This document shows positions 1-64,000 of a DNA stretch of 64,000 nucleotides, piece by piece. How positions within the stretch are numbered: the stretch's first letter is position 1; each line of letters begins with the position of its first letter. Both the position numbers and the translations under genes were made by a program. Below the pieces are notes generated by a model. That model saw only the letters and a program-made list of their open reading frames with translations, was not told where the DNA came from and did no database searches. The DNA is from Deltaproteobacteria bacterium (GTDB taxonomy: Bacteria; Myxococcota_A; Polyangia; HGW-17). Where the stretch lies: the NCBI GenBank assembly GCA_016937155.1, contig JAFGWM010000053.1:79495-143494 (forward strand). Reading direction: 5' to 3'.

Positions 1-2055
1 ATAATTTCCAGTCAGTTGCCATCTTATCTTGGTTCACAGATAAAGAGCAACCTAACTGAAATCACAGATGATTACTGGTATGCAAAAAGATATCTTGAGA
101 CCCAGTTTGAGGTAATCAGAAGCAGAAACACAAGTTATCTCACTGTCCAGAGGCTACCAGGAACACTGATTTACAAAATGCTGGGAATGAAAATTATTCC
201 TGAAAGAGCCCCCAACAGTGATGAAATTCAAAGGGCAACATCAATATTAAGATCCCTAATCAGTGTAATTCCGGTTTTGGAAAGTCGAATTGTAAAGATC
301 CAGATTATTCATGCAGATCCTGAGCTGGCCATGGAACTTGCCAATGCTGTCAGTGAAACTTACATAGAAGAAAACCTTGAAAGACGTATTTCATCCACCA
401 AAAGTGCCTCGTCCTGGCTGGATAATCAATTAAAAACTCTGAAGGAAAAACTGGACAATGCAGACAAGGCGCTTTTGGAATTTAAAATCGTCAATGGAAT
501 TATGGATATCAGTCTTGTAGAGAAAATGTCAAGGATATCCAAGATTGTAATGGAGAGGACATCCTATGTTGAAAATATTGAAAGAAAAGTTGAGTTTCTG
601 ACAGAAAAACTCAATATATTCAGAAGGTTAAAAACGAAAAACCCGGTTATAGATCCAAGCGTTGATTTTTCCGGTAAGGAATTGATGCTTCAACTCCGAA
701 GCAACTACTATACAACTTATCTTAAACTTCAAAATGAGAAGGTTGAGTTTCTTGAAAAACATCCAAATGTGATTGCTCAAAAAAAGGGTCTCAAGGTTAT
801 CAAAGAACAACTTTCCAATGAAATTTCTCTCAGTGAATCCTCACTTCGCGGTGAGTATAAACTCCATTTGCAGGTACTATCCAAATCCAGAGCTGCCCTT
901 CAGCAGGGTCTTGGGGAAGCACATGCTCTTGCCAAACTGGAAATAGAATATCTCAAACTGAAAAGAGAAAGGGATGAGACATCAAAGCTCTACGATCTTG
1001 TTCTGGCCCGTTTGAAGGAGACCGGTTTAGCTGAAGAATTGAAAACCAACAATATCAGGCCACTGGATCGTGCCACAAAGCCAGGAGTTCCCTTCACACC
1101 AAGATTGTCAATAAATCTGGCTCTGGGATTCGCTCTGGGACTGTTCGCCGGATTTTTATTATTGGTGCTCCTTTTCTATCTGGACAATACAATCAAAAGT
1201 CAGGATGAACTGGAAAATTATCTTGGATGTCCATTCTTGGGGTATCTTCCCCTTTTACCACCAAAACCGGAAGACAGAAAAACAAGAGCATACTACATAC
1301 ATGAACATCCAAGATCAACCGTTGCAGAGGCCATCAGATCCATAAGAACAAATATTGTGTTCACCACACCTGATAATCCTCTGAAAACAATTCTTGTCAC
1401 CAGTTCAATGCCCCTTGAAGGCAAAACAACAATTTCCAGTTATATAGCAATATCCATGGCAATGAGTGGGGAAAAAACACTTCTTGTGGATGGAGATATG
1501 AGAAAACCGACAATACATAAAACCTTTGGGCAAAAAGGACTTAAAGGACTTTCATCACTGATCGTAAAAAAATCCACGATAGAAGAGTCGATTATTGAAA
1601 CTGATATTCCCAGTCTTCACGTTCTACCTTGCGGTCCAATTCCTCCTAATCCAGCTGAACTTGAACAAAGTTCACAGTTCAGTATTGTTCTGAATGAATT
1701 AAGTGCCCTCTATGATAAGGTCATTATTGACACACCTCCAGTTGGTCTTGTTACTGACCCGGCAATTATCGGACAACTCGTTGATGGAGTTATTGTTGTC
1801 ACACGATACAACAAGAGTACAAGGCCGGCTATAAAATATACTCGCAGAGCCCTTAGTGGAAAAATTAAGATCATAGGAAGTATAATGAACTATGTGGACT
1901 CATCAAAATGGGGTTCAAAAAGTTATTACTACGGAGGCGCAAAAGGAAAATATTACGCATACAGCTATGGATATCACAGTGATGAAAAAAATACTGACAC
2001 TGAAGAAAACAAGACTGACCCATCAAAGAAAAAATCACGGAAAAACAAATCCTGA
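1..2055 (+). CDS. Wzz/BY-kinase fusion: exopolysaccharide chain-length regulator and tyrosine autokinase (5' partial)
   Basis: Inner-membrane polysaccharide co-polymerase that controls export and chain length of capsule or exopolysaccharide. The reading frame is open from base 1, so the gene begins upstream of the window; a TTG at 16 is only an internal codon. Visible residues (counted from base 1): end of the periplasmic Wzz-like region, a long coiled-coil stretch (about 130-340), a hydrophobic membrane segment near 370-395 (LALGFALGLFAGFLLLVLL), then a cytoplasmic BY-kinase domain with Walker A PLEGKTT (about 471), Walker A' LLVDGDMRKP (about 494) and Walker B VIIDTPPVG. The tail is a tyrosine cluster (SYYYGG, YYAYSYGY), the usual autophosphorylation site. 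It converges on the Ser/Thr kinase gene with 24 bases between. Family is certain; the particular polymer is unknown. Confidence 0.92.
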   Translation: MISSQLPSYLGSQIKSNLTEITDDYWYAKRYLETQFEVIRSRNTSYLTVQRLPGTLIYKMLGMKIIPERAPNSDEIQRATSILRSLISVIPVLESRIVKIQIIHADPELAMELANAVSETYIEENLERRISSTKSASSWLDNQLKTLKEKLDNADKALLEFKIVNGIMDISLVEKMSRISKIVMERTSYVENIERKVEFLTEKLNIFRRLKTKNPVIDPSVDFSGKELMLQLRSNYYTTYLKLQNEKVEFLEKHPNVIAQKKGLKVIKEQLSNEISLSESSLRGEYKLHLQVLSKSRAALQQGLGEAHALAKLEIEYLKLKRERDETSKLYDLVLARLKETGLAEELKTNNIRPLDRATKPGVPFTPRLSINLALGFALGLFAGFLLLVLLFYLDNTIKSQDELENYLGCPFLGYLPLLPPKPEDRKTRAYYIHEHPRSTVAEAIRSIRTNIVFTTPDNPLKTILVTSSMPLEGKTTISSYIAISMAMSGEKTLLVDGDMRKPTIHKTFGQKGLKGLSSLIVKKSTIEESIIETDIPSLHVLPCGPIPPNPAELEQSSQFSIVLNELSALYDKVIIDTPPVGLVTDPAIIGQLVDGVIVVTRYNKSTRPAIKYTRRALSGKIKIIGSIMNYVDSSKWGSKSYYYGGAKGKYYAYSYGYHSDEKNTDTEENKTDPSKKKSRKNKS

Positions 2056-2079
2056 ATAATTTATTTAGAAATTAAATAA

Positions 2080-3843
2080 TCAGTTTACAGGAGGATCCAC
2101 CATTAATCGGTGATAATTTCTTTCGGGTAGTTTTATAGTCCTTACCTCATGTTTTCTTCTAAATTTTACCTGTATTTTCAATGTACTTCCAGGAATTAGA
2201 TCTTTCAGAATAGCAGGAAGCTGTATCCAGGGTATTTTGGATTTTTTAACACCTTCAGTGAGAATTCTGATTTTAGTTCCAGGAAAGCCTGTTACTGCCT
2301 CAAGATCAAGCAGCCATGGTCTCATCTTAACTGAGATTTTTTTAGGAATATCCTCTCCCTGGGAAATCTTTTTTCTCCACGGGAAAAACCCCTTTTTTTT
2401 AACCTCAATCTCATGTCCAGATTCTGAAGAAAGTTCAACAGTAAGAGGTACTGTACCCCGTTTTTTACCATCTATGTAGATATCACCGTTTTTCTCCCCG
2501 TCTATATCCATATGGTGAATTCCTGAGCTTCCACCACTGGAATTTTCATCAGAGAAATAAAATAGAGCCATCGCTCCAAATAACGCAACTAAACCAAGAA
2601 CTATTGAAGATTTAAATAGAAAAGAGGATATTTTCTTTCTCCTTTTTACACGGTAAAATTCTGTTGGAGTCCTGACTTCATTGTAAGGAGCATTAACGAC
2701 CATTCCGCCACCTGCTACAAGTGAATTGTCATGATCCCCCAGGGTTCTGACAGTTGCATTCTCTCTGAGTATAACAGTCTGTTCTTCAATTTCTCTGTCC
2801 CATTGCCCGACCTCACTGGCCATGGGTAACTTACTGAGATCTTCCTCATGAAGCATTACTGTAACTTCCTCCTGAATATCATCATCAGGCTTAAACATCT
2901 CAACTCTGGTTACACCGTAATAATAATCCATAAAGTCAATCAGCGAGCTTCTTCCACCATTAAATTCCCTCTGATTGTGAGGCAACTTCATAAGTTCAGT
3001 AAGCATTTCTCTACTTGACTGATATCTTTCGTTTAAATTATCCCTCACCGCTCTACTTATAAATTCAATAAAAGAAGAAGGTATATGGGATAAACCTGTA
3101 AAATCAAAATTACTCTTACCAGAGCGCAACACAGATATTATTTCCATCTCGGATAAATTCTCAAATCGGTGCTTTCCAGTCATAAGTTCAATAATTACAA
3201 CACCAAGAGAGTAGATATCGCTTCTGGCATCAATTCTACTTCCGGCAACCTGTTCAGGACTAAGATATGGAACTTTTCCAGTAAGATTTCCCTTAATACT
3301 TACATCAACAGCCTTCTTGGTAAGACCGAAATCCAGAAGCTTAACATCTCCCGACATGGAACACATAATATTGTTGGGACTCAGATCACGATGTATCAGA
3401 TTAAAGGTTTTTCCCGTTTTATCTCTTAATTCATGCAGATGAATAAGTGCTCTCAAAAGCTGCTCAGTGATATAGAAAATCGCATTCACAGAAAGGTTTT
3501 CTTTTATGTCCTGAATAAGTGAAAATATGTTTTTCAGATCATATCCTTCAATGTGTTCAAGAACCATAAACGGATAACCTGCCTCATCAAGTCCTGCATC
3601 AAAAACCTGTACAATATTACTGTGGTTAAGTGCAGCCAGAAGTCGCGCTTCCCTCAGAATCATATTCTTGAAAAAATCATTACTGGAAAACTGAGGAAGA
3701 ATTTTTTTTATGACGACATTCCGGTCGATCAGTCCCCCTCCCAGACCTTCCTGAGCAAGAAATATCTCAGAAGTGCCACCCATAGCAATTTTTCTGATTA
3801 TTTTATATCTGCCTGCTCTTTTATTCAATTTGACACCAGTCAT
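2080..3843 (-). CDS. Membrane Ser/Thr protein kinase with C-terminal PEGA domain
   Basis: Eukaryote-like protein kinase, 587 aa. Kinase domain about residues 12-290: glycine loop (MGGTSEIF), ATP lysine in VVIKK, helix-C REAR, catalytic loop HRDLSPNN (about 151-158), DFG (about 171), and activation-segment end YLSPEQ. The usual HRDxKPxN lysine is Ser, a variant I know from many myxobacterial kinases. A juxtamembrane linker (300-400), one membrane helix (about 407-430) and an extracytoplasmic PEGA domain (about 452-512, GDIYIDGKKRGTVPL) follow, so the kinase faces the cytoplasm and PEGA the envelope. The start ATG has only a weak ribosome site. The divergent gene starts 42 bases away, so promoters must be very short or shared. 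Substrates cannot be told from sequence. Confidence 0.9.
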   Translation of the reverse strand: MTGVKLNKRAGRYKIIRKIAMGGTSEIFLAQEGLGGGLIDRNVVIKKILPQFSSNDFFKNMILREARLLAALNHSNIVQVFDAGLDEAGYPFMVLEHIEGYDLKNIFSLIQDIKENLSVNAIFYITEQLLRALIHLHELRDKTGKTFNLIHRDLSPNNIMCSMSGDVKLLDFGLTKKAVDVSIKGNLTGKVPYLSPEQVAGSRIDARSDIYSLGVVIIELMTGKHRFENLSEMEIISVLRSGKSNFDFTGLSHIPSSFIEFISRAVRDNLNERYQSSREMLTELMKLPHNQREFNGGRSSLIDFMDYYYGVTRVEMFKPDDDIQEEVTVMLHEEDLSKLPMASEVGQWDREIEEQTVILRENATVRTLGDHDNSLVAGGGMVVNAPYNEVRTPTEFYRVKRRKKISSFLFKSSIVLGLVALFGAMALFYFSDENSSGGSSGIHHMDIDGEKNGDIYIDGKKRGTVPLTVELSSESGHEIEVKKKGFFPWRKKISQGEDIPKKISVKMRPWLLDLEAVTGFPGTKIRILTEGVKKSKIPWIQLPAILKDLIPGSTLKIQVKFRRKHEVRTIKLPERNYHRLMVDPPVN

Positions 3844-3885
3844 CTTTCATTGGACACTGTATATTATTCCGCGGGAGAGAATAAC

Positions 3886-4863
3886 ATGAAGACAGATATA
3901 CATTCAATCAATAATATCGTTGAAAAATATCGGTCCCTCAGAGTATTTAACACCTGCAACTGGAAAATTTTTACACCAGGGTCATTCATTGAAGTGGCTG
4001 AAACTCGCCAGTACTGGGATATTGCTAGTTTAACAAAACCCTTTGCTGCTATTACTGCCCTGTCTCTGGGCCTTGATGTCAATTCAAATCTTTCCGATTA
4101 TTTTACTCAACTTGAAAATACTGATGCTGGAAAAATTTCATTGAAAATGATTCTATCACATCAGGCAGCATTTATTCCTTGGATAGATTTTAAATCACTG
4201 AACTATACTGGTGACGATTTACTTGAGCAGATTTCTCTCGGAAATTTTATGGGTGCACCGCCAGACACATATTCTGATCTGGGATACATTTTGTTAGGAA
4301 TGATTCTTGAACGGGTAACAGGTAACTGGCATAAATATTTTACAAAAAATATATTACCATTTCTTGGTATTAAGAATGGATTTAAATTTCAGGGTGACGA
4401 TTTTCCTCTGGTACAAAACGGTGTTGGAAAAACAGCCAAACCACGACCGAATGATGAAAACGCGTATATTCTGGGCAGAAACTGTGCTCATGCAGGTATT
4501 TTTACAACTGGGCATGCTCTTGAACTATCACTTAAAAAGCTGCTGGAACTACATGCCGCATCAGGTAAATTCAGTCTACTTTTCACAAAATATCAGCCAG
4601 GCAGCAGATTTACATGCGGTCTGGATACACCATCATTAAAAGGCTACTCAAGTGCAGGAAGTTTCCCAAAAACAAATACTTTTGGTCATCTTGGATTTAC
4701 CGGAACTGCGTTCTGGATAAATACTGATTTGAGTGGAGGAGCATATCTTCTAACAGACAGGGTTCAAAATGGTATGTATTCACACATAGATGAAATGAAG
4801 AAATTCAGAAAAGAGTTTTTTTCAGAAGCATGGAAATATATTGAATCTACATCCCTCCAATAA
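3886..4863 (+). CDS. Beta-lactamase-fold serine hydrolase (class C / DD-peptidase-like)
   Basis: 325-aa serine hydrolase of the PF00144 type (class C beta-lactamases, DD-peptidases, esterases). The nucleophile motif SxxK is S48-L-T-K51 in DIASLTKP; the second motif reads YSD (about 129) where class C enzymes have Y-[AS]-N, and the C-terminal HLGFTG (about 266) corresponds to KTG/HxG. No signal peptide is seen, so the product may be cytoplasmic, which argues against a role in antibiotic resistance. Start chosen at ATG 3886 because GGGAG lies 7-8 bases upstream; the frame is open further upstream but runs into the divergent kinase gene. Its last 17 bases overlap the end of the convergent lipoprotein gene. 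Substrate unknown. Confidence 0.8.
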   Translation: MKTDIHSINNIVEKYRSLRVFNTCNWKIFTPGSFIEVAETRQYWDIASLTKPFAAITALSLGLDVNSNLSDYFTQLENTDAGKISLKMILSHQAAFIPWIDFKSLNYTGDDLLEQISLGNFMGAPPDTYSDLGYILLGMILERVTGNWHKYFTKNILPFLGIKNGFKFQGDDFPLVQNGVGKTAKPRPNDENAYILGRNCAHAGIFTTGHALELSLKKLLELHAASGKFSLLFTKYQPGSRFTCGLDTPSLKGYSSAGSFPKTNTFGHLGFTGTAFWINTDLSGGAYLLTDRVQNGMYSHIDEMKKFRKEFFSEAWKYIESTSLQ

Positions 4864-5317
4864 TCAACCATCTACCCTTATGTTTTTTAAGATCGATCTT
4901 CCAGTAATCAGACTTCTTTTTCCACTGTTCTTCTTTTCCAATTTTCAGCATATATGAAGAATCAATAAAAATTTCGACATCAGCATTAGATGAGTCTTTC
5001 CAGTTGATTTTTCTGTACTGCAGATCAAAACGGATATTTTTAGTCTGTTTGAATCTACTGACGAGCTTTTTCTTAAGACCGTCATAATCATATGGTACAT
5101 CTTCATTTGTAACCGCAGCCTGATAGTATTCAGGATGAGCCATGGCAATTAATTCAGCTACATCCTTTTTCATCATGGCCCGACGATATTTTTCCACGAC
5201 TTCAATAACTTCCCTGTTGGGAGTATTATCCGGAATTTTGGTTCCCCTGATGTATTTAGGATTTGAACAGGAAACAGCTAAAAAGGAAGACACTAATAAA
5301 ATTATGACTGATCTCAC
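4847..5317 (-). CDS. Small lipoprotein, NTF2-like fold possible
   Basis: 156-aa predicted lipoprotein. Signal sequence with lipobox LAVSC, lipidated Cys17. The mature part (EVVEKYRRAMMKKDVAELIAMAHPEYY, quoted here only as a helical start pattern EVVEKYRRAMMKKDVAEL) followed by beta-strand-like segments ending WKIDLKKHKGRWLIIGGM looks like an NTF2/SnoaL-like cone fold used to bind small ligands or as an accessory domain. Last gene of the six-gene minus-strand run; its start overlaps the end of prmA by 4 bases (ATGA), so it is probably translated by coupling. It overlaps the convergent serine hydrolase gene by 17 bases. Function unknown. Confidence 0.75.
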   Translation of the reverse strand: MRSVIILLVSSFLAVSCSNPKYIRGTKIPDNTPNREVIEVVEKYRRAMMKKDVAELIAMAHPEYYQAAVTNEDVPYDYDGLKKKLVSRFKQTKNIRFDLQYRKINWKDSSNADVEIFIDSSYMLKIGKEEQWKKKSDYWKIDLKKHKGRWLIIGGM

Positions 5318-6192
5318 ACTCTACTCCTTTCAGTATTCTCAAACCGGAAGAGCACCCATTCATCCAGTTTTCTTACAGATACCGGATTAATCCCGTATGA
5401 CTCAAGAATAAACCCTGCCTGGTCATTAATAATTCCTGAAAGCAACAGTATTCCATCCTTTTTCAATCTGTTAAAGAAAAAATCCTTCAGTTGCACCAAA
5501 ACAGCTGGATTAATATTGGCAATAATAAGTTCATAATCTGATTTTACAGGTTCTTTCAGACCAAAATATATTTCTGATTCAGGTGTATTTTTTAAAGCAT
5601 TTTCCTCAGCCACAGGAATAACATCAGGATCGTTGTCTATTCCGGTAATGCTTGCTTTACCCCATAATCTGGCAGCGCCAATGGACAAGATACCGCTTCC
5701 ACAACCCATATCCAGAATTTTTGTAAAATTCATCCCCTCAGCATGAAGGCTGGAAAGCTCTTCAAGACAAAGCCTTGTGGTCTCATGCTGCCCGGTTCCA
5801 AATGCCATTGAAGGATCAATAAAAATTGGAATCTCTCCTTCTTCAGGTTTACCTGGAGAAAAACTGCTCATAACCTTGAACACACCAGCTTTTACATCGT
5901 AATAATTTTCTTTCCATTTTTCTGACCAGTCCTGATCTTCATAAGGTAAAACTGTGATTTCGTATTGAATATCATCAGTATCCGAAGAAAGAAACTCGTC
6001 AAGTAAACCGACAAATAATTCATCATCAGAAGGCTCACAGTAAATATCAACACCGTAAAAATCACCTAGTGTTGAATCATCATGAACACATGATCCCTGA
6101 GCACCTCTGAATACGGCAAATGCGGCAATATCCTCCAATTTATGCTGGGGAAAATCACCACTTATCCTGATTAACTTTGATGGATACTTCAT
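5314..6192 (-). CDS. prmA: Ribosomal protein L11 methyltransferase PrmA
   Basis: 292-aa class I SAM-dependent methyltransferase that trimethylates ribosomal protein L11 in known members. It has the family's N-terminal substrate domain with the WSEKWKENY motif, the post-linker IPIFIDPSMAFGTGQHETTR region (FGTGQHETT is a PrmA hallmark), the SAM-binding DMGCGSGILSIGAA loop and the catalytic-site NPAVL region in IIANINPAVL. Length matches the family. It overlaps the upstream ygeW-like gene (end 6189) by 4 bases and the downstream lipoprotein gene by 4 bases, so it sits in the middle of an operon. The neighbours are not translation genes, so the co-transcription is probably incidental. Confidence 0.93.
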   Translation of the reverse strand: MKYPSKLIRISGDFPQHKLEDIAAFAVFRGAQGSCVHDDSTLGDFYGVDIYCEPSDDELFVGLLDEFLSSDTDDIQYEITVLPYEDQDWSEKWKENYYDVKAGVFKVMSSFSPGKPEEGEIPIFIDPSMAFGTGQHETTRLCLEELSSLHAEGMNFTKILDMGCGSGILSIGAARLWGKASITGIDNDPDVIPVAEENALKNTPESEIYFGLKEPVKSDYELIIANINPAVLVQLKDFFFNRLKKDGILLLSGIINDQAGFILESYGINPVSVRKLDEWVLFRFENTERSRV

Positions 6193-7382
6193 CTTCTTCT
6201 CTTACATTCAGGAGACGACATCCTTTTAATTTCATCCACAAGATTTTCGATTCTTGTCATCATGGCCATTGCAGAAATCACAAACGGCTTATATGAAGCT
6301 TCTTCATATGTCTTCAGTCTGTAATTTTCAAAAACTTCACCGGTAACTTCACCCTTAGGGCAACTCACTCCTGTAATATCAGCAGGTAAACAATGCATAT
6401 AAAGTCCCTTGCCATCCTTTGTGAGTGCCATTTTTTCAGAATCAGCTTCCCAATTGGTAAATTTTGCGTTGTTTTCAAGGGCTTTTTTCTCCAGTTCCTT
6501 AAGCCCTGCGCTGTCTCCACCTTTAAGAAGTTCGGTTCTCCTCTTCATTACAGTCATCGGAGCCCATGATTTAGGATATACGATATCAGCATCCCTGAAT
6601 GCATCCTTCATATCATGTGAAATTTTTAAACTTCCACCGCTTTCAGATGCCTGTCTGGCTGCCATATCTGTCACTTCAGGAAGAAGATCGTAACCTTCAG
6701 GATATGCCAGAGTAACATCCATTCCAAATCTGGTCATAAGCCCTGTTATACCCTGGGCTACACTGAGAGGCTTTCCGTAGCTGGGAGAATATGCCCACGT
6801 CATGGCAATCTTCTTACCCCTGAGATTCTCTACTCCACCAAAAGTTGTTACCAGATGGGAAAGATCACTCAGACTCTGAGTGGGATGATCAAGATCACAC
6901 TGAAGATTAATAATTCCAGGTCTCTGGTGAAGAACACCTTTTTCATACGATTCATCCAGAGATTCAGCTACTTCCTTCATATAGGAATGACCATATCCCA
7001 GATACATGTCATCTCTGATTCCAATTATTTCGGTAAGAAATGAAATCATTGCAGCAGTTTCTCTAACAGTTTCCCCATGAGCAATCTGACTTTTAGTTTC
7101 ATCCATATCACTCACGTTTAAACCAAGCATTTGTGAGGCACTGGCATATGAAAACCTTGTTCTTGTTGAGTTATCCCTGAAAATCGACACCGCAAGACCC
7201 GAATTGAAAGTCCTGAGATCATGACCATTCCGATGAAGCTCCCTCAATGCTCTGGCAAGTTCCATTGTGGCTCTGATAATGTCCATGTCGTATTCCCAGG
7301 TTAACAGGAAATCACTGTTATAAAGCTTTCCCTGTGCTTTCTCGAGTAATTCATAAAGTCGATTTAATTCCAAACTGCGCAT
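6189..7382 (-). CDS. ygeW: Knotted carbamoyltransferase of the YgeW type
   Basis: 397-aa member of the aspartate/ornithine carbamoyltransferase superfamily. Carbamoyl-phosphate site FRDNSTRTRFSYASA (about residue 67), the YgeW-typical SQIAHGETVRETAAMISF, second-domain DLDHPTQSLSDL, the run GKKIAMTWAYSPSYGKPLSV that I recall almost unchanged in E. coli YgeW, and MHCLPADITGVSC near the C-terminus. Length equals E. coli YgeW (about 396 aa). The natural substrate of YgeW enzymes is not established; in E. coli the gene lies in a purine/amino-acid catabolism cluster. Here it follows hutI by 4 bases and overlaps prmA by 4, so it is co-expressed with imidazolonepropionase. Homology is very strong; function is open. 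Confidence 0.93.
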   Translation of the reverse strand: MRSLELNRLYELLEKAQGKLYNSDFLLTWEYDMDIIRATMELARALRELHRNGHDLRTFNSGLAVSIFRDNSTRTRFSYASASQMLGLNVSDMDETKSQIAHGETVRETAAMISFLTEIIGIRDDMYLGYGHSYMKEVAESLDESYEKGVLHQRPGIINLQCDLDHPTQSLSDLSHLVTTFGGVENLRGKKIAMTWAYSPSYGKPLSVAQGITGLMTRFGMDVTLAYPEGYDLLPEVTDMAARQASESGGSLKISHDMKDAFRDADIVYPKSWAPMTVMKRRTELLKGGDSAGLKELEKKALENNAKFTNWEADSEKMALTKDGKGLYMHCLPADITGVSCPKGEVTGEVFENYRLKTYEEASYKPFVISAMAMMTRIENLVDEIKRMSSPECKRRR

Positions 7383-7386
7383 ACAT

Positions 7387-8853
7387 TCACCTCTTTGAAC
7401 CCTGAACGGGTATTATTTTTCCTTTTTTTATAATTTGTCTTGTATGATTTTTCCCGGAATAATACGGAAGCATTCCGTAATGACTGAAGTTCCATATAAC
7501 CAGGTCTGCCTGATTTCCCCTGTATAAAGCTCCCACCTGATATAAACCTGCTGCTGCTGCTGCATTTACAGTAACTGCTTCCCATGCCTGCTCGACGGTC
7601 ATTCCCATCTGAAGACAACCAAACGACATCATCATGGGAAGATCCACAGTCATGGAAGTACCAGGATTCATATCAGTAGCAAGAGCAACACGAATTCCTC
7701 TTTCAAGAAACCTTCTGGCATCGGGCATCTTCATACCCAGGTTGAATGCAGCACCAGGAAGCAGAGTTGCAACAGTCCTCGAAGTGGCCAATGCATTCAG
7801 TTCTTCATCGGAAACCACTTCCAGATGGTCAACACTCAAAGAACCTGACTCAGCTGCCAGTTTAACAGCACCCTGACTTGTAAACTGCCCTGCATGCACT
7901 CTGGTACCTAAATTGTATTCCTGTGCTTTTTTGAAAATCCGCTTTGTCTCGTCCAGTGTGAATGCATTTTCCTCACAAAAAACATCAACAGTTGTGGCGA
8001 GATTTTTTAAACCGACTTCAGGAATAATTTTATCCAGAATAAGTTTAATATATTCATCTCTATTATCCTTGAATTCCATTGGAATGACGTGTGCAGCAAG
8101 TAATGTCGCACTAATGTCAATATTCATCCTTTGGCCTAAGGATTTGAGTATTTTAAGAGTCCTGATCTCATCTTCGTAATTAAGTGCATATCCACTTTTG
8201 CACTCAAAAGAGGTAACTCCACCGCAGAGAGAAGTTGAAAGTCTTTCAGATGCTTCCTGAAACAGTACATCATCTGATGCTTCACGGGTTTTAAGAACAG
8301 TATTATGAATACCACCTCCAGAATTCAGTATTTCATCATAAGTGGATCCCGCAAGCCTCATGGCAAATTCCCTGCTTCGGTCTCCATGAAAAACCGGATG
8401 GGTGTGGCAGTCAACAAGCCCTGGTGATACAACACAACCGCTGGCATCAATTATCTGGAAATTTTCCGCCAGCTCCACGGAATTTAAAACTTCAGAAGTC
8501 GTTCCTTTTTTGACGATTTTTCCCTTTGAAACAGCTACAGCACCATCTTCAGTTACTGTTAATTTTCCACCTGGAAAGTCCAAAAGTTGAGAAGCATTGA
8601 CAATCACAAGATCTGCAGCGCTGGAATCATCAAAGAATCTGCTGCTGACAAAGCCCTCTGTGCCATCCTCCAGAGTGAGTTTAAATCCGGTTGAATTATA
8701 AAGTGTTACAGATTTGATTTTTTCGAAAGGATCACTATAGGGGAAACTGCAGATATCTGAAACACCCAGAGCAACAGTTCTATCCCGTAACTGAACCTCC
8801 ACCCCACAGTAATCCCCGGTAACTGTGACATCCAGTATCTCAGCCACGTTCAC
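7387..8853 (-). CDS. hutI: Imidazolonepropionase with an extra N-terminal domain
   Basis: HutI hydrolyses 4-imidazolone-5-propanoate to N-formimino-L-glutamate in histidine breakdown. Metal ligands H150xH152 in VDCHTHPVFHGDR, the GGGIHNTVLKTR substrate loop, HAGQF, the SVDHLE motif and ATDMNPGTS are all present. The enzyme proper begins near residue 80; HutI is usually about 400-420 aa, this one is 488. Residues 1-77 form an added beta-rich segment whose layout (VEVQLRDRTVAL ... SVTLYNSTGFKLTLEDG) resembles DUF2442 domains, which is unproven. No methionine occurs in the extension after residue 1; the start is GTG at 8853 with GGGAG close by, or GTG two codons later. No hutH, hutU or hutG is nearby. 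Core call is secure; the extension is the odd part. Confidence 0.9.
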   Translation of the reverse strand: MNVAEILDVTVTGDYCGVEVQLRDRTVALGVSDICSFPYSDPFEKIKSVTLYNSTGFKLTLEDGTEGFVSSRFFDDSSAADLVIVNASQLLDFPGGKLTVTEDGAVAVSKGKIVKKGTTSEVLNSVELAENFQIIDASGCVVSPGLVDCHTHPVFHGDRSREFAMRLAGSTYDEILNSGGGIHNTVLKTREASDDVLFQEASERLSTSLCGGVTSFECKSGYALNYEDEIRTLKILKSLGQRMNIDISATLLAAHVIPMEFKDNRDEYIKLILDKIIPEVGLKNLATTVDVFCEENAFTLDETKRIFKKAQEYNLGTRVHAGQFTSQGAVKLAAESGSLSVDHLEVVSDEELNALATSRTVATLLPGAAFNLGMKMPDARRFLERGIRVALATDMNPGTSMTVDLPMMMSFGCLQMGMTVEQAWEAVTVNAAAAAGLYQVGALYRGNQADLVIWNFSHYGMLPYYSGKNHTRQIIKKGKIIPVQGSKR

Positions 8854-8868
8854 TTCACTCCCACTGAA

Positions 8869-9144
8869 TCACTTGCATTCCTTGATTCTGTTCACATATT
8901 TAAATCTGATGTCTATCAGTATGCTGTCAAGAAGACCACGCTCCTCTTCAGTCAGATTTCCTCTGGTCTTTTCCTGAAGAATTTCAAGAATCCTTATATA
9001 ATCTCTTGCAAGACAAAGATCCTCTTCCATATTACCGGATTCAGGATTAGGCTGCTCCCCCATCGAGATAAACACCTGAGAAGCAAGAGACATAATGAAA
9101 CCAGCAAAATCAAGTGTATTTCCAGAAAAAGAGGAATCACTCAT
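8869..9144 (-). CDS. DUF1844 domain protein
   Basis: 91-aa cytoplasmic protein. The sequence DFAGFIMSLASQVFISMGEQ followed by NPESG, LARDYIRILEILQEKTRGNL, EERGLLDSILIDIRF matches the DUF1844 pattern (a short all-helical protein common in Deltaproteobacteria, function unknown). Start set at ATG 9144 because GGAG lies 7 bases upstream; an in-frame ATG at 9159 is possible but its purine run is only 3 bases away. The start lies inside the 3' end of the preceding small gene (8-base overlap), and hutI follows after 15 bases. Confidence 0.8.
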   Translation of the reverse strand: MSDSSFSGNTLDFAGFIMSLASQVFISMGEQPNPESGNMEEDLCLARDYIRILEILQEKTRGNLTEEERGLLDSILIDIRFKYVNRIKECK

Positions 9145-9352
9145 CTTCGGGCTCCACATCTGCCTCCCCCGTCAAATCAAGACCAGGAGGTATGGTTTCA
9201 ACGTTCACATAATCGGTGCCCACATCTTCTACAGATTCAAGATGACTGGTAATTTCCTGATTGGAAATCACTCCATCCTTGAGATTGCTCTCTATAAGCC
9301 GCACATCAAATAAAAATCTTTCGGGTATATGTTTTCTTGATACAGGTTCCAT
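9137..9352 (-). CDS. Small acidic protein, function unknown
   Basis: 71-aa protein, not recognised. It has a charged first half (RKHIPERFLFDVRLIE) with helical character and a strongly acidic tail (GEADVEPEDE). It is the first gene of the compact minus-strand run, and its stop overlaps the DUF1844 start, so coupling is likely. The overlap and tight position support it as a real gene; no domain or signal sequence is seen. Confidence 0.55.
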   Translation of the reverse strand: MEPVSRKHIPERFLFDVRLIESNLKDGVISNQEITSHLESVEDVGTDYVNVETIPPGLDLTGEADVEPEDE

Positions 9353-9460
9353 AGCATTTCTCCCAGAAGTTGCCTGTCAGGTGATGAAATATGTGGTCAA
9401 TATCGTTTCATGTCAAGTGATAATGTTGTAAATATAACACACACAACAATATATGTGGAA

Positions 9461-10207
9461 TCAAGCAGCGTAGTCAAAACTGAAACATTTGCATTCAAAA
9501 TTGAAATTTTTGGTAAGAAAATCTTTTATAGCTGACATAAAAAAAGATTCACTTTGTTCATGCCCCATAGCAACCAGATTAATTCCCGCTTCCCTGCATA
9601 TATACTGAGACGGCCCATCAAACTCACCAGTTATGAAGGTATCAACACCCTGTTTAAGGGCCTCATCAATGTAACCTATCCCGTCTCCGGCAATGACACC
9701 TGTTTTTAATATTTCATCCGGACCATAAGAATACACTTTCAATGGCTTAATTCCATCAGTCTCCAGCCTTTTTAAAAGTTCACTGAAGGTATAATTTACA
9801 GTACCAATAATTCCAAGATTTCGACCACCATGCAAACCGAATTCAGATATTTTATCAATGGATAAATACCTTGCCAGATTTGCAGTGGTTCCTAAAACAG
9901 GATGAAAATCAAGAGGAAGATGATATGAAAAAACACCAATGGAATTTTTTATAAGCTTTTCAACCCGGTCATAAAGCCATCGTTCTATTCGGACTTCATT
10001 TCCCCAGAATAAGCCATGATGAACAAATATCGCATCTGCCCCCCATTCAATAGATGCATCAATTAGCTCCATGCTGGCAGTAACCCCGATGGCAATTTTT
10101 TTAATCGGATTCCTGGTTGAAATCTGAAGTCCGTTTGGACAGTAGTCCCGAATGGAATTTTCGTTGAATTCTCCGGAAAGTTCATGGCTCAGATCATAAA
10201 CATTCAT
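9461..10207 (-). CDS. Nif3-like dinuclear metal-centre protein (YbgI family)
   Basis: 248-aa member of the Nif3/YbgI/DUF34 family, toroidal hexamers with a two-metal site in each subunit. Seen: N-terminal YCPNGLQI, metal-ligand HHGLFWG (about residue 63), FSYHLPLDFHPVLGTTANLA (second His/Asp region), TGVIAGDGIGYIDEALKQGVD, FITGEFDGP and the C-terminal MGHEQSE with the last His and Glu ligands. Some family members are reported to act as GTP cyclohydrolase-like or metal-chaperone proteins; a general function is not settled. A 108-base gap separates it from the 9352 gene, so it may have its own transcript. It is divergent from the SNF2 gene. Confidence 0.88.
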   Translation of the reverse strand: MNVYDLSHELSGEFNENSIRDYCPNGLQISTRNPIKKIAIGVTASMELIDASIEWGADAIFVHHGLFWGNEVRIERWLYDRVEKLIKNSIGVFSYHLPLDFHPVLGTTANLARYLSIDKISEFGLHGGRNLGIIGTVNYTFSELLKRLETDGIKPLKVYSYGPDEILKTGVIAGDGIGYIDEALKQGVDTFITGEFDGPSQYICREAGINLVAMGHEQSESFFMSAIKDFLTKNFNFECKCFSFDYAA

Positions 10208-10254
10208 TTCCAGTAGCTCCTTTTTGAATCTGCAGGGATGATTTTAATAAAGTA

Positions 10255-12216
10255 ATGCTGTATAGTCACCCCATGAATGAGTCTCTACTTCTAGCACATA
10301 AAATAAAATTCAATAAATGTACTTTTTGCAGTTATCCCGTCCCGGATAATTCCAAATTTTGTCTTAATTGTGGCAAAAACCCTGATATTACCGAATCACC
10401 GGTTGATAAAACTGAAAGAGATATGACATCTCACTCAGAGGAATCAGTTACAGGTAAACCGGAAATAATTTTTTCAACTTTTTCTGAAGAGGTTAAAAAG
10501 AAAATTCTTTCAAAAAGACAGAAATTTGAATCTACTGAAGGCTTTCCTTTAAGAGTTCTCAGTTTTTATCTCACAAGACCGGAAAAAGGCTCCATCGGGT
10601 TGCAGTCCTTAGCTCATATAGAAGTTGAGCCACGCCATTACCAGATTGAATCTGCTGTCAACATTCTTGAAAACATGGGTGGCAGTGGAATTCTTGCTGA
10701 TGAAGTGGGTCTCGGAAAAACTATTGAAGCCGGAATTATTATCAAGGAAATGGTTCTGAGAAAGACGGCTCAAAAAATCCTGATTCTGGTTCCAGCATCA
10801 CTTCAGAGCCAATGGAAACAGGAATTGCTGGAAAAATTCGGCCTTGAAACATGGACCGACGATGAAGTGGACAGAATCAGGGAAGGAGACAACCACGGTA
10901 TTTTCCTGTTGTCTCTACATCGGGCAAAGAGTAAAAAAATTCAGGGCATTTTTAAAAATTTACCATGGGATTTACTTGTAGTTGATGAAGCCCACAGTTT
11001 AAAAAACCATCTCACACAAAGTCACAGATTTGTCTATTCTTTAAGAAGGAAATACACTGTTCTACTCACCGCCACGCCTATTCAAAATGATCTTAGAGAG
11101 CTATATAATCTCATCAATATAGTGAAACCGGGATATTTTAAAAGTATAAGATTTTTCAGAAGGAAATACATGGCCGACAGGTATGTCCCCAGAAATTCTG
11201 AAGAACTGAGAAGACTCTGTTCAAGAGTAATGGTGAGACACAGACGAACCGATACACTGATAAAACTTCCGCCCCGTAAAGTAAACACTTCCATGGTTGA
11301 CATATCACCGCTGGAAATTGATTTTTATAATCTGACAATGGAGCTCAGTCGACGAGTTGGAAGCGAAAGCCCGGAACACAGAGAAAATGTAATGCTTTTA
11401 CTTTCCATACTTCTCAAGGAAAGCACAAGCAGCCCTCAGGCTCTGCTCTCAACCCTTGAGAGTGCGGTACTGCCAAGAGTTATAAGAGAACGGGAATTTC
11501 ATCTGCTGCGGCAACTCATCAATACCGGAAAACAGCTTAAATACACCTCCAAAATGAAAAAACTGCTGGAAATTGTACAATCAGATGAAAGCCCTATAAT
11601 TATCTACACGGAATATGTTAAAACTCAGGAAATCCTTCAGGAGCTCTTGATTGAAAATGGTATTGATGTACACACCTATTCAGGAAAACTGAAACAGAAT
11701 GAAAAAGATATGGTTCTGGATGAATTCCGTTCAAAAGGAGGTGTTCTTTTAAGTACTGAAGTTGGTGGTCAGGGTCTTAATCTTCAGCATTGTCACAGAA
11801 TGGTCAATTTTGATCTTCCATGGAATCCAATGAGGCTTGAACAGCGAATTGGCCGAATCCACAGATTCGGACAGCAGCAGGAAGTGGAAATAACAACTCT
11901 TGCTGGCAAAGGTACTTTTGAGGAGTATCTAGTAACCATACTCATTTCAAAAATAAAACTCTTTCAGATGGTTATCGGTGAGATAGATTCGATACTGGCT
12001 TATTTAAAGGATCCATTACCCATCGAAAAGAAAATTGGAAAGATAATTCTGGAAAGTTCCGATGCCGGAGTACTTCAAAAACGTCTCGATAAACTTGCAG
12101 ATGAAATACTGACGGCTCGTGAGTCTTTCATGCAGGATGCAGCTACAAGTGCCCAGTTGCTGGATCTTCCAGCATCAACCGGAAACAACACGAATGATGG
12201 GTCTACAAATGAATAA
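10255..12216 (+). CDS. SNF2/RapA-family ATPase motor with N-terminal zinc ribbon
   Basis: 653-aa Swi2/Snf2 translocase. An N-terminal zinc ribbon (CTFCSYPVP ... KFCLNCG, about residues 22-42) precedes two RecA-like lobes: motif I ADEVGLGKTIEAG, motif II VVDEAHSLKN (DEAH), motif III LLTATPIQN, motif V STEVGGQGLNLQ and motif VI RIGRIHRFGQ. This is closest to the RapA group, which recycles stalled RNA polymerase. E. coli RapA is about 968 aa with N-terminal Tudor-like domains and a C-terminal domain; here the protein stops soon after the second lobe and the C-terminal part seems to be the next gene. ATG 10255 and 10273 are both possible starts; neither has a good ribosome site. Confidence 0.87.
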   Translation: MLYSHPMNESLLLAHKIKFNKCTFCSYPVPDNSKFCLNCGKNPDITESPVDKTERDMTSHSEESVTGKPEIIFSTFSEEVKKKILSKRQKFESTEGFPLRVLSFYLTRPEKGSIGLQSLAHIEVEPRHYQIESAVNILENMGGSGILADEVGLGKTIEAGIIIKEMVLRKTAQKILILVPASLQSQWKQELLEKFGLETWTDDEVDRIREGDNHGIFLLSLHRAKSKKIQGIFKNLPWDLLVVDEAHSLKNHLTQSHRFVYSLRRKYTVLLTATPIQNDLRELYNLINIVKPGYFKSIRFFRRKYMADRYVPRNSEELRRLCSRVMVRHRRTDTLIKLPPRKVNTSMVDISPLEIDFYNLTMELSRRVGSESPEHRENVMLLLSILLKESTSSPQALLSTLESAVLPRVIREREFHLLRQLINTGKQLKYTSKMKKLLEIVQSDESPIIIYTEYVKTQEILQELLIENGIDVHTYSGKLKQNEKDMVLDEFRSKGGVLLSTEVGGQGLNLQHCHRMVNFDLPWNPMRLEQRIGRIHRFGQQQEVEITTLAGKGTFEEYLVTILISKIKLFQMVIGEIDSILAYLKDPLPIEKKIGKIILESSDAGVLQKRLDKLADEILTARESFMQDAATSAQLLDLPASTGNNTNDGSTNE

Positions 12217-12928
12217 ACCTGAATTAAAATCCCATTTTCTAAAACTCATTGAATCAAAATATAACATATCTGTAAACAATGGAGAGGTATCTATCCCCGA
12301 CAGCGAAAAAGAATTATTTATTGATGAAACAGATCTTGCAGCCAGTGATGATATGAGCAGAGGATTTTTCTGGCAGCGTCTTGCAAACCTCATATCATCG
12401 AGAGAAAATGATTATTACCGTTTGAAAATTCCATTGGCATATATCAGTTTTATTCAAGACCCCTCACTTGATGAGAAATACCTGATTTTCTGGGTAAAAG
12501 TTCAGTATGAGGCACATCATCTGATCGAAGAAAGCTATGTTATTGGAACAACATCTGACACTTGTTTTAAAATTGATGAACTGGAACTTATAAACTCCAT
12601 AGAACACTTTTCTGCGACTAAAATATATTTCTCGGAAGAAGAATATGACAAGAGGTTAAAACTCCTTGAAAAGAATGTGGATTCCTTTCTTCAGGATACA
12701 ATTATTGAAATTCAGAAAGAAATGAACTCAACATACATTTCTGAAGTTGAAAGAATTGAAGAGTATTATGGTCACCTGATTTCAAAAATTAACAATCCCG
12801 ATGAACTTAAAAGAATAAAAAATGAAAAAAAAGTTCTGATTAGTGAAACCGGAAGAAAACTTCACCCTGCATCCCTCAAAATTATAGTACTGCCACAGTT
12901 TTGTGCTTCTCTCTCAATTGTTGAATAA
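12209..12928 (+). CDS. Possible separate RapA C-terminal-domain protein
   Basis: 239-aa protein without a signal sequence. The first half is mixed alpha/beta (LAYISFIQDPSLDEKYLIFW), the second half is a long helical, charged region ending LISETGRKLHPASLKIIVL. That ending has the same layout as the C-terminus of E. coli RapA (coiled coil, then a short segment ending WRLDALRLIVV). Together with the immediate upstream SNF2 motor this suggests RapA carried by two genes. The chosen ATG 12209 overlaps the upstream stop by 8 bases (ATGAATAA), favouring translational coupling; ATGs at 12194 and 12197 are alternatives. The RapA-C relation is my reading of pattern, not a computed match. Confidence 0.6.
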   Translation: MNKPELKSHFLKLIESKYNISVNNGEVSIPDSEKELFIDETDLAASDDMSRGFFWQRLANLISSRENDYYRLKIPLAYISFIQDPSLDEKYLIFWVKVQYEAHHLIEESYVIGTTSDTCFKIDELELINSIEHFSATKIYFSEEEYDKRLKLLEKNVDSFLQDTIIEIQKEMNSTYISEVERIEEYYGHLISKINNPDELKRIKNEKKVLISETGRKLHPASLKIIVLPQFCASLSIVE

Positions 12929-13023
12929 CAAACATAACAACAGCAGGATCACAATATAATTTGTTTTATTTTCCTACTTGAAGTATATAGAAAATATTCA
13001 GATTTATACTGAAAGGATATTCC

Positions 13024-15501
13024 ATGAAAATCTCAATAACCACCCTTCTTTTTGCCAGTATAATTGCAGGTTGTTCTTTTGATGCATCAGGCCCAACAAA
13101 CTCAACAGAAAGTTACTGTGGAAATGGACTTGTTGAAGAAAATGAAGATTGTGACAACGAAAATCTGAATAATTCAACATGTGAGGATTTCGGTTACCAG
13201 GGAGGAACTCTGAGCTGTGCTGAAAACTGCAGGTTTGATTTTAACATATGTGAAGGTGAAATTGATACATGCGGTGATGGACATCTCGATGAGGGAGAAG
13301 AATGTGATACTGATCAGTTTGCGCAAAGCAGTTGTGAAACTCTGGGGCTCGGAAGTGGTACACTGAAATGTACGGATCTTTGTCGTATTGATACATCACT
13401 GTGCACCAATCAGCAGCAATTCTGTGGTGATGGTGTTATCACAGGAGATGAAGAGTGTGATCTTCAAAACCTCGGGGGAGCCAGTTGTCTGACATCAGGT
13501 TTTTATAGCGGTTCAATATCATGTAACTCAGACTGCACACTCAACACTGAAAACTGTGAAGGCAGATGTGGGGATTCAATTATTCAGGAAGGATTTGAAG
13601 ATTGCGAGGGTAGCGATCTGAATGATATGGACTGCGGACTTTTAGGATATTATGGCGGTCTGCTGGTATGTAATTCTGACTGTACTTTTAATTTGAGTTC
13701 CTGTGAAGCAAGCGGAAAATGCGGGGACGGTATCATTCAGGAAACTATGGAAGAGTGTGATACTGATACTTTCGGGGAAGATAATTGTGGCACCCTGGGG
13801 TATTACGGTGGAAATATCCAGTGCTCAGATGAATGCACTATTGATATCTCGGATTGTGAATTAAACGGATACTGTGGTGACAGTATTATTCAGGGGGTTG
13901 AAGAGTGTGATGGAACAAACCTTAACGGCTCAAGTTGCACAATTCTTGGTTATTATGATGGTGAATTATCATGTCTTGGTGATTGTGTGATGAATTTATC
14001 CGACTGCGAATCCTACGGGCGCTGCGGGGATTCCATTATTCAATCGGAACAGGGTGAAATCTGTGATGGTACAAATCTTACAGGGCATACCTGTGAGGAT
14101 TCAGGCTATTATGGAGGCACTGCAGTATGTACTGACTGCACTGTGGTGGATGAATCCGACTGTATAAACTATGGAAAATGCGGGGATTCCATTGTCCAGA
14201 ATAATTTTGGAGAAGTCTGTGATCTCGAAAATTTGAACACCAGTACCTGCCGCTCCCGTGGATACTTTGGAGGCAATCTAAGCTGTGATTCACTTTGCAC
14301 ATCTTTTGTGGAATCAGGGTGCGAGGAAATGCTTATTGAAACATCCAGCGTACCGCATTTCGCAAGGGATATTGTATCAGATGACAGTGGCAACCTTTTT
14401 ATCACAGGAACCACAGCGGTGCCTGGAAGAACAGAAACTGATGTATTCATCTCAGCATTCGACATTGACGGCAATCAGTTTTTCACCACTTCTTTTGGTT
14501 CATTGTTAACTGAATATTCATATTCAATTGCTCTGGACAGCAGCGGCAATATCTTTGTAACAGGCTATACCGACGGGGATATTGATACTGAAGGAGGTTC
14601 ATCCCATGGGGATTCCGATATTTTCGTGGCAAAATACTCTCCTGAGGGAACACAGCTCTGGATAAGACAATTTGGAACAATAGGAGGAGACTCAGGCCGC
14701 GGTATAAAGGTAGACTCCATGGATAATGTGGTCGTTAGTGGATGGATTTACGAAGGAGCTAACAATTCAGTATACGTTATGAAACTGGATAATGATGGAA
14801 ACATGATCTGGAATATGGATTTTGGGACAACATCCAGTGATTATTCTCTGGGCGTAACACTTGATGATTCTGACACTATTTACATTGTTGGATCCACATA
14901 TGGAGATCTGGATGGAGAAAATAACACCGGAGGAAGAGATCCTTTTGTCACAAAAATTTCTCCAGCGGGAAACCGAATATGGACCAGAATTGTTGATCTC
15001 AGAGCTACATCAACCGGCTCTACAAATGATGATGAAGGATATACAGTTAAGGTTAATCCTTCCAATGGAAATATATATGTTTCCGGTTGGATGGAATTCG
15101 GAATGCTGCCTCCATTTCAGAAAAATTATTTTATAGCATCTCTGACACCTGACGGTGGAGAAATTTCCCATACTGCATATTTCCCTAATAGTGCCGATGA
15201 TGTAATCTATTCTATGGATATTTCTGATTCAGGAGAAATTTTCCTTACAGGATTCAGTGCTGGAACCCTTCCGGACACAACAGCATATGGAACAAATGAC
15301 ATCATTATCTGCAAATACAATGATGACCTTGAACTGCAGTGGATTAAAAGATATGGAGGCAGTGCTGCTGATAATGGATTCGGCATAACTGTAACACCAC
15401 ATCAGACAGTATGTATTGCAGGAAACACTAACAGTGATGATGGTGTCTTACCAGGCAACTCAACTAATAACCCTGTGATAATCTGTACTTCTCCTGAATA
15501 G
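13024..15501 (+). CDS. Large lipoprotein: eight Cys-rich DUF4215-type repeats plus beta-propeller repeats
   Basis: 825-aa surface lipoprotein. Signal peptide with lipobox IIAGC (Cys16). Residues about 30-440 hold eight repeats of about 50 aa, each starting CGDG/CGDS, then EECD or similar, a glycine-tyrosine turn (GYYGG) and CxxxCxxxxxxC, probably disulfide-bonded; this is the Cys-rich/DUF4215 pattern abundant in myxobacteria. Residues about 445-825 are SBBP-type propeller repeats (FARDIVSDDSGNLFITGTT, ALDSSGNIFVTGYT, VDSMDNVVVSGW and so on) with SGNxFVTGxT cores. Such proteins are thought to bind or scaffold on the cell surface. Own gene with 95 bases upstream; it converges on the histidine kinase gene with only 3 bases between stops. 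Function not known. Confidence 0.85.
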   Translation: MKISITTLLFASIIAGCSFDASGPTNSTESYCGNGLVEENEDCDNENLNNSTCEDFGYQGGTLSCAENCRFDFNICEGEIDTCGDGHLDEGEECDTDQFAQSSCETLGLGSGTLKCTDLCRIDTSLCTNQQQFCGDGVITGDEECDLQNLGGASCLTSGFYSGSISCNSDCTLNTENCEGRCGDSIIQEGFEDCEGSDLNDMDCGLLGYYGGLLVCNSDCTFNLSSCEASGKCGDGIIQETMEECDTDTFGEDNCGTLGYYGGNIQCSDECTIDISDCELNGYCGDSIIQGVEECDGTNLNGSSCTILGYYDGELSCLGDCVMNLSDCESYGRCGDSIIQSEQGEICDGTNLTGHTCEDSGYYGGTAVCTDCTVVDESDCINYGKCGDSIVQNNFGEVCDLENLNTSTCRSRGYFGGNLSCDSLCTSFVESGCEEMLIETSSVPHFARDIVSDDSGNLFITGTTAVPGRTETDVFISAFDIDGNQFFTTSFGSLLTEYSYSIALDSSGNIFVTGYTDGDIDTEGGSSHGDSDIFVAKYSPEGTQLWIRQFGTIGGDSGRGIKVDSMDNVVVSGWIYEGANNSVYVMKLDNDGNMIWNMDFGTTSSDYSLGVTLDDSDTIYIVGSTYGDLDGENNTGGRDPFVTKISPAGNRIWTRIVDLRATSTGSTNDDEGYTVKVNPSNGNIYVSGWMEFGMLPPFQKNYFIASLTPDGGEISHTAYFPNSADDVIYSMDISDSGEIFLTGFSAGTLPDTTAYGTNDIIICKYNDDLELQWIKRYGGSAADNGFGITVTPHQTVCIAGNTNSDDGVLPGNSTNNPVIICTSPE

Positions 15502-15504
15502 TTT

Positions 15505-18500
15505 TCAGAGCAACCAGTTGGTTATCACTTCCCTTATTGCATCAACAGTAACAGGTTTAGAAACATAATCATTCATCCCGGTTGAGAAACACTTTTTTCT
15601 ATCCTCTTCAAGAGCGTTGGCTGTCATTGCAACAATTGGAAGTTTTTTGAACTCTTCGTTTTCTTTGCCCATCTCTCTTATTTTTAGTGTTGTTTCATAA
15701 CCATCCATAACAGGCATCTGACAATCCATAAAAACAATATCTATCTTTAAGGACTTTAGTTTCTCTATTGCTTCTTTTCCATGAAAAGCCAGATGAACAG
15801 TCATTCCAAGTTTCTCAAGAAGTTTTTTTGCCACCATCTGGTTAACCTGATTATCCTCAACCACCAGAGCACATGTAGTGCTTGTAACAAGGGGTAGCAA
15901 TGCACCATCGGAGATCACTTTTTCCGTTGTCACATTGAGACCGGATATAACTGATTTAACACTGTCTGTTTTAAAGGGTTTATGCAAAAGACGAACATTC
16001 CTGACAGAGGAAAGCTCTTTAGAAAATCTGAATCTATCAGGGACAAAACAAAATTTCCCATTGTTCATAAGTTGCGATAAGACAGTACTGGAAGCTTGAA
16101 CCAACAACTTTTCATTACAAAAAACTGCCAAAGCATTATTAATTATATCTTCTTCTTCAGTTGGAATTTTCTCCCAAACAACAGATGAATATCCAATAAA
16201 TTCTATTGAATTTCTGAGATTAAGAACATTTGCTGGATTGTCATCTATTATGACAATATTCCCTTTTGATAAATCTTTTTTTGTTGAACCTTTAAAAGCA
16301 AAAGGAATAGTACATCTGAAAAGACTGCCCTTGCCTTCAATACTCGAAACTGAGATTTTTCCTCCCATTATTTCGACAAGTTTTCTGCTGATGGATAAAC
16401 CTAAACCTGTACCACCGTATTTTCGGGTTGTTGTAGAATCTGCCTGCATGAATGGAGTAAAAATTGAATCAATACGATCCGCTGATATCCCTATTCCGGT
16501 ATCACTGACTTCAATAGATATGTTGGCGACATCATTAATCAACTCCAGCAACTGAAGGTTTATTCTTACATTTCCAGTTGAAGTAAATTTAACGCTGTTT
16601 CCAGCTAGATTTAAAAGAATCTGTCTCAGACGAATACTGTCTCCAATTAAAAGATCAGGAATATCTGCGGAAAACGTAACAATAAACTCAATCTCTTTAT
16701 CATATGCTCTGAAAGAAAGAATTTCCCTAACCTGCTCAACCAGATTGATTATACTGAATTCCTCAGTAACCAGTTCAAACCTTCCAGCTTCAATTTTAGA
16801 AAAGTCAAGAATATCATTGATAATAGACAACAGGCTTTCGGAAAAAATTTTGAGAGAATCTAAATATTCATTCTGTTCAATTGTAACTTCGGTACTTTTT
16901 AGAAGAGATACCATACCAATAACACCATTCATTGGAGTTCTTATCTCATGGCTCATATTTGCCAGAAATGCACTCTTGTATTCATTAGCAGCATCCGCAC
17001 TCTCTTTAGCCTGAATTAACTGCTTTTTAAGATGTAACTGGCTTAAAGCAATACTCGCCTGATAAATAAAGGTTTCAATAAACCCCCTGTTTAAAATATC
17101 ATTACTGCTTCTGGTGAAAATAGTTATCGCTCCAAAAATTGTACCATCCCGACTTATTCCGATGTTAAATGCTTCATTTATTCCAAACATTTCCTTAAGA
17201 ATCTTCATAATACCTCTGGAAAGACCAGACTCACTACTTGCAAAACCCGTAAATCCCTCCTCGAATTTATCAAGTCTGGAAGATTTATAAATTTCCCTGA
17301 ATTTTGGAAGAAGCCTGAAAGAACGTCCTATCGGAGACCATCCTATTTTGGAAAGAACAGACATCATCTGGATATTATCCAGTCCTGATATGGAAGAAAT
17401 AGTAATTTTCTGTTCATCATCTGTAACCCTTGCAACTATCATTATGGAATCGTCAAGGTAATCCGGAAGAGTATCAGAGATATATTCCATGACCTCTTCT
17501 TCAGTCTCAAATGAAATAAATTTCATCGCATTTTCAGCTAAATCAGAAAACTTTTTTTCCGTAATTTTTCTATCTGAAATATCCTTCACTAAAACAACAC
17601 GGCCCATACCCGGACCTTTGATTTTAAGTATTCTGGATATTGAGACTTCAATATGCTTGGGAACATTGTCGAAAATGTCTTCGGACTCTACAGTAATTTC
17701 ATCTCCCGTTGCCCAAACAGAGTCATCAATACCACTGAAAAGCTCTCCAATATTTTTTCCTGACAATTCAGAATGGGATAGCATTGTGAGTACTGATGCT
17801 GTTTTATTCGATCTCCAGATAACACCGGAGTCATCAGTAATAAACAGCGATTCAGTCATCCCGTTTATAACATCATCAACAACATTCACTAAGGACACCG
17901 TAAATATGCTATATTTCCAGATACCAAAAGCTATCGAAATTTCGGCCAGTAAAAAACCTGCATTCTGAATGGGAGGAATTTCCTTAAACCAGGTATTAAA
18001 CCTACCTGGGGTTATTACTGCCATAAACATTAAAAAAATGGATATTATCAGCCATTTTTCCTGAGTTATTTTTTCAGGATTTGTTTGCTTACGGTAATAT
18101 CTGAAAGAAATATATATTGAGCCCAATAAATAGAGTGTTGAAAATACACCAACAACTATAATTGCAGGGTTGTATTGAGAATACCCGATTGAAATACCAT
18201 AGGAGGTTCTGACAGCATAATATCCAAAAACATCTGTAAAAATAAGCAGTAATCCATAAATCACAGGGGGGAAATAAATAAGAAAAAGAAGAAACAACTT
18301 ATTATTTTCTTTTTTAAACTTTGTGTAAATAATTACAAAATGCAGAAAAAGAGAAAGAATGAAGGGCCAAAGCAACCCGGTTTTGATAATTATATCTGAA
18401 CTTACCCTGTCCTGAGCATTCAGAACATGAAAATCGATGAGAGACTGCAGTGACAGCAAAATTGCGATGGAAAAAAAAACTCTGTTTGCGGATTCTTTGG

Positions 18501-18588
18501 AATTTCTAAGGAAAACAACAATTCCAATCAAAACGGATACAGTAAAACAGACAATATGAAATAACGAAAAATAAACCATAACCTTCAA
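15505..18588 (-). CDS. Membrane hybrid sensor histidine kinase with degenerate and intact receiver domains
   Basis: 1027-aa sensor kinase. Seven hydrophobic segments fill residues 1-235 (7TM sensor type), then a PAS-like domain (about 240-345), a GAF-like region (about 350-510), HisKA with phospho-His in [17 protein letters not shown], and a GHKL ATPase with the N box, DTGIGIS and [19 protein letters not shown]. Two receivers follow. The first begins [11 protein letters not shown] and keeps LLHKPF, but the strand that should carry the phospho-Asp reads LAVFCNEK, so it looks non-phosphorylatable. The second is intact ([27 protein letters not shown]). Likely phosphotransfer output is through the second receiver or a separate partner. 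No response-regulator gene is adjacent. Confidence 0.93.
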
Positions 18589-18633
18589 TTTCTTTTAGGT
18601 AATTATGGTTAGAAAACAGATACTGGTCAATGA

Positions 18634-19002
18634 TTATTTACTTTTTGTATTTGGCTTTTTTTCATCCGATACCATCTGACAGGTCCCGTTGAAAACCGAA
18701 CCGTCTTCGACTGAAATGCTGCCTGTTTTCAATTCACCGGAAAAATTACAACCGCTAATCATCCGACAAAGACCGGAAATATCTATTTTTCCGTTAAAAC
18801 TGCCCAGAAGATTCAACTCCAGAAGCTTAATTTCTCCATCCACACGTCCCTTTGGACCAATTATCAGCACAGCTTTTGGAGCAACAATTTTTCCTGAAAA
18901 AATACCATCTATACGAACCACACCCTCAAAAGATAGCTCACCTTTCAATGTGGTACCCTCACCGATAAGTGTGGTAACATCAGAATTCTCTTTTTTTTTC
19001 AC
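18634..19002 (-). CDS. Bactofilin
   Basis: 122-aa bactofilin, a bacterial cytoskeletal protein that polymerises without nucleotide into filaments used for cell shape, stalks or chromosome/pilus positioning. The right-handed beta-helix core is plain: TLIGEGTTLKGELSFEGVVR, IDGIFSGKI, VLIIGPKGRVDGEI, NLLGSFNGKI. Short polar N- and C-termini (KKKEN, KKPNTKSK) flank it, as usual. Its ATG overlaps the stop of the upstream GHKL ATPase gene by 4 bases. That operon neighbour suggests its assembly or location may be tied to the ATPase; this is inference. Confidence 0.93.
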   Translation of the reverse strand: MKKKENSDVTTLIGEGTTLKGELSFEGVVRIDGIFSGKIVAPKAVLIIGPKGRVDGEIKLLELNLLGSFNGKIDISGLCRMISGCNFSGELKTGSISVEDGSVFNGTCQMVSDEKKPNTKSK

Positions 19003-19952
19003 TGTTCACTCCCGGAGGAATATTCAAAAAAAGCAATAACTGCCGGAACTCCTATTTCTTTTGTCTGTTTAAGACTGATTATAACTTCAGTAGCGATGTT
19101 TGGCGCAACATTTACTATGTAACTCTGAACTCTTCTGATAGTCAGGTAGATACCAAGGCCAGCGCCAATGGTTTTACGATCAATCTGTTCTTTGGAATAA
19201 AGACATTTTGAAATGTATGCCAGAACAGTTTTTTTATCAAGTGCCCCAAACCGGTCTCTGACAGCCATATATAGACCCTCCTGAGTTTCACTGTACCTCA
19301 GAGATACTGGTTTCGGTGAATCCATATTAACCCTTTTGTGAGGATCAATGTTTCCAAACATCATATTCCCGTCTTCTTCTCTTGGGGCATTGTAAAGGGC
19401 ATTCATTACAAGTTCTTCAGCTGCCTGTACAGCATGTTCACGACGAATTCTTCTCAGTCCCATATCACGGGCGACATCTCTGACTTTATCCAGAACAAGC
19501 TGTCTTCCCTGATAATCCTTAAAACGGAGATAGGATACTTCATCCTTTTCGGACAGATACTTTTCCATTCCAAAAATAGCTCCGGTAAAAAGTACAAGCA
19601 TGAGAGCCCTGAGATTACTCTCCCAGGTAAACTCTCTTCTCAGTATCTGATCAACATCATCAAGTTGCAAAAACTCAACAACAGTTTCCAGAGTAGTTTC
19701 AGAAGGTAAAACGGGAATTAACTTTCTATGAAAAGGTGAAACATCACGGGAAAATTCAAGAGCCATATTCTCTTCACCGGAACCTATTATCAACACACCC
19801 AGTTGATATTTGTCCAACTTATCCAGTCCATCCCATGAAACAGTCTGAACATTTACGCTGGAATTTACAGAGGCAATTATTTCCTCCACATTTCGTACCA
19901 GCGAACTCTCACATCCACTTACAATACAAACTTGAATTTTTGATTTTGCCAT
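18999..19952 (-). CDS. GHKL ATPase with receiver-like N-terminus (anti-sigma-kinase-like)
   Basis: 317-aa cytoplasmic protein. Residues 1-130 look like a receiver-type alpha/beta fold (IQVCIVSGCESSLVRNVEE, YQLGVLIIGSG) lacking a clear acidic pocket. Residues about 165-300 are an RsbW/HATPase_c_2-like ATP-binding domain: EELVMNALYNAP (N box), MAVRDRFGALD (G1 DxxG-like) and IGAGLGIYLTIRRV (G2). No HisKA helix is seen, so it is more likely a switch protein or Ser/Thr kinase of the anti-sigma-factor type than a classic histidine kinase. It lies 15 bases after the lipoprotein gene and overlaps bactofilin by 4 bases. Confidence 0.78.
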   Translation of the reverse strand: MAKSKIQVCIVSGCESSLVRNVEEIIASVNSSVNVQTVSWDGLDKLDKYQLGVLIIGSGEENMALEFSRDVSPFHRKLIPVLPSETTLETVVEFLQLDDVDQILRREFTWESNLRALMLVLFTGAIFGMEKYLSEKDEVSYLRFKDYQGRQLVLDKVRDVARDMGLRRIRREHAVQAAEELVMNALYNAPREEDGNMMFGNIDPHKRVNMDSPKPVSLRYSETQEGLYMAVRDRFGALDKKTVLAYISKCLYSKEQIDRKTIGAGLGIYLTIRRVQSYIVNVAPNIATEVIISLKQTKEIGVPAVIAFFEYSSGSEQ

Positions 19953-19967
19953 ATATTCCTCGAAATT

Positions 19968-20720
19968 TTAGAGGGGGGGCTCTTCTTCATCACGGTTTCC
20001 GGTTTTCACCGCAGGTTTTTTAACTTCCTTAGCAGGCTCAACATTTTTTGATTTACCGCTGTTATTTTTTACCACAACTTCAACTGCAGGTTTTTCAGTC
20101 TTTTTTACTTCAAGCGGTTTTGACCCCGGCATGGGAGTAAACTGTATGTTTGAAAATTTATATACAACAACAGCGCCACCCCTGAGATAACTTACTCTGC
20201 TAATTTTTCTGGAGTCTCTATCGATTTCGTTGACAACATATGTTTTATCTTCACGATTCAGAATATTTTTTTTAAGGGCACCGCTATAATGAACCAGAGA
20301 CTGAATAAGACATGGAAATTTGCCTTCCACTTCCTGAACAATTTTTTCTCTTTTTTTTCTGCGACCAACAATTTTCTTTACTACCACCTTATCAGCATAA
20401 CACTCAATAATTTTATGAATATTATTAGAGTTACCATTGGAATAATATTCCCAGCGTGACTGACCCTTTGAGTATGAATATTTTCCTTCTTCTCTGGCTG
20501 TCACTTTACCACCAGCCATCGCCTCAAGTGAAAAATCGCTTTCAACCTTCATTACTTCATCATAGTAATCAAGAACTTTGGATAATCCTGCCCATTTTCC
20601 TGAAGAATTTCCAGAGCTGTCTTCCAGTTTAGGATTTACGGTTGTAGGTTCTGTATTATCCTTTTTTGTACAAGACGCAGACAAAATAACTGCCAGAAAG
20701 AAAAATACTGCTGTTTTCAT
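19968..20720 (-). CDS. Lipoprotein with basic C-terminal tail, function unknown
   Basis: 250-aa predicted lipoprotein. Signal MKTAVFFFLAVILSASC with lipobox LSASC. The start ATG 20720 follows GGAGG with a 5-base spacer; upstream in-frame ATGs at 20735 and 20822 are not supported by such a site. Mature part: a beta-rich region (EGKYSYSKGQSRWEYYS, KVVVKKIVGRRKK) that could be LolA/LolB-like, then a Lys/Pro/Val-rich tail (KPAVEVVVKNNSGK, EVKKPAVK) likely to be disordered. First gene of an apparent operon with the GHKL ATPase and bactofilin, and preceded by a candidate promoter. Confidence 0.72.
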   Translation of the reverse strand: MKTAVFFFLAVILSASCTKKDNTEPTTVNPKLEDSSGNSSGKWAGLSKVLDYYDEVMKVESDFSLEAMAGGKVTAREEGKYSYSKGQSRWEYYSNGNSNNIHKIIECYADKVVVKKIVGRRKKREKIVQEVEGKFPCLIQSLVHYSGALKKNILNREDKTYVVNEIDRDSRKISRVSYLRGGAVVVYKFSNIQFTPMPGSKPLEVKKTEKPAVEVVVKNNSGKSKNVEPAKEVKKPAVKTGNRDEEEPPL

Positions 20721-21096
20721 GGGAACCTCCGCACGCATAATATCAAAACCACTGCATTTTGCAAATAGTTCAATGGAAAGCTGAATATATTCTTTATTTT
20801 TATTGTAGTATCTACGTAGCAATTTCAGAAAATCTCAAACAGATACTCTAAAATTTATTCCGGAATATAGTGTTGCCACATGCATTCGTACTGATTCTTT
20901 CTTATATCTTTCAAAATACTACCCTGAATATCTTAATTTTTATGGACTGATTCACCTTAAATCGTTCTATCAAAGCATCTGAAATGATTTTTTCTAATAT
21001 TCATTATTGTTTTCAATGTGTTGTATCATTTTTGAACAAAAACTTGCTTTGTAGATCTCTTGATGGCATATTGGCAAACCAGTGAGGAGTTTAATT
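20721..21096. other. Non-coding stretch of 376 bases between divergent genes
   Basis: Holds the candidate promoter at 20737-20764 for the minus-strand operon and, at its right end, GAGGAG as ribosome site for the gene at 21097. The middle is AT-rich with stops in all frames; no tRNA, clear hairpin terminator or riboswitch was seen. Confidence 0.6.
20737..20764 (-). promoter_or_regulatory. Candidate sigma-70-type promoter of the lipoprotein/bactofilin operon
   Basis: On the minus strand TTGCAA (20759-20764) is separated by 16 bases from TATTAT (20737-20742). Transcription would start about 10-15 bases before the ATG at 20720, giving a short leader that still holds GGAGG. Seen by pattern only. 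Confidence 0.4.
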
Positions 21097-21330
21097 ATGG
21101 TTGAAAATTTCAGTGCAGTTGAAAATAATTCATTTGATTTCCTTGCATCCAGACGGCTGCAGGATGATTTTTACAGAGCCATTTACAAAAGACTCTCCAG
21201 ACGGGGTGAGGAATTCCTGATGGAAAAAGTCAGAAAAGTTGATGAAATCGACACTCTTGACTCTATCCTTGAAGCCCTCCTTGAAGGCAAAAGTCAATTT
21301 CATATAAATTCCATTATCTCAGAGATTTGA
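21097..21330 (+). CDS. Small helical protein, function unknown
   Basis: 77-aa protein, not recognised. Start ATG 21097 has GAGGAG with a 7-base spacer; an in-frame ATG at 21082 lacks this. It is rich in charged helix-forming residues (ASRRLQDDFYRAIYKRLSRR, MEKVRKVDEIDTLDSILEAL), with no signal or membrane segment. It lies 169 bases before the large response-regulator/TPR gene on the same strand and could be linked to it, but there is no direct sign of co-transcription. Confidence 0.6.
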   Translation: MVENFSAVENNSFDFLASRRLQDDFYRAIYKRLSRRGEEFLMEKVRKVDEIDTLDSILEALLEGKSQFHINSIISEI

Positions 21331-21499
21331 TTTCTCTCCATCTGTTTTGTATCTGCTCCTGTTTTTTCTGTTAAATTCTTAAATACTTTCATGAAATACT
21401 AGGTTTTTCTTGATAAGAATCCTTTCATAAGGCATCATTCCTCTGGCTTTTATTGGAGTTTTTTAACTCTACATCGCTGTTGAAATATAAGGATGAAAA

Positions 21500-24400
21500 A
21501 TGGCTTTTAAAGTACTGATAGCAGAGGATGATCGACATACCAGAACCATTCTGGAACATATCTTTACAAAGGATCCTTCATTCAAGGAAATGGATATTGA
21601 ACTTCTTCTTGCAAGCGATGGTGAACAGGCGTTGAGGTATTTTAGAAGTCATGATCCAGATCTTATTATTTCTGATCTGTTAATGCCCAAAGTTGATGGT
21701 TTCGCATTTTGCAGGGCTGTGCGTGAATCTCCAAATGGTAAAGATAAGCCACTGGTTATTACAAGTGCCATATACAAGGAAACAGCATTACTAAACAGAC
21801 TCAGAGAAGAGCTTGGTGTTGTTTTTTTTGCAAAGCCTTTTCAGGTAAGAGAGTTCACCAGTGAGATTCTATCTCTGATCAAGGTAAAACCTGTCATTGA
21901 AAAAAAGACTGACTTTAAAACCAGAATTACCATGAGTGGTCCATTCAAAGGTTCACTTAATAACAAATGCCTCCCTGAACTGCTAATTGATCTTCATGAT
22001 ATTGATGCAACCGGAATATTGATTATTGAGAAAGGACGAATGAAAAAAGAGATTTTTTGTCAATTCGGACGTCCAGTTGGAGCAGAATCAAACATCAGGC
22101 ATGAAACTCTTGGAAATTATCTTGTAACCAAAAAGTTGCTCACCGAAAAACAGCATCAGGATATACTTATCAGGGCAAAGGATAATCGCATATCATTTTT
22201 AAGATCACTGATTGAATCAGAGGCTTTTGATGAAGAGTCCATTTTAAGATATCATTCCAGCCTGGTAAAAGTCAGAATAGTAAATGCATTCAAATGGTCT
22301 GAGGGTGACTACAGTTTTATCCCGGGAGATGATTTTTCAGATAGAATAACCAAATCTCCTGTTGACGTAATTTCTCTGGTTTTTGCAGGAATGAAACGGG
22401 TTTCCGATCTGGATGAAATCGCTGACAGGCTTAAAAGTGATTTACTCTCCACAATCACCATCACTGAAAGAGGAGACAAGCTTAAGGAAGAGTTTGTCAG
22501 AGTTTTTGAAAACACAGTTTTTAATCAGATTACTGGCGGTTCAACAAGCCTTGGAGAACTTTTGGGAACTGGACTTTTGCCCACAGAGGTATATTCCCAT
22601 ATTTGGACCCTTCTGAAAACAGGTATGATTTCTTTAAAGAGGGAGCCTGGACAAATACCATCCAATGTTAAAATTCCAATGGAAGATCCATACGGACTAT
22701 CAAGTCTCAAAAAGGCTGCAGTTAAAAATGATGACCATGAAGAGGAAATATCGATAGTTGTAAATATGCCTGTAAACCCTGATGCCGCGGATGCAGGCCT
22801 TATACTTGACATTCCAATGGAAGTGGAAAACTCACAGACAAGGGATCTCAGGCGGGAAGTCAGGGATTTTTATATTGCAATTCAGGATAAGGATTACTTC
22901 CAGATTCTTGAAACTGAAGAAGATGCCCCCCCTCAGGTTTATACACAAAAATACAATGAACTACTTAAAAAGTTTGATATAAGCAGGTTCTCAGATGTTG
23001 ATCTCGGGGCAGATCATACAAAGCTTGAAGAAATAATAGAGTTTCTAAATGTTGTTCATCAGGCATTAATTGATCCGGTGCGCAAAAAAGCCTATCTTGA
23101 GAAACTTCATTCTGACAGAGAAAACGATGCAGCAATACTTGATGCTGAAGTTCTCGCTAAAAAATCTGAAGAGCTTTTAGGCAGAGGTCAAAATAATGAA
23201 GCCTTAACCCTTATATCAAAAGCTCGAAAAGTAAATCCTGATGTTGGTGATTATCACGCACTTTATGCAAAGGCGCAGTATCTTAATGGTGAACCGGAGG
23301 ATAGCTTCATAAGTGCTCTTGTTCAGGCAATTGATCTTGAACCCGACAGCATACTTGTCAACTCGATTGCTGCTTCAATTTTTGAAGGATTATCCAAAAC
23401 AGATGATGCCGCCATCTATTATGAAAAGGTGCTGGAGATTCAACCTGAAAATGAGAAAGCTTTCAGTGCTCTTGATGCAATTTATACGGAAAAGGGAGCT
23501 TTCCGTGTTCTGGAAAGACTTCACAGACGTCTTATCCACCTTTGTGGATCACGACGGCCTCAGAGGACAATTTTTCTGGCTAAAAATCTCGCCAAACTAT
23601 ATGAAGTAAAACTGAATGATCTTGAAAAAGCTAAAGCTGCCTGGGAAATTGTTCTAAATGCTCTACCACACGATAGAGAAGCAAAAGACGCTGTAAAAAG
23701 GATTCGGACCTCACTTCAAATGGCCAGTGAACCACCTGAGCATCAGTATGAAAACATACTGAGACAACTTGCAACAAATCCTTTTTCCAAGGATCTTCTC
23801 AGAGCAGGATATCAGATTGGAAACAACATCAGCCCTGATTTGACTTTTCTCTTTGCACAGGCACTGATGGCTCTGGATTATGCGGATGATACAGAAAAGG
23901 CGTTTTATAACAGATATAATCCACCGTTTCTCCCCAGAGCATGGAAACAGATTGATGCGGATGTCTGGTCGAATATTACGGATGCTGACGATTTACCGGA
24001 GATAGGCAAGTTGTTTGAAACCATATGTCTCAATGTTCCGGAAGCGATGTTTTTTGAAAAGCATCCCGATTCACACAGACTACTTGAAAAACATGAATAT
24101 TCGCCCGAGATACTCAGGACCATTGAATACGTGTCATATCAACTCAATGTACCTTTTCCGGAGTTATTTACATCATCTGAAATTAATTCAATAGAACCAG
24201 GTACCCATGGTGCTGACATTGTAATTTATATCCCTGAACATTTTCTGAAAAATACTGATACTAAAATGATTGCAGCTCAGATTACACCTTGTCTGGCCTC
24301 GTTCTGGACAGGAAGAGCTCTACCTAGGATAACAAGCGGTAATAAACTACTACTTCTCCTTAAGGCTACTCTGGAATTTCTAGCTCCAAAGGGAATAGTC

Positions 24401-24691
24401 GACTCTGAAATTATCCGTATAACAAAACTGCTCTCCGCAGCTAACTCCGATTTAAAACTTCAACTTGGAGGAATATTTACTGAAATCACAGCAAGCAGGG
24501 GCAACATAAATGTCAGTCAATGGTCCAGAGGTGTATGGCAGAGCGGATTTAATCTTTCACTTCTTTTATCCCATGATCTTAAAACTGTACTTTCCCTGAA
24601 TGAAGAACACAGAGGGAGCATAATTAATTGGTCTGTATCACCATCACATCTTAATGCCAGAAAACTTCTCGGCATCAGCATTGATATATAA
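21500..24691 (+). CDS. Response regulator with receiver, DUF4388, J-like and TPR regions and a novel C-terminal domain
   Basis: 1063-aa cytoplasmic multidomain regulator. Residues 1-125: CheY-like receiver (VLIAEDDRHTR acidic pair, DLIISDLLMPKVDG phospho-Asp, ITSAIY, FAKPFQ). About 150-280: DUF4388/PatA-like region (FKGSLNNKCLPELLIDLHD, GILIIEKGRMKKEIF). About 450-540: a J-domain-like helix set (KDYFQILE ... FDISRF ... LNVVHQALIDPVRKKAYLEK) in which the HPD tripeptide is absent. About 550-740: TPR helices (EELLGRGQNNEALTLISKA). From about 778 to the end: a region shared with the 25768-30393 protein. Start ATG 21500 follows AAGGA. Receiver input with TPR output suggests protein-interaction control, as in myxobacterial motility or polarity regulators; the target is unknown. 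Confidence 0.85.
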   Translation: MAFKVLIAEDDRHTRTILEHIFTKDPSFKEMDIELLLASDGEQALRYFRSHDPDLIISDLLMPKVDGFAFCRAVRESPNGKDKPLVITSAIYKETALLNRLREELGVVFFAKPFQVREFTSEILSLIKVKPVIEKKTDFKTRITMSGPFKGSLNNKCLPELLIDLHDIDATGILIIEKGRMKKEIFCQFGRPVGAESNIRHETLGNYLVTKKLLTEKQHQDILIRAKDNRISFLRSLIESEAFDEESILRYHSSLVKVRIVNAFKWSEGDYSFIPGDDFSDRITKSPVDVISLVFAGMKRVSDLDEIADRLKSDLLSTITITERGDKLKEEFVRVFENTVFNQITGGSTSLGELLGTGLLPTEVYSHIWTLLKTGMISLKREPGQIPSNVKIPMEDPYGLSSLKKAAVKNDDHEEEISIVVNMPVNPDAADAGLILDIPMEVENSQTRDLRREVRDFYIAIQDKDYFQILETEEDAPPQVYTQKYNELLKKFDISRFSDVDLGADHTKLEEIIEFLNVVHQALIDPVRKKAYLEKLHSDRENDAAILDAEVLAKKSEELLGRGQNNEALTLISKARKVNPDVGDYHALYAKAQYLNGEPEDSFISALVQAIDLEPDSILVNSIAASIFEGLSKTDDAAIYYEKVLEIQPENEKAFSALDAIYTEKGAFRVLERLHRRLIHLCGSRRPQRTIFLAKNLAKLYEVKLNDLEKAKAAWEIVLNALPHDREAKDAVKRIRTSLQMASEPPEHQYENILRQLATNPFSKDLLRAGYQIGNNISPDLTFLFAQALMALDYADDTEKAFYNRYNPPFLPRAWKQIDADVWSNITDADDLPEIGKLFETICLNVPEAMFFEKHPDSHRLLEKHEYSPEILRTIEYVSYQLNVPFPELFTSSEINSIEPGTHGADIVIYIPEHFLKNTDTKMIAAQITPCLASFWTGRALPRITSGNKLLLLLKATLEFLAPKGIVDSEIIRITKLLSAANSDLKLQLGGIFTEITASRGNINVSQWSRGVWQSGFNLSLLLSHDLKTVLSLNEEHRGSIINWSVSPSHLNARKLLGISIDI

Positions 24692-24710
24692 ACCTGATTG
24701 ATTAACAAAA

Positions 24711-25316
24711 TTACAAAAAGGGATTGTTGATTTTTTCTTCGCCAATCAAAGTTGGCTCTCCATGTCCACTCAGAACCGTAGTGTATGGTGGTAGCGTAAA
24801 CAGTTTATGCTTAATGCTGTTTTCAAGTGATTTCCAGTTTCCCCCCCATAGATCAGTCCTGCCAACACCCTGATTAAAAAGAGTGTCTCCCGAAAAAACA
24901 ATATTTAATGATTTAACATAAAGACTTACACTCCCCGGACTGTGTCCAGGAGTATGAATAACCTGGAAAACATTAAATATCATATCTTTGTCGTAAAATT
25001 CAACATCCGGAATACCAAAAAAAGGCAATCCAAAAGCTGCAGATTGCTTGTCACATGACCTGTACATTTTTTCATCTTCGGGATGCAGATAGAACTTGGT
25101 TTCCGGAAAATAATTGGCTATTTCCATGGCGCCAAGAACATGATCAACATGGCCATGTGTGAAAAGTACACCTGCTATATTTTTTCCGGATTCTTTTAAA
25201 AACTTTTTCATTTCCTGAGGAGTTCCGGAAGGATCAATTATATAGGATACATCACCATCGCTGAGTTCATACATATTGGTAGCAATAGGACCAAGAACTT
25301 TTATTTTTACTTCCAT
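24711..25316 (-). CDS. Metallo-beta-lactamase-fold hydrolase (glyoxalase II-like, YcbL type)
   Basis: 201-aa MBL hydrolase. Metal ligands: THGHVDHVLG (HxHxDH), HTPGHSPGS, FSGDTLFNQGVGRTDLWGG (bridging Asp) and C-terminal LSGHGEPT. The short length and GRTD ... GHGEPT features fit the YcbL/glyoxalase II-like group that hydrolyses S-lactoylglutathione or related thioesters; the exact substrate is not shown. ATG 25316 is preferred over 25343 because GGAGG lies 9 bases upstream. It overlaps the zinc-ribbon gene by 10 bases, so the two are probably translated together. It converges on the response-regulator gene. Confidence 0.87.
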   Translation of the reverse strand: MEVKIKVLGPIATNMYELSDGDVSYIIDPSGTPQEMKKFLKESGKNIAGVLFTHGHVDHVLGAMEIANYFPETKFYLHPEDEKMYRSCDKQSAAFGLPFFGIPDVEFYDKDMIFNVFQVIHTPGHSPGSVSLYVKSLNIVFSGDTLFNQGVGRTDLWGGNWKSLENSIKHKLFTLPPYTTVLSGHGEPTLIGEEKINNPFL

Positions 25317-25750
25317 GTAAGAGAACCTCCACACTGTGGGCATTTTGATTCAGTATTTTCCACAAGAGACTGACAATAAGGACACTGGAGTTTTACAATT
25401 TCCTTAACAATTATTTTTTCAACCAATTGCTGTTTAGAGTTATTCTCAGGTGTCTTCCATGATTGTTGAATTATGGAAAGTAATGATGAGATAGTTTCCT
25501 TTTGATTTTTCCTGTTGCATTTTACACGAACATCACAACCGGAACCTTCAGTTGCGTCAAAATCCAGTGTAATTTTCAGACTTCCAATTCCAAAGAAAAA
25601 ATCAAAAAAACCACCCTTTTCTATTCTTACAACATACTCAACCTTGTCAGCTTCCTCAATGTGATACCCCTCTTTCCTCACAATTTTCAAAAACTCATCA
25701 AAGGCATACTCAACGCTGCAGTTCATTTTCAGTGTGTAAGACTCAGACAC
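25307..25750 (-). CDS. Protein with C-terminal zinc ribbon, function unknown
   Basis: 147-aa protein. Residues 1-95 form an alpha/beta domain not recognised (MNCSVEYAFDEFLKIV, GSLKITLDFDATEG). The last 30 residues are a zinc ribbon, CPYCQSLVE ... KCPQCGGSLTWK (two CxxC pairs). No signal or membrane segment. It follows the giant TPR gene by 17 bases and overlaps the MBL gene, so the three form a minus-strand operon. Confidence 0.7.
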   Translation of the reverse strand: MSESYTLKMNCSVEYAFDEFLKIVRKEGYHIEEADKVEYVVRIEKGGFFDFFFGIGSLKITLDFDATEGSGCDVRVKCNRKNQKETISSLLSIIQQSWKTPENNSKQQLVEKIIVKEIVKLQCPYCQSLVENTESKCPQCGGSLTWK

Positions 25751-25767
25751 GCTGATTATTTCCTAAC

Positions 25768-28700
25768 TTATTTAATGGCCAGACCAATTGCTTTTCTTAG
25801 CTCATAATATTCAGGACTGAGAACAAACTTAAGAATTTCAGAAACTCTGTCTCTTGATTTAATTCCAGTGATATTATCCTGTTCATCCAGAGTCATTGCA
25901 ACAGTGTGTTTCAGTTCCCCCGTAATCAGAGTTGCCGCTCTTAGCGATGTTCTGGCGTTGGCATTGATCCATCTGGCAACACTGTTGTCAATATCCCTGG
26001 TACTGAATTTTTCAATAAAGGGTTTTGTACTTTCCAGAGTAGCTGCAGGAACTGCATTCCTGAGGTGTTCCATTATCTTTTGGACCTCAGATTTTCTATC
26101 ATCAGGGAGGGAAGGTATTTTCCCTGGAACAGTGAGTTCAAGAACTGCATATAAACTGTTGAATAGACTTGTAGGTGTAGCTGCTGCTCTTCTATAGAAC
26201 CTTTCAGGTCTCAGATAAGCAAGTTCCCGAGCAAAATAGTATGCACTCTGCATCTGATCCATTTTCTGGAAAGCCTTTACATCAACCTTCCATGATGGCA
26301 AAAGAGCATTATCCTCTCTGGTGTTGGCAAGTTGAACCCTGAGTGGCAATCCTTCAGATTCAAAAAGCTCAGGTCTCACCTTTATAAGAAGTGTTTTACT
26401 GACGTACTCATATGCTCTTACCCAGTCTCGTTTATCCTTGTCAATATCAACCCTGTTTTTACGGTTAAATCCCCAAACACTGTGTGGCTTTGCCTCATAA
26501 AGAGCCATGAAATATCCCAATGCCCTGAAAATCATATTCAGATCATTGTCCTCTCCATCACTGCTCAGTAAAAGCCACTCATCATCATTGAGAATGGAGG
26601 TAGCCTTTGCCAGACCCTTTCCGGCATATTTGTCATAGAAGAGTTTTTCCTTGTCGCTGGCCTGATTATACATTGCCAGTACACCGCATAGATTCCAGGT
26701 CAGATCCTTGTCTTGTTTTGCGATGGATATATCGAAGAGCTTCCTTATAAGATCAATATTCTGAGGTTCCTCAGAGAGTACCTTCATATAAGCACTCTGG
26801 GCTTTATCAAGATGCTGAGGTCCAGCCTGAATATATAAATCCGCCAATCTCAAATGCTTTTCAGTGTCACCTGAAAGATTAGCAGCTGCTTCAAATGCTG
26901 CAAGAGCAGTATCCATATCCCCCATCTGCTCCATGTATACTTCACCGAGTGTTTCCCATATATTGACATCCTTTTGCAGTGCACTGTTCCTTTTCATCTG
27001 TTTTCTAATGGACCTGACCAAAGAATGCCAGTCTTCGCGCTTCTTATGTATCTGAATTATTCTTTCAAATACCTCTTCATTTTCGGAATCCTGTTCCAGA
27101 CAGACTTCGAATTGTTCGAGAGCACCATTTTCATCACCCATTTCCTCTGCATAAATAAGAGCAGCACTGTAGTGATATTTAGATCTGAGAAGTCCCGGTT
27201 CTTCAAGATCAGCAAGTTTTAAAACTGTAGAAACAACTTTATCCCACCTTTCGGTCAGGTGATATAAATCAAGAGCATCATTCAATACACCTCTGTCCCC
27301 TGGTTTAAGTGAAATTGCTTCTTCCTGCAGCTCAATCGCACTGTCCGGATCCTTAGCCGTGTCAATATAAAAACGAATCAACTCGCTGATCAACTCAAGT
27401 TTTTTGTCCAGATCCTCTTCTTTTTCAATTCTGCCAAGCTTAATTTTTGCTACCTTCTCATAATCCTGACTATCTGTTCTTAGTCGGACTACAGCTTCAG
27501 CAGCATCATTACAACCCGGATGGAATTCCAGAGCCTTGTCATAGAAACTTACTGCTTTAACAGTATCACCTTTAATTTCCTTTATTTTACCTAACTTGGT
27601 GTAAATTTCAGCTACCTGAATACTGGAAAGATTATCCCTGTGAGCAACTAAAAGGGCCTGATAGAGAGAAAGAGCTCCATCCCATTCTTCTCTGCGATCC
27701 CTTAATTCAGCCAGTTCCAGAAGAACATCAAGACTTGTGGGTTCCAGCTCTCTGGCTTTTTCAAGATAACTTGCAGCCTTTTCAATATCACCGGCACTTA
27801 ATGCAACTTTTCCAGCCTTGAGGAACATCTCTACTTTATCATGTTTTGGCATATCACCTATTTCAGTGACTATCACGTGAAGAAGCGGAGCAGCTTTCTC
27901 CCAGTCACTGATGTTGTAGTAATGCTCTGCAAGTATTCTTGTTGCTTTATCATGACCGGGAATCAATTCAATAAGTTTTTCATATAAAACAACGGCTTTT
28001 GTTAAATCTTCAAGTTTGTCACTGTAGATACTGGCCGCCTTGAACACCAAAGCGCTTTTCTCTTTTTCATTTGCATTTGTATCAAGCGCTTTCTCCAGAT
28101 AGTTCACACTTCTTGTCCATTGCCCCATCTCATAATAGGTATCGCCTAAAATTTCTAATATTTCAGAATCATTACTTAATGCAGCATTCGCCTTCTGAAG
28201 ATAGTCTTCAGCCTTTTCAAGTTCTCCAAGATTAAAAAGACATTTACCGGCATCCTTCAGATAGATCGCTCTCTCCTCACCGTCGGTGTCCTCGCTAAGT
28301 TTCTCAAGGTATTCAAGGGCAGAGGAATAATCATCATTTTTCATGTAAGCAGATCCCAGAAGTTTCCAGGTGTCAGCACTATTCCCCTTCAATTCCTGAC
28401 TTTCTTCCAATACACTGACAGCGCCATCAATATCTTTCATTTTATTAAGTAGAGTTTTACCCAGTTTACGAAGGATTTTTGATTTAGGGATATTATCGTG
28501 CAGAACCTCTGAATGCTTTCTCAGTGTTGCACAGAGTTCTTCATACTGTTCTTCAGATTCATAGATATCCTCAAGCTGTGAATAAATATCCTCTTCTTCA
28601 GGCCTTAACAGAATCACCCTTTCATAATTTTCTGCTGCATTTGATCTCATTGTGGGGTTCAGCAGATATTCAGCAGCCATTCTCTTGTAAAGATTGACCT

Positions 28701-30393
28701 TTTCCTCCACATCATCAGTTTTTTCAGCAATCATTGAGGCCATTTTCATGTAACCCCTCATCCTGCCGCTGCCCTCGTAAAGATCCTTTAGGAGTCGCAT
28801 CATCTCAAGATCAGTTGTCATTACTTCCAGCAGGTGTTCAAGAATGTCTATCGCTCTGCTGTGATCATCAAGTTCTTTTGCATACAGAAAACCAAGTTCT
28901 CTTCTGGCCATTCTGGCTTCTTCAGCACTTTCCACACTCTCGATTTTCCTGTTCAGCAATGATGCAAGCTGTTCGAATAGTTCGTGTTTTCTGTAAATAA
29001 CCTCAAGGGCGAGGATTGACTCCATATCATCAGGTACAAGCGAAAACACTTCCTCATAGGTTGCTGCCGCTAAAAAATTATCTTTTAGTCTGTCGTTTTG
29101 AATCCTTGCAATTTCTCTCAGGTAGAAAGCTTTTTCATGACTGTCATCAGAAATATTGATTCGTTTTTTTAATGTTTTTATCAGCGTTTCCCAGTCTTCA
29201 TTCTTCTTCTGTATTCCCGCAAGTTCATCGAGAACTTCTCCGTTTTTTGGATCAACACTGTGAGCCCGTTCAAAAAGTTCCACTGCTCTCCTCGGATTAC
29301 CCAGTCTTTCATTACAGGCTTTTCCAGCTTCCAGATACAGTCTTGCAGCAACCTCTGAACTTCTCACATCCGGGATCATCATGACAAGTTCATCAACATA
29401 CAGATCCCAGTGATTTCCAGTTATTGCAAGCCTCTTGAGATCAGCTAGGAGTGAATCATCTTCAGGCTTTAACTCGAAAATAACTTTAATTGCCAGAAGA
29501 GCCTCTTCTGTGTTATCCAGTTCAATTTCCTGTATCTGAGCAACCTCTTTTATAAGCTGGGTTCCTTCCTCATCAGTTTCAAACATACCGGCATTGAACC
29601 TGCATATCAGTACATCAGCCAGTTTGCCGTGATCTCTGTTTGCCCTTGCTTCCTTCTCTATCCTTTTCACATTTGCAACAGCATCTTCATCATCCGGATT
29701 CTCTTCAAGATAAAGTTCCCACCCTTCAATATCATCCTTGTCTTCCGGCTTTTCAGTTGGCCCCTCATTCTCTTCTTCAGCGCACTCAACTGCAGCTGTA
29801 CTTTCAACGGATTTTTCAGCCAGCTTTTTCTCAAGATCAGCAACTTTTTTTTCGTATTCTTTACTGATTTGAGATTTTACTTTCTTCTCAATCTCTGCCG
29901 TATCGATTTTTTCATCAACTCCTGATTTTAGTTCTTCCAACTCCTTAGTAAGCTTCTTAATCTCCAGATTCGCCTTCTCAAGCTCTTCATCGGACTGCGT
30001 ATTAGAATTACCCGCATTGTTTTCGAGATCTTCTATCTGCTTTTTCAGATTTCTGATTTCCTCACCGGCTTTTTCTTCATTCTCTTTCCTGAGCTTCTTT
30101 TTCAACTTTTTCATCATGTCTTCAGGCAGCTCAGTATCAAGAATTTCTCTGGTTTCCTTAAGACTTTTCTGAAGAGCCTTAATTTCTTTATCTTTTTCTT
30201 CCAGAGCAGAAGATATCTCAGTATCCTCCTTCTCTGAATCTGATGAATCCAGATACTCAGCTATCTCTGAAATAGCATCAATAACATCTTCGAGATGTTT
30301 CCCGTCTTCTTCGCCTTCAATTTCTATTTCAGCAATAAATTCAAGATGATTATTCAACAACTCTACATACTTTTTTAAATTTTCTCGGGACAT
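25768..30393 (-). CDS. Giant TPR protein with N-terminal coiled coil
   Basis: 1541-aa cytoplasmic scaffold. Start ATG 30393 has GGAGG with a 7-base spacer; the frame is open to 30447 without such a site. Residues about 45-220 are highly charged coiled coil (KEIKALQKSLKETREIL, KKLRKENEEKAGEEIRNLKK). About 225-1225 is a run of TPR-type helix pairs (ALEYLEKLSEDTDGEERAIY, AVVLYEKLIELIPGHDKATR, and AEDYLQKANAALS, for example), more than twenty by eye. About 1225-1541 is the region shared with the response-regulator protein at 21500-24691. No catalytic motif. Length and repeats suggest an assembly platform for a cell-polarity, motility or secretion complex. Promoter candidate at 30436-30464. Confidence 0.85.
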   Translation of the reverse strand: MSRENLKKYVELLNNHLEFIAEIEIEGEEDGKHLEDVIDAISEIAEYLDSSDSEKEDTEISSALEEKDKEIKALQKSLKETREILDTELPEDMMKKLKKKLRKENEEKAGEEIRNLKKQIEDLENNAGNSNTQSDEELEKANLEIKKLTKELEELKSGVDEKIDTAEIEKKVKSQISKEYEKKVADLEKKLAEKSVESTAAVECAEEENEGPTEKPEDKDDIEGWELYLEENPDDEDAVANVKRIEKEARANRDHGKLADVLICRFNAGMFETDEEGTQLIKEVAQIQEIELDNTEEALLAIKVIFELKPEDDSLLADLKRLAITGNHWDLYVDELVMMIPDVRSSEVAARLYLEAGKACNERLGNPRRAVELFERAHSVDPKNGEVLDELAGIQKKNEDWETLIKTLKKRINISDDSHEKAFYLREIARIQNDRLKDNFLAAATYEEVFSLVPDDMESILALEVIYRKHELFEQLASLLNRKIESVESAEEARMARRELGFLYAKELDDHSRAIDILEHLLEVMTTDLEMMRLLKDLYEGSGRMRGYMKMASMIAEKTDDVEEKVNLYKRMAAEYLLNPTMRSNAAENYERVILLRPEEEDIYSQLEDIYESEEQYEELCATLRKHSEVLHDNIPKSKILRKLGKTLLNKMKDIDGAVSVLEESQELKGNSADTWKLLGSAYMKNDDYSSALEYLEKLSEDTDGEERAIYLKDAGKCLFNLGELEKAEDYLQKANAALSNDSEILEILGDTYYEMGQWTRSVNYLEKALDTNANEKEKSALVFKAASIYSDKLEDLTKAVVLYEKLIELIPGHDKATRILAEHYYNISDWEKAAPLLHVIVTEIGDMPKHDKVEMFLKAGKVALSAGDIEKAASYLEKARELEPTSLDVLLELAELRDRREEWDGALSLYQALLVAHRDNLSSIQVAEIYTKLGKIKEIKGDTVKAVSFYDKALEFHPGCNDAAEAVVRLRTDSQDYEKVAKIKLGRIEKEEDLDKKLELISELIRFYIDTAKDPDSAIELQEEAISLKPGDRGVLNDALDLYHLTERWDKVVSTVLKLADLEEPGLLRSKYHYSAALIYAEEMGDENGALEQFEVCLEQDSENEEVFERIIQIHKKREDWHSLVRSIRKQMKRNSALQKDVNIWETLGEVYMEQMGDMDTALAAFEAAANLSGDTEKHLRLADLYIQAGPQHLDKAQSAYMKVLSEEPQNIDLIRKLFDISIAKQDKDLTWNLCGVLAMYNQASDKEKLFYDKYAGKGLAKATSILNDDEWLLLSSDGEDNDLNMIFRALGYFMALYEAKPHSVWGFNRKNRVDIDKDKRDWVRAYEYVSKTLLIKVRPELFESEGLPLRVQLANTREDNALLPSWKVDVKAFQKMDQMQSAYYFARELAYLRPERFYRRAAATPTSLFNSLYAVLELTVPGKIPSLPDDRKSEVQKIMEHLRNAVPAATLESTKPFIEKFSTRDIDNSVARWINANARTSLRAATLITGELKHTVAMTLDEQDNITGIKSRDRVSEILKFVLSPEYYELRKAIGLAIK

Positions 30394-30435
30394 TAAGATA
30401 CCTCCGGATTCGAGATCTGCTTTGATAAACCCATG

Positions 30436-30464
30436 TTTATAAAACAAATGGACATCCCTTGCAA
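30436..30464 (-). promoter_or_regulatory. Candidate sigma-70-type promoter of the giant TPR gene
   Basis: Minus strand: TTGCAA (30459-30464), 17-base spacer, TATAAA (30436-30441). Transcription would start about 35 bases before ATG 30393, leaving room for the GGAGG ribosome site. Good spacing and near-consensus -10. Confidence 0.5.
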
Positions 30465-30547
30465 ATCAACAATTAAAAAAAATAAATTTTCCTCAGTATA
30501 AACAAAACAAACTAATTATTAATTAAAAGCCAACAATATAATTTTCC

Positions 30548-30578
30548 TGCACAAGTTAAAGATTACTGTTGCACAAGT
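30548..30578 (+). repeat. Two direct repeats TGCACAAGT, 22 bases apart
   Basis: TGCACAAGT occurs at 30548-30556 and 30570-30578. The 22-base period is close to two helical turns, so two protein molecules could sit on the same face. The second copy covers the candidate -35 box of the gene at 30604. Likely a regulator site; could be chance. Confidence 0.45.
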
Positions 30579-30597
30579 AGTTATTAGCAAATATTAT
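30569..30597 (+). promoter_or_regulatory. Candidate promoter giving a leaderless transcript
   Basis: TTGCAC (30569-30574), 17-base spacer, TATTAT (30592-30597). The expected start point, 6-7 bases downstream, falls on or next to the A of ATG 30604. No Shine-Dalgarno-like sequence is present between -10 and ATG. Confidence 0.5.
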
Positions 30598-30603
30598 TAC
30601 CTC

Positions 30604-31584
30604 ATGAGAAACATCTGGATATTGACACTAGTTATCGTCACCTTTTCATGTAACGAACCATATCACGGCTCCCGTATAGTGGGTAATATCTATACCGGGG
30701 GTGTCATAGATCAAAACACCCTTGTTACCCCAAGTCGTATATCTGCAGGAGATGGCACATATACTTATCCTGTCACTGACGATGCCGGATACATAGATCA
30801 TTATGAGCTTTATGCCGGAATTGATGGCATCGGAACAGTACGTCTTAAAAATTTCCTGATAAGACCGGTTATTGAAAATCATCATCCCTGTCTTCAGTTT
30901 GTCAGGGATGAACTTAGAGTTGATGATGGTGATGGTGAGGAACACTTCCTGAACATGTGTTCATACCCGTTCCCCGATTTGAACAGAGATCTTTATGCTG
31001 TGGTTAGTGCTGCCCCAAGTGGCATAGGCACTGCCAACCCCGGTTATAACTTTCTTGAATGGGCTTTTGACATGAGGGATCCTGAGAATACTGTTTTAAA
31101 TCCAAGCTGCAAGACAGTTGGAGGTGAACTACAGGACAACAGAATCCTTTATATAAAAGAAGCTGTGAACGCCTACTGTTCCCAACTGCACAAAGATTAT
31201 TACATTGGTAATCCATATCAGTTGACAGCCCCTGTAAATGGAGAGTTTTATGGTCTTGTTGACAATCTTGATCCTAGAACTGGTCTTGCAACCGGCGGTT
31301 TTTCATTTCCTGTCAGGTATAAACTTCAGGATATAACATCAATATTTGTGGTCGCCGATCCCGATCCGGATCGTTTGAGCACAGAAAATTTTGATGAGAA
31401 CCTTCCACCAAACCCGGAAGGTCGGATTATTCTCATGGGAAACAGTGATGGCTCCTTCGGATATCTCGATAAGGATATGTTTGAGGGAACATGGCACGGA
31501 CTTATGGAAAGTCCCTATGGGGAACAGATATGGTTTGAATACACACTTTTCTATGATCTGGATGAAGATTCAGTTTACTTCTAG
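30604..31584 (+). CDS. Lipoprotein, function unknown (first gene of an outer-membrane cluster)
   Basis: 326-aa predicted lipoprotein. Short signal MRNIWILTLVIVTFSC with lipobox VTFSC. The mature part is beta-rich and acidic with Asp-rich turns (RVDDGDGEEHF, VADPDPDRLS) and a few Cys residues; no known domain was recognised. The ATG sits directly after a candidate -10 box and has no ribosome site, so it may be translated from a leaderless message. A second lipoprotein gene follows after 18 bases, then an OmpA/TSP3 gene and a TonB-dependent receptor, all on the same strand with very short gaps. That context suggests a surface complex or ligand-binding component of an uptake system. Confidence 0.75.
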   Translation: MRNIWILTLVIVTFSCNEPYHGSRIVGNIYTGGVIDQNTLVTPSRISAGDGTYTYPVTDDAGYIDHYELYAGIDGIGTVRLKNFLIRPVIENHHPCLQFVRDELRVDDGDGEEHFLNMCSYPFPDLNRDLYAVVSAAPSGIGTANPGYNFLEWAFDMRDPENTVLNPSCKTVGGELQDNRILYIKEAVNAYCSQLHKDYYIGNPYQLTAPVNGEFYGLVDNLDPRTGLATGGFSFPVRYKLQDITSIFVVADPDPDRLSTENFDENLPPNPEGRIILMGNSDGSFGYLDKDMFEGTWHGLMESPYGEQIWFEYTLFYDLDEDSVYF

Positions 31585-31602
31585 CGCCAAAGAGGCTTTA
31601 AT

Positions 31603-32730
31603 ATGAAAGTTTTCAATACACTTGTTCTGTCTTTAATTTTCAGTTTATCATTTCAATCATGTCATTCCGTAGACTGTGGGGAAGGCACCGTGGAAGAGAA
31701 CGGCACCTGTGTCCCGCTGAATATTCCCGATGTAATTGAAGGAGAAACTCTTTGTGCCTCCGGCTCGCACTGGAACAGCGCTCTGGGTCAGTGTTTTGTT
31801 GATCCTGAGACTGTATGTGGAACTGGTACTCAAGTTGTTTGGAATGAAGATTCTTCAGAATTCACATGTGTTTCAACAGGGAATCCGGAATTACCGGAGT
31901 GTCCGGAGGCTACACCAGGTGGTCCTATTTGCATCACAGGCAAAGTCAGATATTTTATCGATCCTGGTGACGAAACAAAGTTGATGACTTCAGAAATTAC
32001 TGATCCATTGATATTGGATCAGATTGAAATAGTTGTATACGACCCACTGGATTATGCTGCAAAAGGCAGTGACAGTGAACCTCTCGGCCGGGCCACAATT
32101 GATGCAACCCTCGGGGCTTTTATTGCAACCGAGATAATTGTTCCAACACAGGGGTATATTGCCCTTGTGGTAAGAGACAAGAACTGGACTCCTGATTCAG
32201 ATCCTGAATCATGGCCCTTTACGGGTTATGCTTATCAGGCAACACCCGGGATAAATATTGAAGGCACATACGCTGTTACAATCACAAATGATCAACTTAA
32301 CACCTGGCAGTCTGATCTTGAAACAGATCCCAGTTTTATTGGTGAAGCCTGCTCAGAAGGTCACATATATAACTGCGGAACATGGATCGGAATTTATCAG
32401 GACGAAGAGTCTAAAACTCCAATTGACGGGGTAGTCCCATACTACGGGACTAACACAAGGGTTCCAGCCACATCAATGGCATTCATTGACAAAAATACCG
32501 ACGGAAAACTGAATATCCTCACAAGAGGTACAGACAGGGCCCACACATCAGATACAGGAATAGTTATGTACTTCGGTGCTGAACTGACGTCATATTTCGG
32601 TCTTTGTGATTTTCTGGTCACCGATAACCTTTGTAACGACTGGGAAATGAATTTCCCCAAAACACTTCAGGGGGGATCTTCACAAAAAACGCTATTTGTA
32701 GAGTTTGTTGATGGTACAAGACTGAATTAA
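31603..32730 (+). CDS. Cys-containing lipoprotein, function unknown
   Basis: 375-aa predicted lipoprotein, signal MKVFNTLVLSLIFSLSFQSC with lipobox SFQSC. Residues about 25-120 are Cys-rich and EGF-like in look (DCGEGTVEENGTCVP, CASGSHWNSALGQCFVD, CGTGTQVVW). The remainder is a beta-sandwich-like region (IEIVVYDPLDYAAKGSD, GYIALVVRDKNW) that resembles carboxypeptidase-regulatory or transthyretin-like folds, uncertain. It lies between the lipoprotein at 30604 and the OmpA/TSP3 gene, 19 bases from the latter, and is likely co-transcribed. Confidence 0.75.
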   Translation: MKVFNTLVLSLIFSLSFQSCHSVDCGEGTVEENGTCVPLNIPDVIEGETLCASGSHWNSALGQCFVDPETVCGTGTQVVWNEDSSEFTCVSTGNPELPECPEATPGGPICITGKVRYFIDPGDETKLMTSEITDPLILDQIEIVVYDPLDYAAKGSDSEPLGRATIDATLGAFIATEIIVPTQGYIALVVRDKNWTPDSDPESWPFTGYAYQATPGINIEGTYAVTITNDQLNTWQSDLETDPSFIGEACSEGHIYNCGTWIGIYQDEESKTPIDGVVPYYGTNTRVPATSMAFIDKNTDGKLNILTRGTDRAHTSDTGIVMYFGAELTSYFGLCDFLVTDNLCNDWEMNFPKTLQGGSSQKTLFVEFVDGTRLN

Positions 32731-32749
32731 TCTTTCCAGGAACTTGGAT

Positions 32750-34543
32750 ATGAATACTCTTATGAAAATACATTTTTTCTTTATGACTGCGGCTATTTTG
32801 CTGATATCCGTTCCAACGGCAAAGGCAATAAGGCCCCGGGGAATAGATTCTCAGATTTACACACCCTCCACTGATTACTCGGGAATAACAGGCGTGGAAT
32901 CATCCACATCACTGAAGCCCTGGACTGTAAATTTCGGAATTGGTGTAAACTGGGCTATATCACCAATGAGACTGGATTTTTCAGGAGCTCCTGATGAGGA
33001 ATCAAAAAATGCACTGTCCTACCAGACAACATTTGACTTTTTATTTACCCTTGGACTCCCTCATTCCTTTTCAGCATTTTTCAGATTCCCCCTCCACCGA
33101 ATGGGTCCTAGTGATGCATTTAATGAAAATTCTGACTGGGGATTTACTGCAAATGACCCTCTGAATACTGTTGACCGAACAATTCCCAGAAGTATTCCTG
33201 GAGATACCACAGTGGGTATCAAGTACGGCCTTTTCAACAATGGGAAATTCAGTGCTTCACTTTTAGGCAGTGTGATTCTACCCTTTGGTGTCGAGGAGGT
33301 TTTCGGAGGAGATGAATCGATTCAGGCTAGAGGAACTCTCTCAATTGGTACTACACTGAAGAAACTGGATGCATTTTTAAATCTAAGTTATCTCTATCGC
33401 CCTGGACACGAAATACCGGATCCCCTTGACGATTCCCACATACTGCTGGCTTCATCCAGCGAACTTCAATTTGCCCTAGGACTCCGGTTTCGATTCACCG
33501 AAAATGTCGCTGTAATTGGAGCAGTTCAGCAGTATATACCAGTGGGTTGTGAAGACAGCTGTGACAAACCATTTGAAATGCGCGCAGGTGTTGAACTTCT
33601 GCTCACGCAGTCGCTGCATTTACAGGTTTTTGGTGGTTCAGGCATTCCTCTTGTCGAAGACTACGGCAGGGGAACCGATATGAGAATTGGAGCAGCTCTC
33701 TCCTGGAATGCCGGAATTTTTGAAAAGAAAAAGGTGGTGGGAGATAGAGATAGTGATGGCATAAAGGATGATGTTGATCTCTGCCCTGATGATAAGGAAG
33801 ATTTTGATAAATTTGAAGATGAAGACGGATGCCCGGAACCTGACAATGATCAGGATGGTATTCCGGATAAACTTGATAAATGCCCCAATGAACCTGAGGA
33901 TGAGGATGGGTTTCAGGACTCAGACGGTTGTCCGGATCCCGACAATGATGGGGATAATGTTCTTGATTCATCTGACAGATGTCCCGGAACTGATAAAGAT
34001 GCTTCAGATAACTTTGCAAAAACAAGAGAGGATCGTGACGGATTTGAAGATGAAGATGGCTGTCCGGATCCCGATAATGATCAGGACGGAATACCTGATG
34101 CTATTGATAAGTGTCCAAATCAGAAAGAAACTGTAAATGGAATAGATGATACTGACGGATGCCCGGATGCCATGGGTGGTCCGAAAATGACAGGGGGCCA
34201 GTTAACTCTGAAAGGAAAAGTGAGATTTGAGAAACGCAAATCCAGATTCACAAGAGACTCTCTGGGTGTACTTCTCAGTGTTGCAAATCTTCTCAAATCC
34301 AATCCCGGACTGAGACTTGTAAGAGCCGAGGTTCATGTGGGCAGAACAACAAGTCGGCGAAGAGATCAGAATCTGTCTGATTCAAGAGCTCAGGCTATAA
34401 GATTATATCTTCTTGGTAAAGGTGTTCCTCCCTGGCAGATTCAGGCAGTAGGCTATGGAAGTTCCTATCCTGTTATGAAAGGAACCTCCAAAAAGGCTGA
34501 AAAAGCCAATAATCGTGTTGATTTTATAATTGTATACCAGTAA
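32750..34543 (+). CDS. OmpA-family outer-membrane protein with thrombospondin type 3 repeats
   Basis: 597-aa protein. Signal peptide (MKIHFFFMTAAILLISVPTA, cleaved after AKA). Residues about 45-325 are a predicted beta barrel with alternating strands (WTVNFGIGVNWAIS, SLHLQVFGGSGIP). About 330-475 are acidic calcium-binding TSP type 3 repeats of the form DxDxDGIxDxxDxCP (DSDGIKDDVDLCPDD, DNDQDGIPDKLDKCPNEPED). The end is an OmpA-like peptidoglycan-binding domain (LSDSRAQAIRLYLLGKG, IQAVGYGSSYP, ANNRVDFIIV), in which the usual TD near its start is replaced by VHVGRTT. ATG 32750 is preferred over TTG 32744 since AGGA lies 8 bases upstream. It likely anchors the envelope and may carry the neighbouring lipoproteins or receptor. 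Confidence 0.87.
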   Translation: MNTLMKIHFFFMTAAILLISVPTAKAIRPRGIDSQIYTPSTDYSGITGVESSTSLKPWTVNFGIGVNWAISPMRLDFSGAPDEESKNALSYQTTFDFLFTLGLPHSFSAFFRFPLHRMGPSDAFNENSDWGFTANDPLNTVDRTIPRSIPGDTTVGIKYGLFNNGKFSASLLGSVILPFGVEEVFGGDESIQARGTLSIGTTLKKLDAFLNLSYLYRPGHEIPDPLDDSHILLASSSELQFALGLRFRFTENVAVIGAVQQYIPVGCEDSCDKPFEMRAGVELLLTQSLHLQVFGGSGIPLVEDYGRGTDMRIGAALSWNAGIFEKKKVVGDRDSDGIKDDVDLCPDDKEDFDKFEDEDGCPEPDNDQDGIPDKLDKCPNEPEDEDGFQDSDGCPDPDNDGDNVLDSSDRCPGTDKDASDNFAKTREDRDGFEDEDGCPDPDNDQDGIPDAIDKCPNQKETVNGIDDTDGCPDAMGGPKMTGGQLTLKGKVRFEKRKSRFTRDSLGVLLSVANLLKSNPGLRLVRAEVHVGRTTSRRRDQNLSDSRAQAIRLYLLGKGVPPWQIQAVGYGSSYPVMKGTSKKAEKANNRVDFIIVYQ

Positions 34544-34555
34544 CAGGAGTTCTCC

Positions 34556-36913
34556 GTGAAGACTTATTTTATTTCAATCATCTCAATCCTTCTGATCTGT
34601 TTTCAGACGGCAGAATCTTTTGCTCAGTCAGGAAACAGTAAGAATATCCTGTTCACTTCCAGTGATGATGACATGAATATTGGTGAACCACTAGGGGAAA
34701 CCCAGAATACTTCTGAAGAAGACAGACTTCTCAAACTCAGGAAAATAGTTCAGAGTGCCACAAAGGGAGAGACCACTGTTCAGGAAGCACCTGCCGTTAT
34801 CACAATTATCACTGAAGATGATATTCAGGATTATGGATTCCGAAATTTTATCGATCTTATGTCTTTCATCCCCAATATCCTCAACGTTAACTCTCAGTAT
34901 GACAACATGCCCGTTATTGCATCATCTGGCATGACCCAGTCTATTCTTGTTTTACAGGATGGAATCAGCCTTTTTGATACAATATTCAGTGTTCAGCCCA
35001 CAATAAGAAGATGGCCTCTTGAAATTGTAAAAAGGGTTGAGGTAATGTCATCTCCTGGTGGTGTACTCTGGGGTGCTAACTCCTTCCTTGGTATTGCTTC
35101 AATTATTACAAAGGACGCAGAGGACATTGACGGGGTTCAACTTAGTGTCGGTGGTGGCACCGGTCCCGGAGATCAGGATGTTTTTCGTTCCTATGCTCTT
35201 TTTGGAAAGGTCTTTGGAGATCTAAAGGTTTTTGCTCATCTCAGTGGTGAGTTTTTCAGGGGTCCCAAGTATGAGTATCTGCCTTTAAGACTCTACGCGG
35301 CACCACCTCAGCCTCTTTCACCAATACAGTATAACTACGATCTAGAAAGTTCATCCCGTGTGCCAATGAACTTTTATGGCAGCTTTAACGGGAAAATTAC
35401 TTTCAAGCAGTGGCAGCTTTTATGGTCAGCCCCTTTCGTAGGATTCCCTGGTATGGAAAATCAGAATCTGGCAAGACCGGTTTCAATGATTGCCTGGTCT
35501 ATTCGAAACAATGATACCATTGCAAATCTCAGGCAGAATAACTTCAACTGGTATGACAGATTTATTGCACTGAAATTCAAGGATAAGGCTTTTGATGATA
35601 AACTTTCCGTGGAAGGTAAAGGATACTTCACCCAGTTTGTGAGAAATATGGTTCCGATGGTTGCACTGCCTGCAGTTGAAGGAGCCTTCAATGGTATGGC
35701 CTTCAAAACTGATACAAAAGCTCAAAGAACCGGTATAAACCTTGATTTCAATCTGAATGTTACAAATAACACCAGAGTATTATTCGGGTTTGAGGCATTT
35801 TATGAATGGATTAACAATTCCAATGCTTCTCTGATTGCACCGTTTGATGACAGCGGCAATCTGGACTTTGGAGCCATTCCAATTTTGTGCCCGTATGAGG
35901 ATGTGAATGGTAATGGTATTCCTGTTTATGATCCAAACAATCCATCCAACACAACCTATGTGCCAGGCTGTACAAAAACTTTCATTTACGATCAGGACCG
36001 ACTTGTAGCGGGTGGTTTTCTTGATCTTCAGCATAAATTCAGGAATAAGATCATAGTGGATGGTGGTCTGCGTATTCAGTTCTCCCCTGCTGGCAATGTC
36101 ACGTATTCACCTATCTTCCTTCCTGGTGCTGCTATGGTTGTGCCCCTAGGTAAAAACTGGAACTGGAAACTAAATTACCTAACAGGTTTCCGTGCACCTG
36201 TTTTTTATAATACAGGTGCAAACGGAAACAATGTATCCTTTGGTGGAAATCCTGATATGGATTTCGAAAGAAGTCAGGCTTTCCAGACTGAGATAAACTC
36301 CATTCTCATTAAAAATAAAGGAATAATTCAGGAACTGAGCCTTCGTTTGAACTATTCACATATTCTTTTGCAGAACGCTATTAAAATCAATCAGGGTGTA
36401 TATTACAACTCTGGTGACAGGACATTTGATACCGTTGAAGCCCTTGCCAGATTGTACCTTCGTGGTGGACACAGTCTTTATGCCGGTTATACATTCAATA
36501 ATGGATATGCCAGTTCTTACATCGATGGAATGATGCTTCGTAGTATTCCCAATCAGTACTTTTCTCTAGCCAGCGTTTTCAGACTTTCCAGAAAGATGGA
36601 TCTAATTACTTCATTGAGAGTAATAGGAGCATACGAGGACCCCAATAGAGTAACAGATGACAACAACAGCTCCAAGGCCAGCTGGGTGGCATACGAACTG
36701 GTTCCCAGTGCAGCATTGCTCAGTGCAGGTCTGAGATACAAGACAAGTCTGGCCGGTCACAAAGCTGAATTCAGTTTTATGACCTATAATCTCATGGATA
36801 CCAGAAGTTATTACACAGCAGATTATTTCAATGACCCCACTGCGAACAGTGAGACTGTGCCCACCAAAGGACAGCGTTTTTACTTCTTCGCCAATACCAA
36901 ATTTTATTTCTAA
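34556..36913 (+). CDS. TonB-dependent outer-membrane receptor
   Basis: 785-aa receptor for active uptake of a large ligand across the outer membrane, powered by TonB/ExbBD. GTG start at 34556 has AGGAG with a 6-base spacer; signal peptide ends near SFAQ. The plug domain (about 60-190) shows APAVITIITEDDIQDYGFR, SILVLQDGIS, VKRVEVMSSPGGVLWGAN and SIITKDAED, all standard plug motifs. The rest is barrel strands ending in aromatic FFANTKFYF, the C-terminal signature for barrel assembly. No TonB box is obvious. It is 12 bases after the OmpA/TSP3 gene, the last gene of the cluster. The substrate is not evident; no siderophore or cobalamin genes are near. Confidence 0.93.
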   Translation: MKTYFISIISILLICFQTAESFAQSGNSKNILFTSSDDDMNIGEPLGETQNTSEEDRLLKLRKIVQSATKGETTVQEAPAVITIITEDDIQDYGFRNFIDLMSFIPNILNVNSQYDNMPVIASSGMTQSILVLQDGISLFDTIFSVQPTIRRWPLEIVKRVEVMSSPGGVLWGANSFLGIASIITKDAEDIDGVQLSVGGGTGPGDQDVFRSYALFGKVFGDLKVFAHLSGEFFRGPKYEYLPLRLYAAPPQPLSPIQYNYDLESSSRVPMNFYGSFNGKITFKQWQLLWSAPFVGFPGMENQNLARPVSMIAWSIRNNDTIANLRQNNFNWYDRFIALKFKDKAFDDKLSVEGKGYFTQFVRNMVPMVALPAVEGAFNGMAFKTDTKAQRTGINLDFNLNVTNNTRVLFGFEAFYEWINNSNASLIAPFDDSGNLDFGAIPILCPYEDVNGNGIPVYDPNNPSNTTYVPGCTKTFIYDQDRLVAGGFLDLQHKFRNKIIVDGGLRIQFSPAGNVTYSPIFLPGAAMVVPLGKNWNWKLNYLTGFRAPVFYNTGANGNNVSFGGNPDMDFERSQAFQTEINSILIKNKGIIQELSLRLNYSHILLQNAIKINQGVYYNSGDRTFDTVEALARLYLRGGHSLYAGYTFNNGYASSYIDGMMLRSIPNQYFSLASVFRLSRKMDLITSLRVIGAYEDPNRVTDDNNSSKASWVAYELVPSAALLSAGLRYKTSLAGHKAEFSFMTYNLMDTRSYYTADYFNDPTANSETVPTKGQRFYFFANTKFYF

Positions 36914-36923
36914 AATCCTCTCT

Positions 36924-38393
36924 TTATTTTTTAATTCCCGGCAGGAAAAATTCTGATCCCGGCTTTGCTGTTTTTCTAATCATCATAGCGGAGATAACCG
37001 AAATAAACGCAAATGCGGTAAGAAGGATAAGAGCGCCGGAATAATCCCATACAGCAAGTTTTCTGTTTACCATGTCAGTGGTAACCCCGGGATTAGTCCA
37101 ATCGGTTATTTTACCAATCAGTATTGGAACTCCCCATAAACCAGCATTTTGAACAACTCCTAAAAAACCATATGCTGTTCCCACATCATTTTCATCAATA
37201 AATATTGCTACGCTCGGCCATATGGCAGCCGGAACAGCACTAAATGATATACCCATAATTACAATTGCAACCAGAGGGTGAATTGAAGTGAATGCCAGAA
37301 GAGAATGTGAAAGCGTCATCAGAATACTTCCAAGAATCATTATTCGGCCTCTATACCCGTAATGATCAACGATATAACCGAAAAACGGTGTTCCAATTAT
37401 CGTACTTGTCATTACAAGGGAAGTATAAAAACCGGCACTGCTGATAGAAATTCCAAATTTTGACTGAAGTATATCAGTTGCAAAACTTGTAAATGGGAAA
37501 ACTGCACTGTAAAAACTGAAGCAAAGAAGACTTATCCATATAAAAGGTTTTGATTTTAACACGTTAAGGATACTTCCGCCCTTATGATTCCCCGAAAAAT
37601 TAGATTCCTTCATGGAATGTTTTCTGGAATATGTTTTTTCCACTAGGGTATAAAGCATAAAGGATCCAGTACTCAGAAGCATTATTACAGCCCCAAGCCA
37701 AATAACCGTCTCAAGACCGCTGCTTTTGTCAGTAACCATCATCATGAATCCAGCATTTTCAAGCATAGTGTATACTCTCGTGGAGTCCAGAATTCTGGTT
37801 GATACAATAAATGCAGCTATTGTCCCGATTCTGCAGATTAAAAGACCAATACCGAATGCCAAGCCGAGTTCTCTCCCCTTAAACCACCTTACAATTACTT
37901 TTTCCTGTGTAACAATGAGTACTTCAGCACCCATACCGAAAATAAATCTCCCGATAAACATTACAATAAATTCGGGACTGAATGAACCGCTCACCATACG
38001 AATACCTTCAGCAAGATGAGAAGTACGGAAAAATGAACTCACACCAAACGCAGTTATCAGAGACCCCATAAGAGTCAGGGTTATAAAAAGCTTTCCTGCA
38101 AAACGGATTCCTCTTCGGTCAGCAATAATTCCGCCGAGCAATGTAATACCCAGAAGATTGGGAAGCGAATAAATCGCAACCAGCCAACTGAATGATGAAG
38201 GCCCAAAGCCCAGTTCAGTTTCCAGAACTCTTCTGGCAGGAGAAATTGTGTCATACGCATAATATGCACCGAATACAGCAAAACTCACTGTGATAAGAGA
38301 TAACCATCTGAGAGGTGATGAATAACGCCTTGAAGATGCATCATCAAATATTTCTGACATCATATTCACGCTTTCTTCGGGCATTTTTGCCAT
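36924..38393 (-). CDS. MFS transporter resembling MFSD1
   Basis: 489-aa major facilitator with about 12 membrane helices and a soluble N-terminus of about 28 aa. Key pattern: GRFIFGMGAEVLIVTQEKVI followed by VRWFKGRELGLAFGIGL and LICRIGT, and in the second half AAIWPSVAIFIDENDVGTAY followed by GFLGVVQNAGLWG. I recall the same layout in eukaryotic MFSD1 (a lysosomal dipeptide transporter) and in its bacterial relatives, so a peptide or small-molecule uniporter is a fair guess, but this is from memory. Convergent with the TonB receptor gene (10 bases apart) and divergent from the KOR operon. An inverted repeat next to the -10 box at 38420-38425 suggests repressor control. Confidence 0.82.
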   Translation of the reverse strand: MAKMPEESVNMMSEIFDDASSRRYSSPLRWLSLITVSFAVFGAYYAYDTISPARRVLETELGFGPSSFSWLVAIYSLPNLLGITLLGGIIADRRGIRFAGKLFITLTLMGSLITAFGVSSFFRTSHLAEGIRMVSGSFSPEFIVMFIGRFIFGMGAEVLIVTQEKVIVRWFKGRELGLAFGIGLLICRIGTIAAFIVSTRILDSTRVYTMLENAGFMMMVTDKSSGLETVIWLGAVIMLLSTGSFMLYTLVEKTYSRKHSMKESNFSGNHKGGSILNVLKSKPFIWISLLCFSFYSAVFPFTSFATDILQSKFGISISSAGFYTSLVMTSTIIGTPFFGYIVDHYGYRGRIMILGSILMTLSHSLLAFTSIHPLVAIVIMGISFSAVPAAIWPSVAIFIDENDVGTAYGFLGVVQNAGLWGVPILIGKITDWTNPGVTTDMVNRKLAVWDYSGALILLTAFAFISVISAMMIRKTAKPGSEFFLPGIKK

Positions 38394-38419
38394 TGTTGAA
38401 GAAAATTCCAGTCGCTATT

Positions 38420-38443
38420 CTTATAGAATGTTCCACAGGAACA
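38420..38443 (-). promoter_or_regulatory. Candidate operator and -10 box for the MFS gene
   Basis: Minus-strand TATAAG (38420-38425) lies 27 bases before ATG 38393. Directly upstream, 38429-38443, is a perfect inverted repeat TGTTCC-aca-GGAACA (6-base arms, 3-base centre). A repressor bound there would cover the -10/-35 spacer. A further half site GGAACA lies at 38497-38502. Confidence 0.45.
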
Positions 38444-38473
38444 ATTTTTTAAGATATTTTAGACAGTATAACT

Positions 38474-38489
38474 TCCTGATTATTCAGGA
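38474..38489. repeat. Inverted repeat in the MFS/KOR divergent region
   Basis: TCCTGA-ttat-TCAGGA: 6-base arms, 4-base centre, without a T run, so operator-like rather than a terminator. It lies between the candidate MFS operator and the start of the P-loop ATPase gene, where it could serve either direction. Confidence 0.35.
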
Positions 38490-38561
38490 CAGAGGCGGAA
38501 CATTTAACATAAATAAAGAAAAGTGGTTTACATTTTTTCAGTTTTTTCATAAAAAAATGAC

Positions 38562-39302
38562 ATGAATAACCGCCAGACGAAAACTCATTTCGAACTTCGG
38601 AAGAGGGCTGTTATTATTATTGGAAATTACGGCAGCGGAAAGAGCGAAGTCGCCGTAAATCTTGCACTTCACATAAAGAGACAGGGTGAAAATGATATCT
38701 CGATTGCAGATCTTGATGTTGTGAATCCTTATTTTAGAAGTCGCGAAGCAATAGCTCCTTTAGAGTCCGAAGGAATAAATGTTGTTGTTCCAAGAGGTGG
38801 TCATTTTTATGCAGATCTTCCAATAATTCTTCCTGAAATAAAAGGTCTGTTTGAAAATCAGGTGGGTACTGCAATATTTGATGTGGGTGGCGATGATGTG
38901 GGCTGCAGAATTCTCTCTTCAATGGAAAATTCTGTTAAGGATCATGAGCTCTTAATGGTTGTCAACCACCTCAGACCATTCACCAGCACACTTGAGGGAG
39001 CAGTCTCCATGATGGAAAAACTGGAGACCTCATCAAAGCTTAAAATTACAGGGTTTATCGGGAATTCACATCTCATGGAGGATACTTCTCTGGATATCGT
39101 TCTTGAAGGAATCAATTTTCTTAGGAAACTCAATGACTTTACAGGCATTGAAATCAGATTTGTCACTGTTCCGGAAGATCTTATGGATGAAATATCTTTG
39201 GTGGTTGACGATATTCTTCTTTTAGGTGTAAAAAGAATCCTGCAGCCACCGTGGAGACCCGGTGATTATACCCTCAGAAAAAAAAGACAGGTTCAGGTTT
39301 AA
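38562..39302 (+). CDS. P-loop NTPase of the KOR operon
   Basis: 246-aa cytoplasmic P-loop protein. Walker A GNYGSGKSE (about residue 22), Walker-B-like region IADLDVVNPYFRSREA and AIFDVGGDDVG, and a C-terminal PPWRPGDYTL tail. MinD/ParA/CobQ-like rather than kinase-like. I recall such proteins directly upstream of kor genes in anaerobes, but their role is not established; cofactor insertion or complex assembly is possible. First gene of a nine-gene operon; korD follows after 71 bases, the rest with smaller gaps. The ATG has no visible ribosome site, and TTTACA-17-TAAAAA upstream would start transcription close to it. Confidence 0.75.
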   Translation: MNNRQTKTHFELRKRAVIIIGNYGSGKSEVAVNLALHIKRQGENDISIADLDVVNPYFRSREAIAPLESEGINVVVPRGGHFYADLPIILPEIKGLFENQVGTAIFDVGGDDVGCRILSSMENSVKDHELLMVVNHLRPFTSTLEGAVSMMEKLETSSKLKITGFIGNSHLMEDTSLDIVLEGINFLRKLNDFTGIEIRFVTVPEDLMDEISLVVDDILLLGVKRILQPPWRPGDYTLRKKRQVQV

Positions 39303-39373
39303 TGTTTTCGGTCTGATTGAATCAGCCGGTTTATTTCAGGCACGTTGATTGTGCACAATACGAAGGAGAGGCA

Positions 39374-39607
39374 ATGCCAAGTGTAAAAATTGACAAGGAT
39401 CGATGCAAGGGATGTGAGCATTGTGTAAATGCCTGTCCCCAGGGCGTACTTGAGATGTCAAGGGACATCAATATGAAAGGGTATTTTTACTCATTTCCTA
39501 AAAATCCGCACAAGTGCATTGGATGCACAATGTGCGCTATTGTCTGTCCCGATATGGCTATAACAATAAAAGTTCACGGAACTCAATACAAATACTTCAG
39601 TTATTAA
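39374..39607 (+). CDS. korD: 2-oxoacid:ferredoxin oxidoreductase delta subunit (ferredoxin-like)
   Basis: 77-aa two-[4Fe-4S] ferredoxin: CKGCEHCVNACPQG and CIGCTMCAIVCPD give two complete CxxCxxCxxxCP motifs. This is the electron-transfer subunit of KOR/VOR enzymes. Start ATG 39374 has AAGGAG 5-6 bases upstream; the in-frame ATG at 39317 would add a tail not typical of the family. Next gene korA begins 10 bases after the stop. Confidence 0.9.
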   Translation: MPSVKIDKDRCKGCEHCVNACPQGVLEMSRDINMKGYFYSFPKNPHKCIGCTMCAIVCPDMAITIKVHGTQYKYFSY

Positions 39608-39617
39608 AGAGGTAACT

Positions 39618-40691
39618 ATGGCAAAACTACTTATGAAAGGTGCTGAAGCAATTGGCGAAGCTGCTATCAGGGCAGGATGTCTGGCCTATTTCGCCTATCC
39701 AATTACTCCTCAGAGTGAGGTTGCAGAATATCTCGCAAAGAGGCTTCCCGAAGTCGGAGGAACATTTGTTCAGGCTGAAAGTGAAGTTGCTGCCAGTCAA
39801 ATGGTCTATGGTGCAGCTGGAGCTGGAGTCAGAGTATTTACAAGTTCCTCAAGTCCCGGTGTTTCGCTGATGGCTGAAGCCATGAGCTATATGTCCGGAA
39901 GTGAACTTCCTGCGGTTTTTGTAAATATCGTAAGGGCTGGACCTGGTTTGGGAGGTATTTTACCTTCACAGAGTGATTATAATCAGGCTACCCGTGGTGC
40001 TGGTCATGGTGATTATCATTTTATGATACTTGCCCCAGCAACAGTCCAGGAACTTGTAGACTGGATGATAAAAGCATTTCCTCTTTCTGAGAAGTACATG
40101 AACCCCGTTATGATAATGGGTGACGGACTTATTGCTCAGATGATGGAGCCGGTGGATTTTGATTCAGTTAAAGCTGAGGATATAATTGAAGTTGAGTCCT
40201 GGGCCACTACAGGTGCAAAGGGCAGGAAAAGAAATCTTATCAACAGTCTGTTTCTTGATCCTCTCAAACTGGAAGAATTCAACCATAAGCTTGCAGCAAA
40301 ATATCAGAGAATGGCTGAAGAAGATGTTTATTACGAAAAATATCTCATGGATGATGAACCAGCTTTAATTGCTGTAGCATACGGAACAACTGCACGAATA
40401 GTAAAAACTGCTATTGATGTCCTGAGAGCAGAGGGTATGAAAATCGGACTTTTCAGACCTATCTCACTTTTCCCGTTCCCCAAAGTGGAACTGAGAGAAG
40501 AAAGCGCCAAGGATCATGTCAGAGGTTTCAGTGTTGTTGAAATGAGCAATGGCCAGATGCTTGACGATGTAAAATGGGCTACTCTGGAAAGAAAACCGGT
40601 GGGATTCTTCTCCAGAAATGGTGGAATTGTACCCAATCCTGAAGAGACAATTGACTTCCTCAGGAAGGAATATGAGAGGACTGGCGCATGA
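39618..40691 (+). CDS. korA: 2-oxoacid:ferredoxin oxidoreductase alpha subunit
   Basis: 357-aa subunit carrying the pyrimidine-binding half of the thiamine diphosphate site and the domain II and III of the KOR/VOR family. Seen: AYFAYPITPQSEVAEYLAKR, FVQAESEVAASQMVYGAAGA, FTSSSSPGVSLMAEAMSYM, VRAGPGLGG ... QSDYNQATRG and a C-terminal LFRPISLFPFP. Length fits the separate alpha subunit (VorB/KorA). The exact 2-oxoacid (2-oxoglutarate or branched-chain) cannot be told by eye. It overlaps korB by 4 bases (ATGA). Confidence 0.92.
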   Translation: MAKLLMKGAEAIGEAAIRAGCLAYFAYPITPQSEVAEYLAKRLPEVGGTFVQAESEVAASQMVYGAAGAGVRVFTSSSSPGVSLMAEAMSYMSGSELPAVFVNIVRAGPGLGGILPSQSDYNQATRGAGHGDYHFMILAPATVQELVDWMIKAFPLSEKYMNPVMIMGDGLIAQMMEPVDFDSVKAEDIIEVESWATTGAKGRKRNLINSLFLDPLKLEEFNHKLAAKYQRMAEEDVYYEKYLMDDEPALIAVAYGTTARIVKTAIDVLRAEGMKIGLFRPISLFPFPKVELREESAKDHVRGFSVVEMSNGQMLDDVKWATLERKPVGFFSRNGGIVPNPEETIDFLRKEYERTGA

Positions 40692-41437
40692 AAACTATAT
40701 TTGAAAGACCGGACAGTATGACTGAGAAAGTCACACACTACTGCCCCGGATGTACACACGGGGTTGCACACAGACTTGTGGCTGAAGTGGTTGATGAACT
40801 TGGTATTAAGGATAGAACCGTTGGTTTTGCACCTGTAGGATGCAGCGTACTCATCTACGAATATATGGATACAGACTATCAGCAGGCTGCACACGGCAGA
40901 GCCCCTGCATGTGCCACCGGGACGAAACGGGTCAGACCGGATCTTATGGTTTACACATATCAGGGTGATGGCGATCTTGCTTCAATTGGAACAGCAGAAA
41001 TAATTCACGCAGCTAATCGTGGTGAAAAAATTACAGTTGTTTTCATCAATAATGCGATCTACGGTATGACCGGGGGGCAGATGGCTCCCACCACCATGCC
41101 TGGTCAGCGAACCACCACCAGTCCAATGGGACGAGACACCGGTAGTGTCGGATTTCCCGTTCGTGTTAGTGAAATGCTTTCCACACTGGCAACTCCAATG
41201 TATGTGGTCAGGGCATCCTTACACTCTCCTTACAACATAATACAGGCAAAAAAAGCAGTACGAAAGGCCTTCCAGTACCAGTTGGACGGAACCTGCTTTA
41301 GTTTTGTTGAGCTTTTGTCAACATGCCCAACAAACTGGGGTATCACTCCCACTGGTTCGAATAAATGGCTCGAGGAAAATATGCTCCCTTATTATCCCCT
41401 CGGCGTATTCAGAACACCTGAAGATGATCTTAAATAA
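40688..41437 (+). CDS. korB: 2-oxoacid:ferredoxin oxidoreductase beta subunit
   Basis: 249-aa thiamine-diphosphate-binding subunit. HYCPGCTHG gives the first two Cys of the [4Fe-4S] cluster, with further Cys at about 52 (VGCSV) and near the end (TCPTN). TPP/Mg motif GDGDLASIG ... NNAIYGMTGGQMAPTT. Decarboxylates 2-oxoacids with CoA and passes electrons to the ferredoxin-like subunit. Translationally coupled to korA; korC follows 12 bases later. Confidence 0.93.
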   Translation: MKTIFERPDSMTEKVTHYCPGCTHGVAHRLVAEVVDELGIKDRTVGFAPVGCSVLIYEYMDTDYQQAAHGRAPACATGTKRVRPDLMVYTYQGDGDLASIGTAEIIHAANRGEKITVVFINNAIYGMTGGQMAPTTMPGQRTTTSPMGRDTGSVGFPVRVSEMLSTLATPMYVVRASLHSPYNIIQAKKAVRKAFQYQLDGTCFSFVELLSTCPTNWGITPTGSNKWLEENMLPYYPLGVFRTPEDDLK

Positions 41438-41449
41438 AGGAGGCAATCA

Positions 41450-42001
41450 ATGCTTAATGAAGTAACATTGGCTGGTTTCGGAGGTCAGGGAATAATGACC
41501 ACCGGAAAATTTCTTGCGGAAGCTGCCCTTGGTAAGGATCTCGAAGTTGCATGGGTTCCATCATACGGTCCGGAGATGAGGGGTGGAACAGCTTATTGCA
41601 CAGTTGTGGTGAGTGACCGACCAGTTGGAAGTCCAATTGTCAATAATCCCAATATCATTGTCGCAATGAATCGACCAAGTTATGACAAATTTGAACCAAT
41701 GGTAAAATCCGGGGGTCTTTTACTGATAAACAGTTCATTGATGGATGTAAAATCGGATCGCACTGACATCATTCAGGTTCAGATACCCTGCAATCAGATA
41801 TCCATCGATCTGAGTGGAACCGGAAGAAGTGCAAATATTGCCGTTTTAGGTGCTTTAATTGGGGCCAGTGGAATTCTTCCCTATGAAACAATTGAAGAAG
41901 TGGTTACCAGAAAATTTGCAAAAAAGCCAAAAGTTCTTGATATTAATCTTAAAATTCTCAGAAAAGGTTATGAACTTGGCGTAGAAGCAGCAAAGGGGTA
42001 A
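41450..42001 (+). CDS. korC: 2-oxoacid:ferredoxin oxidoreductase gamma subunit
   Basis: 183-aa gamma subunit: GFGGQGIMTTGKFLAEAAL (nucleotide/CoA-binding-type loop of the family), PSYGPEMRGGTAYC, VNNPNIIVAMN. AAGGAGG lies before the ATG. It completes the D-A-B-C set; the nuoE-like gene starts 6 bases after its stop, so KOR and the diaphorase genes are in one transcript. Confidence 0.92.
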   Translation: MLNEVTLAGFGGQGIMTTGKFLAEAALGKDLEVAWVPSYGPEMRGGTAYCTVVVSDRPVGSPIVNNPNIIVAMNRPSYDKFEPMVKSGGLLLINSSLMDVKSDRTDIIQVQIPCNQISIDLSGTGRSANIAVLGALIGASGILPYETIEEVVTRKFAKKPKVLDINLKILRKGYELGVEAAKG

Positions 42002-42007
42002 CAAAAA

Positions 42008-42466
42008 ATGAATATTGATCAACTTGATTCCATAATCGAATCCTGGAATGGGGATCGTGCAAATATTCTTCCTATACTGCAGGATGTGCAAAAAGAGCTT
42101 AACTATCTTCCAAGGGACACTATGGTTCATATAGCTAAAAAGCTGGGAGTTACACTAGGACACGTCAGTTCCATGGCAACATTCTTTTCATCCTTCAGTC
42201 TGTCACCGAGAGGCAAACACATTGTTACAGTGTGTATGGGTACTGCCTGTCATGTCAGGGGAGCCCCAAGGGTTCTGGAAGAATTTGAAAGAAACCTTGA
42301 AATCAGGGATGGGGAAAATACTCCTGATATGCAGTTCTCTATTGAAACTGTCAACTGTGTTGGAGCGTGTGCATTAGGCCCACTGGTAATCATTGATGGA
42401 AATTACCATGGAAATATCTCCACTTCGGAAGTATCCGGGCTGGTTTCTAAATACAGGGAGAAATAA
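42008..42466 (+). CDS. NuoE/HydC-like [2Fe-2S] diaphorase subunit
   Basis: 152-aa thioredoxin-fold protein. The four cluster ligands are in CMGTACHVRGAP (CxxxxC) and VNCVGACALGP (CxxxC). In complex I and in bifurcating hydrogenases this subunit works with the FMN-bearing NuoF/HydB. Here it has KOR genes upstream and the NuoF-like gene directly after it (stop TAA abuts ATG 42467). No other complex I genes are present. Confidence 0.92.
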   Translation: MNIDQLDSIIESWNGDRANILPILQDVQKELNYLPRDTMVHIAKKLGVTLGHVSSMATFFSSFSLSPRGKHIVTVCMGTACHVRGAPRVLEEFERNLEIRDGENTPDMQFSIETVNCVGACALGPLVIIDGNYHGNISTSEVSGLVSKYREK

Positions 42467-44374
42467 ATGGAACGGTTAAACTCACCTGATGATTTAATAA
42501 AATACGTTGATGCTCTCGAAGGGGCTGTGGATCACAATAAGCCAAAGGTTTCCGTATGCCGTGGAACGGGATGTATTGCTTCCGGCGCATCTGAAGTCAG
42601 TTCCACTTTCAAAAGTGAAGTGGAAAAAAGAAATCTTGATATTCAGGTTGTGGAAACCGGTTGTCACGGATTTTGTGAAAGAGGACCACTTGTAGTTATT
42701 CACCCTCGTGAAACTTTTTATCAAAAAGTAAAAGAAAACGACATTTCTGAAATAATAGACAAATCTCTTCTGGAGGATGGTGTAATACCAAGACTGCAGT
42801 ACAGAGATGAAAATAAAACTGTTTATGAAAAGGAAAATGAAGTTCCCTTTTATAAGCATCAGATGCGCGTGGTTTTCGGGATGAATGGTCATATCGATCC
42901 CACCCGAATTGAAGATTATATGTCATACGGAGGGTACAGAGCATTTGCAAATGTACTTAAGGAAGACAATCCTGTGGATATAATCGATACCGTCATAAAG
43001 AGCGGCCTTCGGGGTCGTGGTGGTGCCGGATTTCCTGCAGGATTGAAATGGAAAAGCACTGCACAGACACCCGGTGACATCAAATACATTATCTGCAATG
43101 CTGATGAAGGTGACCCTGGTGCTTTCATGGACAGAAGCATCATGGAGGGAAACCCTCACAGCGTTTTAGAAGGAATGCTTATTGGTGCATATGCGATTGG
43201 GGCAGGTGTTGGTTATATCTACATACGAAATGAATATCCTCTTGCACTGGACAGACTTGAAACAGCACTGGACCAGGCCAGAGATGCAGGTCTTCTGGGT
43301 GATAACATTCTGGGATCATCATTTTGTTTCGATGTCAAAATCAGCCGTGGTGGTGGTGCTTTTGTCTGTGGGGAATCCACTGCTCTAATGGAAAGTATTG
43401 AAGGCAGAGTAGGAAGGCCAAGAGTTAAGTGGCAAAGAACAGCCATTAGCGGACTTTGGGGTAAACCTACTAATATCAACAATGTTGAGACCTGGGCTAA
43501 TGTACCATATATCTTTTCTAGGGGCATAGACTGGTTTACATCCATTGGTACAGGAGATGTCTCAAAGAGCCCATGGGATGGTTCAAAAGGTACCAAGATT
43601 TTCTCTCTAGTTGGTAAAGTCAACAACACTGGACTTGTGGAAGTTCCTATGGGAACTACATTACGGACGATAGTGTTTGATATTGGCGGTGGAATCAAGG
43701 ATTCCAAAAAAGGCCGTAAATTCAAAGCTGTCCAAACCGGTGGTCCCAGTGGCGGCTGTATTCCTGAAGAATTCCTAGATATCGGCGTGGACTTTGATGA
43801 ACTTACCAGGCTGGGCTCCATGATGGGCAGCGGTGGACTCATTGTCATGGACGACAGAACGTGCATGGTGGAAGTTGCAAGATATTTTGTGGATTTTCTT
43901 AAGGAAGAAAGCTGTGGTAAATGCACACCCTGTCGTGAAGGACTCCGTGCCATGAGTGAAATTCTAAACAGAATTGTTCGTGGAAAGGGGAAAATGGAGG
44001 ATCTGGAACTTCTGGAAGATCTTGCTCAGACAATGGTGGTTGCAAGTTTCTGTAATCTTGGACAGACCGCTGCAAATCCGGTTTTATCAACCCTTAAATA
44101 CTTCAGAAATGAATATATCGATCATGTACAGAATAAAATCTGTACAGCCAGACAGTGCACAGAACTGATAAAATTTGATATCAGTGAAAATTGTACCGGA
44201 TGTACCATCTGTGCGAGAAAATGCCCTGTTAGCGCAATAAGTGGGGAAACTAAAAAAATCCATTCCATTGATCAGTCAAAATGCGTTCAGTGCGGTGTTT
44301 GTTATGACGTATGCAACTTCAACGCAGTTAATATTTTAAGTGGTCCTGAAATTGGGGACAAACTGGGAGTATAA
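42467..44374 (+). CDS. NuoF/HydB-like NAD(P)H-oxidising flavoprotein with extra Fe-S domains
   Basis: 635-aa subunit, longer than NuoF (about 440 aa). N-terminal thioredoxin-like [2Fe-2S] domain (VCRGTGCIASG, ETGCHGFCERGP), then the FMN/NAD(P) core: GLRGRGGAGFPAGLKWK, CNADEGDPGAFMDR, GGGAFVCGESTALMESIEG, and [4Fe-4S] ESCGKCTPCREG. The C-terminal domain has two ferredoxin-type clusters, CTGCTICARKCPV and CVQCGVCYDVCN. This order equals HydB of bifurcating [FeFe] hydrogenases and related diaphorases. No hydrogenase large subunit is in the window, so the partner is probably KOR. Confidence 0.93.
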   Translation: MERLNSPDDLIKYVDALEGAVDHNKPKVSVCRGTGCIASGASEVSSTFKSEVEKRNLDIQVVETGCHGFCERGPLVVIHPRETFYQKVKENDISEIIDKSLLEDGVIPRLQYRDENKTVYEKENEVPFYKHQMRVVFGMNGHIDPTRIEDYMSYGGYRAFANVLKEDNPVDIIDTVIKSGLRGRGGAGFPAGLKWKSTAQTPGDIKYIICNADEGDPGAFMDRSIMEGNPHSVLEGMLIGAYAIGAGVGYIYIRNEYPLALDRLETALDQARDAGLLGDNILGSSFCFDVKISRGGGAFVCGESTALMESIEGRVGRPRVKWQRTAISGLWGKPTNINNVETWANVPYIFSRGIDWFTSIGTGDVSKSPWDGSKGTKIFSLVGKVNNTGLVEVPMGTTLRTIVFDIGGGIKDSKKGRKFKAVQTGGPSGGCIPEEFLDIGVDFDELTRLGSMMGSGGLIVMDDRTCMVEVARYFVDFLKEESCGKCTPCREGLRAMSEILNRIVRGKGKMEDLELLEDLAQTMVVASFCNLGQTAANPVLSTLKYFRNEYIDHVQNKICTARQCTELIKFDISENCTGCTICARKCPVSAISGETKKIHSIDQSKCVQCGVCYDVCNFNAVNILSGPEIGDKLGV

Positions 44375-44375
44375 A

Positions 44376-45131
44376 ATGGTGAACATATACATTAATGGTA
44401 AAGAAGTGGCTGCCCAGAAAGGTGAAACCATTCTCCAGGTTGCACTCAGGGAAGGCTATGATATTCCGCATCTCTGTTACCACCCTGCTCTGAAAGCAGA
44501 GGGGAACTGCAGACTTTGTCTCGTTGAAGCAGCAGGTAAAATTGTTACTTCCTGTACCACTGTTGTCAAAGACGGACTTGAAGTCAATCTTGATACAGAA
44601 GAAGTCAACCGTCACAGGCGTACAGTTCTTGAAATGCTTAAAGGGCTTGTTCCTAAAAGCCCTCTTCTGAATGAACTTTCAATAAAATACGGGCTTGAAA
44701 AAGTTCGCATAGCTGAAAGTGAGGAAGTCTGTATCAAATGTGGACTCTGCGTTAGAGTATGCAGTGATCTCATCGGTGCCGATGCACTTACGCAGGAAGG
44801 AAGAGGTACTGAAACATTTTTTAACCCGCCATTCGGTGAACCCAGTCCGGATTGTGTTGGATGTACCAGCTGTGCTTTTATCTGCCCGGTTCAGTGCATC
44901 AAGTACGAAAAAACAGATGATACTATTACCATATGGGGAAAAACAATGGACAGACTTAAATGCTCCAACTGTAATGCCCCTCTGGATCTGACACAGGAAC
45001 ACCTCGATCTTATAGTTAAAAGAGGTGATAATCTGCATGCTGAAGATCTAATGCTGTGTGATGTCTGCTCAAGAGCTCAGACACTTTCCACCATGAAAAC
45101 AGTAGTTGAATCACAATTGAATTTGGAATAA
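44376..45131 (+). CDS. HoxU/NuoG-N-terminus-like iron-sulfur subunit
   Basis: 251-aa iron-sulfur protein. N-terminal [2Fe-2S] domain (HLCYHPALKAEGNCRLCLVE ... TSC), a NuoG-type His/Cys stretch that is short here, and two [4Fe-4S] sets (CIKCGLCVRVCSDL, CVGCTSCAFICPV). The tail has two further CxxC pairs (KCSNCNAPL, LCDVCSRAQ) that could bind zinc. It resembles HoxU or the N-terminal part of HydA/NuoG without the catalytic domain. ATG 44376 lies 1 base after the upstream stop. Links NuoF-like flavin electrons to the ferredoxin subunits. Confidence 0.88.
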   Translation: MVNIYINGKEVAAQKGETILQVALREGYDIPHLCYHPALKAEGNCRLCLVEAAGKIVTSCTTVVKDGLEVNLDTEEVNRHRRTVLEMLKGLVPKSPLLNELSIKYGLEKVRIAESEEVCIKCGLCVRVCSDLIGADALTQEGRGTETFFNPPFGEPSPDCVGCTSCAFICPVQCIKYEKTDDTITIWGKTMDRLKCSNCNAPLDLTQEHLDLIVKRGDNLHAEDLMLCDVCSRAQTLSTMKTVVESQLNLE

Positions 45132-45142
45132 GGAGATAGACC

Positions 45143-45553
45143 ATGAGTTCCAGGACATTTTATATTATTCCCGAAAAATGCACCGGATGCAGGACTTGTG
45201 AGCTATCCTGTGCTTATTCTCATACAATCAATGGACAGCCGGGTGTTCCAAGGATCCACGCCTACAATACCAAACCTCCCATGGAAAAAGGTATTTCTGT
45301 TGTATGCCTTCAGTGTGATAAGGCTGCATGCGTCGATGCATGTCCAGTACACGCACTTCAGCGAAATTTGAAAACAGGTGCTATTGAGGTCAAGTATGAT
45401 CTGTGTATAAATTGCCACGCCTGTTTTGCAGCCTGTCCTTTCGGTAATATTCTTATTGAACCGGTTAATAATCGTGTTGCCAAATGCGATCTCTGTGGCG
45501 GCGCACCTAAATGTGTTCAGTTCTGCCCCACCGGTGCACTTCAGTACCGTTAA
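45143..45553 (+). CDS. Polyferredoxin (CooF/HydN-like), last gene of the operon
   Basis: 136-aa 16-Fe-type ferredoxin with four Cys motifs: CTGCRTCELSCAY, CLQCDKAACVDACPV, CINCHACFAACPF and CDLCGGAPKCVQFCPTG. This pattern is found in the electron-transfer subunits of aldehyde oxidoreductases, CO dehydrogenase (CooF) and formate hydrogenlyase (HydN/HycB). It probably carries electrons between KOR and the diaphorase, or to a membrane or other enzyme elsewhere. AAGGAG ribosome site before the ATG. Confidence 0.9.
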   Translation: MSSRTFYIIPEKCTGCRTCELSCAYSHTINGQPGVPRIHAYNTKPPMEKGISVVCLQCDKAACVDACPVHALQRNLKTGAIEVKYDLCINCHACFAACPFGNILIEPVNNRVAKCDLCGGAPKCVQFCPTGALQYR

Positions 45554-45589
45554 ATTCTTCCGTGATTTTTACACTATTCTAAATTTTCG

Positions 45590-45618
45590 TTGTAATGCAT
45601 CTTCAGTGTGATTAATAT
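45590..45618 (+). promoter_or_regulatory. Candidate promoter of the WG-repeat gene
   Basis: TTGTAA (45590-45595), 17-base spacer, TAATAT (45613-45618). It would give a leader of about 40 bases before GTG 45665, containing GGGAG. This separates the WG gene from the KOR operon. Confidence 0.4.
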
Positions 45619-45664
45619 AACCAGTGACATTGTATACTGCGTTCATAAAGCAGGGAGTAAAACT

Positions 45665-46750
45665 GTGAAGTTATTTTCTTTGTTAGTACCCGTTGTTATT
45701 TGCCTGACCCCAGCTGTTTCAGAAGCACAGAATATAAGTCTGTTTCCAGTTAAAATTGGTGGAAAATATGGTTTTATGAATAAAGCTGGAAAAGTTACGA
45801 TCAGAGCCCAGTTTGATTTTGCCGGAAACTTTTCTGATGGAATGGCAGTTGTCATGATTGGAAGAAAATATGGGTATATAAACACTAGGGGTGTTTATGT
45901 GATCAATCCAGGATTCGACTATGCATGGCCTTTTAATAACGGTACTGCTAAAATACTTGTGGGAAAAAAATATGGCTATATCAATAAAGCCGGCAAAAAA
46001 ACTGCCCTTCCCCAGTTTGACAGTGCTTCAAATTTCTTCAGGGATAATCTGGCATTGGTAAAAATTGGGGGGCCTTTCGGCAAATGGGGATACATCAATA
46101 AATCAGGTAAGTATGTTATCAATCCCCAGTTCAGTTCAGCTAAACATTTTTCTGAAAACTTTGCCGCTGCTAAAAAAGGCGAAAAATGGGGTTATATCGG
46201 TAAAAATGGCAACTGGATGATTAAACCTGATTTTGAAGAAGCTCAAAGCTTCAGCGAAGGAATGGCAGCAGTTAAATTTCAAGGAAAATGGGCATTTATA
46301 GATAATAAAGGAAAACTTAAAATCAATCCAGCATGGGATGATGCAAAAAGCTTTTCCAATGGTATGGCAGCTATTAAAATTAAAGGGAAATGGGGTTATA
46401 TCGATAAAAGGGGAAAATATGTAATAAATCCTCAATTTGATGATATTTCTAATTCCTTTTCCGAAGGGTTTGCTCTGGTTAAAATAGGAAAGAAGTGGGG
46501 ATACATAAACAGCCGCGGTTTTCTGAAAGTTAAGGCAATATACACTGACGCTTCCTCTTTTTCATCAGGCCTTGCTGCTGTTAAATACAGAGGAAAATGG
46601 GGTTATATCGACAAAACCGGAAACTGGATGATTAACCCGGTATTTGACGATGCTGAAAGTTTTAGTGGTGGAAGGGCTAAAGTTGAATCCGGTACATTCT
46701 GGGGGTATATAGACACCAGTGGTAATTTTATATGGAAACCGGGTAACTAG
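45665..46750 (+). CDS. Exported WG-repeat protein
   Basis: 361-aa protein with about ten WG repeats of about 34 aa (pattern GKWGYIDKxGKYVINPQFD followed by xAxxFSxGxAAVK), filling the whole mature part. Signal peptide VKLFSLLVPVVICLTPAVSEA, likely cleaved before QNIS. Start taken as GTG 45665 since GGGAG lies 7 bases upstream; an ATG at 45608 is in frame but has no such site and would put 19 residues before the signal. WG repeats fold as beta modules; their ligand is usually unknown. Its TAG stop overlaps the convergent phoH stop in a shared CTAG. Confidence 0.87.
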   Translation: MKLFSLLVPVVICLTPAVSEAQNISLFPVKIGGKYGFMNKAGKVTIRAQFDFAGNFSDGMAVVMIGRKYGYINTRGVYVINPGFDYAWPFNNGTAKILVGKKYGYINKAGKKTALPQFDSASNFFRDNLALVKIGGPFGKWGYINKSGKYVINPQFSSAKHFSENFAAAKKGEKWGYIGKNGNWMIKPDFEEAQSFSEGMAAVKFQGKWAFIDNKGKLKINPAWDDAKSFSNGMAAIKIKGKWGYIDKRGKYVINPQFDDISNSFSEGFALVKIGKKWGYINSRGFLKVKAIYTDASSFSSGLAAVKYRGKWGYIDKTGNWMINPVFDDAESFSGGRAKVESGTFWGYIDTSGNFIWKPGN

Positions 46751-47700
46751 AAGTTCTCTTCATTCTCTTCATATGCACGAATAATTCTTCTGACCAGTGG
46801 ATGGCGCATCACATCGTCTTCAGCGAAATGTTGAACAGCAATATCATCTATCCCGTTTAAAAGCCCCACTGCCTCAATCAGACCTGAACTTCTGTGATCA
46901 GGCAGATCGATCTGTGTAATATCACCCGTAACCACACAATGAGACCCATCACCTATTCTGGTCAGAAACATTTTCATCTGCTCCCTTGATGTATTTTGAG
47001 CCTCGTCGAGAATAACAAAAGCATCCTTAAGAGTTCTACCTCTCATAAAAGCAAGAGGTGCAACTTCAATACTTCCATCTCCTATCATGCCCCTGACTCT
47101 GGCAGGTTCAAAAATTTCATTCAAAGCATCATATAGTGGACGAAGGTACGGATTTACCTTTTGCTCAAGATCTCCTGGTAAAAAACCCAGACGCTCACCT
47201 GCTTCAACTGCTGGTCTTGTAAGTATAATCCTGTTAACTTTTTTCTCATTATACCAGTTCAGGGCCATTGCCATTGCCAGATATGTTTTACCTGTACCAG
47301 CTGGACCAACACCAAAAACAAGTGTATTTCCTCTGATTGCATTTATATATTTTTGCTGCCCTGAAGTTTTAGGACTTATTGCCACACCACGATAAGTGCG
47401 TATTATCACATCCTGCATTAGGCTGGACATACGTGAGTGGCCATTTTTTCTAATGGAGCGAAGGGCAGTCTCCACATCAGTTTCGCCAATATTATGACCA
47501 TTTTCTATGGATTCCAGCAATTGAACAAATAAATCATAGGCTTTTAAAACTCTTTTTTCATCTCCGGAAATATGTGCATCATGACCACGGCATGATATTT
47601 TCACACCAAGGCCTGAACTTATTGCACTGATATTCCTGTTTGTAACCCCAAATACTCTAAGAGCAGCATCTGAACCGGGACAAGAAAACGTTTTTTCCAT
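46747..47700 (-). CDS. phoH: PhoH-family ATPase
   Basis: 317-aa PhoH/PhoL-type RNA-linked ATPase. N-terminal KH-like part (LRVFGVTNRNISAISSGLG), Walker A GPAGTGKTYLAMAMAL (about residue 137), VEAGERLGFLPGDLEQKVNP, Walker B FVILDEAQNTS and TGDITQIDLP. Its neighbours in many genomes are ybeY and era, which are not adjacent here. ATG 47700 has no ribosome site; it follows the lipoprotein stop by 11 bases with a tandem TGTAAATAA repeat in between. Its stop shares CTAG with the WG gene. Confidence 0.92.
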   Translation of the reverse strand: MEKTFSCPGSDAALRVFGVTNRNISAISSGLGVKISCRGHDAHISGDEKRVLKAYDLFVQLLESIENGHNIGETDVETALRSIRKNGHSRMSSLMQDVIIRTYRGVAISPKTSGQQKYINAIRGNTLVFGVGPAGTGKTYLAMAMALNWYNEKKVNRIILTRPAVEAGERLGFLPGDLEQKVNPYLRPLYDALNEIFEPARVRGMIGDGSIEVAPLAFMRGRTLKDAFVILDEAQNTSREQMKMFLTRIGDGSHCVVTGDITQIDLPDHRSSGLIEAVGLLNGIDDIAVQHFAEDDVMRHPLVRRIIRAYEENEENF

Positions 47701-47720
47701 TTATTTACAGCTTATTTACA
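47701..47720 (-). repeat. Tandem 9-base repeat at the lipoprotein-phoH junction
   Basis: The minus strand reads TGTAAATAA-GC-TGTAAATAA. The first copy includes the stop of the lamin-tail lipoprotein gene, and the second ends next to the phoH ATG. May be chance or a coupling/RNA-binding element. Confidence 0.4.
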
Positions 47721-48842
47721 CAAAACATGTGTTCCAAGACCTATGTATGTATCCTGCAATTCACTGTCCCATTCCACTACTGGGTCAAAGGCATCAGAAC
47801 CTACAGCATCCCCTGCAGTCACACTGCATTTTCTCCTGAGAGTCTTATTTAATGTAACAGTGTCACCACTACCCCAGGAGTCACCAGGATCATCTCCAAT
47901 TTGTCCTATAACATCATATACGATACCATCACATACCAGCTCAACAGCGTCATTTCCATTGAAGCTTAATTTGACATCTTTCATATCACATACATCACCA
48001 AGATTAAAATCCTGATGACACACAACATAGGTGTCACCATTGTTTAATTCTGTCGACCCAAGGCTGATTGTATTGTTCGGGGTTATATTCCCATTAAAAT
48101 AAATATTTATCTGACATACTGAAATATTGTAACCCGTTGCTCCTTTTGCATAAATCTCCACTGCTTTATTATTGGAGGAACCTTCCAGATACTCACTGAA
48201 AAATATTGAAAAATCTGATGTTACACAGGATACAGTATTGCCGGACACTTCACATGATTTTCCCTGAGTGGTGCAGTTTGAAACCTCGTTCCAGACAAGA
48301 CATCCTTCAGTAAGTACACATGACTGAGCAGTGTTTTCATTACATCTGACTTCACCTACACTGGAACATTCATCAACGCACGTGGTTACACATTGGGCTG
48401 AATTACTTTCCTCAAGGCAGTTCATTGAAGAAGTGGTACAGTTCTGAGTTTCTTCCCATATCGTGCAGTCAGTATCCATTATACAGGTTTCGATAATATT
48501 ATCGCTACAGCGCTTATAGCCTTCAGTGCACTCATCCTGACAGGGAACAACACATTGGGCCTGTTGTGATGCAACAACCTCTTCACAAACCCCCAGTATG
48601 GATGTGCAATCAGTATCATTAACCCATTCATAACAGGTTCCCACAAGATCACAGATCTGAAACATATCTCCCTGACAGCGACTGAAGCCACTTGTGCAAC
48701 TATCAGTACAGTTATTAGTTGTATTGTTCGTAGTTGAGTTCGTGCTGTTATTAGCAGTGTTGTTGAAATTATTATCTGTATCCCCACCCTTTGCACATGC
48801 CACAAGGATAAAAATAATTGCCAGCGGTAAAAATTTCTTCAT
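47712..48842 (-). CDS. Cys-rich lipoprotein with C-terminal lamin-tail domain
   Basis: 376-aa lipoprotein, signal MKKFLPLAIIFILVAC with lipobox ILVAC. An Asn/Thr-rich linker (NNSTNSTTNNTTNN) follows, then three Cys-rich repeats of about 50 aa (CTDSCTSGFSRC, CQDECTEGYKRC, CVDECSSVGEVRC, each ending in CV). The last 160 aa match a lamin-tail domain (FFSEYLEGSSNNKAVEIY, GNDAVELVCDGIVYDVIGQI). ATG 48842 has GAGAGG 7 bases upstream; an in-frame ATG at 48881 is not supported. It is upstream of phoH on the same strand. Likely a surface or secreted binding protein. Confidence 0.85.
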   Translation of the reverse strand: MKKFLPLAIIFILVACAKGGDTDNNFNNTANNSTNSTTNNTTNNCTDSCTSGFSRCQGDMFQICDLVGTCYEWVNDTDCTSILGVCEEVVASQQAQCVVPCQDECTEGYKRCSDNIIETCIMDTDCTIWEETQNCTTSSMNCLEESNSAQCVTTCVDECSSVGEVRCNENTAQSCVLTEGCLVWNEVSNCTTQGKSCEVSGNTVSCVTSDFSIFFSEYLEGSSNNKAVEIYAKGATGYNISVCQINIYFNGNITPNNTISLGSTELNNGDTYVVCHQDFNLGDVCDMKDVKLSFNGNDAVELVCDGIVYDVIGQIGDDPGDSWGSGDTVTLNKTLRRKCSVTAGDAVGSDAFDPVVEWDSELQDTYIGLGTHVLCK

Positions 48843-48930
48843 ATCAGTACCTCTCACAGAGGATCTATACCATGAAATCATTTTTTTCGCATTACATTGA
48901 AATTAGACTATTGTTTTTTATTCAAAAAAA

Positions 48931-48954
48931 AAGCGGAACCCGAAGGTTCCGCTT
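48931..48954 (-). terminator. Rho-independent terminator of groL
   Basis: On the minus strand AAGCGGAACC-TTCG-GGTTCCGCTT forms a 10-bp stem with a stable TTCG tetraloop, followed by a run of T. It lies 27 bases after the groL stop at 48981. The best terminator in the window. Confidence 0.92.
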
Positions 48955-48980
48955 TGAGTTTTAAAGAGAATAGGGTGAGC

Positions 48981-50711
<1,731 letters not shown>

Positions 50712-50793
50712 CTAAACATTTTTTTTCTCAAGGCAACCCCATTGATTACTTTTTTCTTTGATTTGATCCCCTTTTGTGGAGATTATCATCAGC

Positions 50794-53424
50794 ATGAGTA
50801 AAAATAATATTCTGCTAAAAGGGTTAACGTCAAACGAAATCGAAAAAATCAGAAACGAAAAAGGCACCAATGCTATGCCTCCACCGCCTGTGCGACACTG
50901 GTTTCAGTTGTTACTTGGCGTAGCTGCAGATAAAACAATAATAATTCTTTCAGTTGCAGCAGCAATATCCATTGGGATAAGTTTGTATTCCGGTGAAAAT
51001 ATTTTTGAGGGTCTTGGAATCCTTATTGCAGTTGGTATAGCAATTTTCGTTGGGTTTTTATCAGAGCTTCGTTCAAACCGTGCATTCCAGTCTCTCATTG
51101 AAGAAAGCGAAAAAATAAGAGTCAAGGTAGTCAGAGATGGGAAATTTCATACTGTAACCAGTGATGATATTGTTTGTGGTGACGTGGTACTGCTAGAGAC
51201 AGGTGATAAAATTCCAGCTGATGGAAAAATTCTTCAAACTATTGAGTTAACATTCAACACATCCATGATTACCGGGGAAAGTGCATCTCTCAGTGCTGAA
51301 GAAGGTACAGAGGTTTTCAGAGGCTTCAGTGTTCTCACAGGTGAAGGTGCAATGCTCGTTGAAAAGGTTGGAATGCAGACGGAAATGGGAAAAATTCGGG
51401 AAGCTCTAGCCGGTGAACCTGAACCCACACCACTTCAGGAACGTCTGGGGGAAATGGCTGATAAAATAGGACTGCTGGGTACAGCAGCTGCACTTGCAAT
51501 TTTTTTCGCTCTTTTACTCAGAAACTATTTTGTAAATGATTTTGCACTGATAAGTGCTCAAATGGCAAGACAGCTGCTCAATGCCTTTATTGTTGCTGTA
51601 ACAATAGTTGTGGTAGCAGTACCTGAGGGACTTCCTCTGGCCGTTACTCTATCCCTCGCTCTGAATATGAGGAGAATGGCAAAAGATAAAAATCTGGTCA
51701 GAACACTGAGTGCCAGTGAAACTCTTGGAAGCGCCACAGTAATCTGTTCTGATAAAACAGGAACCCTTACACTGAACCGGATGAGAGTCAGTTCGCTTTG
51801 GACACCTGAAGGGAAACTGGAAGGTGCAGTTTCCAAATGTATCCTTGAAGGATCTGATAGGCTGTTCAATCATCTTCTCGCTGTAAACTCAACTGCTCAC
51901 CTGGAAGAAAAAAATAGCGGAAAAATGGATTATATTGGAAATCCTACCGAGGGAAGCATGCTTCTCCTCCTTAATGAGAAGGGGAAAAACTATCTCCAAA
52001 TCAGAGAAAATACAGATATTATAACAAGAAAGCCGTTTTCAAGTGCCAGAAAAATGATGTCAACTCTGATAAACTGGGATGAAAAATCAAAAATGCTTCT
52101 TGTAAAGGGTGCACCCGAAAGAATTCTTGAAAAATGTATTGACTCAGCTTCATATGAGGATTCTGAGTTGATCCCATTATCCGAATTAAACACTGAAATA
52201 AATCAGATTTTAGAAAAGAGTGCTGGTAGAGGAGAACGCGTTCTTGCACTTGCATGGAAAAAATTACCCTCAGATACAGTTGAATATGATGAAAATGGAA
52301 TGACCCTATGGGGTTTTGTCATTATCAGAGATCCAGTTAGAAAGGAAGTTGCGGGTGCTATCAGAGAATGCAACAGTGCAGGAATTGATGTTAAAATAGT
52401 CACCGGTGATAATCCACTCACAGCAAAAAGCATTGGAGAAGAACTTAATCTGATGATGGAAGATGACATCATTTTGGAAGGTGATGAATTTGAAAAAATG
52501 TCAGATTCTGAAATAACTGAAATTCTTCCGAGACTCAGAATTCTCGCCCGTTCCAGACCTAATGATAAATTCAGACTTGTGTCTCTTCTAAAGGATGCAA
52601 AAGAAGTTGTGGCAGTAACAGGCGATGGCACAAATGATGCCCCGGCCATGAGAAAGGCTGATGTTGGTGTAAGCATGGGTATCAGTGGAACTGAAGTAGC
52701 CAAGGAAGCCAGCGATGTTGTGCTCCTTGATGATAACTTCAGTTCTATTGTAAAAGGAGTACTGTGGGGAAGAAACCTGCAGACTAATATAAGACGATTC
52801 CTGCAGTTCCAGTTGACAGTCAACGTGGCAGCGCTGAGTGTGGCTTTCGTAGGTGCACTCATTGGTGGAAAACCACCATTGACTGCTGTTCAACTTCTTT
52901 GGGTAAATCTCATTATGGACACTCTAGCAGCAGTCGCACTCGGACTTGAACCACCTCAAAGTCATCTCATGAAATCAAAGCCAAAGGATCGCACAGCACC
53001 CTTAATTACACGGCCAATGTGGTATATGATACTGGGAGTGGGTTTTTTCACCTTTATTTCCCTTATTGCCCTGACCCGATGGAATTTTATGTCTGAAGCT
53101 CCGGAGGGAAGCCTTGAACACATGAGTATTATTTTTACTACCTTTGTTTTTATTCAGGTATTTAATGAAATCAACGCAAGAAGTATTGATGGAAAAAATC
53201 CCTTCAGCGGAATAATGAAAAGTCACGGTTTTTTAATCATTATGGCCTTTATTGTATTAATTCAGGGTGGATTGACTCAATTTGGAGGAAAACTTTTCCA
53301 GACTCAGGGATTATCATTAATTATATGGCTGAAAATCATTGCATTTTCATCAACAACTTTGCTTGCAGGTGCTGTCATCAGATTATTCATTCGTAAATCA
53401 GAGACTATCCATGAAACAGCCTGA
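50794..53424 (+). CDS. Calcium-type P-ATPase (P2A/P2B)
   Basis: 876-aa cation-pumping P-type ATPase. N-terminal domain (LTSNEIEKIRNEKGTNAMPP), actuator MITGESASL, phosphorylation ICSDKTGTLTLNRM, nucleotide-binding KGAPERILE and TGDNPLTAKSIG, hinge TGDGTNDAPAMRKADVGVSM. M4 PEGLPLAVTL is the usual Ca-ATPase form; about ten membrane helices in total. Most likely exports Ca2+. GTG 50776 and ATG 50794 are in frame; ATG chosen since the GTG has no ribosome site. It overlaps the CYTH gene by 14 bases. Confidence 0.92.
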   Translation: MSKNNILLKGLTSNEIEKIRNEKGTNAMPPPPVRHWFQLLLGVAADKTIIILSVAAAISIGISLYSGENIFEGLGILIAVGIAIFVGFLSELRSNRAFQSLIEESEKIRVKVVRDGKFHTVTSDDIVCGDVVLLETGDKIPADGKILQTIELTFNTSMITGESASLSAEEGTEVFRGFSVLTGEGAMLVEKVGMQTEMGKIREALAGEPEPTPLQERLGEMADKIGLLGTAAALAIFFALLLRNYFVNDFALISAQMARQLLNAFIVAVTIVVVAVPEGLPLAVTLSLALNMRRMAKDKNLVRTLSASETLGSATVICSDKTGTLTLNRMRVSSLWTPEGKLEGAVSKCILEGSDRLFNHLLAVNSTAHLEEKNSGKMDYIGNPTEGSMLLLLNEKGKNYLQIRENTDIITRKPFSSARKMMSTLINWDEKSKMLLVKGAPERILEKCIDSASYEDSELIPLSELNTEINQILEKSAGRGERVLALAWKKLPSDTVEYDENGMTLWGFVIIRDPVRKEVAGAIRECNSAGIDVKIVTGDNPLTAKSIGEELNLMMEDDIILEGDEFEKMSDSEITEILPRLRILARSRPNDKFRLVSLLKDAKEVVAVTGDGTNDAPAMRKADVGVSMGISGTEVAKEASDVVLLDDNFSSIVKGVLWGRNLQTNIRRFLQFQLTVNVAALSVAFVGALIGGKPPLTAVQLLWVNLIMDTLAAVALGLEPPQSHLMKSKPKDRTAPLITRPMWYMILGVGFFTFISLIALTRWNFMSEAPEGSLEHMSIIFTTFVFIQVFNEINARSIDGKNPFSGIMKSHGFLIIMAFIVLIQGGLTQFGGKLFQTQGLSLIIWLKIIAFSSTTLLAGAVIRLFIRKSETIHETA

Positions 53425-53878
53425 AATAGAAAGAAAATGGCTATGCTCTTTTATTCCTGACCTTGCATGGGATGATGTTTTATCAATCAGACAGGGATAC
53501 TTTTCAAATGGAAACTATGAACTGAGGCTCAGACATATAAAATCATCAGAAAATGAAAACTACATTCTTTCGAGAAAAACAGGAATCGGATTGGTAAGAA
53601 TGGAAAATGAAGTACCTGTTTCTTTCCAGGTATTTCAAATGCTGTGGCCACTGGCGGAGAAAAGAACCATAGAAAAAACCCGCTATATTCACTGCTATGA
53701 CGACATAAAATTTGAGTTTGATGAATACAGAAATTTTACTCCCCAATTTTTTACTCTGGAAGTTGAACTGGAGTATCCTGAACAACTTGTGGTGTTTCCG
53801 GAAAAAATCCTCGAATGTATTATTAAAGAGGTAACTGGAGATGTTAAATACCTTAATTCAACTCTGGCTGGAAACTGA
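53411..53878 (+). CDS. CYTH-domain protein (triphosphate tunnel enzyme)
   Basis: 155-aa CYTH domain protein. The N-terminal EIERKWL is the ExExK metal/phosphate signature, followed by basic strands (YELRLRHIKSSENENYILSR) and acidic FEFDEY and LEVELEYPE, as in triphosphatases or class IV adenylate cyclases. Single-domain CYTH proteins mostly hydrolyse inorganic triphosphate or related substrates. ATG 53411 lies inside the end of the Ca-ATPase gene (14-base overlap), so co-translation is likely. The frame continues upstream but within the ATPase gene. Confidence 0.85.
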   Translation: MKQPEIERKWLCSFIPDLAWDDVLSIRQGYFSNGNYELRLRHIKSSENENYILSRKTGIGLVRMENEVPVSFQVFQMLWPLAEKRTIEKTRYIHCYDDIKFEFDEYRNFTPQFFTLEVELEYPEQLVVFPEKILECIIKEVTGDVKYLNSTLAGN

Positions 53879-53911
53879 TTATTATTTTCATAGAAGGTAA
53901 GGAAAATTATT

Positions 53912-54544
53912 TTGGGAAGAAAGAGACTTAATGACACTAACCGGTGTTCCAGTTGCCTGCTTAACAAAATGTGGTGTTACTGCGATTCACTCTCTATGAT
54001 TAATATTAAAACTTCTGTGTTTCCTGTTGTACACTACAGGGAACAGTTTTTGACCAGCAACACTGCACATCTGATAACATCTACCATAAAAGATACTGAA
54101 ATTCATATATACGACAGACATAAAAACATTGATAACTTTCAATTGCTTGAATCATTAAAGCCCCCAACGTACTTGTTGTTTCCTGATGATTCTTCCATTC
54201 CTGTGGAGAATTTAGAAACAACTTCAGTTATTAATATAATCATCCCGGACGGCTCATGGGTTCAGGCCAGAAAAATGACCCGAAAACATCCATGGCTACT
54301 GAAACTGCCAAGAATATCCATTAAACCCGACGAAGAAAGCAGATATTTTCTCAGAAAACAGGGAAGAGAACTGGGCGTAAGTACTTATGAAGCGTTATCC
54401 TATGCGCTAAGATATCTTGAGGGTGACTCAGTATTTCAGCACATGAGAAATCAGTTTGAGATTGCAATGGCTGCAATTCACAGATCAAGAAATGGAGTCT
54501 CGGAGAGAGACCGACAGTGGCAGCCTCAATCAAAAATGAAATAG
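53912..54544 (+). CDS. DTW-domain tRNA aminocarboxypropyltransferase (TapT-like)
   Basis: 210-aa DTW-family enzyme; known members (E. coli TapT/YfiP) make 3-(3-amino-3-carboxypropyl)uridine in tRNA from SAM. N-terminal zinc Cys set (RCSSCLLNKMWCYCDSL), VFPVVHYREQFLTSNTAHLI, IIIPDGSWVQARKM (DGSW in place of DxTW), and ESRYFLRKQGRELGVSTYEA. Start is TTG 53912 with AAGGA 8 bases upstream; no ATG or GTG fits upstream. It follows the CYTH gene by 33 bases. Confidence 0.87.
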   Translation: MGRKRLNDTNRCSSCLLNKMWCYCDSLSMINIKTSVFPVVHYREQFLTSNTAHLITSTIKDTEIHIYDRHKNIDNFQLLESLKPPTYLLFPDDSSIPVENLETTSVINIIIPDGSWVQARKMTRKHPWLLKLPRISIKPDEESRYFLRKQGRELGVSTYEALSYALRYLEGDSVFQHMRNQFEIAMAAIHRSRNGVSERDRQWQPQSKMK

Positions 54545-54594
54545 AATCATAGGATTGTTTATTCACAGGCACATCGTTATTAGAGTTTTTTATA

Positions 54595-54622
54595 TTGACA
54601 ATACAAATATCTTTCCCACAAT
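54595..54622 (+). promoter_or_regulatory. Candidate promoter of the beta-barrel gene
   Basis: A perfect TTGACA (54595-54600), 16-base spacer, CACAAT (54617-54622). It would give a leader of about 43 bases to ATG 54672, containing AAGGTG. The -10 is weak. Confidence 0.35.
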
Positions 54623-54671
54623 GAGTTATCAAACAATTCTGTCTGCAGAATAACAGTTAAGGTGAATAAAC

Positions 54672-55496
54672 ATGCGTTTTTTTGTCAGTATACTATTTTT
54701 CATGATGGTATCCACGTTGCTTTTTATATCCACTGCATCATCCCAGGAGAATACAGATGTTTGTGAACCAGGGGCTAATTGCACACCACATCAGGAAGCA
54801 CCACCTAAAATGGCGCAGCAACAACCTGGGCAAATACCACCATATACCGCAGATAATAATCAGGAGGAAAAACCATTACCAGAATGTACTCCTGAAAATC
54901 CATGTCCTTCACCTGAAAAAAAACTTATAATTCACCAGCCTAAGAAAAAGGTAGTCACAGTATCCACTCCACCTCCTCCTCCACACCTCAAACCCTTCGG
55001 AATAACATTAAAATTTCTTGCGGGAGGCGGATCCGATGGTGGATTGGTGGGTGGTGGAATAAGTGGCCATTACATGCTCAATTATTTCCTTGGATTTGAA
55101 CTGGGGGCATTTGGTGCAAGTGGTGGAAATAATGATACTTTTGAAATTAGAAACTTCACTGGTGGACATATGAGTATTTTGGTCTTCCCGATGAAATTCC
55201 AACCGGAAGGGGTTAGTTTCTACGCGAGAGCAGGAGGAATATTCCAGAAAACAGATTACGTAATCGATGAAGAAAACAAAATTGAAGAATCAGCATTTTA
55301 TTCAGGATTCGAGGTTGGTGGTGGAATGGTTTACACCAACCACTCATATCTGAGCCTGGGTGTGGAAGGCGTTCTCATCGGTCTTTTCGGTGATACATCT
55401 CTTGAAACTGTTGAAGCGACCTCAGGTCCAGGACCAATGGCTCAGGCATTTTTCACCGTACGATTATTTTTTACCGTGAGACTTCCCCCGAATTAA
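54672..55496 (+). CDS. Outer-membrane beta-barrel protein with Pro-rich linker
   Basis: 274-aa exported protein. Signal peptide (FFMMVSTLLFISTASSQ), a Pro/Gln/Cys-containing linker of about 90 aa (PENPCPSPEKK, STPPPPPHLKPF), then about 165 aa of short amphipathic strands rich in Gly (FLAGGGSDGGLVGGG, FELGAFGASGG), ending in AFFTVRLFFTVRLPPN. This fits a small outer-membrane porin-like barrel, similar in type to myxobacterial unknown outer-membrane proteins. ATG has AAGGTG upstream. It converges on the STAS-like gene after 9 bases. Function unknown. Confidence 0.75.
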   Translation: MRFFVSILFFMMVSTLLFISTASSQENTDVCEPGANCTPHQEAPPKMAQQQPGQIPPYTADNNQEEKPLPECTPENPCPSPEKKLIIHQPKKKVVTVSTPPPPPHLKPFGITLKFLAGGGSDGGLVGGGISGHYMLNYFLGFELGAFGASGGNNDTFEIRNFTGGHMSILVFPMKFQPEGVSFYARAGGIFQKTDYVIDEENKIEESAFYSGFEVGGGMVYTNHSYLSLGVEGVLIGLFGDTSLETVEATSGPGPMAQAFFTVRLFFTVRLPPN

Positions 55497-55505
55497 TTAA
55501 AGAAC

Positions 55506-55898
55506 TCAATCAGGGTCTTTTCCTGACACAAGCCATTCCTCCCCCAACTTTTGCCAGTCAGGATTCTCATCAGAACTGATATATCTCTCCCACTTATCGA
55601 TTCCGCTTTCCTTTGCAATTCTCTTAAACTGCAGTTTCAAAACAGCACTTTTAACCACGACTACACTTCTCTCCATACCAGCAGTTTTATATATTGCCTG
55701 ACCTGATACCATTATCTCTTTCGCTGAAGGACTAAGAGGTTTCAAATCTCTCATATCAACAAAAATTCCAAATTTTTTGTTTTTAACAGTTTTGAGTATT
55801 TTTTCACTTTCTGATACCCATTTTTTCATTTCGTCATCAGTTATGTTACCGGAAAAATGCAGCAGATATCCATACGATTGTTTTTCAATTTTAAACAT
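55506..55898 (-). CDS. STAS/SpoIIAA-like domain protein
   Basis: 130-aa cytoplasmic protein. Strand-helix pattern YGYLLHFSGNITDDEMKKWV, KKFGIFVDMRDLKPLSPSAK, MERSVVVVKSA is of the SpoIIAA-like/STAS type (DUF7793-like in look). It could bind an anti-sigma kinase or a lipid. A perfect -10 TATAAT (minus strand, 56000-56005) lies 100 bases upstream with a 10-bp inverted repeat just beyond, so it probably has its own regulated promoter. Confidence 0.7.
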   Translation of the reverse strand: MFKIEKQSYGYLLHFSGNITDDEMKKWVSESEKILKTVKNKKFGIFVDMRDLKPLSPSAKEIMVSGQAIYKTAGMERSVVVVKSAVLKLQFKRIAKESGIDKWERYISSDENPDWQKLGEEWLVSGKDPD

Positions 55899-55999
55899 TT
55901 TTTTTCCTTTCCAGTGTTATGTGGATTTCACCACTTAAAAACATTATGAAAGTATAATCGGATTCATCCTGGTTTTCTTTAACTCCAATTATATCTAAT

Positions 56000-56045
56000 A
56001 TTATAACGACTTACTTATAGTATTGATTTGTGTTGCAATACTATA
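56000..56045 (-). promoter_or_regulatory. -10 box and 10-bp inverted-repeat operator candidate
   Basis: Minus-strand TATAAT (56000-56005) with no good -35. Upstream, 56016-56045, is a perfect inverted repeat TATAGTATTG-n10-CAATACTATA. It covers the -35 region, so a regulator bound here would activate or block the STAS-like gene. The arm length and perfect match make chance unlikely. Confidence 0.5.
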
Positions 56046-56146
56046 TTGTTACCCATATTTATTTAGAATGTCCACAAGCAAACTATCATTTCCGCTGCTA
56101 TAAAGGGAAAAAATATTCCAAGATTTCTTTGTGTATTGTTTTTAGA

Positions 56147-56998
56147 TCATGAAATAAATGAATGAAATTCTCTGGCGGATTCAAATGCCTCTGTAATTAT
56201 ATCCTTAAGGTCCGGCTCGGATAAGTTGAAAATAGGCTGGATGTTTAACTGCAACACCCTAGCCGTATCAACCTCGTCTTCATTGAATATATGAGAAACA
56301 ATCCTTACAGATGGCTCAACATTGTTTTTCCAGTCAACTGAATGATGGAACAAAATATTCTTAATCAGATATGGAGGCAATTCCCACATATCACCCAGAA
56401 TTCCACCCAGCTGGCAGTGGTTGAATGAAAGAAGTTTGTTCTCCAGATCCACAACTCCCCCAATTTCACCAGCGGACTGAGCCTGCTTCCATAAATTGCA
56501 GTATTTATCCTTTTTAATATGAGCCATTATTGAAACAGCTATATCCATTAAAAAAGCAGCTGTAAAACTCTCCGGTTGAGTTTCGGGATGAATTTTTGAG
56601 GCCAGTATTCTGGATAGTGCAGCTCTCCTTGATGAATACAGCCAGAATTTGCGATGGTCAAAACAGGATGTCTCAAACTCTGGTAAAGCACCTGAAACAA
56701 CAGTTGATAAAACTGTGGATTCCAGTCTTGCTCGTCCGAGAAGTTTAATGGCGTGATCCAGATTGGATACTTTTTTACCTAAGCCAAAAGCCGCACTGTT
56801 TACTGTTCTCAGGACCTTGACGTGCAAACCTGGATCCATTTCTATGCTAGTTGTAATATCCTTTACCGTACTTTGGGAAGAACGCAACAAACTCAGAACC
56901 GTCATTGTTGTAGATGGGAAAGTTGGTATTTCATACCCATCCAGTTTTTGCCTGATCTGCAATAAGGCTCTGTCAGTTTTACTCCTGAAAAATCCCAT
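56147..56998 (-). CDS. HDOD-domain signalling protein
   Basis: 283-aa HDOD protein (a divergent HD-related domain that often relays signals, e.g. in c-di-GMP or stress networks). IPTFPSTTMTVLSLLRSS, DPGLHVKVLRTVNSAAFG, SNLDHAIKLLGRARLESTVL are the family motifs; a C-terminal helical part (KNILFHHSVDW) lacks a clear metal site. Its ATG overlaps the stop of the upstream channel gene by one base (TGATG), so the two are translated as a pair. Confidence 0.88.
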   Translation of the reverse strand: MGFFRSKTDRALLQIRQKLDGYEIPTFPSTTMTVLSLLRSSQSTVKDITTSIEMDPGLHVKVLRTVNSAAFGLGKKVSNLDHAIKLLGRARLESTVLSTVVSGALPEFETSCFDHRKFWLYSSRRAALSRILASKIHPETQPESFTAAFLMDIAVSIMAHIKKDKYCNLWKQAQSAGEIGGVVDLENKLLSFNHCQLGGILGDMWELPPYLIKNILFHHSVDWKNNVEPSVRIVSHIFNEDEVDTARVLQLNIQPIFNLSEPDLKDIITEAFESAREFHSFIS

Positions 56999-57999
56999 CA
57001 GTCACCTCTTCGTGCTATTTTATTACTGAATATAGCCAGTGCTCCACCAAGCAAACCATAACCTGTGAGAACTTCTATAATAACAAGTACCTGAGCCGGA
57101 ACTGAAATCGGAACAATATCACCAAATCCAAGTGTGGTTAATGTTACAAAACTGAAATATAAAGGAGACATCCATGTACGGTGAAAACCATAATCTATGG
57201 CGACTGTGGCATAGAGAAAACTGAATACCAGTGCAACACCCACTGTAAGAAGAACCCATCTTATCATACTTCTTCCACAATCACTGCTGATTAACCAGAA
57301 ATAGAAAACAATCCTGTTGAAGAAGGATTTCCTTTTAAATTCCTCCAGATAATTCTGGTCTATAATAAATCTTCTGAGCTGGTAGGCACCCACAAAATTA
57401 ATATTTCTGAAATCAGTTGCAAACCAGTCAGCTGTTTCAAAATCTGAAACATAGGATAGAGAGGATTCCCTTAGATCAGACTCTCTGAGAACTGTATAAT
57501 CGAAAGAAGAAAATGAGAAATTAACCCTTCTCAAATCAGCGTTTGTAAAGTCAGTCCCACAAAATCTGCATTCCATCATTCTTGATTCATAAAGATCTGC
57601 CATGGAAAAATCACAGTCAGCAATTATAGATTTTGAAAAGGTACAATTTCTGACACATGCTCCCACAAATCTGGATCCAGTCATATCAACTGCGCCAAAA
57701 CCTGTTTCAACTCCATGAGTATCATTAAAACTTGAATTTTTCAGGGTTGCTCCTGTAAATTCACACATTGTGATTTCTGCCCCATCAAAACGTGAACCAT
57801 CCAGATTGCACTTAAAAAAATTTACTTTCTTTAAAATACAGTCGGTAAAATCTGCTCTGGAAAGATTAATAAAGGAAAAATCCACCCCAGTAATTTCTTT
57901 TCCCGAAAAATCACATCCACTCAAATTAGTGGGACGATTCATATCCCCTGGCAAAGTAGAGCACAAAATAGAAATAAGTTCATCAGCTGATTTTTCCAA
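56998..57999 (-). CDS. Pentapeptide-repeat protein fused to a two-helix K+ channel
   Basis: 333-aa fusion. Residues about 20-220 are pentapeptide repeats (A/C-D/N-L/F-x-x type: GCDFSGKEITGVDFSFINLS, ADLYESRMMECRFCGTDFTN), expected to form a right-handed beta-helix. The C-terminal 100 aa have two membrane helices around a pore loop with the filter TLGFGD (about residue 290), typical of K+ channels (TxGxGD). The beta-helix is probably cytoplasmic and gating-related. It overlaps the HDOD gene by one base. Divergent from the histidine kinase gene. Confidence 0.85.
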   Translation of the reverse strand: MEKSADELISILCSTLPGDMNRPTNLSGCDFSGKEITGVDFSFINLSRADFTDCILKKVNFFKCNLDGSRFDGAEITMCEFTGATLKNSSFNDTHGVETGFGAVDMTGSRFVGACVRNCTFSKSIIADCDFSMADLYESRMMECRFCGTDFTNADLRRVNFSFSSFDYTVLRESDLRESSLSYVSDFETADWFATDFRNINFVGAYQLRRFIIDQNYLEEFKRKSFFNRIVFYFWLISSDCGRSMIRWVLLTVGVALVFSFLYATVAIDYGFHRTWMSPLYFSFVTLTTLGFGDIVPISVPAQVLVIIEVLTGYGLLGGALAIFSNKIARRGD

Positions 58000-58090
58000 A
58001 AGTTTTCTCCATAAAAAACCACGGTCAATACATGGTTTCCTTACTGTTACTTCGGTTATCTTTCCTGAAATATTATTCTAAATTTGAAAG

Positions 58091-58107
58091 TTGTTGATAT
58101 TCAACAA
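58091..58107. promoter_or_regulatory. Inverted repeat between channel and histidine kinase genes
   Basis: TTGTTGA-tat-TCAACAA, 7-base arms, 3-base centre, in the 183-base divergent region (57999/58183). Operator-like; no run of T follows. Confidence 0.4.
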
Positions 58108-58182
58108 ATTGCTTGAATCAGGACTAAATATAGATTAAACCTGTTAAAAAGTGTAATTACTATATTTTTGGGAGAAGATACC

Positions 58183-60045
58183 ATGTCTTTTGTTTTGATG
58201 GGAGTATCCATAACAATGCAGATGGCTGCTGCTTTTCTGGCATTTTATCATCTTCGAAAAAAACCAAGAATTTACGCCTGGAGCTTTGTGGCAGTTGCAC
58301 TCTTTCTAATGGGAATCAGACGATTAATTTCACTTTCTGCAACAATTCAAATAAAAAATCACTCATTCGATCCCAGAGCTGAAAGCGTCGCTCTGATCAT
58401 TTCCATACTTATGTTTCTGGGAGTGTGGAAAATTGGAAGTGTTTTTGAACATATAGATAATCTTGTAAAAAAATCCGAAAAAGAACTCAAAAAAAGAAAA
58501 TTTATACAGAATGAATTATTGAAAAGTCAGAATGAATTACGAAAAAGCCATGAACAGTTATTGTCAGTTTTTAACACTTCTGACGAACTGCTTATCTTCG
58601 GTATAGATGAACAGGAAAAAGTGATATTCTGGAATATTTCCTGTGAAAAAACATTTGGAGTTAAACACATAGATGCCATAGGCAAAGAACTGGAAAGCAT
58701 TGTTTCTCCTGTGGATAAAAATAGAAAATTATTAGATAAATTTAAAAATATCTACACACCTGATATTCATCTCCTTCCGATGGAAATATCTGTTTTAACT
58801 AAAGAAAGCACCGGAATTACTCTTTACTCAACATGTATACCAATTAAACTGCCCGATGGCAGAAAAGAGATATTCTTTATAAATCTGGACATAACAGAAA
58901 AGCAAATCCGTGCTAAGGAACAGATTAAAATTGCCAGACTGGAAAGTCTTGGGATTGTTGCAGGCGGAATTGCCCATGATTTTAATAACCTTCTTACAGG
59001 TGTCTTCGGGAATATTGAACTTGCACAGATGTCAATAAGTGCTGAAAGTGAATCTTTTTTATATCTGGATGATGCAAAATCATCTATAGCAAAGAGCAGG
59101 GAACTCACCAGAAAGCTACTAACTTTTTCTATGGGGGGCAATCCTGACAGGCAACCTATCGATATCATAAAAATAATAAAGGATTTAGTACCAACTAAAA
59201 TTACAAATTCAGAAATAGCCGTATTTTTCGACTTTGCAAACAACATTGAAAATATATCTGGAGATAAATATCAATTGGAAGAGGCTTTTTCTGAAATTCT
59301 TAAAAATGCTGTTCAAGCAATGCCAGATGGTGGGAAACTTGAGATAAAAATGTTTGAAACCAAGGCTTTTGAATCCAGAGGAAATCAGTACTTAAGAATT
59401 GAATTTACTGATTCAGGAGAAGGAATACCTGAAGAAAATCTTGATCGTATTTTCGAACCGTATTTTACCACCAGAAATATAGGTGATGGATTAGGTCTGG
59501 CAATAGCACACAGTATAATTAAAAAACACGATGGATTCATTCTGGTTGAATCACAACTAGGAAAAGGTAGCAGATTCAGCATTTTACTTCCAGGAATTTT
59601 CAGATACATTAGAGAAAAAAATAGCAATTCAGTCAATGATGTCAATAACATCAAACCCTGCAGAATACTCATTATGGATGATGATCCAGTTGTAAGAACA
59701 ACCTTGGAACGGGCTGTCGCATCCATGGGTTTAAAGGCAATATCAACGCCAGACGGAGACAGTGCCCTGATTGCATATGAAAATGAAAAAAGCACAGGTA
59801 ATGGATTCGATCTTGTTATTCTCGATCTCACTGTTCCTGAGGGCTCCGGTGGACTTGAAACGGCACAGGCAATACTCAGAATTGATCCTGAGGCAAGATT
59901 AATTGTATCCAGTGGATTTTCAAATGATCCGATTATGTTTGACTATAAAAAATATGGTTTCAGTGGTGTAATATCAAAACCATGGGAGTATAGTGAATTG
60001 AAAAATCTAATCCATGAAATCGTAAGCAACGGGAAAATGATATAA
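58183..60045 (+). CDS. Hybrid histidine kinase with PAS and receiver domains
   Basis: 620-aa membrane sensor. Three N-terminal hydrophobic segments (MQMAAAFLAFYHL, AWSFVAVALFLMGI, ALIISILMFLGVW), a linker, a PAS-like domain (about 125-240), phospho-His in GIVAGGIAHDFNNLLTG (NtrB-like class), ATPase motifs NAVQAMPDGG, DSGEGIP and GDGLGLAIAHSIIKKHDG, and a C-terminal receiver (RILIMDDDPVVR, LVILDLTVPEGSGG, ISKPWE). Start ATG 58183 has GGGAG 8 bases upstream; the frame is open to TTG 58168. The partner regulator is not adjacent. Confidence 0.92.
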   Translation: MSFVLMGVSITMQMAAAFLAFYHLRKKPRIYAWSFVAVALFLMGIRRLISLSATIQIKNHSFDPRAESVALIISILMFLGVWKIGSVFEHIDNLVKKSEKELKKRKFIQNELLKSQNELRKSHEQLLSVFNTSDELLIFGIDEQEKVIFWNISCEKTFGVKHIDAIGKELESIVSPVDKNRKLLDKFKNIYTPDIHLLPMEISVLTKESTGITLYSTCIPIKLPDGRKEIFFINLDITEKQIRAKEQIKIARLESLGIVAGGIAHDFNNLLTGVFGNIELAQMSISAESESFLYLDDAKSSIAKSRELTRKLLTFSMGGNPDRQPIDIIKIIKDLVPTKITNSEIAVFFDFANNIENISGDKYQLEEAFSEILKNAVQAMPDGGKLEIKMFETKAFESRGNQYLRIEFTDSGEGIPEENLDRIFEPYFTTRNIGDGLGLAIAHSIIKKHDGFILVESQLGKGSRFSILLPGIFRYIREKNSNSVNDVNNIKPCRILIMDDDPVVRTTLERAVASMGLKAISTPDGDSALIAYENEKSTGNGFDLVILDLTVPEGSGGLETAQAILRIDPEARLIVSSGFSNDPIMFDYKKYGFSGVISKPWEYSELKNLIHEIVSNGKMI

Positions 60046-60145
60046 ATATACTATTACTAAAATAATATTTATCAGGAAATTTTGTTCATTTTATTTTAGA
60101 TTTTTTCAGTGTTTCAATATGTTTATATCTTTAGAAAAAATAGAT

Positions 60146-60174
60146 TTGAACAATCATTTTTTTACAGTTATCCT
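60146..60174 (+). promoter_or_regulatory. Candidate promoter of the small lipoprotein gene
   Basis: TTGAAC (60146-60151), 17-base spacer, TATCCT (60169-60174). The leader of about 35 bases contains GGAG before ATG 60216. Confidence 0.4.
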
Positions 60175-60215
60175 GCTTTAAAAGGAACCATTTTTATTTA
60201 TTCTGGAGACTCACA

Positions 60216-60416
60216 ATGAAACTTACTTTTATCTCGATTCTTATAGTTTCAGGCATGTTTTCATGCCGTAGTTATGAAAGTGTAGCAACCACAACTACTG
60301 GAAATAAAGTCATTATCGCAAAAAATAATTCATTTCTTTTTGGGGCCCTTTCCAGTGTGGTTGTATGCGATCTGGATGGTAATAAACTCACCAACTGTCA
60401 GTCCAGTGAACCATAA
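60216..60416 (+). CDS. Small lipoprotein, function unknown
   Basis: 66-aa predicted lipoprotein: signal MKLTFISILIVSGMFSC with lipobox GMFSC. The mature part is about 50 aa with one hydrophobic stretch (NSFLFGALSSVVVCDLDG) and no domain recognised. GGAG ribosome site present. It sits alone between the histidine kinase and the lipoprotein at 60590. Confidence 0.6.
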   Translation: MKLTFISILIVSGMFSCRSYESVATTTTGNKVIIAKNNSFLFGALSSVVVCDLDGNKLTNCQSSEP

Positions 60417-60589
60417 ATCAAAAATTTTCATTTAAATCCTTAAAATATCCTGAAGCCTGTGTTCTTCGTTTGGATTATTACTAAAAACTTCCCGCAACAG
60501 AATTCTGCCAACCCCATGGACAGAGCTGCTTTTTTTATGTTCTATTCTGACAAATTAATTTAGTATAGGCTAAGAAGGAAATATAGCCA

Positions 60590-61861
60590 ATGTTCTATGA
60601 TTTCATTAAAAGACTAACTCATCTGTGGAATTTGTCATTTTTCATAATTTTGTCTGTATTATTATCCATTATCAGCGGCGGATGTGATAATACCAGCTCC
60701 TCCTCAAACAATTATACTCCGGATTCCGGTTCTGATGTGGATGCACAGGATATATCAGACAGTGATATCGTTGAAGATGATTTTACCTGTTCAGAATCTT
60801 CAACCGAATTACCCAGATTTATTGATTTACCAGGTGCTGATCCCAATGGAATTTATGATCCCGATCTTGAGTGGGATCCTGTGAATAAAATACTCTGGAT
60901 GGTTTATTCAACTGTGGATGGCTTACCTGGTAGTGGAAAAGTCAGCACCCATTTGTCATTCTCTGAAGATAATGGCACTACATGGTGTCATGCCGGTATC
61001 ATAAATCAATCCACAGATGTTCCATATGATGAACAGCCGGCAGATATTGCGCAGGAACAAGCCCATTGGAGCCATGAGACACCATCAATTTATTATGACG
61101 TTGATGCTCCTCCCCAGTACAGATGGACAATTATATGGCACAGATATCTTCACGTTGAAGACAATAATGCAGATACTGATGATCGACATTTTGAACATGG
61201 ATGGATCGCCAGAAAGTCGGCGCCTTCCCCTTGGGAACTTGCAGATGCAACAGAGGAGAAACTATTCAGTTATCTTGCTTACCACTTCAATCCTGTCATA
61301 GAAGCCTATAATAACTCTGCTCCGGGAGGACTTCCTCTGAAAAGATTCGATACTGACCCAAATCTCGGAGGCTGTATTGCACTTGGTGAACCAGGTGTCG
61401 CTGTTACAGACGGCAAGATTATAATCGCTCTATTTTGCTATCGTTCTGAAGAGCAGCAGGATATAGTGTTGATAAATTATTCCCATGAAAGTGAACTGTG
61501 GTCATATTCTGGAACACTTTTAACTACCGAAGATGCTCAGGCAATTCATCCTGCTCTGACAGGTTTCAATGCGCCGGATATTTATAAGACACAAACTACA
61601 TGGAGAATGGTGATAAGCCCGGCAGATGGGCTCTACCATGGATGTATCGAATATGAAATTGATCTTGAAAATGCTGTTTTGAGTGACAATGATGATAATG
61701 GACCGGATGTATTTTATGTATATGAGCAAAATCCTGACTCACAGGTTTTTCAGACTGGAGCCTGTACATATCACAGCGAAAGTCTTACTGGAATGATTGC
61801 GGGAGATATATATCTTTCAGGTGTTCAATTCCGTCTGGTTGCAACAGGTGATTTCAGGTAA
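60590..61861 (+). CDS. Lipoprotein with sialidase/BNR-like fold, function unknown
   Basis: 423-aa predicted lipoprotein; signal with lipobox ISGGC (Cys32). An Asp/Ser-rich linker (SDVDAQDISDSDIVEDD) follows. The rest has propeller-like sequences (DPNGIYDPDLEWDPVNKILW, STHLSFSEDNGTTWCHAG, GEPGVAVTDGKIIIALFCYR), the FSxDNGxTW being a BNR/Asp-box-type motif of sialidase-fold or arabinanase-fold proteins. No full set of catalytic residues was identified. ATG has AAGGA upstream. No carbohydrate gene is adjacent. Confidence 0.72.
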   Translation: MFYDFIKRLTHLWNLSFFIILSVLLSIISGGCDNTSSSSNNYTPDSGSDVDAQDISDSDIVEDDFTCSESSTELPRFIDLPGADPNGIYDPDLEWDPVNKILWMVYSTVDGLPGSGKVSTHLSFSEDNGTTWCHAGIINQSTDVPYDEQPADIAQEQAHWSHETPSIYYDVDAPPQYRWTIIWHRYLHVEDNNADTDDRHFEHGWIARKSAPSPWELADATEEKLFSYLAYHFNPVIEAYNNSAPGGLPLKRFDTDPNLGGCIALGEPGVAVTDGKIIIALFCYRSEEQQDIVLINYSHESELWSYSGTLLTTEDAQAIHPALTGFNAPDIYKTQTTWRMVISPADGLYHGCIEYEIDLENAVLSDNDDNGPDVFYVYEQNPDSQVFQTGACTYHSESLTGMIAGDIYLSGVQFRLVATGDFR

Positions 61862-62047
61862 CATGTTTTTTGCAAAACCCGAAAATGTTTATGGGTTCAA
61901 GTCAGACTATCTTCGTTGATTTATCTTTATTTGTAATAAAAAGACTTGTAAACAGTATGTTTCACTATATGTTATCCATAACTTCAGATGAGAACCTCTG
62001 AAAGAAACATTGTAATTATTATATAAATTTAAAAATAAGGTTCGGCA

Positions 62048-62983
62048 ATGGAATTAGAATCTGGAATTGAAAGTAAATTAAAGAAAGTACGAAGTGGATT
62101 CTGTGCGATACTGGGAAGACCTAATGTTGGAAAATCCACGCTTCTCAACTATCTTATAGGCAGAAAAATTGCCATCACAAGTCCCAAACCCCAGACAACC
62201 AGAGAGATTATTACAGGAATCTATCATGGAGAAAACGTACAGATTGCCTTTCTGGACACCCCAGGATATCACAAGGCAGGAAAAAAACTGAACCGTTACA
62301 TGGTTTCAAAAGCAGTTTCCACAATTATGGATGCTGATGTCGTTGTAATAATGACAGATCCCACTTCTAAATTTGATGAATTCTCCAAACGGGACAGTGC
62401 ACTTGAACTTGCGAAAAATGCAAATGAACATGGAAAAAGTGTGATTGTTGTTTTAAACAAAACAGACATTAATGGGAAAAAAAGTCTTATGCTCCCACTT
62501 ATGGAAAAATGGATGAAAGTGGAAGGAGTAAAAACAGTAATTCCTGTCAGTGCCCAAACCGGGGAAGGAGTAGACATATTGTTAAAGGAGATTGGTGAAT
62601 TCCTCGAAGAAGGTATTGCCTATTATCCCGACGACATGGACACTGATAGAGGTGATGAGTGGATATCATCTGAAATCATAAGAGAATCCATGATCATGCT
62701 TATGAAAGATGAACTTCCATATAGTATAGGAACTAAAATTATTTCGGTTGAGCATCATGATAATGGTTCAATGCGTATGGAAGCTGATATATTTGTTGAA
62801 CGTTCCTCTCAGAAGGCAATAATTATTGGGGCGAAAGGAACAATGATCAAAGAAATTGGTGAACGGGCAAGAAAAAGCCTTTCAGTCTATTTCAAAAAGC
62901 CGGTACATCTTTTTTTGAGCGTAAAAGTTGAGCCTGACTGGACTGATTCCAGCAGGGGAATGACAAAACTGGGGTATGAATAA
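62048..62983 (+). CDS. era: GTPase Era
   Basis: 311-aa ribosome-assembly GTPase that binds 16S rRNA near its 3' end. G1 GRPNVGKST (about residue 23), G2 TTREIITG, G3 DTPGYH, G4 NKTD, G5 SAQ, and a C-terminal KH domain (KAIIIGAKGTMIKEIGERAR). Length fits (about 300 aa). AAGG ribosome site 7 bases before the ATG. Its stop overlaps the der start (TAATG), so the two essential GTPases are translated as a unit. Confidence 0.97.
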   Translation: MELESGIESKLKKVRSGFCAILGRPNVGKSTLLNYLIGRKIAITSPKPQTTREIITGIYHGENVQIAFLDTPGYHKAGKKLNRYMVSKAVSTIMDADVVVIMTDPTSKFDEFSKRDSALELAKNANEHGKSVIVVLNKTDINGKKSLMLPLMEKWMKVEGVKTVIPVSAQTGEGVDILLKEIGEFLEEGIAYYPDDMDTDRGDEWISSEIIRESMIMLMKDELPYSIGTKIISVEHHDNGSMRMEADIFVERSSQKAIIIGAKGTMIKEIGERARKSLSVYFKKPVHLFLSVKVEPDWTDSSRGMTKLGYE

Positions 62984-64000
62984 TGGTTATGCCACTTGTA
63001 GCTATAGTAGGTAGACCCAACGTGGGTAAAAGTACTTTGTTCAACAGAATTATCCGTGAACGTAAAGCTCTAACAGAGGATCTTCCAGGAGTTACCAGAG
63101 ACAGAATTTACGGTGATGCTGACTGGGGAAATAGAAATTTCAGACTGATTGATACCGGTGGTTTAGACAGTGCAAGTGAAGAAAACATGAAAAAGTCCAT
63201 TGCATCGCAGGTAAAGGTTGCAATAGAGGAAAGTAATGCTGTTATTTTCGTTGTGGACGGTCGTGATGGATTAATGCCTGAAGACATAGAAATTGTTGAT
63301 TATTTAAGACGAATTGACAAGCCTTTTGTACTGGCTGTTAATAAACTGGATTCAGATCGGGCGGATAATAAATCAGCCGAATTTTTCGAAACCGGCGTGG
63401 AAAAAGTAATACCTATCAGTGCAACTCACGGAAGAGGTGTTAGTGACGTACTTGATGATATAATAAAGTTAATTCCCGCATCTGATGAATCCGATTATGA
63501 AATTGATGATAGCAGAATCAGAATAACTTTTCTAGGACGTCCAAATGCTGGAAAAAGCAGCATAATTAACCGAATCATTGGAGAAGCAAGACTTCTGGTA
63601 GATGATGTTGCAGGAACCACTGTGGACTCAGTTGAGATTCCTTTTGAATATAATGAAAAACAGTTTACGCTGGTTGATACTGCTGGAATGAGAAAAAAAG
63701 CAAACATCAAACGTGATCTGGAAAAACTGGCCACAATGAGGGCTGTTTCAGCTTTAGAATCTAGTGATGTAATTGTTCTGATGATCGATTCAACACTTGG
63801 AATTCATGATCAGGATGCAAAATTAGTCAATCTCGCAGAACGAAGAGGGAAATGTATAATAGTTGCACTCAATAAATGGGATCTTGTAAAAGGAACAGAA
63901 CAGGAAGAAAAAATACTTCAGGATGTGGAAGATAAACTGCGCTTTATTCAGTGGGCTCCAGTCATTCACACCAGTGCACTTACAGGTAAGGGAATTCCAA
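62983..64000 (+). CDS. der: GTPase Der/EngA (3' partial)
   Basis: Double-GTPase ribosome-biogenesis protein; about 339 of roughly 440 residues are in the window and the frame runs off the end. First G domain: VGRPNVGKSTLFN, TRDRIYG, DTGGLD, NKLD. Second: LGRPNAGKSSIIN (about 63532), DTAGMRKK, NKWD. The ATG 62983 overlaps era by one base; ATG 62989 is an alternative start. Confidence 0.95.
   Translation, partial: MVMPLVAIVGRPNVGKSTLFNRIIRERKALTEDLPGVTRDRIYGDADWGNRNFRLIDTGGLDSASEENMKKSIASQVKVAIEESNAVIFVVDGRDGLMPEDIEIVDYLRRIDKPFVLAVNKLDSDRADNKSAEFFETGVEKVIPISATHGRGVSDVLDDIIKLIPASDESDYEIDDSRIRITFLGRPNAGKSSIINRIIGEARLLVDDVAGTTVDSVEIPFEYNEKQFTLVDTAGMRKKANIKRDLEKLATMRAVSALESSDVIVLMIDSTLGIHDQDAKLVNLAERRGKCIIVALNKWDLVKGTEQEEKILQDVEDKLRFIQWAPVIHTSALTGKGIP

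Follow-up and report, generated by a model that had tools for sequence, protein, structure and literature searches.

The window, that is, the whole stretch of 64,000 nt analyzed here, contains two large genes, termed A and B, which converge on two small genes. The two large reading frames lie where the earlier note had placed them. No Rfam family matched anywhere in the window. The features considered in this study are as follows:

21500..24691, plus strand: protein A ORF, 1063 aa, with a receiver, DUF4388, a degenerate J-like region, TPR, and a putative pseudo-M48 domain
21512..21865, plus strand: receiver domain of A, residues 5-122 (PF00072, E 1.5e-14, over the cut-off)
21947..22405, plus strand: DUF4388 of A, residues 150-302 (PF14332, E 9.8e-10)
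22892..23107, plus strand: J-like region of A, lacking HPD, residues ~465-536 (inferred from relatives)
23834..24688, plus strand: putative A-type pseudo-M48 domain, residues 779-1063
within 24278-24307, plus strand: place of HExxH in A (QITPCLASFW)
within 24512-24550, plus strand: place of ExxAD in A
24711..25343, minus strand: gene for a metallo-beta-lactamase-fold (MBL) protein (PF00753, E 1.9e-27), downstream of B and the zinc-ribbon gene
25307..25750, minus strand: small protein with a C-terminal CxxC/CxxC zinc-ribbon-like part, overlapping the MBL gene
25768..30393, minus strand: protein B ORF, 1541 aa from ATG, with a charged N-terminal part, a long TPR array, and a putative pseudo-M48 domain
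25771..26709, minus strand: putative B-type pseudo-M48 domain
26235-26203, minus strand: place of HExxH in B (inside FARELAYLRPE)
25980-25936, minus strand: place of ExxAD in B

The Pfam matches to PF00072 and PF14332 agree with the earlier assignment of a receiver and DUF4388 to one of the two proteins. The receiver contains the Asp motif ISDLLMP (at residue 57) and the Lys motif FAKPF, both read from the sequence. Thus, A is regarded as a response regulator by its receiver domain with a phosphoacceptor Asp, and is predicted to be phosphorylated. Among the five A-type relatives validly scanned, PF00226 exceeded the cut-off in L105 and stayed below it in L097, L101, L103, and L109, while the Pfam scan of A itself listed no match to this family. 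The J-like region of A lacks the HPD motif and is not considered as that of a J-domain cochaperone. The TPR matches in A fell below the Pfam cut-offs; each of the same five relatives possesses at least one TPR family above the cut-off.

The reading frame of B extends from the first TTG over 25768-30447 on the minus strand (1559 aa). The ATG at 30393 is the likely start, as the relative L096 in the same genus bears a matching MSRE start, and the protein of 1541 aa fits the residue numbering used previously. The charged N-terminal part is probably a coiled coil, judged by eye. The many TPRs ascribed to B were recovered by the Pfam scan, in which TPR families matched the repeats preceding the C-terminal domain. 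No clear membrane helix was found in A or B, the highest means of hydrophobicity over 19 residues being 1.27 and 1.11, respectively. In the small protein encoded next to B, the zinc-ribbon matches were below the cut-offs and the cysteines were read from the sequence.

A and B had been proposed, from an alignment by eye, to share a C-terminal domain of ~300 residues, and this proposal is borne out by several comparisons. BLASTP of the C-terminal parts alone yielded an E of 2e-8 with 22% identity over 348 columns, and their local alignment scored 96, whereas 1000 shuffles averaged 33.6 and reached 60 at most. The profile-profile comparison of the A and B families gave an E of 1.2e-45 over 287 columns, and the iterated searches starting from either domain converged on the same 68 ORFs. 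Plain TPR was considered as the source of the similarity and rejected: the similarity extends beyond the TPR region, the isolated domains of A and B matched no Pfam family (TPR included), and the family profiles align with each other. As a separate matter, the TPR parts of the two proteins also align in whole-protein BLASTP. No family in the copies of Pfam and NCBIfam used here covers the shared domain, and weak matches to unrelated families, all below the cut-offs, were found in two of the eight family domains scanned. A PDB sequence search with profile A1 returned a single chance-level match (an oxidoreductase, E 1.2), and a literature search lacking most subscription papers found no published description of the domain among the best matches listed.

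The domain was detected in 92 of the 188 sampled genomes of Myxococcota. As no more than 12 candidates were scored in many genomes, the copies per genome are minimum values; the source genome has at least six. The domain ends the protein in all 111 ORFs with a visible stop, at most 18 residues from the end (within 10 in 110 of them). Of the nine full-length members with a valid scan, eight matched TPR families, with weak matches in A and L003, and L004 had none; the architectures are those of a subset of the family. In the tree, the A-type and B-type sequences fell into separate clades with SH-aLRT values of 97 and 99. This tree was inferred by a quick method with the long branches L004, L100, L043, L052, and L003 unsurely placed and 11 of the 63 rows outside any group, and the label of A-type stands for the sequences found by the search with A. 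That the module was recently copied in place from one of the two genes to the other is rejected, as A and B are placed in separate clades. Viral spread was discarded as well, since the single scan of viral contigs, with the B domain, gave no relative.

Profile comparisons relate the shared domain to the M48 peptidases. In hhalign, the B/giant-type profile (28 rows) matched an alignment of 10 ELxADR-type M48 peptidases with a score of 80 and an E of 8.5e-11, and the A-type profile (16 rows) matched the same enzymes with a score of 49. Altogether, the six scores of the two profiles against three M48 alignments ranged from 49 to 80, while 60 column shuffles each gave 27.6 at most and the reversed alignments 14.7 at most. 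When a family profile free of M48 was searched with hmmsearch against 5,139 ORFs, a set that includes M48 loci by design, the matches next to the family itself were the ORFs of M48 loci, 22 of them at E <= 1e-4 (best E 1e-10; 4 of the 22 being second copies of the same place). These matches fall in two blocks, one around HExxH and the other around ExxADR. Pfam M48 (PF01435) reached one family member with an E of 0.0036 and 18 bits against a cut-off of 20.3; none of the eight scanned domains matched it, and no M48 match rose above the cut-off. The profiles thus show homology to the M48 superfamily at the profile level, and point to the M48 peptidases carrying the ELxADRxxLL motif as the relatives of the domain. 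The M48 peptidases (PF01435; BepA, HtpX, and Ste24p/ZMPSTE24) resemble the domain at the profile level over the HExxH and ExxAD(R) blocks, which come in the same order, and are the best structural neighbors of its models, but the domain has no HExxH, keeps the third ligand in part, and stays below the Pfam cut-off. BepA bears its TPR after the peptidase, whereas the shared domain stands after TPR.

The AlphaFold models had a pLDDT of 93.5 for the B domain, with high confidence up to the last residues of the protein, and 85.1 for the A domain. Among the best 50 structural matches of the B model, 26 had at least 98 aligned residues, and 24 of these were metallopeptidase chains, a few of which were named from their titles. 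The other two were the N-terminal domain of anthrax lethal factor, a non-catalytic zincin-like copy. The long alignments had Z of 4.0-7.7, led by Ste24p (7.7), BlaR1 (7.5), and BepA (7.5). The best 12 matches of the A model comprised 11 metallopeptidases, with BepA at the top (Z 5.6), and one N-terminal domain of anthrax lethal factor, at Z of 3.5-5.6, below which unrelated chains were intermixed. All of the Z values for the two models are below 8, the range where unrelated matches occur, and Foldseek against PDB gave no match at E <= 0.001 (the best being a putative lipoprotein at 0.37, followed by BepA at 0.59 and Ste24p at 0.98). Both models appear to take a zincin fold, at modest Z. The B model begins with 46-48 residues that resemble the helices of TPR and 14-3-3. 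The structure prediction and the profile search in Myxococcota, both recommended in the earlier note, gave zincin-like models for the two domains and a module common to TPR proteins.

The catalytic residues of M48 are lost from the domain. The family profile at E <= 1e-15 collected 113 distinct copies, from which true M48 enzymes are excluded by construction, so that a live intermediate would escape the count. None of the 113 keeps H, E, or H at the aligned HExxH columns, which are occupied by A/G in 96, R/K in 90, and T/A/S in 98, and no HExxH occurs anywhere in A or B. As an isolated case, a chance HExxH lies elsewhere in one (L052) of the 88 domains of an earlier count. The RP motif following the replaced site retains R in 91 and P in 79 copies, and the Arg of the ADR block is kept in 105. 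At the position of the third ligand, the Glu of ExxAD, 35 copies have E and 49 have D (W in protein A, A in protein B); the third zinc ligand expected of an active M48 peptidase is thus kept in part of the family only. A and its near relatives lack even the usual replacements at HExxH (TPCLASFW) and bear W for the Arg of the RP motif and N for that of the ADR block. The groove may therefore be used differently in A than in B. A salt bridge in place of the zinc, joining the R/K that replaces the catalytic Glu to an acid where the third ligand would be, was also considered and found unconvincing, as 71 copies have both residues, 32 have one, and 10 have neither, in rows that are related.

The domain also appears to end the giant protein of the gliding machine. 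In Myxococcus, this machine includes the giant TPR protein GltI/AgmK (MXAN_4863, 4132 aa; PMC3169522). In all five genomes examined (G144, G044, G110, G202, and G134, picked for 1 to 5 contigs), the domain ends a giant frame of 4218, 4156, 4023, 3372, and 3790 aa, respectively, behind the matches to gltD, gltE, and gltG, on the same strand and in the published order. The five giants appear to be GltI/AgmK by position and length, with G202 and G134 sharing only 22-51% identity with the G144 proteins. The giant of the source genome (3504 aa) is on contig C30, and the 17 gltG-like matches are all on other contigs. B differs from GltI/AgmK in its size (1541 aa) and its neighbors and is not assigned to it. 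According to a figure legend, an AlphaFold model of the gliding complex including GltI has been published (PMC12288465), in which the fold of the domain may already have been seen.

Altogether, we propose, with a probability of roughly 0.62, that the shared domain is a dead M48-type zincin fixed at the C-terminus of Myxococcota TPR scaffolds, docking proteins without cutting them. By analogy, its function is likely that of a non-catalytic docking module. The TPR array would hold partners, and the dead peptidase closing it would retain the groove that binds peptides, now used for docking; A could be a platform switched by phosphorylation of the receiver, and B a constitutive scaffold. TAF2 is a pseudo-metallopeptidase that serves as a binding or scaffold module. 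The same role has been described for pseudo-metallopeptidases of the M14 and ADAM types (PMC11266112), which resemble the domain in having a peptidase fold, the loss of catalytic residues, and a non-enzymatic setting but are not M48, a name absent from the main text of that review.

The most serious alternative to docking, which we nevertheless regard as unlikely, is that the domain merely caps the TPR solenoid or serves as a dimerization piece, with the old groove binding nothing. The extreme C-terminal position in 111 of 111 closed ORFs and the confidently modeled last residues of B suit such a cap, but the replaced motif is mostly conserved (R/K in 90 of the 113 copies, R in 91, and P in 79), seemingly beyond the need of a generic cap, unless a cap could itself demand it. 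That the dead relative regulates the cell's own live M48 peptidases, through substrate competition or pairing, seems improbable. PF01435 genes occur in 18 of 20 genomes, and one ELxADR-type enzyme is matched at E <= 0.001 in 30 of 39 genomes, yet the dead module was matched in all 39, including the nine without such a match. Furthermore, the 30 include M48 enzymes of other types, and the one PF01435 match of the source genome is Ste24-like by eye. An active peptidase or hydrolase that relies on novel catalytic residues is hardly credible, since none of the 113 copies has any residue of HExxH and, despite the conservation of polar residues such as the Arg of the RP motif (91/113) and of the ADR block (105/113), A and its near relatives lack both.

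The earlier note had read A and B as the two large parts of one local signaling or scaffold system, joined by the module and the two small genes, which we consider improbable to the same degree as the regulation of live M48 peptidases. The convergent order of A, MBL, zinc ribbon, and B on one contig was found only in the source genome and G002; the contig ends of G003 are compatible with it, and G001 could be counted either way. However, in G004 and G006 the sequence past A, 2.9 kb or more, contains no MBL match, and in G008 and G010 A and B lie within different contigs. Conservation of A and B as a gene pair is thus insufficient and the pair is rejected, and the unit conserved across the family loci is that of B, zinc ribbon, and MBL. 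The separate clades of A and B, and their being neighbors in few relatives, weaken the idea of a two-part system, as do the six or more copies in the source genome. What stands of the earlier interpretation is the shared, unnamed module tied to TPR proteins in Myxococcota.

The docking module may also be conceived in a bolder form, which we put forward tentatively and hold to be rather doubtful: the dead M48 could be a widespread C-terminal reader that binds peptide ends or strands at its old active site and plugs GltI/AgmK, and phosphorylation-gated scaffolds like A, into assemblies. If so, this would be how giants such as GltI/AgmK join gliding-type machines and envelope or signaling assemblies. 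The domain has no entry in the copies of Pfam and NCBIfam used, yet many Myxococcota have several copies of it in their genomes, and the best-studied machine for bacterial gliding appears to have a giant protein closed by it. The dead-peptidase reading offers an experimental handle, namely a fragment of ~300 residues in which the old active site is mapped and the mutants to make are clear. M48 would thereby gain a non-catalytic branch, and the role of the C-terminal end of GltI/AgmK could be revealed.

Both ORFs of the pair of neighbouring TPR proteins, for which the earlier note had claimed a common C-terminal domain of about 300 residues, were found in their places:

21500-24691, plus strand: protein A, 1063 aa
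25768-30447, minus strand: protein B, 1559 aa from a TTG start or 1541 aa from the ATG at 30393

In BLASTP, the C-terminal parts of A and B aligned with an E of 2e-8 and 22% identity over 348 columns, and they scored 96 in a local alignment, where none of 1000 shuffles exceeded 60. Iterated profile searches of 1,193 ORFs from the first 64 loci converged on one and the same set of 68 ORFs from either domain; this set includes a few fragments and some genes that are counted twice because two loci contain them. The common domain was thus borne out, and the profile-profile comparison of 28 rows resembling B or the giants (very long proteins ending in the same domain) with 16 A-type rows likewise gave significant similarity (E of 1.2e-45 over 287 columns). 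Plain TPR repeats do not account for it, as the isolated domains of A and B matched no Pfam family. Two of six relatives showed weak matches to unrelated Pfam families below the cut-offs, and among the NCBIfam matches listed (for A, the best 25 of 80) none fell inside the domain.

The family alignment contains the block PELYL ... PSxVVGxxLLxG ... EKELAFxxARxLTxxRPE and, later, W-x-x-AV[DE]xTxxRAGLLLCxDL, which we take to resemble an M48 peptidase core with eroded HExxH and ExxAD motifs. This identity was checked by hhalign, hmmsearch, the Pfam M48 model and AlphaFold models; the M48 peptidases for comparison were taken from relatives and aligned. Two family profiles scored 49 to 80 against three M48 alignments in hhalign, while the controls reached at most 27.6 (60 column shuffles each) and 14.7 (reversed alignments), and the alignment paired AR-x-L-T with HE-x-G-H and AVD-x-T-x-x-R with AEL-x-A-D-R. 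When an M48-free profile was searched against 5,139 ORFs, which include M48 loci by design, the next matches shown beyond family members were ORFs of the M48 loci: 22 at E <= 1e-4, the lowest E being 1e-10, with four that repeat a place already counted. The similarity to them lay in two distinct blocks. Against 20 genomes, the Pfam M48 model hit one family member (G009:C121) with 18 bits and an E of 0.0036, not reaching the cut-off of 20.3.

AlphaFold modelled the domains of B (pLDDT 93.5, pTM 0.90) and A (pLDDT 85.1, pTM 0.83). Foldseek gave no match at E <= 0.001; its first, second and fifth ranks were a putative lipoprotein (E of 0.37), BepA (0.59) and Ste24p (0.98). In VIA-align, 26 of the 50 rows listed for B had at least 98 aligned residues, and 24 of these belonged to metallopeptidases (a few assigned by title): Ste24p (Z 7.7, rmsd 8.0, 184 residues), BlaR1 (7.5, 4.6, 153), BepA (7.5, 4.8, 164), jannalysin (6.9, 3.2, 101) and ZMPSTE24 (6.9, 7.3, 183), followed by M1 aminopeptidases and others. 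Both remaining long alignments were to the anthrax lethal factor N-terminal domain, presumably a non-catalytic zincin-like copy; most of the shorter rows were TPR or 14-3-3 chains spanning the first 48 residues only. For A, metallopeptidases occupied 11 of the best 12 rows (BepA, Z 5.6; 3c37, 5.5; Ste24p, 5.4; BlaR1, 5.4) and the anthrax lethal factor domain the twelfth, with unrelated chains turning up below Z 3.5. Structure prediction, as the earlier note had proposed, placed metallopeptidases as the best VIA-align matches of both models; with Z below 8 these matches alone would not convince, but they agree with the sequence evidence, which carries the claim that the domain belongs to the M48 fold family.

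The catalytic motif was compared in 113 distinct domains of more than 230 residues (227 loci; family profile E <= 1e-15, a limit that excludes true M48 enzymes by construction). The first His of HExxH is replaced by A (54), G (42), T (11), S (3) or others (three), the Glu by R (60), K (30) or others (23; never E), and the second His by T (54), A (27), S (17) or others (15; never H), so that none of the three residues is retained in any copy; the third ligand position holds D (49), E (35) or others (29). Judged from these residues, the domain, here named pseudo-M48, is catalytically dead. Most copies share these replacement residues, suggesting that a function has been retained and that the domain is not simply decaying. 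Even the usual replacements are altered in A and the proteins closest to it.

A match to the B domain at E <= 1 was found in all 39 genomes (the own genome and 38 relatives; weakest best E of 1.3e-4), and to the A domain in 34, some of the matched proteins not being A-type. The profile search in Myxococcota advised by the earlier note detected the domain at E <= 1e-8 in 92 of the 188 sampled genomes of the phylum, including the own genome and 39 others of its class; all 20 listed genomes without a match lie outside the class (a further 76 are not listed). The named scan gave 41 loci, all from MAG records with Myxococcales, Myxococcota, Kofleriaceae, Deltaproteobacteria or Proteobacteria in the title; in the taxonomy, these titles correspond to Myxococcota for 37 and to Pseudomonadota, presumably an old label, for four. 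Six copies occur in the own genome: A, B, a 3504-aa giant, a 531-aa and a 370-aa protein, and one in a 2696-aa frame. The 370-aa protein (L004:1054-2166, G000:C76) has an N-terminal hydrophobic stretch by eye, a very divergent copy and no Pfam match, hence no recognisable TPR. Wherever the stop is visible (111 ORFs), the protein ends at most 18 residues past the domain. Two members from two genomes of one genus (G022:C78:136484-137431 and G030:C432:5831-6778) carry one in-frame TAG each.

A consists of a receiver, DUF4388, a J-like region, TPR (matches below the Pfam cut-offs) and pseudo-M48, and B of a charged, probably coiled-coil part, TPR and pseudo-M48. No clear membrane helix is present in either protein. 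The J-like region exceeds the DnaJ cut-off in the relative at L105 and stays below it in those at L097, L101, L103 and L109. In A (22892-23107) it lacks HPD, a second worn-down module of the same protein.

In the domain tree, 18 A-type rows across several families of the class formed one clade (SH-aLRT 97), as did nine B-type rows inside the order (SH-aLRT 99); the giants grouped together (SH-aLRT 90) with the short L003 among them. The separate clades indicate that the modules of A and B are old paralogues and did not arise by local copying. Zinc-ribbon and MBL (metallo-beta-lactamase-fold) genes follow B in all six family genomes with the stretch visible (own, G001, G002, G003, G006 and G007), while the stretches covered in G008 and G010 gave no zinc-ribbon match and their sole MBL match (L106) lies elsewhere. 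The arrangement read by the earlier note as one local system is present here, but A shares a contig with the B-zinc ribbon-MBL group only in the own genome and G002, and the modules are old paralogues. In G002, a single in-frame stop divides the A homologue (L098:5310-8573) into frames of 676 and 411 aa, meaning that either the gene is disrupted or the assembly is wrong. Before A (18634-20822) lie a small gene that by eye is bactofilin-like, an overlapping ATPase-like 317-aa gene and a lipoprotein-like gene (likewise by eye), and matches to these precede A in the same order in G002.

Giant neighbourhoods were compared in five genomes of 1 to 5 contigs, three of other classes (G144, G044 and G110) and two of the own class (G202 and G134), where the frames ending in the domain measure 4218, 4156, 4023, 3372 and 3790 aa, respectively. 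Upstream on the same strand, G144 and G044 encode an FHA protein (745 and 720 aa; sub-threshold TonB_C match in G144) and TPR proteins of 543 and 506 aa and of 1208 and 1170 aa (stop-to-stop frames). Matches to these three genes occur in the same order on the giant's strand in all five genomes. For G044 and G110 the main pieces are 54-71% identical, and for G202 and G134 the identities are 22-51%. This order matches the published one of the Myxococcus xanthus glt cluster: gltD (1191), gltE (471), gltF, gltG (640, FHA and TonB), gltH and gltI (4132) (PMC3169522). From gene order and length, we identify the five giants as putative GltI/AgmK. The own genome has gltG-like frames (best E of 1.2e-38), none of the 17 matches being on contig C30 of its giant. 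There (L099:432-13569), two genes resembling, by eye, lysine 5,6-aminomutase subunits lie behind that of the giant TPR protein.

The fold family, the lost catalytic motif, the fixed C-terminal position, the TPR setting and the conserved replacement residues are shown by these results. By analogy with pseudo-peptidases elsewhere (PMC11266112), the most likely role is that the former substrate groove would bind a partner without cutting it and would anchor the TPR scaffold. In A, phosphorylation of the receiver would switch this binding and anchoring. The strongest rival reading of the role is that the domain is purely a cap. The further decay of the site in A warns that A and B may use the module differently.
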